Positions 1 to 28,179 of a stretch of DNA of 28,179 nucleotides are shown here, piece by piece. Under the pieces are notes generated by a model that saw nothing but the letters and a program-made list of their open reading frames with translations, had not been told where the DNA came from and ran no database searches. Within the stretch, counting starts at the first letter, position 1, and each line of letters begins with the position of its first letter. The translations under genes and the position numbers were made by a program. Source of the stretch: a virus; the IMG/VR virus record IMGVR_UViG_3300042567_001730, positions 1-28,179 of that record, one strand, 5' to 3'.

Positions 1-242
1 GCTGGTGTATCAGTTGCTGTTCCTGTGGTATCTTCGGGTGGGCGTGGATAACCAAGTTGGGTTAAACTAGGCAGTCCTCGGCGCAGGCGTTCAGCATTGG
101 TTCTATCCCATACTATGTAATCATCACCGGTGTATGTTAAATCTTCATCTTTTGTTTTGGAATACAGGGAGGTTTCAAACTTAGTTTGAGTTTTACCAAC
201 ACTGGCTTTGAGTTGATCAAGATTAAATGTAAATTCAGCCAT
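1..242 (-). CDS. Unknown baseplate-operon protein, 3' end outside window
   Basis: The first 80 codons of a minus-strand gene are present; the rest runs off the left edge. The ATG lies one base beyond the stop codon of the gp5-like gene, so the two are almost certainly translated from one message. The N-terminus reads MAEFTFNLDQLKASVGKT, followed by an acidic, Thr/Asp-rich stretch and then a conserved-looking block, YIVWDRTNAERLRRGLPSL, ending in TQLGYPRPP. The last visible residues are rich in Thr, Asp and Pro. I do not recognise the family. Its place at the end of the gp48-gp53-hub-gp5 operon suggests a baseplate or spike-associated structural protein, but that is inference from position only. 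Confidence 0.75.
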   Translation of the reverse strand, partial: MAEFTFNLDQLKASVGKTQTKFETSLYSKTKDEDLTYTGDDYIVWDRTNAERLRRGLPSLTQLGYPRPPEDTTGTATDTP

Positions 243-243
243 G

Positions 244-1770
244 TTATTTTGCCTGTATTTCTACGCCCGCTGGAACTGGCACTGCGCCAGGTGGTGGGCT
301 TGGCTTGCCTTCTTCAAACGCAATCTCAACGTCCACACCCTTGTTGTGATAAGGATACGGTTCATGTGTGGGTGCTCGATTCACAATACTTTCAAGCCCT
401 TGAGTTTTGACTATCCAGCCCTTGCTGGTATCCCATTCAGTGTCGTCTAATAGTGTTTTGGTCAAGGGTTGTGGTGTAGTCACTCGACCTGCTGCAGGCC
501 CGTTGAGATCAATACCACCTGCTTGTAGTGCTAATGCAGATCCTGCGCCCCAGGAGCCTGATGCACTGTTCAATGTCAATGTTCCGTCAGCTTTAACTCC
601 AATTGTAGATTTGCTGTACAAAGTAATATCTTCCTGTGCCTGCATGGCCAAAAACGTTCCTGACTCTATCTGCATGTCTTGTTTGCTTTTCATTTTTAGG
701 TAGCGGCCGGCAAACATGTTGATGTCTCGATCAGCATGCAAGTTTATATCACCTTTGGTACGTACATTCACTGAGTTTGTGGCATACACATCTACTGTGC
801 CTTCTACTCCAAATTCCAGCCAGGTTTGACCATTGGCATGAATAATGTAAAAAAAGTTTCCAGTATCGCTCATGGTAATTTGATGGCCAAGACTGGTTCT
901 CAAACGTAACATACCATTGTTTCCATCTAGATCGCCGTCGTCCATGACCAGACTGTGTCCACCTACCCGACCAATTACTCTCGCATCACTAGATTTGACT
1001 TCACCTGAATTGAGTTTGGCTCTGATGTCATTGGGTTTCATACCACCCTGATAAATGGCTGTGCCTGGTGTACTGATGCCAAATACTGCGCTGGGAGTTT
1101 CTCTCTGACTTGAACTTTGAATAGTACCTCGTTCTAGATCATTAATCAATCCTTGTTGCAACAAGGCCTGCGCGAGATATCCCTGCACAGGTTTGGTCTG
1201 ATCATAAAACCTTGGATCGTTAAAAACACCTTCGTTGTTTACATTTATTTCTGTGACTGGCAATCTGGCAGCATCGGCAAAATAAGTTTCTTGGTTTTGA
1301 TTCTGTATATCTGCTCGCGACACTGGTACTGAGCCAACAGCAGGTACCATGTGTCCCAGGCCTTGTTCTGGTATCACGCCAATGTAGAAGCCCTGACTAC
1401 GGTCACCATTGACAAATATACAAATTACTTTTACTCCCACGTCAGGAGGTGTGAACCACATGCCGTAACTGGTAGGATTGCCAGGATAAGCGCCAAGGCC
1501 TTCGGTGGCTCCTTGTGTTTGAGTCATTGGGGTATAGCCATAGAATGACGGCATGTAACTCACAGTGGTCCAGGTAGTTTCGTTGTCCATAGAACCAATG
1601 TCAGCTCCTGAACTAAACGCATCAATGTACACACGTAGGCGGCCCGACCGTGTGGGATCTACTGTACTCATGACCACTCCTGTGAATGGTCCAAATTCTG
1701 CGGGTACTCCTCCACGATCCAGTTTGTAATTACTAGGACGACCTCGACTGCGTTCTACGTTCTCTGCCAT
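244..1770 (-). CDS. gp5: gp5-like baseplate hub spike protein without lysozyme domain
   Basis: 508 aa. Forms the central membrane-piercing spike under the baseplate hub. Residues about 23-150 look like the gp5/VgrG OB-fold: FGPFTGVVMSTVDPTRSGRLRV at the start, then WFTPPDVGVKVICIF and GFYIGVIP. Residues about 260-440 give short alternating repeats (INLHADRDINMFAG, MQIESGTFLAMQAQEDITL) typical of the triple-stranded beta-helix of gp5 and VgrG spikes. T4 gp5 (575 aa, established) has a T4-lysozyme domain between these parts; here the intervening 110 or so residues are polar with no lysozyme-like motif that I can see. Start chosen because a strong AGGAGG lies about 7 bases upstream, inside the end of the preceding hub gene, 3 bp away. 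The C-terminus is Pro-rich. Assignment is confident as a spike; lack of enzyme activity is inferred. Confidence 0.85.
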   Translation of the reverse strand: MAENVERSRGRPSNYKLDRGGVPAEFGPFTGVVMSTVDPTRSGRLRVYIDAFSSGADIGSMDNETTWTTVSYMPSFYGYTPMTQTQGATEGLGAYPGNPTSYGMWFTPPDVGVKVICIFVNGDRSQGFYIGVIPEQGLGHMVPAVGSVPVSRADIQNQNQETYFADAARLPVTEINVNNEGVFNDPRFYDQTKPVQGYLAQALLQQGLINDLERGTIQSSSQRETPSAVFGISTPGTAIYQGGMKPNDIRAKLNSGEVKSSDARVIGRVGGHSLVMDDGDLDGNNGMLRLRTSLGHQITMSDTGNFFYIIHANGQTWLEFGVEGTVDVYATNSVNVRTKGDINLHADRDINMFAGRYLKMKSKQDMQIESGTFLAMQAQEDITLYSKSTIGVKADGTLTLNSASGSWGAGSALALQAGGIDLNGPAAGRVTTPQPLTKTLLDDTEWDTSKGWIVKTQGLESIVNRAPTHEPYPYHNKGVDVEIAFEEGKPSPPPGAVPVPAGVEIQAK

Positions 1771-1773
1771 TGA

Positions 1774-4700
1774 TTAACCTCCTTCTGTGGCAATTGGTTG
1801 CCCTGGTCTGTACTTTGGTGCAGTACCAGCGGCTCTTGCTCTTAGATCTGCTATTCGTTGGGCATTCAAGGCCGCTGCAGCTTGTCCCGGCGTCACTGTA
1901 GCTTCTGGTAATTTTGGTGGAACACTTGCAACTTCTACAGTTGTGGGGGACACTGTTTGACCAGTGCCATCTGTGGGCGGCTCCGGCGGCGGCTGGTTTC
2001 TAATAAAGCGACTGGTAATGCCTTGTCTAGCTAAATTTGGATTACCAAACGCTGCGCCGCCCGCGTTGGTTGCAAATGTAGCTTCTTTATAAGCACCTTG
2101 TGCTCCTAGTATGGCACGTTTGCCGCCGTCACCTGTGTCAAGACGTCGTGGATCAGTTTTGGCAAAATCAGATCTTGCTTGCTGTGCTGCCGCAGTTTCT
2201 GCTTCAGCTCTTGCTCGTGCGGCTATGGCGTTGTCTATTCCTCTCACGGTGGCTTGACTGCTGGTTTTACCCCTACCAGCATCACTGCCGGCTGCGTTGG
2301 TGGCTAATGCTGCCACAGAAGGGTTGGCAGCATTGCTTGCATCTGGTTTTACAAGGGTATAAATTTTTCCCACAAGAGTTTGTTCAAACCTGCCAGATCT
2401 AAATTCACTTGTGACTTTGGTAGCCGCGTAAACTCGACTCTGTAGAGCCACTCGAGCATTGTATTTCTTTTGTGTTTTACTATAAGGGTCTGCCAGGCCA
2501 GTATTGAGATCATAGTCTTCAGGTCTTTGCCACACTATTTCAAACAGGATTTCTTGATTGTCAAACGCAATTGATCCGTCGGGCATGAACCCTGATGTCA
2601 AGGCCTTGCCACCAAACGTTTCTTGATTTACAGGACGGAACAAACTGCCTTGGGCAATCCAGGCAGGGTCGCCAATGATTTTAATTTTGGCTTCTCTGAG
2701 ACCCACGGGGTCATACAACAGTTCTGCGGCGTTAGCGCCTAGCTCAAAACTTTTGCCCAGGGCATTTTGACTGGATTCTGTGCTACGAGCCTGATAGGTA
2801 TACATCATGATGTCGTTCAAGCTGGCAGTTTGAGAATTGCGTACTTTTGTAGCCAGAGAATCTTCCTCTACGCTTCCACTCAATGTTGCTCTAAAGATAG
2901 TGTTGAGTGTTTCTTGATATTCCAGCACTGCGGTATTTTGTCCAGTAAACCAGTAAGGGTAACTTTTGTGAATTCCACTAAACTTGTTTACTGGAAAATA
3001 TATACTGTTTAAATTTTTGATCAAAAAAGGACTCACAGTATATTTGATGTCATATGCATAGTCATTTCTCTTGCCGTCAAGTTTGCTGCTGCGTGGTTGC
3101 GCACTCATGTTGATCACATACCATTTCACTGGCTCGTTGTAGTTGAGATTTTTTGTGGGAATTTGTTTACCATTTTCGTCAATAGTAAACAAGGCCTGTG
3201 AACCAATGTAACTGCTGTTGCGTAGCACTAACTCAATGACCTGCAAAATCTGTTGACCAGCAGTGATGCTGAAACTTCTACTAGCCATGTCCACACGATC
3301 TTTTTCAGGGGGTTTGACCTCGCCTTCTGCCATGTTGGTATAAACTTTTGGTATTTTGACATTGGGCTGTACCAATGTAGCTCCGGCTATTTTTTCAGCG
3401 CCAGGTCCCACAAATTCAATTGAATAGTTGTCAGCCTGTTCATAAACACCATCCAACACAAGTTTTTGTTGAAAATCGTTCATGGCTTGCATGAGTCCTT
3501 GTACAATAGTACGTGAAGGGTTAGGCGCAGACACCGCGGTTTGAGGAGCTTTGGCGGCGGCATCTATGGCATTGTCTACTGCTCTCACACTGGCCTGAGT
3601 GGGAGCTGGCACACGTTGTTGTGCCGTGCCGGCACCAGCTAAACGTCTAGTCTCAGCTGATGATTGATTAGCATCAGTTTGATTGCCAGTTGTAGTTGAT
3701 GCACCAGGCTTTGCTGGTGATGGTGTTGATTGTGAAGCGTATCGGGCTTGACCATTCAGTAATTTTTCTACGCTGGAGGCATTCAGTTGAAGATCATAGG
3801 GAATAGTACCACGAGCTGTGGAGCCACCAATATCTTGCCCAACTGGTTTACATGTCCATTCATAACTGGTAGTTTTGCTGCTTACAGTCCAATCAATGTT
3901 CTTGATCTTGAATGGTATTATTTTTTCTACCACAGCCTGAGTATCACTAGTTTGACTCCCCACTGTGAGACCTCCTTTGATAGGCATCACAATGTTACCA
4001 CTTTGATCATATCCATAAAATCTAATGACCATAATGTAGGTAGCAGCTACATAGTTGACTTTACCGTCTGGGTTTACAGGCATGTGATTGTCCACAGCAT
4101 CACGCAAGCGTTCCAACAATGTGATACCTTGTGGTTCTATTAGAGTAAATTTAATATCAATATTGGAATGTGCGCCACCATTGCCACCTACTGGTAACAA
4201 ATTGTCAAGTGTTACCGAATCTATATAGAAATCATTGTCAAAAAACGGACTACGTCCACCGTCGGGGTAGTTGCGTTCTTCTGGAGGTACAGTACCACCG
4301 TCTTGATCTGTGGTACCAGCTGCTGGCCGTGGTCGAACTCCGTCACGATTCAGTGGTGCACCGCCAGTTTGAAACAACAACTGATATCCGTCAAGTTTGA
4401 GATTGTTGCCATACAACAATCTCTTGTACTGTGAGTCATTGGCCAAATACACAGATATTTGATAAGAATAACTGTAGTAATCATCCAGTACATTTGGCTG
4501 GGGAATAACCTTGACCAGGCTGGCTTGGCTAGTGTTTACTTCAGCTTGTTTGGTGGATGTTGAATTGTCGGCTGCATCATCTCTAGTAGGTGTGCCAGAT
4601 TCAGTTTTTAATTCAGTGTTTCCAGGTACACTACCAGGGTCGTACAACTCACCTGATTCAGGATTTTTTCTGAGATTAGATAATGTGCCATCTTCGGCTC

Positions 4701-5283
4701 TGACATTGATCCCTGTCTCGCCACCGTTGCCACCGGTGGCTTGTGTTTGTTCAGTGGTACGCACAGGATCGTTGGTGCCTGTGTCTCCGCCTGTGTCAGA
4801 CGTGACTGGCGTTTCGGCATTACTAGGCCTGCTGGTATCAGGTGGTGCAACTATGCGGCCTGAAGCATTGACTTCGGCAGCAGGCGGAGCGTTTGGTCCT
4901 TGTGGTGCATCATCTGACACTGTTTGACTGGCTGTGGCAGGTGGTTCAGGCTGAGTTAATGGAGGATCAAGTTTGACTCCCGATGCAGCCTGCTGTGCCG
5001 CTGTCGGGGCGGTACCACTCAAGAATGAACTACCTGTTACAGGATTTTTATAACGATACAATCCAGTGGTTGCATCTTGACCTTCAAACTCGCCAGTAGC
5101 AGGACTTTGATTACTGGCCACAGCCAGTTCTCGATTGAGTTCGCTTAGTCGTCGACGAAGTTGCTGTCGTTTTGTCAGTAGCTCTTCATCTTCTCCACGT
5201 GTGGCACGGACCTGGTCGCCAACACTACGAAGGTCGCGCCCAATCTGTTCAATCTCTGCTTGTATCTCTGCAATAGTTGCCAT
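1774..5283 (-). CDS. Large baseplate hub-like structural protein (gp27 position)
   Basis: 1169 aa. Residues 1-57 form a charged heptad-rich helix (EIEQIGRDLRSVGDQVRA, QQLRRRLSELNRELA), likely a coiled coil. Residues about 60-265 are low-complexity, rich in Thr, Gly, Asn, Pro and Asp. A folded core follows, from YYSYSYQISVYLANDSQYKR near 266 to about 950, interrupted by an Ala/Thr/Gln-rich linker near 500-580. Core blocks include QVIELVLRNSSYIG, HKSYPYWFTGQNTAVLEYQ and AKIKIIGDPAWIAQGS. The last 200 or so residues are again Ala/Thr/Pro-rich. Position between gp53 and the gp5 spike, and blocks reminiscent of T4-like hub proteins, suggest the gp27-equivalent hub, but T4 gp27 is only 391 aa, so orthology is tentative. 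Start is 3 bp from the gp53 stop. Confidence 0.6.
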   Translation of the reverse strand: MATIAEIQAEIEQIGRDLRSVGDQVRATRGEDEELLTKRQQLRRRLSELNRELAVASNQSPATGEFEGQDATTGLYRYKNPVTGSSFLSGTAPTAAQQAASGVKLDPPLTQPEPPATASQTVSDDAPQGPNAPPAAEVNASGRIVAPPDTSRPSNAETPVTSDTGGDTGTNDPVRTTEQTQATGGNGGETGINVRAEDGTLSNLRKNPESGELYDPGSVPGNTELKTESGTPTRDDAADNSTSTKQAEVNTSQASLVKVIPQPNVLDDYYSYSYQISVYLANDSQYKRLLYGNNLKLDGYQLLFQTGGAPLNRDGVRPRPAAGTTDQDGGTVPPEERNYPDGGRSPFFDNDFYIDSVTLDNLLPVGGNGGAHSNIDIKFTLIEPQGITLLERLRDAVDNHMPVNPDGKVNYVAATYIMVIRFYGYDQSGNIVMPIKGGLTVGSQTSDTQAVVEKIIPFKIKNIDWTVSSKTTSYEWTCKPVGQDIGGSTARGTIPYDLQLNASSVEKLLNGQARYASQSTPSPAKPGASTTTGNQTDANQSSAETRRLAGAGTAQQRVPAPTQASVRAVDNAIDAAAKAPQTAVSAPNPSRTIVQGLMQAMNDFQQKLVLDGVYEQADNYSIEFVGPGAEKIAGATLVQPNVKIPKVYTNMAEGEVKPPEKDRVDMASRSFSITAGQQILQVIELVLRNSSYIGSQALFTIDENGKQIPTKNLNYNEPVKWYVINMSAQPRSSKLDGKRNDYAYDIKYTVSPFLIKNLNSIYFPVNKFSGIHKSYPYWFTGQNTAVLEYQETLNTIFRATLSGSVEEDSLATKVRNSQTASLNDIMMYTYQARSTESSQNALGKSFELGANAAELLYDPVGLREAKIKIIGDPAWIAQGSLFRPVNQETFGGKALTSGFMPDGSIAFDNQEILFEIVWQRPEDYDLNTGLADPYSKTQKKYNARVALQSRVYAATKVTSEFRSGRFEQTLVGKIYTLVKPDASNAANPSVAALATNAAGSDAGRGKTSSQATVRGIDNAIAARARAEAETAAAQQARSDFAKTDPRRLDTGDGGKRAILGAQGAYKEATFATNAGGAAFGNPNLARQGITSRFIRNQPPPEPPTDGTGQTVSPTTVEVASVPPKLPEATVTPGQAAAALNAQRIADLRARAAGTAPKYRPGQPIATEGG

Positions 5284-5286
5284 AGG

Positions 5287-5586
5287 TTAAAACCCCAAGA
5301 CTGATTTCAGCGTGGTAATTTTTGGCAGGTAGATCAACGTACCTTCTTTAAAGTCCAAGGGAGGTGCTTGCAAGGTGTTGGGGTTGCGCTGATAAAACAC
5401 CCACCACAATGTGGCATTGTCATAAAGGTCAAAGGCCAACATATCTGGTCGATACTGATAGGTGGTATTGATTACAAAGGTCTGATCGTCATCCTCTTTG
5501 GGGATGGCCCTGTTGACCATGACATCAAGATAAAACTGTGAGTATCCTGTTTCAAAATATGGACTGGTTGAATCGTAATTGGCCAT
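5287..5586 (-). CDS. gp53: gp53-like baseplate wedge protein
   Basis: 99 aa. Baseplate wedge subunit of T4-like tails, which helps join wedges around the hub. The sequence fits the short gp53 form of T4-like marine phages: SPYFETGYSQFYLDVMVNRA at the N-terminus, a central YQYRPDMLAFDLYDN, a WWVFYQRNPNTL block, and a C-terminal GTLIYLPKI, the hydrophobic end typical of LysM-like domains that follow such modules. T4 gp53 is longer (196 aa), so this is a compact version. Its ATG overlaps the gp48-like stop by one base (TAATG), and its stop is 3 bp before the hub gene, so translation is coupled on both sides. Confidence 0.8.
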   Translation of the reverse strand: MANYDSTSPYFETGYSQFYLDVMVNRAIPKEDDDQTFVINTTYQYRPDMLAFDLYDNATLWWVFYQRNPNTLQAPPLDFKEGTLIYLPKITTLKSVLGF

Positions 5587-8500
5587 TACCAGAACCCTCC
5601 TTTGAGTAATTGTCCGTTAGCAAAGCCTTTGAGACTGAACTGTTTGCTGACTTGGCTGCGTGTTTGTACAGGTATCAAAGTAATATCAATTTCCATCTTG
5701 GTTGGCACATAACTTGCGCCAGCGGTGTTGCTGACGTTTTGTTGAATCGCGCTAGGGTCTGGAACACCTTGACCAGGTGCACCTTTCTTGAGCAAAGCAT
5801 TGGCCAATCTATTCAATCCTGCTAGACTTTGTCCGCCTGGGTTGCTGGCCACTGCGGCACGACGATTCAGCAAGTTAATGCCGTAATTGTTGGGACTGCC
5901 TGCTCGTATGTAGTCAACATCATTGGGCAGGGTGTAATTAAATGACGATATCACCACTGGATGATCTGAGAATTGGTATTGTCCAAAACCGTTCAACAAA
6001 CACACAGGAGGTGGCACGCCACGCTGTGGATCTGTTGCTCCATAGAACATTTTGGTCGCTGAACGGAAAAAATGTATCACTGCCAGCAGGTAATCAGCTT
6101 CATTGGTGTCTTGAGCTGTGAATGTACCGCGAACTTGAATGTCACCCACTCGAGAATTCTTGTAAAATAAACCACGATAGTTGGAGTGAACAAGATCATA
6201 CTGTTCATACTGAGCTGAGTAAGTGGTGGTTATGTTGGGCGTGTAAGGGAATATCACACCATCTGTTTTGGCCAAAGGTGCAAGAATACCAACTCCACTT
6301 TTTTCATTGTACAAGTACTGTGCGTCAGGCGCAAGACTCAGTCGCACTCGCCAGTCGGCATTGCCCGGTTGTTTGTATCGCGCCTGGAATGTGGCTTGTT
6401 GCCGGGCTCGGTCTCTAACCGCAGCTTCTTGATTGGCTTGTTCAACATCTGCGTCAGTGGGTTCGCGAAGACCAGTGTCGGCTGCGCCGCCGGCTTCTTC
6501 TTGGCCGTCTGGAGTTTTAAGTCCATCGTCCTCGGCGGTGTCAACGTCTTCGGGGCCGCCCAACAATTCAGGTTCGTCTGGTTCTTCATCACCAGGGCCA
6601 CCCAACAGTTCAGGACTTTCTGCGGCATCAACATCTGGGGGCTCCGTCAACGGTTCAAAAGGGTCAACTTCTTGATCAGGTCCGCCCAACAACTCTGGAT
6701 CAGCATCAGGATCCACTGGTTCAGCTAGTTCTGTAACTTCAGCGTCTTCTTCTGGGCCACCAAGTAGTTCTGGATCAGCGTCAGGATCCACTGGTTCAGC
6801 CAGTTCTGTGAATTCAGCTTCTTCTTCTGGGCCACCAAGTAGTTCTGGATCAGCATCAGGATCTACTGGCTCAGCCAGTTCAGTAAACGGATCTACTTCT
6901 TCTTCAGGTCCTCCCAGTAGTTCTGGATCAGCATCAGGATCCACTGGCTCAGCTAGCGCAGCAAATTCAACATCAGCACCAGGCGGTTCTTGTAATTCTG
7001 CATCAATGTCAGGGTCAACTTCAAGATTTTCTTCAGTTGGTAGTACTTCTTCTTCTACTGGCGTGTCAAGACCTGGATCTTCTAGCGCCGCGACTTCCAA
7101 GGGCCCTTGTCCACTGTCAGGTTCGCCACCACCTGCAGCAAATGAGTCAGCGTTGGCCTCAATAATTAATTCATTTTCTCCAGTGTTGCTTTCTGCTAGT
7201 CTAATGTAATTTTCTTGTGCGGCGTTGTTGGCTTCTAGCTCTGCACGACGTTCATCACTAATGTCAGGATCTGCCAGTTCAGCATTGTTCTGAGCAATGA
7301 TATCTTGTGCGTTGGCAATGCCTGCTTCGTTTTGTGCAATGGCCGCAGATGCATCATTGATATTTTTTAAGTTTGTGTTGTTTGTTCCTGGATACAGCGC
7401 CGCGGCATCAGCTGATGTTTGCGCATTGGTTGCTGCTTGTTGTGCGGCAGTTGGTGTATCAGTCCCGTTGTAGAACGCATCAGCTTGCTCAGCATTCAAT
7501 GTTGTTGTGTCGCTGCCAGTTGGGGGGCCTTTTGGTACTACAGTTCCAAATTCATCATAGGTTGTGCCGTAGTCGGTTGGAGAACTAACAGCGGCGTCTG
7601 TGGTTCCTGTCTCGCCGGTAAACGGGACCACAGTGTTAACGCCACCAACGTTCTGTACCGCAAACGATTGTGGATTTTCTTGCCAGGCCGTTAATTGTTC
7701 TTGACTACTAAATTGCAAGGCGCCGCCAGGCAGTTGTACACTGATACCAGTGTTACTGACTTCTGTATTTTGAGTAGGGGGTCCTTCGCCACGATAATAG
7801 GGTTGTCCAGTTTCGTCATTGATGGCAAAGCCCAGTCGCAAGGTGCCATCATCATCATATGCAGGGAATTGACTAGGGTCACTGGCTGGATTGACTGGTT
7901 GATCTGTATTGCGTTCAAAACCTTGATAATATGGCTGACCATCTTCTTCGTTGATGGCAAAGCCCGGTTCTAGATTGCCTTCATTGTCATATGCAGGAAA
8001 TTGGCTTGGGTCACTGGCTGGGTTGACTGGTGTGTCTTGGGTGGCTGGTTCAATACCTTTGTAGTATGGTTGACCGTTTTCTTCGTTGATGGCAAAGCCC
8101 GGTTCTAGATTGCCTTCATTGTCATATGCCGGAAACTGACTAGGGTCACTGGCTGGATTGACTGGGGTGTCTGTTGTAGGGGGCGTTGGCGTTGGAGTTG
8201 TTAGACCAGCAACGCTCATGCCTGTGGTTGAGGCTACCGCGGTTGCTGTGGGCTTGGGTCCAAATAGTCCGCCCACAGTGTTGGCAAAGTTAGAGAACAG
8301 CGAAGGAATTTTGCCAATGATACCCAATGCAGAATCAATGGCTGGCACACCTGTTTTGATTGTTCCAAATCCGCCAGTGGCAAACAGTGTAGATCCTGGC
8401 AGTTGTGGTATACCTAGTCTGGCACGTATGTAGGGATCTGTGGGATCTGCTCCGCCAAGGTCTTGTAATTGTGTAGGAGACAATCCATAGTATGGATCAT

Positions 8501-9194
8501 TGACTGTGGATGCTGATGTTGATTCAACTTGTCTAGCAGCCGCCGCATCAAGATCGCCGAACTCATCATAGTTGGGATCAAAACCAGCTGTTTGTTGTGT
8601 AGGTGGACCTACGCCACGATAATAGGGTTGCCCATTCTCCTCGTTGATGGCAAAGCCCAGTCGTAGGGTGCCTTCATCATCATATGCAGGGAATTGACTG
8701 GGATCACTTTGTGGACTAACTTCAACATCTCTTGTGGCCGGATCTACGCCACGATAATAGGGTTGCCCATTCTCCTCGTTGATGGCAAAGCCCAGTCGTA
8801 GGGTGCCTTCATCATCATATGCAGGAAACTGACTGGGATCAATGGCAGGGTTAACCGGGGTGTCTTGAGTAGCTGGACCTACACCAGCATAGTATGGCTG
8901 GCCATTCTCCTCGTTGATTTTAAACCCAAATTCTAAGTTGCCATCGTTGTCATAAGCTGGAAACTGGCTTGGATCACTGGCCGGGTTCACACCGGACGTG
9001 TTATTCTTTGGGATGGCAATGTCGCTCATTTTGCCATAGGAGTTGTTGGTTTCTGTATTTCCAACCGAGTTGATTTCGTAATTACCTCGTTCTTCGTAGG
9101 TAATTCCAACCTGCAAAATAGCGGCTTCGGGAGCGACACCTTGTTGTATCAATCGATTGTATTCTGCGGCTTTGTTGGGATCGTATCCTGCCAT
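5586..9194 (-). CDS. gp48: gp48-like tail tube cap with giant repeat-rich N-terminal extension
   Basis: 1202 aa. The last 260 or so residues (from about 944, NADWRVRLSLAPDAQYLY) match the baseplate tail-tube cap of T4-like marine phages: ILAPLAKTDGVIFPYTPNI, TTTYSAQYEQYDLVHSNY, YLLAVIHFFRSATKMFYG and LPNDVDYIRAG. This protein caps the baseplate and starts tube growth. The first 940 or so residues are unlike T4 gp48 (364 aa): two blocks of three 45-residue repeats with core DPSQFPAYDDEG-LRLGFAINEENGQPYY, an Ala/Asn/Gln-rich stretch near 560-690, and a very acidic segment near 690-900 with four copies of EPVDPDADPELLGGP. It is the first gene of the leftward baseplate operon, 18 bases after a late-type TAAATA box, with a weak AGGA before the ATG. 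The tube-cap assignment is firm; the extension has no known function. Confidence 0.85.
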   Translation of the reverse strand: MAGYDPNKAAEYNRLIQQGVAPEAAILQVGITYEERGNYEINSVGNTETNNSYGKMSDIAIPKNNTSGVNPASDPSQFPAYDNDGNLEFGFKINEENGQPYYAGVGPATQDTPVNPAIDPSQFPAYDDEGTLRLGFAINEENGQPYYRGVDPATRDVEVSPQSDPSQFPAYDDEGTLRLGFAINEENGQPYYRGVGPPTQQTAGFDPNYDEFGDLDAAAARQVESTSASTVNDPYYGLSPTQLQDLGGADPTDPYIRARLGIPQLPGSTLFATGGFGTIKTGVPAIDSALGIIGKIPSLFSNFANTVGGLFGPKPTATAVASTTGMSVAGLTTPTPTPPTTDTPVNPASDPSQFPAYDNEGNLEPGFAINEENGQPYYKGIEPATQDTPVNPASDPSQFPAYDNEGNLEPGFAINEEDGQPYYQGFERNTDQPVNPASDPSQFPAYDDDGTLRLGFAINDETGQPYYRGEGPPTQNTEVSNTGISVQLPGGALQFSSQEQLTAWQENPQSFAVQNVGGVNTVVPFTGETGTTDAAVSSPTDYGTTYDEFGTVVPKGPPTGSDTTTLNAEQADAFYNGTDTPTAAQQAATNAQTSADAAALYPGTNNTNLKNINDASAAIAQNEAGIANAQDIIAQNNAELADPDISDERRAELEANNAAQENYIRLAESNTGENELIIEANADSFAAGGGEPDSGQGPLEVAALEDPGLDTPVEEEVLPTEENLEVDPDIDAELQEPPGADVEFAALAEPVDPDADPELLGGPEEEVDPFTELAEPVDPDADPELLGGPEEEAEFTELAEPVDPDADPELLGGPEEDAEVTELAEPVDPDADPELLGGPDQEVDPFEPLTEPPDVDAAESPELLGGPGDEEPDEPELLGGPEDVDTAEDDGLKTPDGQEEAGGAADTGLREPTDADVEQANQEAAVRDRARQQATFQARYKQPGNADWRVRLSLAPDAQYLYNEKSGVGILAPLAKTDGVIFPYTPNITTTYSAQYEQYDLVHSNYRGLFYKNSRVGDIQVRGTFTAQDTNEADYLLAVIHFFRSATKMFYGATDPQRGVPPPVCLLNGFGQYQFSDHPVVISSFNYTLPNDVDYIRAGSPNNYGINLLNRRAAVASNPGGQSLAGLNRLANALLKKGAPGQGVPDPSAIQQNVSNTAGASYVPTKMEIDITLIPVQTRSQVSKQFSLKGFANGQLLKGGFW
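6681..6957 (-). repeat. Acidic tandem repeats in gp48-like protein
   Basis: Four near-identical coding units spaced about 69-78 bp, at roughly 6681-6733, 6753-6808, 6826-6883 and 6904-6957. Each encodes LAEPVDPDADPELLGGP followed by a run of Glu/Asp. Degenerate copies (PELLGGP) continue to about 6540. The DNA copies are nearly identical, which suggests recent expansion by slippage or unequal recombination. The product would be a highly negative, probably extended segment. Confidence 0.9.
7775..8150 (-). repeat. 45-aa repeats, second block (three copies)
   Basis: Three consecutive units of 44-45 codons, each with the core DPSQFPAYDNEGNLEPGFAI followed by NEENGQPYY. Two copies have the NLEPGF form and one the TLRLGF form, matching the two forms seen in the first block. 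Segments of the DNA copies are identical, for example the run coding for the NLEPGFAINEE part. Confidence 0.9.
8598..8975 (-). repeat. 45-aa repeats, first block (three copies)
   Basis: Three tandem units of 45 codons near the N-terminus (residues about 74-199). The two copies at about 8610-8700 and 8745-8835 are almost base-for-base identical, and the third diverges. The second block lies about 450 bp further along the gene, so an ancestral array was probably split or copied as a block. Confidence 0.9.
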
Positions 9195-9210
9195 GTTAGT
9201 ATTCCTATAT

Positions 9211-9220
9211 GTTATTTACC
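9211..9220 (-). promoter_or_regulatory. Late-type promoter box for the baseplate operon
   Basis: On the minus strand this reads GGTAAATAAC, close to the T4 late -10 element TATAAATA. The box ends 18 bases before the gp48-like ATG, leaving room for a short leader with an AGGAA. The same TAAATAA core recurs at other operon starts in this window. Assignment is by motif and position only. Confidence 0.5.
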
Positions 9221-9252
9221 CATTTCTAAAACGGCATATTTTAACAATGAGG

Positions 9253-9280
9253 TTGACAAGTGTTGTAAATCTGCTACAAT
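9253..9280 (+). promoter_or_regulatory. Sigma70-like promoter for the gp55-gp47-gp46 operon
   Basis: A perfect -35 hexamer TTGACA (9253-9258) and a -10 hexamer TACAAT (9275-9280) are separated by 16 bases. Transcription would start near 9287, and the gp55 ATG is at 9309. This is a host-RNA-polymerase type signal, fitting early or middle expression of the late sigma factor and recombination genes, in contrast to the late-type box firing the other way. Confidence 0.65.
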
Positions 9281-9308
9281 AAGTACATATTAGGAGACCC
9301 AGTCAATC

Positions 9309-10205
9309 ATGACTTTACTACCCAAAGCGGCACCTCGCGTGAACTATCTCAACAACAGAGATATTTTAAAAGAAATTCACCTCAGTAAAAACAACTACTG
9401 TTGGTTCCAGGACAGGGCAATGGATCATCAATTTGATATCATTTTGCCGTCAATAGACCGGATCAATCAGCGTACTATTGCCGAAGCAAGACGCAACCGA
9501 GCAGATCGACTCAAGCGAGAAGGTACTATTGTAGACCCTAAAAAGATACCCAACACAGACGTTGTGTTCCGTATTAGTTGTTGGGATCACATACCCCGGG
9601 CACCCAAAAAAATAACCAAAGCCGAAGCAAAAAAGCGCAAGTTAGAGGAAATTTTGGATCTCGATGATGCAGTAGAAGAAGATCCACTAGCAGACATTGT
9701 GGATGTTCCTGTGCTAGACATGAATCATGTGCGAGTGAACTTTCCCCCGTTTGAGCACTATCGCATTGATGACGAAAAGAAACCCTACATTGTGGGTCGC
9801 AGTCATTGGAAGGGCGACTTGGCCACTGGAGAATTCTCCAAGGATCACGGCGACATGACCAAGAAATTGGCCTTGATGTTTATGAAATTATGCGAGAGAT
9901 ATGCTACAAGGAGTAACTGGCGTGGATACACCTACAACGAAGAAATGCGGGGACAAGCCCTGCTACAACTCAGTCAAATTGGATTGCAGTTTGACGAGTC
10001 AAAATCGCAGAACCCTTTTGCGTATTATACTGCCGCTATCACTAACAGCTTTACTCGTATCCTGAACATTGAAAAGAAAAATCAAAACATACGTGATGAT
10101 ATTTTGGAAATGAACGGGCTCAATCCTTCATGGACCCGTCAAAACTCAGGCAAACATTCAATGGCAGCATTGTCCGGACCGGTTGTAAGTAGTCTTGATG
10201 AGTAG
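9309..10205 (+). CDS. gp55: gp55-like late transcription sigma factor
   Basis: 298 aa. Directs host RNA polymerase to late promoters, in T4 together with the sliding clamp and gp33. The C-terminal half has the region-2-like sequence of phage late sigma factors: LALMFMKLCERYATRSNWRG, YTYNEEMRGQALLQLSQIGL, QFDESKSQNPFAYYTAAITN and SFTRILNIEKKNQNIRDDIL. T4 gp55 is 185 aa (established). Here about 150 extra N-terminal residues include YCWFQDRAMDHQFDIILPSI, IAEARRNRADRL, VVFRISCWDHIPRAP and a Lys-rich then Asp/Glu-rich linker; this part is of unknown role. Start supported by AGGAG 12 bases upstream and by the sigma70-like promoter. gp47 follows after 12 bases. Confidence 0.8.
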   Translation: MTLLPKAAPRVNYLNNRDILKEIHLSKNNYCWFQDRAMDHQFDIILPSIDRINQRTIAEARRNRADRLKREGTIVDPKKIPNTDVVFRISCWDHIPRAPKKITKAEAKKRKLEEILDLDDAVEEDPLADIVDVPVLDMNHVRVNFPPFEHYRIDDEKKPYIVGRSHWKGDLATGEFSKDHGDMTKKLALMFMKLCERYATRSNWRGYTYNEEMRGQALLQLSQIGLQFDESKSQNPFAYYTAAITNSFTRILNIEKKNQNIRDDILEMNGLNPSWTRQNSGKHSMAALSGPVVSSLDE

Positions 10206-10217
10206 TATACTAGGTAG

Positions 10218-11234
10218 ATGACTAACCTATTTCGTAAAGCCGCGGTCTTTACAGACATCCACTTTGGCTTGAAAAGCAACAGCACTCAACACAATGAGGA
10301 CTGTCTAAACTTTGTCAAGTGGGCAACCGCCAAAGCCAAATCAGAAGGTTGTGAGACGTGTTTGTTCCTGGGCGACTGGCACAACAACCGTGCCAGCCTA
10401 AACATTGTTACCTTAAACTACAGCCTTAGGGCACTGGAGCACCTGAATGATAATTTTGAAAACGTGTATTTCATTCCTGGTAATCATGATTTGTATTATC
10501 GAGATAAGCGCGACATACAAAGTGTGGAATGGGCAAAACATCTCCCCCGCGTACAGATATGTAACGATTGGTTTAGCAGTGGTGATGTTGTCATTGCTCC
10601 TTGGCTTGTAGCCGATGACCACAAACGCATACCCAAACTAAAAGGCCGGTACATGTTTGGGCATTTTGAACTGCCCGGATACATGATGAATGCCATGGTA
10701 GAGATGCCGGACCACGGCGAAGTACGCAGAGAAGACTTCACAAACTTTGAACATGTGTTTACCGGACACTTTCACAAACGTCAAACCAAAAAGAATATCA
10801 CATATATTGGCAATTGCTTTCCGCACAACTATGCGGATGCTGGCGACGACGAACGCGGCATGATGATCTTGGAATGGGGTAAAGAACCAGAGTTTCATGC
10901 TTGGCCAGATCAGCCACGTTATCGTGTGCTGGGCCTGGCCAGTATCATCGACAATGCACCCAATCTACTTGCTCCCGGCATGCATGTGCGTGTGCAGTTG
11001 GACATTGAGATTTCATACGAAGAAGCCAACTTCATCAAAGAAAAATATATTAAGGAATATGGCCTGAGAGAGATGGCCTTAATACCCAACAAAAATAGTT
11101 CTGTAGACACAGACATGGCTCCTGGTGAAGTCAAATTTGAATCAGTAGATCAAATTGTCACTGATCAAATCACTAATATTGAATCAGAATTTTACGATAA
11201 CAAACTGTTGTTGAAAATATACCAAACCTTATGA
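10218..11234 (+). CDS. gp47: gp47 recombination endonuclease subunit (Mre11-like)
   Basis: 338 aa, near the T4 gp47 length (339). Nuclease subunit of the gp46/gp47 complex, which resects DNA ends for recombination-dependent replication and host DNA breakdown. The calcineurin-like metallophosphoesterase motifs are all present in order: TDIHFG (D13, H15), GDWHNN (D53, H55), GNHD (N89, H90), H149 in FGHFELPG, and GHFH (H184, H186). The C-terminal part (about 230-338) would be the gp46-binding and capping region. It overlaps gp46 by four bases (ATGA), so the two subunits are translationally coupled. There is no clear ribosome binding site, and coupling to gp55 is likely. Confidence 0.95.
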   Translation: MTNLFRKAAVFTDIHFGLKSNSTQHNEDCLNFVKWATAKAKSEGCETCLFLGDWHNNRASLNIVTLNYSLRALEHLNDNFENVYFIPGNHDLYYRDKRDIQSVEWAKHLPRVQICNDWFSSGDVVIAPWLVADDHKRIPKLKGRYMFGHFELPGYMMNAMVEMPDHGEVRREDFTNFEHVFTGHFHKRQTKKNITYIGNCFPHNYADAGDDERGMMILEWGKEPEFHAWPDQPRYRVLGLASIIDNAPNLLAPGMHVRVQLDIEISYEEANFIKEKYIKEYGLREMALIPNKNSSVDTDMAPGEVKFESVDQIVTDQITNIESEFYDNKLLLKIYQTL

Positions 11235-12994
11235 TAAGCATAAAAAATTTAACCGTGAAAAATTTCATGAGTGTGGGTGCGGCTACCCAAGGCATCGACT
11301 TTGACCGCAACGACTTGACTTTGGTACTGGGCGAAAACTTGGACCTAGGCGGCGACGGATCACGCAACGGCACAGGCAAGACCACAATCATCAATGCCCT
11401 AAGTTATGCCTTGTATGGCCAAGCACTGAGTAACATCCGCAAAGACAACCTAGTAAACAAGACTAACGGCAAGAACATGTTGGTCAGTTTAGACTTCTCA
11501 GTCAATAGTCAAGAATACAGAATTGAACGCGGTCGCAAACCCAATGTGCTACGCTTCTACATCAACAATGAACACAAGGCTGCTGAAGATGAAGCTCAAG
11601 GCGATTCAAGAGAAACACAAGATGCCATTGAGCGTGTGATGAACATGAGCCATGACATGTTCCGACATGTGCTGGCGCTGAATACCTACACAGAACCATT
11701 CTTGAGTTTGAAGGCCAACGATCAACGCACTATCATTGAGCAGTTGTTGGGTATTACTTTGCTATCAGAACGTGCTGATGCAATTAAAGAACTTAACCGA
11801 CAAACTAAAGACGCTATTCAGGCAGAAGAGTTTCGTATACGTGCTGTTCAAGAAGCCAATAAACGCATTGAAGAACAAATCGAAAGTCTGCGCAAGCGTC
11901 AGCGGTTATGGATTGCCAAACGTGACGAAGATGTAGGCAAACTAGAACAGGCCATTGCTGATCTTGAACATATCAACATTGATGCTGAAGTTCAAGCACA
12001 TAGAGATCTAGAAGCATTTCATGAGAAGAAAAAAGCCTTAGACGATGCCACACGTTACATTCGTCAAATTGATACAGAGGATGCCAAACTAAACAAGTTA
12101 TTGGACAAACTTAAAATTGAGATTGCGGCCCTGGATGCTCATAAGTGTCACTCATGTGGTCAAGACTTGCACGATGATAAACAAGATGAGTTGAAACAGG
12201 CCAAACAAGCCCTGGTACAAGAAACAGCACTGCAACTCTTAACCAATGACACACAGCGCCAAGGTCATGAAGATACTATCACCCAGATTGGTGCGTTGGG
12301 CACTGCACCCACTGTGTTTTATGATTCGCTAGAACAAGCACTGAATCATCGCAACACAGTAGAAACACTACGCAAAGAGTTAACCGCACGATCTGCAGAT
12401 GTGGATCCGTATGAAGAACAAATCTCAGACATGCAAGGTCAGGCTCTACAAGTTGTGTCATATGATACACTGAACGAACTTACTCGTTTGCAAGATCATC
12501 AAGACTTCTTGCTCAAACTGCTAACATCCAAGGACAGTTTTGTACGCAAGAAGATTATTGATCAAAATTTAAGTTATCTAAATGCACGTCTTACACATTA
12601 CTTGGATCGTATTGGCCTGCCACATACTGTAAAGTTTCAAAACGACCTGACTGTAAGCATCGAAGAACTGGGTCGTGAACTAGACTTTGATAATCTGAGT
12701 CGCGGTGAGCGTAACCGATTGATCCTGTCAATGTCATGGGCGTTCCGTGACGTATGGGAAAGTTTATACTCTCCCATCAACTTGTTGTTCATAGATGAGT
12801 TGATTGACAACGGCCTGGACACACAAGGTGTAGAAAACGCACTAGCCTTGCTCAAGAAGATGAGCAGGGAACGTCACAAGAGTATTTGGTTAGTATCGCA
12901 CAGAGATGAACTGGCTGGACGTGTGGAGAACATTCTCAAGGTCGTCAAAGAGAATGGTTTTACCAGTTACAACACTGACGTAGACATAGCATGA
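11231..12994 (+). CDS. gp46: gp46 recombination endonuclease subunit (Rad50-like SMC ATPase)
   Basis: 587 aa, close to T4 gp46 (560). ATPase partner of gp47. Walker A is GSRNGTGKTT near residues 43-52. A coiled-coil arm (about 170-300 and 320-440) surrounds a zinc hook CHSC (C306, C309) that joins two arms. The ABC signature is LSRGERNRLILSMSWAF near 489, Walker B is NLLFIDELIDNGLD, and the H-loop is WLVSHRDEL. All catalytic elements are intact. The start overlaps the gp47 stop, and the stop overlaps the start of the SGNH-like gene by four bases. Confidence 0.95.
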   Translation: MISIKNLTVKNFMSVGAATQGIDFDRNDLTLVLGENLDLGGDGSRNGTGKTTIINALSYALYGQALSNIRKDNLVNKTNGKNMLVSLDFSVNSQEYRIERGRKPNVLRFYINNEHKAAEDEAQGDSRETQDAIERVMNMSHDMFRHVLALNTYTEPFLSLKANDQRTIIEQLLGITLLSERADAIKELNRQTKDAIQAEEFRIRAVQEANKRIEEQIESLRKRQRLWIAKRDEDVGKLEQAIADLEHINIDAEVQAHRDLEAFHEKKKALDDATRYIRQIDTEDAKLNKLLDKLKIEIAALDAHKCHSCGQDLHDDKQDELKQAKQALVQETALQLLTNDTQRQGHEDTITQIGALGTAPTVFYDSLEQALNHRNTVETLRKELTARSADVDPYEEQISDMQGQALQVVSYDTLNELTRLQDHQDFLLKLLTSKDSFVRKKIIDQNLSYLNARLTHYLDRIGLPHTVKFQNDLTVSIEELGRELDFDNLSRGERNRLILSMSWAFRDVWESLYSPINLLFIDELIDNGLDTQGVENALALLKKMSRERHKSIWLVSHRDELAGRVENILKVVKENGFTSYNTDVDIA

Positions 12995-13797
12995 AGCACA
13001 CAATCTTTTGCGGGTGTTCTTATGTGGAGGGCGATGGGCTTGATCAACGATCCCAAGATCCTGACCTATGGGTGAACATAGTTCATCGCAGTTCACCACT
13101 GCTGTGCAACACTGTTTTGGTGAATTTAGGCAACAGTGGGTCGACCAACACTGGCATATTTCTCACAGCATTGGCCAGCTTGGCAGCTTATCCTGCTGGT
13201 GGTAATTTGTTTGTGTCATGGACCAATACCAAACGACTGCATGTCAATCCTGGCTTAGAACTCTACAACACTGAACTGTATTTAGAGAATAGCAACATAG
13301 ATGATGTAAAACTCAATCCTGGGTATACCATTCCTGGATCATATGTTGAAAACATAAGAGACAGATTTTTTAGCCTAACTCATCATCATTACGACCTTGT
13401 GAGAGTATTGTATTACAGTTCGTTGATCAATGTCATGGCACAGAGCTATGGCACACAATGTTTCTTTGTAAATTCTTTACTGAACATAGACAAAAAATAT
13501 TTTGAACATATTGTCGACTCAACTCGATCTCCATCTCAAACCACAAAACTTACTCAACAAATATTGCAATTAGAAACCAGAGACGATGCAGAATTTTTTG
13601 CTCTCTATGACAAAATCCACCAAGACTACGCAGACACACAGGCACTCAAACTCAATTGGTTAAATTTAGATCAAGCATACCGAAAATTTTTTTATGTTGA
13701 CAAAGGTTCTGACGACTTGCACCCTGGCAAGATCAGTAACCGTAAATTTGCTGACCATATCATTCAAAAACTTCAACAATACACACATCGACGATAA
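12991..13797 (+). CDS. SGNH/GDSL-like hydrolase
   Basis: 268 aa. The N-terminus MKHTIFCGCSYVEGDG matches SGNH block I, with S10 as candidate nucleophile. GNSGSTN (47-53) gives the small Gly/Asn-rich segment after the first strand, and DDLHPG near the end supplies the D241-x-x-H244 pair of block V. These are the Ser/Asp/His positions expected of esterases and acyl-hydrolases of this fold. I cannot tell the substrate; polysaccharide deacetylation or lipid ester cleavage are possibilities. The ATG overlaps the gp46 stop (ATGA), so it is expressed with the recombination genes and not with the virion genes. No signal peptide is visible, so it probably acts in the cytoplasm. Fold assignment is moderate. 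Confidence 0.65.
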   Translation: MKHTIFCGCSYVEGDGLDQRSQDPDLWVNIVHRSSPLLCNTVLVNLGNSGSTNTGIFLTALASLAAYPAGGNLFVSWTNTKRLHVNPGLELYNTELYLENSNIDDVKLNPGYTIPGSYVENIRDRFFSLTHHHYDLVRVLYYSSLINVMAQSYGTQCFFVNSLLNIDKKYFEHIVDSTRSPSQTTKLTQQILQLETRDDAEFFALYDKIHQDYADTQALKLNWLNLDQAYRKFFYVDKGSDDLHPGKISNRKFADHIIQKLQQYTHRR

Positions 13798-13806
13798 CTA
13801 TGTTAG

Positions 13807-14241
13807 ATGACATGGCTTTACCAAAATCAACCAGTGGACTCTCTCCCAGAAGATTGCGTGGGCTTTGTGTACATCATAACCAATACAACCAACAATCGCC
13901 GATACATAGGCAAAAAACTAGCAAAATTCTCTCGCACCACTCAACGCACAGTCAAACTCAAAAACGGCACCAGTAAAAAACGCAAAGTTCGATCAAAGAT
14001 AGATTCTGATTGGCGTGACTACTACGGCAGCAGCCCAGAACTTTCAAAAGATGTAGAGCTTCTCGGAAAAGAAAAATTCACAAGAGAAATACTTTATTAC
14101 TGCAAATCTAAATCAGAGTGTAGTTATATCGAAGCAAGAGAACAATTTACACAACGGGTTCTTGAAAGTACAGACTGGTACAACGGTCACATTCAAGTTC
14201 GCGTTCACGGCAGCCACATAATCAATAAGTTAAGCAGTTAA
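13807..14241 (+). CDS. GIY-YIG-like nuclease domain protein
   Basis: 144 aa. Residues 18-37 read VGFVYIITNTTNNRRYIGKK, the paired GIY (here FVY) and YIG strands of the GIY-YIG nuclease fold. A very basic stretch (LKNGTSKKRKVRSKID) follows, then DWRDYYGSS and a helix with EAREQF that could hold the catalytic Glu. Similar small proteins in T4-like phages are usually called putative endonucleases (Seg-like). It begins 9 bases after the SGNH-like stop with no clear ribosome binding site. It is the last gene of the gp55 operon and abuts the structured non-coding region, which makes a homing-type role worth considering but unproven. Confidence 0.65.
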   Translation: MTWLYQNQPVDSLPEDCVGFVYIITNTTNNRRYIGKKLAKFSRTTQRTVKLKNGTSKKRKVRSKIDSDWRDYYGSSPELSKDVELLGKEKFTREILYYCKSKSECSYIEAREQFTQRVLESTDWYNGHIQVRVHGSHIINKLSS

Positions 14242-14548
14242 GGCTCGCACAGGCCAAAGTCGTGTGCCCTAGACCTGGATCTCGGATCACAGGGAGTGGA
14301 AGTCTCACCGCGCTAGTGAGCACTCAGCAACTATCCTTGACCGGACGCCGATCGCCAAATGCTGCGATTTTGCTGTTTGAAGACGAATAAAAAGCTAAAA
14401 AGACGCTACCGTGGGGTAGCAGGTTTGTACGATGTGTTAGCGTATGTTGTGCAAATTGCCGTTGTAATAAAGACGCAACTCGAGGTACAGGACAACCGCC
14501 TCTGTAATGTTGTAACGCTAAGTGACTTGCCCGACTCGGATGAAGTTT

Positions 14549-14569
14549 CTTTGCCCTGTGCGGGCAAAG
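14549..14569. other. Perfect 8-bp hairpin with competing upstream strand
   Basis: The arms are CTTTGCCC and GGGCAAAG with the loop TGTGC. A second copy of TTGCCC at 14527-14532 could pair with the same right arm instead. No U-tract follows on either strand, so it is not a classical intrinsic terminator. Confidence 0.7.
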
Positions 14570-14599
14570 TGTGACCATAAGATCTGGATGAAGCTTACA

Positions 14600-14667
14600 A
14601 TCGCTTCGCTCTCTAAATAAAAACATTGATGAGCGATAGCGAATCAATAGATGTGCGTAGCACATCT
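14600..14667. other. Cluster of compact hairpins with GCGNAGC-type centres
   Basis: Three small elements lie in a row: GCGAAGC on the minus strand near 14604-14610; ATTGAT/ATCAAT arms (14625-14648) around GCGATAGC; and a perfect 8-bp hairpin AGATGTGC-GTA-GCACATCT at 14649-14667, whose centre is GCGTAGC. GCGNAGC sequences are known to form unusually stable DNA mini-hairpins. The cluster lies at the 3' side of the converging minus operon. Confidence 0.6.
14613..14619 (+). promoter_or_regulatory. Possible late-type box in the non-coding region
   Basis: CTAAATA followed by AAAAC, matching the core of the other late-type boxes here. No plus-strand gene follows, so if active it would make an antisense transcript into the 110-aa gene or a small RNA. 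It may be chance. Confidence 0.2.
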
Positions 14668-14677
14668 TGAAGTGGTA

Positions 14678-15010
14678 TTAGAATTGATCTGGCCAATCTC
14701 GAAACAAGGCATGTTGTATATTGCCTGACACAAATTGATTGAAACTTTTGTGCTTGACTTCGAGTTCGCCTTCTAGTGGTGCTACTCGCTTGAATGCTGA
14801 ATCCATTTGACCCATGTCACGGAACTCCATGATGATCATCCATTCGGGCATGTCAGCTATGCTACGGAATCCCATCTTGCATCGGGTGATTCTATAACTC
14901 TCCATTTTGCCTTCTGAAATCAAATGATCAAAGAAACTTTTCATGCCGTTGACCCATTCAAGGTCTGTGATGTCGCCTTCTTTGTCTGCCCAAATTGTGT
15001 ATAAATCCAT
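14678..15010 (-). CDS. Conserved-looking small protein, possible dimeric alpha/beta-barrel fold
   Basis: 110 aa. Begins MDLYTIWADKEGDITDLEWV and continues with MESYRITRCKMGFRSIADM, PEWMIIMEFRDMGQMDSAF and FNQFVSGNIQHALFRDWPD. The pattern of strand, two helices and strand, with conserved Trp/Phe and a central Glu-Phe strand, resembles small dimeric alpha/beta-barrel (ferredoxin-like) proteins, but I do not recognise a named family with certainty. It is the last gene of the leftward gp26 operon, 3 bp after the GNAT-like gene. Function unknown. Confidence 0.75.
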   Translation of the reverse strand: MDLYTIWADKEGDITDLEWVNGMKSFFDHLISEGKMESYRITRCKMGFRSIADMPEWMIIMEFRDMGQMDSAFKRVAPLEGELEVKHKSFNQFVSGNIQHALFRDWPDQF

Positions 15011-15013
15011 AAA

Positions 15014-15448
15014 TTACTCCAGTGGTCCTAATAATTTGAAACCTTGTATATCAAACATGTAAGGTTCTACACTTTCAAAATACATTGTTTTGAATCCGCG
15101 GTCTCGATAGATGGCACACTCGTTTTGAAAACTAAGTATGCCCAGTCTCAATCGAGGATTGCGATAATCCCAAGCATGATGATCACACACCACACTATGC
15201 TGATCCCAGATGCGATACATGCTCCAGGCCACCAATTGATTGTTGTCTCTGTAGCCCCAGACTTCTGTGCCCGGTACCAAAAATCTTCCAGGTACCATGG
15301 GCATGACACTGTGAAAGTGCTTGTGCGCACAATAGGCTCTATAAATTCTTTGAATATCGTTTATGGGCACTGGATCCAGCAACTCACAATTGATGCTGAC
15401 TTGATACGTAACTTGATCAAGATCAATTTTTGCAAAAATCAAACTCAT
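15014..15448 (-). CDS. Possible GNAT-fold acyltransferase-like protein
   Basis: 144 aa. The central part (PGTEVWGYRDNNQLVAWSMY, then a strand ending VCDHHAWDYRNPRLRLGILS, a helix FQNECAIYRDRGFKTMYFES, and a final FKLLGPL) follows the order of strands and helices in GNAT acetyltransferases. The acetyl-CoA-binding Q/RxxGxG/A loop is weak (NPRLRLG), so the family call is tentative and the protein may not bind CoA. Its ATG overlaps the stop of the 167-aa gene by four bases. Substrate unknown; the operon context is hub assembly. Confidence 0.6.
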   Translation of the reverse strand: MSLIFAKIDLDQVTYQVSINCELLDPVPINDIQRIYRAYCAHKHFHSVMPMVPGRFLVPGTEVWGYRDNNQLVAWSMYRIWDQHSVVCDHHAWDYRNPRLRLGILSFQNECAIYRDRGFKTMYFESVEPYMFDIQGFKLLGPLE

Positions 15449-15948
15449 TGCCTGGGATCCTGTCTGTGATGGAACAGGCCTTGTAAGTATTCTTCTGGCC
15501 AGTTGTGATAAAAACCTTTAGATGCTATTTGCTTGGCCTTGGTGTTCAGATCACTCAAACTTTGTACCAGTGCAAGTGCGTACTGGCCTTGATTCATGAT
15601 AACACCGTTGACGTTTTCTACATCGTCTGGATGATCTTCCAGGGCTAAGATGTCAGCTCGTAGTAGGTGCTCGGTGTTGGCAGATTCAATGCTGGCCGAA
15701 AACAGTTCACGACTCCATTCTGCAGGATCATAAGCATAGATGATAACTTCTCGATCGCCCATGCCCCAGCGAGCTCGATTTTTGAGATCATAGTAAGGAT
15801 CCGTTCCTAGGTATACTTCAAACGTGCGCTTCATTCTAGCTTGTCGTGCAAACGGACATGGTGGAAAACCGCCCAGCGCAGGATGCGGAACTTCTACAAA
15901 GTTCTCAATCCAGGATTCTATATCTTGTTTTACTTGTTCTAGTTCCAT
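15445..15948 (-). CDS. Conserved hypothetical protein of the hub operon
   Basis: 167 aa, soluble and acidic. Notable blocks are NFVEVPHPALGGFPPCPFAR, DPYYDLKNRARWGMGDREVI, HPDDVENVNGVIMNQGQYAL and YHNWPEEYLQGLFHHRQDP. The first block has a Pro/His/Cys pattern (HPALGGFPPCP) that looks functionally constrained. I recall similar proteins as unnamed conserved proteins of T4-like marine phages but know no function. The ATG overlaps the gp51-like stop by one base, and its own end overlaps the next gene by four. Confidence 0.75.
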   Translation of the reverse strand: MELEQVKQDIESWIENFVEVPHPALGGFPPCPFARQARMKRTFEVYLGTDPYYDLKNRARWGMGDREVIIYAYDPAEWSRELFSASIESANTEHLLRADILALEDHPDDVENVNGVIMNQGQYALALVQSLSDLNTKAKQIASKGFYHNWPEEYLQGLFHHRQDPRQ

Positions 15949-16136
15949 TAGAAGAAAGGCAGTTTGCTGGTCTTGGTTGTTTCAAGATTGTCTTTGATAA
16001 GAGCAGTGACTAGATCACGCTCTTGAAAACTCATCTGTAATACATCTTCGTAAGTGGCACCACCGCGCATGTACCATGACATTTTTAAACTTTGTTTTCT
16101 AATATCTTTGGCCTCCTGATCCATGCGCTCTACCAT
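15948..16136 (-). CDS. Small hub-assembly protein, gp51-like
   Basis: 62 aa: MVERMDQEAKDIRKQSLKMS followed by WYMRGGATYEDVLQMSFQER and ending in NLETTKTSKLPFF. One long helix, then a compact helical domain, then a conserved-looking end. Similar short proteins next to gp26 in T4-like marine phages have been named gp51 (hub assembly factor), but T4 gp51 itself is much longer, so the name is tentative; a tail-assembly chaperone is an alternative. I chose this ATG, not the one at 16229, because AGGAG lies 8 bases upstream and the longer form would run 67 bases into gp26 with a composition unlike the rest. Confidence 0.55.
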   Translation of the reverse strand: MVERMDQEAKDIRKQSLKMSWYMRGGATYEDVLQMSFQERDLVTALIKDNLETTKTSKLPFF

Positions 16137-16162
16137 AGTAGAGATCTCCTCGGGGGAAGCTG

Positions 16163-17008
16163 TCAGGAGGCGGCCCCGAAAAAAGCGGCTTGATCCAAGG
16201 TAAGGGTTTGAGGCCACAAGTGGCCGCAATGCGAACAGGTCACGTTGATTGATTCAATTTCACTTTTTTGTCTTAGATCAATGATGTGATCTCGAATCTC
16301 TGTAAAAAATTTACGATCACAATTGACCAAAAACTCTTGAATAAATTCAGGCTCTGTTACCAAACTCTGCGGAGTACGAATACTGGCAATACTGTGCTTT
16401 AATGTTTCAATGGTAAGTGTAGTGATCTTTTGCAAGGTGGCATTGAGTTGTTCAATTTTTTGTTCATCAGTCAGTTGGTCAGACTGTTGTATCTGTTGTA
16501 TCATTCGCTGTTGATCGTACTGTTTGAGGTTGGTTTCATTTTGATGACGATACGCAATTGGTGTGAATGTGATTTCCAAGTCACCTTGTTTGATTGCTTT
16601 GCTGTAATCAGGACTTGATAGCCGGTCCAGTACACTTCTCAAATCCAAAACAAATTCGCTTTCAGTTTCGCATTTGGGACACTTGATGGTCATATCCATT
16701 TCATGACCGTAGCTGGCAATTCTAATGGCCACTAAAATTGCATTCAAATCAGTGCCTGGGGTATTCCAAGCATCACGTATGGTAGGAATGCAACTTTGAA
16801 TCACGTTTACCACAGCCTGGCCGTTGAACAGTGCATCAGGTGTGCGATATGTGATTTCGTCAATGGCAGTCATGGGATAAACTGGCAATTCTTTGTTTGC
16901 AGGCAGATCAAGCGCAGTTTGATCCCAGTATTGTCCCAATGACGGCAATCTGAGATAGATTGACGGTTGTCTAAAAAATTGTTTGAGCGGGTTCGTAGTT
17001 TGGGGCAT
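16163..17008 (-). CDS. gp26: gp26-like baseplate hub subunit (T4 baseplate protein family)
   Basis: 281 aa. The start LKQFFRQPSIYLRLPSLGQY, the MTAIDEITYRTPDALFNGQA block and two Cys pairs (C110-x-x-C113 in IKCPKCETES; C258-x-x-C261 in TCSHCGHLW) fit the T4 baseplate hub family (gp26). The Cys pairs look like zinc-binding ribbons. A Gln/Leu-rich helical segment (about 155-215) lies between them. It is the first gene of a leftward operon with the gp51-like gene. The promoter is shared divergently with the tape measure gene, and an AGGTGA precedes the ATG. T4 gp26 is 208 aa, so this is somewhat longer. Confidence 0.75.
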   Translation of the reverse strand: MPQTTNPLKQFFRQPSIYLRLPSLGQYWDQTALDLPANKELPVYPMTAIDEITYRTPDALFNGQAVVNVIQSCIPTIRDAWNTPGTDLNAILVAIRIASYGHEMDMTIKCPKCETESEFVLDLRSVLDRLSSPDYSKAIKQGDLEITFTPIAYRHQNETNLKQYDQQRMIQQIQQSDQLTDEQKIEQLNATLQKITTLTIETLKHSIASIRTPQSLVTEPEFIQEFLVNCDRKFFTEIRDHIIDLRQKSEIESINVTCSHCGHLWPQTLTLDQAAFFGAAS

Positions 17009-17016
17009 AAATCACC

Positions 17017-17024
17017 TATAAATA
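17017..17024 (+). promoter_or_regulatory. Late promoter (exact TATAAATA) for tape measure operon
   Basis: An exact copy of the T4 late promoter element TATAAATA, 23 bases upstream of the tape measure ATG at 17048. With T4-like spacing, transcription would start near 17031 and leave a leader of about 17 bases. Confidence 0.75.
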
Positions 17025-17030
17025 TACCTA

Positions 17031-17038
17031 TACTTATA
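17031..17038 (-). promoter_or_regulatory. Late-like promoter TATAAGTA for gp26 operon
   Basis: Minus-strand TATAAGTA differs by one base from TATAAATA and ends 22 bases before the gp26 ATG, mirroring the box for the tape measure gene. It lies within a palindrome (17027-17040, CCTATA-CT-TATAGG), so part of the match is forced by the symmetry. Confidence 0.5.
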
Positions 17039-17047
17039 GGCACAAAA

Positions 17048-19891
17048 ATGACAGACGCAGAAAGAGCCGCAGCAGAACTAGCCGAAACGTTACGAAGAAT
17101 TAACGAAGAGCTGGCCGCAAATTCCAGAGTTTCCCAGGCAACTATGGACGCCCGCACGGATGCGGAAATGAAGGCCAAGTATGGTATACAAAACTTTACT
17201 GCTGGCACAGCCAAAGGCGCAGAAGCAATCACAGCACTGGCATCTGCCGGAATGTCTGCTGGAAAAGCCATGCTGGAAGGCAAAAAAGGTGCCGCTGCAT
17301 TTAATTCATCACTAGACGGATTAACCACAGCCGTAACAGCGGCAGGCGTTGCCCTGTCATTGATGGTACCAGTGATTGGTCCACTAGTTGCTGGCTTTGT
17401 TTTGGTAACCAAAGCTGTTGTTGACTATGCTAAATCTGCCAATGAAATGGCCGACAAGTTGTACAAAGGCTATGCAGGCCTGGCCGCAGTTGGTGCTGCC
17501 GCTGCTGATGGCATGACTGGAGTCAAAAACGGCGCACAAAAATTAGGCTTTAGTATGAATGAGCTGAGCGACTATGTTCAGCTGGTATCAGAAAACAGCA
17601 GAGAATTGGCTCAACTTGGTGGAACAGTAGCCGATGGTCGTCACGCACTGGAAAACATGGGCAAGGCCATGGAGCCTGCTCGCGAAGCCATGCTCAAGAT
17701 GGGACTCATGCCCAAAGAGTTGGCTGAAGGACAAGCTGCATATCTGAGAATGCAAACACGCATTGGCACAGCACAGGGAAAGACTGTGGATCAACTGGCT
17801 GAAGGTGCGCGAAAATATCTTGTTGAACAAGACGCACTGACCAAAATTACAGGTATCAGTAGAAAAGAAGCTGAAAAGCGTGAAGAGACAGCCAGAGGAG
17901 AAGAACAGTATGCTGGTATGCTCATGAAGTTGAGAGCCAAAGGTGATGAAGCTGAGATCAAACGTTTGACCAGCATGAGCCAGATGATGGGGGTGCTGGA
18001 TCAGGATGTTGCCAAAGCTGTGCGTTCGCTGATGACTGGATACATCACTCCTGAAGGTGAAAAGTTATTGATGAATGCGCCCAATGCACTCAAAGACATT
18101 CAAGCATTCAAAGACAAACAAATCACTCAGGAACAATTGGCTGACCGAGTGTTCAAAGGCATGGCAGACACAAGCGCACGAGTGTCAGCAGAATACGCCA
18201 CGATGGGTGCAGGTGCTGATACCTTTATGTCAGCTGCCACACAATTGAATGCAATGAACATTCAAGCTCAAGGCGTAGAAGCATCCTTAAAGAAAGCAAA
18301 AGAACAACAAGAAGCTCAAGGAGCCACTGGCAAAAAAGCCTCTGACCAACTGGTAGAAAATCAAGCCAAATTGATTGAAGCTGAACGTCTTGCCACAGTA
18401 GCCGTAGAAGATTTCATATCCAAAGGTATTGCACCAGCGCAGGAAGCAATGGAAATACTTGCTAAAAAAACTGAAGCTGGTGCCAAGGCACTGGATGAAC
18501 TGACACCGGGTGGTAGAAAGACAACCAAAGGAACTGTGGAAGATGTTGGCCAAGCTGGCGGAGCAATTGCTGGAGGCCTTGCTGGCGCCAAAGGAGGTGC
18601 CTTGATTGGATCATTGTTTGGCGGTGTTGGCGCAGTGCCTGGTGCTGTTATTGGTGGCTTGCTTGGATCCTTGGTAGGTGTATGGGGCGGCGGCACACTT
18701 GGCAAAGCAGGTGCAGGCATGGCCTATGATGCAGTTGCAGGGACAGGACAAGGTGGCCCACCAGTTGCCGGTGCTAGAGCCGCAGGTGGCCCAGTTGATG
18801 CTGGCAAGTTGTACAAAGTGGGCGAGCGTGGTGAAGAATACTTTAGACCCAATGTGGCAGGCGAAATTGTTCCAACCAATCAAATTTCTGGTATCACTGC
18901 TGCAGCCAACAACAGAATTGAAGTTATTGAACGAGCAGCCAAAGAGATTGCGGATGACACTGCTACCTTGGCCAAACTCACAGATGTAGACTTGAAAAAG
19001 ACACAGGATGCAAGTCGACTACAAGATCGTCTGCGCAAACTCAAAACTGAGTTGGCCATTGACGAAGTTGAATTACTCGAAGAACAAAAAGATCAACTGG
19101 AAAAAATGCTAGAGGCCATGGAAAAATCCATGGGCAAGGATGCCGCGACCAACATGCGTAGAAATGCTATAATGCAACGTGCCATGGGTGGTGGGTCAGG
19201 GTTACAAATGCCGTCAGCACCCGGCATGGGTGGTGGGTCAGGGTTACAAATGCCGTCAGCACCTAGCATGCCCAGCATGGGTGGTGGCCAAGGCTTGCAA
19301 ATTGCCAGTCAAGATGATCTAAAAAAACTTGGACTAAACATCAAAGCCGGCGATGTGCAAGCGGACAACGCTAAAATCAGTCCCAAACTGATAGAATTGG
19401 CCAAGGCTATTCAGGGAGGTGTTCCGGGCTTTGGTTATTTCAGTAGTTTTAATGACAAGTTTCACAACGAAAAAGCCCCTTCAAGCAAGCATACAGAAGG
19501 AATTGCATTAGATTTTACAGTGGCACAGCCTCCCAGTATCGACGATGGAAAAGCCATTACATCATGGCTCAAATCCATGGGTGCCAGCGTGGCCATTGAC
19601 GAATACAACAGCCCCACTGCCAAGTCAACTGGCGGTCACTTCCATGCTCAGTTGCCAACCTTTGCAGACGGTGGTACCCTGGGTGCTGGGCAATTGGGTA
19701 TTGCAGGCGAAGCAGGCAAACCAGAATTAATCACTGGTCCTGCTGAAATTACTCCTATTAATGAACTCATGAAAGCATTTGGCAGCCTGGCAGGTGTAAT
19801 GGCACAGTCGGTTGACAAATTGGACGAGCTAGTTCGAGCACAAAAAACCAACAACGATATCTCAAACAAGATCCTGCGTGTGCAACAGTAA
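17048..19891 (+). CDS. Tape measure protein with C-terminal M15-like peptidase domain
   Basis: 947 aa. Sets tail length and is carried inside the tube. Parts in order: helical N-terminus; hydrophobic segment about 96-128 (VALSLMVPVIGPLVAGFVLV); long Lys/Glu-rich helical region to about 490; Gly-zipper segment about 504-556 (GGAIAGGLAGAKGGALIGSL); the tail-protein block AAGGPVDAGKLYKVGERGEE; a coiled coil about 640-700; a Gly/Met/Pro linker with a 14-aa duplication; and a domain from about 775 with SSKHTEGIALDF (H815, D822) and GGHFHAQ (H864, H866), the zinc-ligand pattern of M15-type D-Ala/L-Ala peptidases. A final FADGGTLGAGQLGIAGEAG is typical of tape measure C-termini. I chose the ATG at 17048 because the late promoter lies just upstream and would fall inside a longer frame starting at 16967. 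Confidence 0.85.
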   Translation: MTDAERAAAELAETLRRINEELAANSRVSQATMDARTDAEMKAKYGIQNFTAGTAKGAEAITALASAGMSAGKAMLEGKKGAAAFNSSLDGLTTAVTAAGVALSLMVPVIGPLVAGFVLVTKAVVDYAKSANEMADKLYKGYAGLAAVGAAAADGMTGVKNGAQKLGFSMNELSDYVQLVSENSRELAQLGGTVADGRHALENMGKAMEPAREAMLKMGLMPKELAEGQAAYLRMQTRIGTAQGKTVDQLAEGARKYLVEQDALTKITGISRKEAEKREETARGEEQYAGMLMKLRAKGDEAEIKRLTSMSQMMGVLDQDVAKAVRSLMTGYITPEGEKLLMNAPNALKDIQAFKDKQITQEQLADRVFKGMADTSARVSAEYATMGAGADTFMSAATQLNAMNIQAQGVEASLKKAKEQQEAQGATGKKASDQLVENQAKLIEAERLATVAVEDFISKGIAPAQEAMEILAKKTEAGAKALDELTPGGRKTTKGTVEDVGQAGGAIAGGLAGAKGGALIGSLFGGVGAVPGAVIGGLLGSLVGVWGGGTLGKAGAGMAYDAVAGTGQGGPPVAGARAAGGPVDAGKLYKVGERGEEYFRPNVAGEIVPTNQISGITAAANNRIEVIERAAKEIADDTATLAKLTDVDLKKTQDASRLQDRLRKLKTELAIDEVELLEEQKDQLEKMLEAMEKSMGKDAATNMRRNAIMQRAMGGGSGLQMPSAPGMGGGSGLQMPSAPSMPSMGGGQGLQIASQDDLKKLGLNIKAGDVQADNAKISPKLIELAKAIQGGVPGFGYFSSFNDKFHNEKAPSSKHTEGIALDFTVAQPPSIDDGKAITSWLKSMGASVAIDEYNSPTAKSTGGHFHAQLPTFADGGTLGAGQLGIAGEAGKPELITGPAEITPINELMKAFGSLAGVMAQSVDKLDELVRAQKTNNDISNKILRVQQ
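19184..19267 (+). repeat. 42-bp tandem duplication in tape measure gene
   Basis: Two near-identical 42-bp units (starts at 19184 and 19226), each coding MGGGSGLQMPSAP; a third partial, diverged unit follows (MGGGQGLQ). It lies in the flexible linker before the peptidase-like domain. The units are identical over most of their length, which suggests recent slippage. Confidence 0.9.
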
Positions 19892-19896
19892 TCACG

Positions 19897-19904
19897 GTAA
19901 ATAA
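19897..19904 (+). promoter_or_regulatory. Late-type box directly before the portal gene
   Basis: GTAAATAA, with its TAAATA core ending 7 bases before the gp20 ATG at 19911. No Shine-Dalgarno sequence is visible in the 19-base gap after the tape measure stop. If it works as a promoter, the transcript would start at or within a base or two of the ATG. Confidence 0.4.
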
Positions 19905-19910
19905 ACAACT

Positions 19911-21695
19911 ATGGCAGATAAACAACAAGGTTCGTGGCGCAAGTACTTTAAAGTCGCAGACAATTCAGGTGTGATGAGTCCAATCTCGGGCAAGAATCAA
20001 TTTGGCTTGCCAAATTATCCTCGCAACGACGGCAGCAATGCTTCGGCACAAGCAGACTTTGTGTTTCGCAACTATGCCAGCAGACTGCCAGAAGTTTACT
20101 CAGGTCACCCTAATCGTGTGGAACGTTACAATCAGTATGAGAACATGGACATGGACTCGGAAGTCAATGCCTGTTTGGACATCATTGCTGAGTTTTCTAC
20201 ACAGATGTCAGAAACCAATGGTACGCCTTTTGAAACCACTTATCATGACAAACCAACTGATCACGAGATTGGCATCATCAAGAAACAACTGCAACAGTGG
20301 GTCAAACTAAACAAACTGGACCAGCGCATATTCAAACTGTTCCGCAACACCATCAAGTACGGTGATCAGATTTTTGTTCGTGATCCTGAAAACTTTGAAA
20401 TGATGTGGGTGGACATGAGCAAGGTCATGCGTGTGATTGTGAACGAATCAGAAGGCAAACGTCCTGAGCAGTATGTGATTCGTGACATCAACCCCAACTT
20501 TCAGAACATGACTGTGGCAGCCAAGACCACCACAGACTACATGACAAACCCTGTGACAGGTACCATATCGGGCAGTTCAAACTACACCATGCCCAACGGC
20601 GGCGCAGGTGGCGGTGTAGGCAACAGCCGATTCATGCATGCCATGAACGAAGCCACTCTGGATGCCAAGCACGTGGTACATTGCAGCCTGAACGAAGGCC
20701 TGGATGTGTTTTGGCCGTTTGGACGCAGTATCCTAGAACAGATCTACAAGGTGTACAAACAGAAAGAATTGTTGGAAGACGCTATTCTTATCTATCGTGT
20801 GAGTCGTGCTCCAGAGCGCAGAATTTTCAAAATTGACGTGGGCAACATGCCCTCACACCTGGCCATGCAGTTTGTGGAACGTGTGAAGAATGAAATGCAT
20901 CAGCGCAGAATCCCTACCATAACAGGTGGCGGACAAAACATGATGGATTCAAGTTACAATCCACTTAGTATCAACGAAGACTACTTCTTCCCCCAGGGTG
21001 CTGACGGTCGTGGCTCCAGTGTTGACACACTACAAGGTGGTTCAAATCTGGGTGAAATTGACGACTTAAAATACTTTAACAACAAAATGGCCCGTGGTTT
21101 GCGTGTGCCTAGCAGTTACTTGCCCACTGGTCCTGACGACTCAGACCGTGCAATGAGCGACGGAAAAGTAGGAACAGCACTCATACAAGAGTACAGATTC
21201 AACCAGTATTGTGAACGTTTACAGGCGTTAATTGCTCAGAAATTAGACGACGAATTCAAGATGTTTTTGAAGTGGCGTGGGTTTAACATTGACTCCAGTT
21301 TGTTTTCAATTGGATTTAATCCACCTCAAAACTTTGCCAGTTATCGTCAAAGTGAACTGGATAACACACGTATTCAAGCATTCATGCAGATGGAGCCGTT
21401 GCCTTACATGTCAAAACGTTTTTTGCTTGAACGTTTCTTGGGCTTGACTGAAGAAGAAATTAAAGAAAATGAAACTATGTGGCGTGAAGAAAGAGACACG
21501 CCTAATATAGAAGCGTCAGGCAGTGACCTACGATCAGTGGGAATCAGTCCTGGCGCTATGGAAACTGACATTGCCACTGGGGAAGAAATTGGTCAAATGG
21601 AACCGGCAGCTCCGGGAACACCAGAAGTAGGATCAGCACCTGCAGGCCCTGTAGTACCTGGAGGCGTGGGTGGCGCAGGCGCCCCGGCTGCATAA
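19911..21695 (+). CDS. gp20: gp20 portal vertex protein
   Basis: 594 aa (T4 gp20 is 524). Forms the dodecameric portal at one prohead vertex, where packaging and tail attachment occur. Recognisable blocks: QADFVFRNYASRLPEVYSGH near the start, YENMDMDSEVNACLDIIAEF, FRNTIKYGDQIFVRDPENF, DVFWPFGRSILEQIYKVYKQ, LEDAILIYRVSRAPERRIF, KYFNNKMARGLRVPSSYLPT and FNQYCERLQALIAQKLDDEF. The C-terminal 40 or so residues are a Gly/Pro/Ala-rich tail. It follows the tape measure gene by 19 bases and leads the head operon. The gp20-67-21-22-23 order matches T4. Confidence 0.95.
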   Translation: MADKQQGSWRKYFKVADNSGVMSPISGKNQFGLPNYPRNDGSNASAQADFVFRNYASRLPEVYSGHPNRVERYNQYENMDMDSEVNACLDIIAEFSTQMSETNGTPFETTYHDKPTDHEIGIIKKQLQQWVKLNKLDQRIFKLFRNTIKYGDQIFVRDPENFEMMWVDMSKVMRVIVNESEGKRPEQYVIRDINPNFQNMTVAAKTTTDYMTNPVTGTISGSSNYTMPNGGAGGGVGNSRFMHAMNEATLDAKHVVHCSLNEGLDVFWPFGRSILEQIYKVYKQKELLEDAILIYRVSRAPERRIFKIDVGNMPSHLAMQFVERVKNEMHQRRIPTITGGGQNMMDSSYNPLSINEDYFFPQGADGRGSSVDTLQGGSNLGEIDDLKYFNNKMARGLRVPSSYLPTGPDDSDRAMSDGKVGTALIQEYRFNQYCERLQALIAQKLDDEFKMFLKWRGFNIDSSLFSIGFNPPQNFASYRQSELDNTRIQAFMQMEPLPYMSKRFLLERFLGLTEEEIKENETMWREERDTPNIEASGSDLRSVGISPGAMETDIATGEEIGQMEPAAPGTPEVGSAPAGPVVPGGVGGAGAPAA

Positions 21696-21698
21696 ATA
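21691..21698 (+). promoter_or_regulatory. Late-type box CATAAATA overlapping the gp20 stop
   Basis: CATAAATA, one base from the T4 late consensus. It includes the gp20 stop codon and ends 5 bases before the ATG of the 73-aa gene. This is another case of a box too close to the start codon for a normal leader. Confidence 0.4.
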
Positions 21699-21703
21699 TT
21701 AAC

Positions 21704-21925
21704 ATGATACTCAACGAATTTTATCACAAAGAACCTGAAGCCTATCAAGGCCTTGAGCAAGATAATAGCCAACTTGAATTGGGTGATTTGCGTAAAACTC
21801 ACCTGACTCTGCGTCAATTGAACAAACTGCGTCGCATGAATGATGTGCGTACAGTGGAATACAAAGAAAAACTCAAACTGGTGCGTCAGCAGTACGCACC
21901 TGCCCCTGCCGCCCCGGCCATGTGA
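21704..21925 (+). CDS. Small charged protein between gp20 and the core protein
   Basis: 73 aa: MILNEFYHKEPEAYQGLEQD, then LELGDLRKTHLTLRQLNKLR and RMNDVRTVEYKEKLKLVRQQ, ending in a YAPAPAAPAM tail. Mostly helical and basic in its second half. Small genes in this position are common in T4-like marine phages. It might be a prohead core or portal-associated factor, but I know no function. The ATG is 8 bases after the gp20 stop, without a clear Shine-Dalgarno sequence. Confidence 0.75.
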   Translation: MILNEFYHKEPEAYQGLEQDNSQLELGDLRKTHLTLRQLNKLRRMNDVRTVEYKEKLKLVRQQYAPAPAAPAM

Positions 21926-21926
21926 T

Positions 21927-21949
21927 TTATGGCCTTTTTGGCCTCATAA
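21927..21949 (+). other. Hairpin after the 73-aa gene
   Basis: TTATGGCC and GGC-CT-CATAA arms pair (8 pairs, 2-base bulge) around a T-rich loop. It may slow transcription or protect the 3' end. It lacks a downstream U-tract, so I do not call it a terminator. Confidence 0.4.
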
Positions 21950-21971
21950 ACCGCGTGTTTTTCTCCTGATG

Positions 21972-21980
21972 TGTAAATAA
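21972..21980 (+). promoter_or_regulatory. Late-type promoter for the core/protease/scaffold genes
   Basis: TGTAAATAA, with the TAAATA core at 21974-21979. A strong AGGAG (21998-22002) and the ATG at 22009 follow, giving a leader of about 24 bases. Together these form a normal late promoter plus leader ahead of the abundant internal head proteins. Confidence 0.55.
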
Positions 21981-22008
21981 CATTACACTTTACCTACAGG
22001 AGTTTTCT

Positions 22009-22842
22009 ATGAACAAATTTGAACAATTGATCGAATACGTGATCAATGATGAAGAAAGCAAAGCACGTGAGCTTTTCCATGATATCGTCGTGGAGAAAAG
22101 TCGTGAGATTTACGAGAACTTGATGGCCGAAGAAGCCACTGAAGATCTTGAAGAAGCTGAAGATATTGAAGAAGGCGAAGACGATCTTGAAGAAGGTGCT
22201 ATGGTTATGGACGCTTCTGACAATCTTATTAATGACATCGAAACTGAAGAACAATCAAGCATGAGCATGGAAGGCGAAGAAGATTTCGACGGCGACGATG
22301 ACAACATGGGCGGCGACGATGATGGTGATTTTGGTGGCGACAACGGCGGCGATGAACCAGCCACTAAAGACGACATTCTAAATCTAGAAGACAAATTGGA
22401 TCAGTTGATGGCTGAATTTGAAGACCTAATGGGCAGCGAAGGCGGCGACATGGGCGACGGCGACGGTTTTGGTCCAGACGAAGGCGGCGACGCTATTGAA
22501 ATGGACGACACTGAAGAAATGGGCATGATGGAAGCTGTTAGCTTAAAAGCAGCCCCAAAGCCAGTGACTTCTGAAGAAGGCGGTGTCAACAAGAAGTCTA
22601 CTGTAGCCGCTAACGCAGGTGCAAAAGGCCCAATTGGCAACTCAGTCAAGCCAGTGCATGCTGGTGGTGAAATGGGCGGACGTCACGACGCTCCCGGCGC
22701 TTACAGCAACAACACAAAAGACTTGATTGGTAAAGTTGGTAATACTCCAGCTCAAGGCACACAAAGTCCAAAACCAGCTACCAAGCCAGTAATGGGTCAA
22801 GCCAGCGGTGTTAACACAAAGAGCCCAGTAGCTCGCGGTTAA
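22009..22842 (+). CDS. gp67: Acidic prohead core protein, gp67-like
   Basis: 277 aa. The N-terminus MNKFEQLIEYVINDEESKAR continues ELFHDIVVEKSREIYENLMA, resembling the short helical head of T4 gp67 (PIP), and is followed by a strongly acidic stretch (about 45-150) with Asp/Gly runs and Met-rich spacers. T4 gp67 is about 80 aa (established), so this version has an extra acidic section and a Lys/Pro/Gly-rich C-terminal tail (about 185-277). The position between portal and protease is the T4 gp67/gp68 position. As a core protein it would be cut by gp21 at (L/I)-x-E sites, several of which are present. Preceded by a late-type box and AGGAG. Confidence 0.65.
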   Translation: MNKFEQLIEYVINDEESKARELFHDIVVEKSREIYENLMAEEATEDLEEAEDIEEGEDDLEEGAMVMDASDNLINDIETEEQSSMSMEGEEDFDGDDDNMGGDDDGDFGGDNGGDEPATKDDILNLEDKLDQLMAEFEDLMGSEGGDMGDGDGFGPDEGGDAIEMDDTEEMGMMEAVSLKAAPKPVTSEEGGVNKKSTVAANAGAKGPIGNSVKPVHAGGEMGGRHDAPGAYSNNTKDLIGKVGNTPAQGTQSPKPATKPVMGQASGVNTKSPVARG

Positions 22843-22845
22843 TAC

Positions 22846-23481
22846 ATGAAAACACTAAGAGAACAACTTACCTTTAATCAGGCCAACATCCAGGTTCTAG
22901 AAGAATCTGGACCGGATGGCCACGGTAAGAGCCTCTATTTAAAAGGCATTTGTATTGAAGGCAACAAGCGCAATGCAAATGACCGTGTCTACCCATTACA
23001 CGAAATCAGCAAAGCAGTTAACACGATTAATCAACAGATTAAAGAAGGTAACTCAGTATTAGGCGAAGTGGATCACCCAGATGATTTAAAAATTAATCTA
23101 GATCGTGTGTGTCACAGTGTTGAAGGTATGTGGATGGATGGTGATGCTGGTTGCGGCAAAATGAAGATCTTACCAACCCCCATGGGTGAGTTGATCAAAA
23201 CGTTGCTGACATCTGGTGTCAAGCTAGGAGTTTCAAGTCGTGGCAGCGGCAATGTTGACGACAGAACAGGACATGTAAGTGACTTTGAAATAGTCACTAT
23301 AGATGTAGTTGCTCAACCCAGCGCACCTAATGCATACCCTAAAGCAATATATGAAAGTCTCATGAACATGAAGTACGGCCATAGACTGTTAGAGGTAGCA
23401 CGGGAAGCGGGCGAAGACAACAAAGTGCAGAAGTATCTCAAAAATGAAGTTGTAAAACTCATTAGAGAACTTAAGATCTAA
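22846..23481 (+). CDS. gp21: gp21 prohead core protease
   Basis: 211 aa, the same size as T4 gp21 (212). Serine protease of the phage prohead family, related in fold to herpesvirus assemblin; it cuts core and capsid proteins during head maturation. Visible are KGICIEGNKRNANDRVYPLH near 33-52, GEVDHPDD with H77 as candidate catalytic His, LGVSSRGSG (S130/S131) as the nucleophile block, and DFEIVTIDVVAQPSAPNAYP after it. The ATG is 3 bases after the stop of the core gene (TAATACATG), so translation is coupled. gp22 starts 13 bases after its stop. Confidence 0.93.
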   Translation: MKTLREQLTFNQANIQVLEESGPDGHGKSLYLKGICIEGNKRNANDRVYPLHEISKAVNTINQQIKEGNSVLGEVDHPDDLKINLDRVCHSVEGMWMDGDAGCGKMKILPTPMGELIKTLLTSGVKLGVSSRGSGNVDDRTGHVSDFEIVTIDVVAQPSAPNAYPKAIYESLMNMKYGHRLLEVAREAGEDNKVQKYLKNEVVKLIRELKI

Positions 23482-23494
23482 GGAGAATCTACAA

Positions 23495-24583
23495 ATGTTA
23501 GATGCAATCAAACCATTGTTAGATAGCAACCTGATCACCGAGGAAACTCGTCAAGAGATCACAGAAGCTTGGGAAGCCAAGTTAAGTGAAGCTCGTGAAC
23601 AGGCTCGTGCAGAACTCAGAGAAGAGTATGCAGGACGCTACGAACATGATAAGTCAGTAATGGTTGAAGCCCTGGATAAAATGGTAACAGAAGGTTTGAC
23701 CGCAGAGATCCAAGCAGTGGCGGCTGAAAAGCAATCACTAGCAGAAGATCGTGTCAAGTTTCAACACAAGATGACAGAATCAGCACAGAAGTTTAACGGC
23801 TTCTTGGTTTCAAAACTTGCAGAAGAAATTGGCGAATTGCGTAAAGACCGTAAGATGCACACAGAAGGACTAGCAAAACTAGAAAACTTCATGGTGCATG
23901 CATTGGCTCGTGAAATTCAAGAGTTTGCCGCAGACAAACGTGACGTAGTGGAAACAAAAGTCCGCTTGGTACGTGAAGCCCGCGCAAAACTTGAAACACT
24001 CAAAACACGTTTCGTAAAAGAAAGTGCAGAGAAAATGAGTCAAGCTGTTAGCCGTCATCTCAGGGAAGAACTGGGTCAATTGCAAGATGATATCAAAGTT
24101 GCTCGCGAGAACAATTTTGGTCGCCGTATTTTTGAAGCATACGCAAGTGAATTTGGTGCTACTCACCTAAATGAGAAAGCAGAAGTCCGCAAGCTATACG
24201 CTATGCTAGAAGGCAAAAATAAGCAATTGAAGAAAGCCATTGAAGTCTCACAACACGCCAAAGTTGTTGTTGAGTCAAAAGAACGTGAAATACGTATGAT
24301 CAAAGAAAGCAATCAGCGTCAAGACCTGATGCAAGAATTGCTTAGTCCTCTAAACCAGGAAAAAGCTGAAGTCATGCGTAATTTGCTGGAAAGCGTCCAA
24401 ACTACCCGTTTGAAAAACGCCTTCGAAAAGTATCTACCAGCTGTGTTGGAAGACCGCTCTGTGAAAGCCTCTAAAGTGATCACAGAAAACGTTTCCGTAG
24501 CAACTGGGGATAAAACTGTTCCAAGTAGTCAACAGGAAGATCGCGGCAACGTGATTGACCTTAAGCGCCTGGCAGGGTTATAA
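23495..24583 (+). CDS. gp22: gp22 prohead scaffold core protein
   Basis: 362 aa (T4 gp22 is 269). Major component of the internal scaffold that shapes the head and is degraded by gp21. Starts MLDAIKPLLDSNLITEETRQ, then almost continuous charged helix and coiled coil, with FGRRIFEAYASEFGATHLNE near 210 and a C-terminal block LLSPLNQEKAEVMRNLLESV, LKNAFEKYLPAVLE. The last 40 or so residues are polar and end GNVIDLKRLAGL. AAGGAG precedes the start by about 10 bases. gp23 follows after 23 bases. Confidence 0.9.
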   Translation: MLDAIKPLLDSNLITEETRQEITEAWEAKLSEAREQARAELREEYAGRYEHDKSVMVEALDKMVTEGLTAEIQAVAAEKQSLAEDRVKFQHKMTESAQKFNGFLVSKLAEEIGELRKDRKMHTEGLAKLENFMVHALAREIQEFAADKRDVVETKVRLVREARAKLETLKTRFVKESAEKMSQAVSRHLREELGQLQDDIKVARENNFGRRIFEAYASEFGATHLNEKAEVRKLYAMLEGKNKQLKKAIEVSQHAKVVVESKEREIRMIKESNQRQDLMQELLSPLNQEKAEVMRNLLESVQTTRLKNAFEKYLPAVLEDRSVKASKVITENVSVATGDKTVPSSQQEDRGNVIDLKRLAGL

Positions 24584-24606
24584 AAATTAATTTTTAGGAG
24601 ACTTAA

Positions 24607-25803
24607 ATGTCACAAGAACTATTAGAAAGCCGCTGGGGCGAGACCAAAGAAGCATTGCTCGAAGGTTTGAACGGCTCAAAGCGCAACAGCATGGGTGTTA
24701 TCTTAGAAAACACTCGCAAGTACTTGAAGGAAAACGCTTCCGCAGGTTCAACAGCCGCTGGTAACATTGCAACATTAAACCGTGTGATTCTTCCAGTTAT
24801 CCGTCGTGTAATGCCAACTGTTATTGCTAACGAGTTGGTTGGTGTACAACCAATGACTGGTCCAGTGGGTCAAATCCACACTCTGCGTGTACGCTACGCT
24901 CAGAGCTTGACAGACACTTCTGCAGCCGCTACTTCTGTAACAGCTGGTCAAGAAGCATTGTCACCATTCACAATTGCTACAGCATACTCTACTGTTCCTC
25001 AAGGTACAGCTACAGCTACCAACTATACAGGCGGTGCTACAGCTACCATGGAAGGTACTGGCGGTAAGCAAATTTCTGTGCAAATCTTGAAGCAAGCTGT
25101 TGAAGCTCGCACACGCAAGTTGCAAGCACGGTGGACATTTGAATCTGCACAAGACGCACAAGCCATGCACGGTATTGACGTTGAGGCAGAAATCATGGCC
25201 GCACTGGCTCAAGAAATTACAGCTGAAATTGACCAAGAGATTCTATTGAGTCTACGTTCATTGGCTGCAACTGAGTTCACATACAACCAAGCTACCGTTT
25301 CAGGTACAGCTACATTCGTTGGTGACGAACACGCCGCATTGGCTGTGTTGATCAACCGTGTTGCTAACTTGATCGCCCAACGTACACGTCGTGGCGCTGG
25401 TAACTACGCTGTTGTTTCTTCAGCTGCCTTGACAGTATTGCAATCTGCTACAACCAGCGCATTTGCACGTACTACAGAAGGTACATTTGAAGCACCTACA
25501 AACACCAAGTTTGTTGGTACATTGAACGGCGCAATGCGTGTGTTTGTTGACTCTTATGCAAGCGACACAACACCTGTGTTGGTCGGCTACAAGGGTTCTT
25601 CAGAAGCAGATGCTCCAGCATTCTACTGCCCATACATCCCATTGATGTCTTCAGGCGTTGTGTTGGATCCATCAACATTCGAACCAGTTGTGTCATTCAT
25701 GACACGTTACGGTTACATTGAACTTACTAACACAGCAAGTTCTTTTGGTAACGCTGGTGACTACGTTGGCGAGATCGCTGTATCTAACCTGTCTTTCAGC
25801 TAA
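24607..25803 (+). CDS. gp23: gp23 major capsid protein
   Basis: 398 aa, shorter than T4 gp23 (521). Main shell protein with an HK97-type fold. The N-terminal 42 or so residues are helical and charged, and two (L/I)-x-E sites (ILE34, LKE42) could be the gp21 cleavage point, giving a mature N-terminus near N35 or N43. Core blocks include LNRVILPVIRRVMPTVIANE, LVGVQPMTGPVGQIHTLRVR, KLQARWTFESAQDAQAMHGI and EPVVSFMTRYGYIELTNTAS. The strong TAGGAG before the ATG and an even, repetitive codon choice suggest high expression. A strong terminator follows. Confidence 0.95.
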   Translation: MSQELLESRWGETKEALLEGLNGSKRNSMGVILENTRKYLKENASAGSTAAGNIATLNRVILPVIRRVMPTVIANELVGVQPMTGPVGQIHTLRVRYAQSLTDTSAAATSVTAGQEALSPFTIATAYSTVPQGTATATNYTGGATATMEGTGGKQISVQILKQAVEARTRKLQARWTFESAQDAQAMHGIDVEAEIMAALAQEITAEIDQEILLSLRSLAATEFTYNQATVSGTATFVGDEHAALAVLINRVANLIAQRTRRGAGNYAVVSSAALTVLQSATTSAFARTTEGTFEAPTNTKFVGTLNGAMRVFVDSYASDTTPVLVGYKGSSEADAPAFYCPYIPLMSSGVVLDPSTFEPVVSFMTRYGYIELTNTASSFGNAGDYVGEIAVSNLSFS

Positions 25804-25838
25804 TCACTGCAAGACTTACCCAGGGATGGGAAGGTACG

Positions 25839-25862
25839 AAAAAGCCCCGCAAGGGGCTTTTT
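25839..25862. terminator. Strong intrinsic terminator after gp23
   Basis: The arms AAAAAGCCCC and GGGGCTTTTT pair perfectly (10 bp) around the loop GCAA, with the 3' arm ending in a T-run. It is symmetric, so it could stop transcription from either side. It separates the head operon from the glycosyltransferase-like genes. Confidence 0.92.
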
Positions 25863-25869
25863 CTTTGGC

Positions 25870-25875
25870 TAAGTA
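25870..25875 (+). promoter_or_regulatory. Late-like box TAAGTA before the glycosyltransferase-like gene
   Basis: GGCTAAGTATC directly after the terminator, ending 6 bases before the ATG at 25882. It resembles the TATAAGTA box at 17031-17038. No ribosome binding site is visible between it and the start. Confidence 0.3.
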
Positions 25876-25881
25876 TCTGGC

Positions 25882-26865
25882 ATGATACACAACCTTGATT
25901 CAACCTGTTATTACTCAAATCGTAACTATCTTACTCAATGGTTCTACGATGATGTTATGGTAATTGTAGACACTGAAACTTTGCCTTTGCGCAACGAGCT
26001 GTATCGCGAGAGCAATGCACATTTTGAAAATCAACGTCTGCAACAGCTGATTAATCAGCATCCAGTTAAACAGCATGTGATTGATGTGACTCATAATGTG
26101 TTGCCTGTACATACTTTAGAAAAAAATCTAGCTAGGCCAATACTGACCAACGATTGTGAATACTACTATCAGCCACAACCAGGCGTGATATTTTTTCCTG
26201 TATTTCTTTGGGGATTTAGTTTGCGAAATCGTCTGTGGCAGGACAATGCATTTAGTTTTGATGCTGGATCCAACAAAGTTCAAGAAATAATGTGCCTCAA
26301 CAATCGTCCACGTTGGCACCGAACTTGGCTATGGGCAGAATTCAATCGCCTTAACACAATCTCTAAGATGACTTACAGTTTTGCTGCTTTGGAGCCTGAC
26401 AGCATTCCTTATACCTATCCTTGTCCACTATTGTTGCCAGGCGAAGAGCCCAATAACACTCGCAATGATGTTGGTGTGGATTTAAAAATCTATCATGACA
26501 CCGCAGTAAACTTAGTGACTGAAACCAGTGTAGATGATATCTTCTTGACTGAAAAAACTTGTAAGCCATTTATGGCTAGACAAATACCTATCATAGCATG
26601 TGCTGCTGGAACAAACAAGTTTCTGTCAGATGTTGGTCTAGACATGTTTGAAGACATTGTGCCTTGGCAAAGCTGGGATAGCAATACAAACAATCAATCA
26701 AGACTAGAAAGCATTGCTAACTTTGTTGACTGGTGGGTGTGCAGTGGCACAATCATGCGCACTTACCAGGACTTGCTGCCCAGGATTGAACGTAACAAAC
26801 AATACTTCCATAGTGAAACTTTTAGACAACGCATCATGACTCAGATGGATCAATTTAAATTTTGA
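25882..26865 (+). CDS. Glycosyltransferase-like protein (fucosyltransferase GT10-like C-terminus)
   Basis: 327 aa. The best recognised part is VDDIFLTEKTCKPFMARQIP (E224, K225) followed by IIACAAGTNKFLSDVGLDMF and EDIVPWQSWD, which matches the nucleotide-sugar binding end of alpha-1,3-fucosyltransferase-like (GT10-type) enzymes: FxTEKxxxP, then G-x-x-x-L-x-x-x-G-hydrophobic. The N-terminal half has hydrophobic strands (VMVIVDTETLPLR, GVIFFPVFLWGFSL) but no motif I can name. Acceptor unknown: virion protein, phage DNA or host surface sugar. It stands between the gp23 terminator and a convergent second transferase, with the two 3' ends overlapping by 11 bases. Confidence 0.6.
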   Translation: MIHNLDSTCYYSNRNYLTQWFYDDVMVIVDTETLPLRNELYRESNAHFENQRLQQLINQHPVKQHVIDVTHNVLPVHTLEKNLARPILTNDCEYYYQPQPGVIFFPVFLWGFSLRNRLWQDNAFSFDAGSNKVQEIMCLNNRPRWHRTWLWAEFNRLNTISKMTYSFAALEPDSIPYTYPCPLLLPGEEPNNTRNDVGVDLKIYHDTAVNLVTETSVDDIFLTEKTCKPFMARQIPIIACAAGTNKFLSDVGLDMFEDIVPWQSWDSNTNNQSRLESIANFVDWWVCSGTIMRTYQDLLPRIERNKQYFHSETFRQRIMTQMDQFKF

Positions 26866-28003
26866 ACCACGAGAGATATTGAGCAATCTTCTTGGTAACA
26901 CTTTCCCAATCACCCATTTTGGGTTGTCTGAACAGTCTGGCACTGGAATACCAAGGACTAGAATCTCTGTCCAACAGCCAACGCCAGTCTGTGGCAAAAG
27001 CATTGAGCATGACCCAGGCTGGTCGTCCCAAGGCACCTGCCAGGTGAGTGATAGCAGTGTCCACACTGATTACAACATCCAAGTGCATCATCAATGCAGC
27101 AGTGTCTGCAAAACTGGCAATTGATCCTGGCCAAAGTTTAAGCCCGGCGTCGGCTAGAGCCTGTTCTTCATTGGACGTGGAGTCTACTTGTAGACTGATC
27201 CACTCATATTCAGGGTGACTCTGGATCATGGACAACACCTGATCAAAAGGTACACTTTTGTGTTGATTGAGCCAGGAGTCTCTACGACCACTCCAAGAGA
27301 TTCCCACACGCATTTTATATTTAGGTCCTAGGCGATCCTGCCACTGTTTCATTAACTCAGGATTAGCGTTCATGTAACTTTGGATTTTGGGCAAGTTATC
27401 CAGCGTGACACCAAGTATGCCTGGAATACTCATGATAGGAACCCAGTAATCAAAGTCTCCCATGTCATCGCCGTAGCCGGCAACCTGCTGTATTATGTCA
27501 CTGGTGTTTAACAAAGGAATTAATCCATCTGTGACCTGCAGTTTGACCCGGGCACCCATCAAGTGTAGATTGTAAACAAATCTCACAAACTGAATACAAT
27601 CACCGTGACCTTGCTCACCCACCACAAGAATAGTCTTGTCTTTGAGATCTTCTCCACGCCAGCGTGGTTGACTTAACTTGGGTTCTGTCCCTACTAAATG
27701 TTCGTAGTTCCAGCGTGACTCATAGGCAGGCCAACCACGCTGATAGTCGCCACTCAACAAATAGCTCACGGCCAAATTAAAATGTGCTGTTACATTGTTT
27801 GGTTCCAACAGTGCAGCATGTTGAAGAAACGGTATGGCACGTTTTGGATGCCCGCATTCACGCATGACATTGCCGTAGTTGTTGAATGCTGCGGCTGAAT
27901 CAGGGTCTTGTACAAAAGCCATGGCATAACATTGCAGTGCCTGTTCAGGACGTCCTTCGGCTCTGTGCTGGTTACCAGCATCAATTAACTCAGTAGTGTT
28001 CAT
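26855..28003 (-). CDS. TPR-containing glycosyltransferase-like protein
   Basis: 382 aa. Residues 1 to about 95 form two to three tetratricopeptide repeats (NQHRAEGRPEQALQCYAMAF, NYGNVMRECGHPKRAIPFLQ, HFNLAVSYLLSGDYQRGWPA). The rest matches the transferase-like domain often joined to TPRs in bacteria: QPRWRGEDL, VVGEQGHGDCIQFVRF (about 126-141), VGISWSGRRDSW and DVVISVDTAITHLAGALGRP (about 311-330), then DWRWLLDRDSSPWY. GT9/GT41-like use of a nucleotide sugar is the likely activity. The bacterial-style architecture suggests acquisition from a host. Start chosen at the ATG at 28003; an in-frame GTG at 28030 would add nine residues. A TAAATA box ends 5 bases before the ATG. Confidence 0.7.
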   Translation of the reverse strand: MNTTELIDAGNQHRAEGRPEQALQCYAMAFVQDPDSAAAFNNYGNVMRECGHPKRAIPFLQHAALLEPNNVTAHFNLAVSYLLSGDYQRGWPAYESRWNYEHLVGTEPKLSQPRWRGEDLKDKTILVVGEQGHGDCIQFVRFVYNLHLMGARVKLQVTDGLIPLLNTSDIIQQVAGYGDDMGDFDYWVPIMSIPGILGVTLDNLPKIQSYMNANPELMKQWQDRLGPKYKMRVGISWSGRRDSWLNQHKSVPFDQVLSMIQSHPEYEWISLQVDSTSNEEQALADAGLKLWPGSIASFADTAALMMHLDVVISVDTAITHLAGALGRPAWVMLNAFATDWRWLLDRDSSPWYSSARLFRQPKMGDWESVTKKIAQYLSWFKI

Positions 28004-28008
28004 AAGGG

Positions 28009-28014
28009 TATTTA
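28009..28014 (-). promoter_or_regulatory. Late-type box directly before the TPR transferase
   Basis: Minus-strand GCGTAAATACCC, with TAAATA ending 5 bases before the ATG at 28003. It shows the same close spacing as the boxes before gp20, the 73-aa gene and the other transferase. Confidence 0.35.
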
Positions 28015-28044
28015 CGCTCCTGGCAAACACTATTTTACATTTTC

Positions 28045-28053
28045 GCTAAATAC
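28045..28053 (+). promoter_or_regulatory. Late-type promoter for the rightmost gene
   Basis: GCTAAATAC, with the TAAATA core at 28047-28052. A leader of about 80 bases follows before the ATG at 28141. The leader holds two small hairpins: AACAC/GTGTT at 28059-28074 and GCGG/CCGC at 28079-28092. Confidence 0.5.
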
Positions 28054-28140
28054 TTGTCAACACAATAAGGTGTTTTATGCGGTTTTACCCGCCGCGTACG
28101 AGCTAGAACCTCGATCGGACTTCTTTAAGGAGAAATACAA

Positions 28141-28179
28141 ATGGGACGTCCTCTTAAAATACAAAAAACCTCAACTGGA
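28141..28179 (+). CDS. Start of an unknown late gene, cut by the window edge
   Basis: Thirteen codons are visible: MGRPLKIQKTSTG. AAGGAG lies 9 bases before the ATG, and a late-type box lies about 90 bases upstream. N-termini of the MGRPLKI type occur on structural or unnamed proteins of T4-like marine phages, but the fragment is too short to assign. Confidence 0.6.
   Translation, partial: MGRPLKIQKTSTG

Follow-up and report, generated by a model that had tools for sequence, protein, structure and literature searches.

A predicted LAS-type peptidase in the tape measure protein of an uncultured T4-like giant phage occupies an exchange site for wall-hydrolase cassettes

The tape measure protein (TMP) encoded by the viral DNA analyzed here (an entire 28,179-base IMG/VR record, itself a fragment of a virus genome and hereafter called the window) very probably carries an exchangeable wall-hydrolase cassette, here a LAS zinc metallopeptidase, that would be released at entry to cut the peptides of peptidoglycan. 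Tape-measure-borne hydrolases are already known from phage TM4, and the broader result is that members of this clade exchange wall hydrolases at the C-terminus of the TMP. Below, we describe the gene and its peptidase domain, the bare central spike that accompanies it, and the replacement of the cassette among relatives, and then weigh what the domain might do instead.

The window resembles the jumbo phages PA5oct, Phosso, and Vibrio phage 2.275.O, with major head proteins ~65% identical and the same gene order, i.e., baseplate wedge and spike genes, late sigma factor, gp47/gp46-like genes, gp26-like hub, TMP, portal, protease, and head protein (coordinates of the features discussed are collected in Table 1). 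Scanned at full length, the TMP matched the tape measure family phrog_1538, which covers the open reading frame, and no peptidase family. Its location is that of PA5oct gp335, a structural protein detected by MS, and its N-terminal profile aligned to PA5oct gp335 and to the RaK2 TMP with hhalign probabilities of 89% and 91%, respectively; family similarity, a place beside tail and portal genes, and the MS-detected counterpart together identify it as a TMP. Elsewhere in the window, a TPR-repeat protein that also matches glycosyltransferase family 9 (26855-28030, minus strand) adjoins the head genes, and a DUF6614 protein (14678-15010, minus strand; E 1.5e-21) lies between recombination and tail genes.

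Table 1. Positions in the window of the tape measure gene, its parts, its neighbors, and the central spike
Feature	Position	Strand	Basis
TMP gene, 947 aa, ATG start	17048..19891	+	flanked by the gp26-like hub and portal genes; phrog_1538 match E 1.4e-8
TMP ruler region, conserved, residues 1-475	17048..18472	+	alignment A3, 31 sequences
Linker rich in Gly/Ser/Met/Pro, residues ~713-752, upstream edge of cassette	19184..19303	+	sequence
LAS-type zinc peptidase domain (predicted), residues ~753-872	19304..19663	+	60-sequence alignment A2; AF2 model; Foldseek
H806 codon, invariant; proposed Shh H135 counterpart, from residue order	19463..19465	+	alignment
H815 codon, proposed zinc ligand 1	19490..19492	+	sequence and alignment
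D822 codon, proposed zinc ligand 2	19511..19513	+	sequence and alignment
E852 codon, invariant; proposed catalytic base and putative Shh E177 counterpart	19601..19603	+	alignment
Codons of H864-x-H866 (proposed catalytic/positioning His, H864; proposed zinc ligand 3, H866)	19637..19645	+	alignment; VldE H373-x-H375 (PMC11667670)
C-terminal TMP tail, motif GG..GE.G.PE, residues 873-947	19664..19891	+	equivalent tail retained across cassette exchange (L278 vs L089 alignment)
gp26-like baseplate hub gene, divergent neighbor	16163..17008	-	phrog_150 E 2e-18
Portal protein gene, downstream neighbor	19911..21695	+	phrog_213 E 8e-108
gp5-like central spike, 508 aa, without enzyme	244..1770	-	phrog_13211 E 2e-37; only Phage_base_V and DUF2345 in Pfam, both below curated cut-off
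Spike OB-fold part, residues ~28-135	1366..1689	-	Phage_base_V match 101-132; start set by comparison
Spike beta-helix part, residues ~290-427	490..903	-	DUF2345 match 325-427

An earlier note on this DNA had read a zinc-ligand pattern in the TMP C-terminus, and H815, D822, H864, and H866 indeed stand at precisely the positions it gave, forming an H815-x6-D822 pair followed by H864-x-H866. The motif H..[GA].[AG].D...H.H appeared in 0 of 20,000 shuffles of the TMP and a looser form in 1 of 20,000. Across 60 homologues, N802, D803, H806, H815, G818, A820, D822, F823, G845, E852, Y853, H864, and H866 are invariant, the site residues being kept over the full 32-100% range of identity, and, judged from the alignment, this set is the pattern expected of a metal site plus its second shell. 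Structure prediction, which the note had proposed as a check, was run on the domain with the 60-sequence alignment and gave an AlphaFold model (pLDDT 90.0, pTM 0.85) in which strands 68-73 and 113-116 coincide with the ligand motifs. The best solved Foldseek matches were Hedgehog N-domains (E 5e-3, probability 1.00), then LdcB, VldE, the RB49 L-Ala-D-Glu endolysin, and the DD-peptidase 1lbu, which all belong to the LAS group, at individually modest E-values (best PDB values 5e-3 to 0.1). An AlphaFold run on the single sequence (pLDDT 49.6) was discarded; a PDB sequence search with that sequence gave no match, and a search with the domain profile gave weak matches only, including VldE at E 0.21.

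The H815-x6-D822 pair, the C-terminal H866, and the fold (from Foldseek on the predicted model, with modest E-values) place the domain among the LAS metallopeptidases (clan MD). The M15 label that the earlier note had attached to the zinc-ligand pattern finds no support, since Pfam M15 scores are sub-threshold and the canonical D/E-x-x-H is absent. The isolated domain reached 13.7 bits with M15_4 and 13.2 bits with M15_3 (cut-offs 25 and 23.2; E ~0.1), and Pfam VanY did not match. The catalytic D/E that M15 peptidases have three positions ahead of their final zinc His (in EndoT5, catalytic D130 and zinc H133; PMC10487532) is absent, as G863 stands there and there is no conserved acidic residue. 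The site reads H-x6-D plus H-x-H, in the LAS style of Hedgehog and VldE, rather than the M15 H-x6-D plus D/E-x-x-H. H806, H815, D822, E852, H864, and H866 follow the same order as the Hedgehog site (E127-H135-H141-D148-E177-H181-H183; PMC4102407), while spacings differ (E852 to H864 is longer than the Hedgehog equivalent), such that a residue-by-residue correspondence, drawn from order, is tentative. The VanY-type, M15_4-type, and TM4 mt3 cassettes were considered as near relatives and rejected (profile comparison probability 1-3%), and we treat them as separate cassettes.

The central spike is bare, as the earlier note had stated: family scans return OB-fold and beta-helix signals only, and a T4-lysozyme-like E-x8-D-x5-T stretch is absent between the two. 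Among 87 complete homologous spikes in IMG/VR, 85 are 499-518 aa long and the other two have short tails with no enzyme motif. T4 gp5 likewise joins an OB fold to a beta-helix in a spike with a wall-opening role at entry, but its lysozyme sits between the two, whereas the window phage pairs a bare spike with a predicted enzyme on its TMP. The spikes of T4-like cyanophages are also said to be without lysozyme. A distant relative's spike (L306:431-3955) has a ~650-aa Ala/Ser-rich extension. Where the TMP bears a T4-lysozyme-type cassette (L225), the spike of the same genome is bare and 82% identical to that of the window.

Cousins place their enzymes differently. The RaK2-like and CBB phages share the T4 superfamily and gene order with the window (the head protein of an Erwinia member is ~62% identical), but show the reverse arrangement, with a spike whose C-terminus holds M23-like and GH24 domains (for CBB, PMC5259590) and a TMP without hydrolase. 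Spikes of RaK2, Vibrio 2.275.O, and SNUABM_47 end in this pair, and that of XaC1 is similar by eye; in the RaK2-like spikes L034:6476-9136, L033:15364-18015, and L037:17938-20619, the pair follows the beta-helix, unlike in T4. In the Atu_ph07 and Phosso spikes, a region that looks muramidase-like by eye precedes a trypsin-like domain (the latter with a Pfam match in Atu_ph07 only). In Atu_ph07 (L035:29705-32302), this is Trypsin_2 at E 6e-17 after the C-terminal muramidase-like region, while the Phosso protease (L032:4588-7722) looks inactive because its His and Ser motifs are altered (NAQV and GMAGGP in place of NAHV and GMSGGP). TMPs at the homologous place in the cousins with enzyme-bearing spikes showed no hydrolase (the full-length Atu_ph07 TMP was not located).

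In PA5oct, a wall hydrolase is recognizable in neither the spike (L031:6290-7723) nor the TMP (18781-21177), so a virion hydrolase may be dispensable or located elsewhere. Enzyme locations on spike and TMP hence tend toward mutual exclusion, though not strictly, and the rule that a bare spike means a TMP enzyme was rejected on PA5oct. For the survey of spike and TMP enzymes that the earlier note had suggested, the picture is one of bare spikes and TMP cassettes in the clade, enzyme-bearing spikes and enzyme-free TMPs in the cousins, and neither enzyme in PA5oct. The same phage has a 193-aa M23-like ORF at record position ~280 kb.

A second virion lysozyme elsewhere in the genome would have spoken against a wall-cutting TMP. 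As the window is a 28-kb fragment, two near-full-length relatives (G023 and G025; 320 kb and 332 kb) were searched for GH24, Phage_lysozyme2, SLT, M23, and M15_4, and none was found. Their sole GH19 match, a weak one, is a 205-aa protein beside Rz/Rz1-like genes and probably the endolysin; the window-type domain occurs once per genome, within the TMP.

To survey the C-terminus without bias, a scan was made with the TMP N-terminal profile (residues 1-475, also the basis of the tree below), which is blind to the cassette, and the closest 80 of 304 relatives were kept, including 53 non-redundant TMPs with a complete C-terminus. All 53 carry a recognizable wall-hydrolase cassette near the C-terminus. 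It is window-type in 24, and the rest are VanY-type, another M15 type, M15_4-type, T4-lysozyme-type, lambda-muramidase-like, or RTNNPGN-type. An initial regex classification had left nine of the 53 without a cassette, and inspection placed six of these in a further M15 type and recognized in the other three a variant of the window domain (L259), a muramidase-like domain of lambda type (L270), and an R-T-N-N-P-G-N domain (L275). The L270 and L275 assignments were made by reading, with no Pfam match. Pfam on cassette representatives gave M15_4 at 1e-12, VanY at 4e-7 and 5e-6 (another at 1e-4, below cut-off), and Phage_lysozyme at 1e-14.

On an N-terminal tree of 75 TMPs (a quick tree with some long branches), the cassette classes require at least 23 changes; the window class changes at least 13 times on well-supported branches, and the T4-lysozyme type arose twice. 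The exchange is visible between L278 (VanY type) and L089 (window type), which are 88% identical over 480 N-terminal residues, ~25% across the cassette, and >90% in the C-terminal tail and which, on this sequence comparison, represent a recent cassette swap with near-identical flanks. Similarly, L244 and L246 share 94% identity across their first 480 residues and remain highly similar up to ~residue 680, after which identity falls to ~25%. A survey of phage protein mosaicism found that TMPs often appear mosaic but confirmed no genuine recent case (PMC10684548); cases of this kind are provided here by L278/L089 and by the 23-change tree.

Some lineages have two adjacent TMP genes. In L026-L028 and L025, the first bears the window-type peptidase and the second GH19 (1e-9) or Phage_lysozyme2 (1e-25); the order runs the other way in L107/L109/L111 and L121, whose first TMP has a region that looks SLT-like by eye but has no Pfam match. 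Three tandem lineages combine the window-type peptidase with a glycosidase-like domain on the other TMP. Ruler lengths are similar within the pairs L026:5830-10403, L025:5824-10103, L107:2341-6582, and L121:2135-6585. Both proteins possibly enter the same tail, and these complementary enzymes raise the question of whether two kinds of TMP fit into a single tail tube.

Beyond this clade, tblastn against cultured phages found the domain in EL gp183 (43%) and RisingSun (36%), with weaker matches in Psychrobacter phage D'Alembert and Vibrio phage VH-8. EL gp183 and RisingSun gp228 are its nearest cultured sequence relatives (36-43% identity over ~110 aa, all site residues kept), but the protein that carries the domain there is of the ~2500-aa EL type, not this TMP. 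In RisingSun too, the domain lies near the C-terminus. EL gp183, which we take to be the counterpart of phiKZ gp181, joins a GH19 domain to this peptidase near the C-terminus of one chain, whereas the window TMP has the peptidase only; in the literature searched, we found no report of its activity. Because the domain is paired with a glycosidase in several arrangements (tandem TMPs, EL gp183), peptidoglycan is indicated as its substrate. In D'Alembert and VH-8, the related domain lies in baseplate hub-like proteins beside the spike gene (L050:3855-5579 and L051:3858-5591). A profile scan of IMG/VR for the domain gave 238 relatives, and nearly all of the 80 kept sit in TMP homologues. A search of GTDB genomes found it at only five loci, with the Bosea and Acinetobacter copies in phage-type long tail proteins. 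In Parachitinimonas and Bosea (L125:4750-6537 and L126:4225-6546), the domain follows an SLT-like or RNNNPGN-type muramidase-like region in a single chain.

By analogy with TM4 and VldE, the cassette most likely cuts stem peptides once the TMP leaves the tube. TM4 mt3 and VldE have the LAS zinc fold predicted for the window domain and share its H-x6-D plus H-x-H, and mt3 likewise forms part of a TMP. Peptidoglycan is hydrolysed by mt3, which helps DNA injection into stationary cells (PMC1796659), and VldE, its cellular LAS relative in S. pneumoniae, cleaves L-Ala-D-Glu (PMC11667670). However, TM4 is a siphophage of a mycobacterium, unlike the window phage, and mt3 and VldE have an additional H-x-D ahead of H-x-H (TM4 H-M-D-H-V-H), whereas the window reads T-G-G-H-F-H, so that their subfamily mark H-x-D-H-x-H is absent from it; hhalign of the window domain against mt3 gave 2% probability, with no convincing sequence homology past the first motif. 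The Anabaena myophage A-1(L) pairs a glycosidase with a peptidase on the tail-tip baseplate hub (PMC10966104), a place unlike the TMP used here.

During entry, sheath contraction would drive the bare spike through the outer membrane, where it would leave the tube. Ejection of the TMP is established for tailed phages, and in this phage the protein would be expelled ahead of the DNA, freeing its C-terminal domain in the periplasm. There, the metal would be held by H815, D822, and H866 and water activated by E852 and H864, and the domain could cleave peptidoglycan peptide bonds and thereby let the tube or the DNA pass.

Could the peptidase merely be an accessory, aiding against thick or cross-linked walls while the wall of growing cells is breached by another, unrecognized protein of the virion? 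We think this unlikely, though it deserves serious consideration: the TM4 mt3 deletion is viable at a ~50% plating cost on stationary cells (PMC1796659), some relatives carry the extra glycosidase-like domain on a second TMP, and PA5oct has neither enzyme. Against it, the cassette is kept in 53 of 53 TMPs, such that its loss seems selected against in the clade, and two near-full-length relatives have no other enzyme of the searched families. A non-catalytic domain that binds peptidoglycan or serves a structural role, like Hedgehog with a retained zinc site, would fit the best fold matches (Hedgehog N-domains, whose own peptidase activity is unproven; PMC4102407) and the long E852-H864 spacing; it is improbable given that ligands and candidate catalytic residues alike are invariant over 32-100% identity and that the domain repeatedly co-occurs with or replaces hydrolases.

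That same replacement makes a protease of tail assembly or maturation, processing the TMP or baseplate proteins, highly improbable, as the lysozyme, GH19, and VanY domains exchanged for it act on peptidoglycan and could not share protein processing, even though it sits in a structural protein and metallopeptidase folds are able to cut proteins. Least probable of all is lysis from within rather than entry, suggested by a weak PHROG endolysin match (E 0.014) and by the label "endolysin" in some EL-like records, since the domain belongs to a 947-aa tail protein and relatives have a separate GH19 endolysin beside Rz/Rz1-like genes. Entry by a TMP-borne hydrolase, the reading we prefer, retains the core of the earlier note's idea that the wall-cutting job may have moved from the spike to the TMP: a role on the TMP agrees with the conserved domain, the clade-wide bare spikes, and the two near-full-length relatives with no other virion enzyme of the searched families. 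The direction of movement does not follow, as PA5oct has neither enzyme and the RaK2-like spike enzymes are C-terminal rather than between OB fold and helix. Likewise, a peptidase-like domain is present here, but its replacing a glycosidase is too simple, as the two kinds alternate in the TMP and, in some relatives, a second TMP brings in a glycosidase-like domain as well.

The means by which T4-like phages lacking a spike lysozyme get through the wall are usually not specified, and here a specific candidate enzyme can be named for a large uncultured clade. The cassettes are small, modular lysins that can be studied one by one. We lean toward the view that this clade of uncultured T4-like giant phages uses the TMP C-terminus as a plug-in socket. 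Unrelated peptidases and glycosidases would frequently replace one another there, probably in keeping with the host wall, much as receptor-binding tips are changed to suit the host surface. Some lineages have two side-by-side tape measures, a peptidase on one and a glycosidase on the other, and their tail may deliver both.
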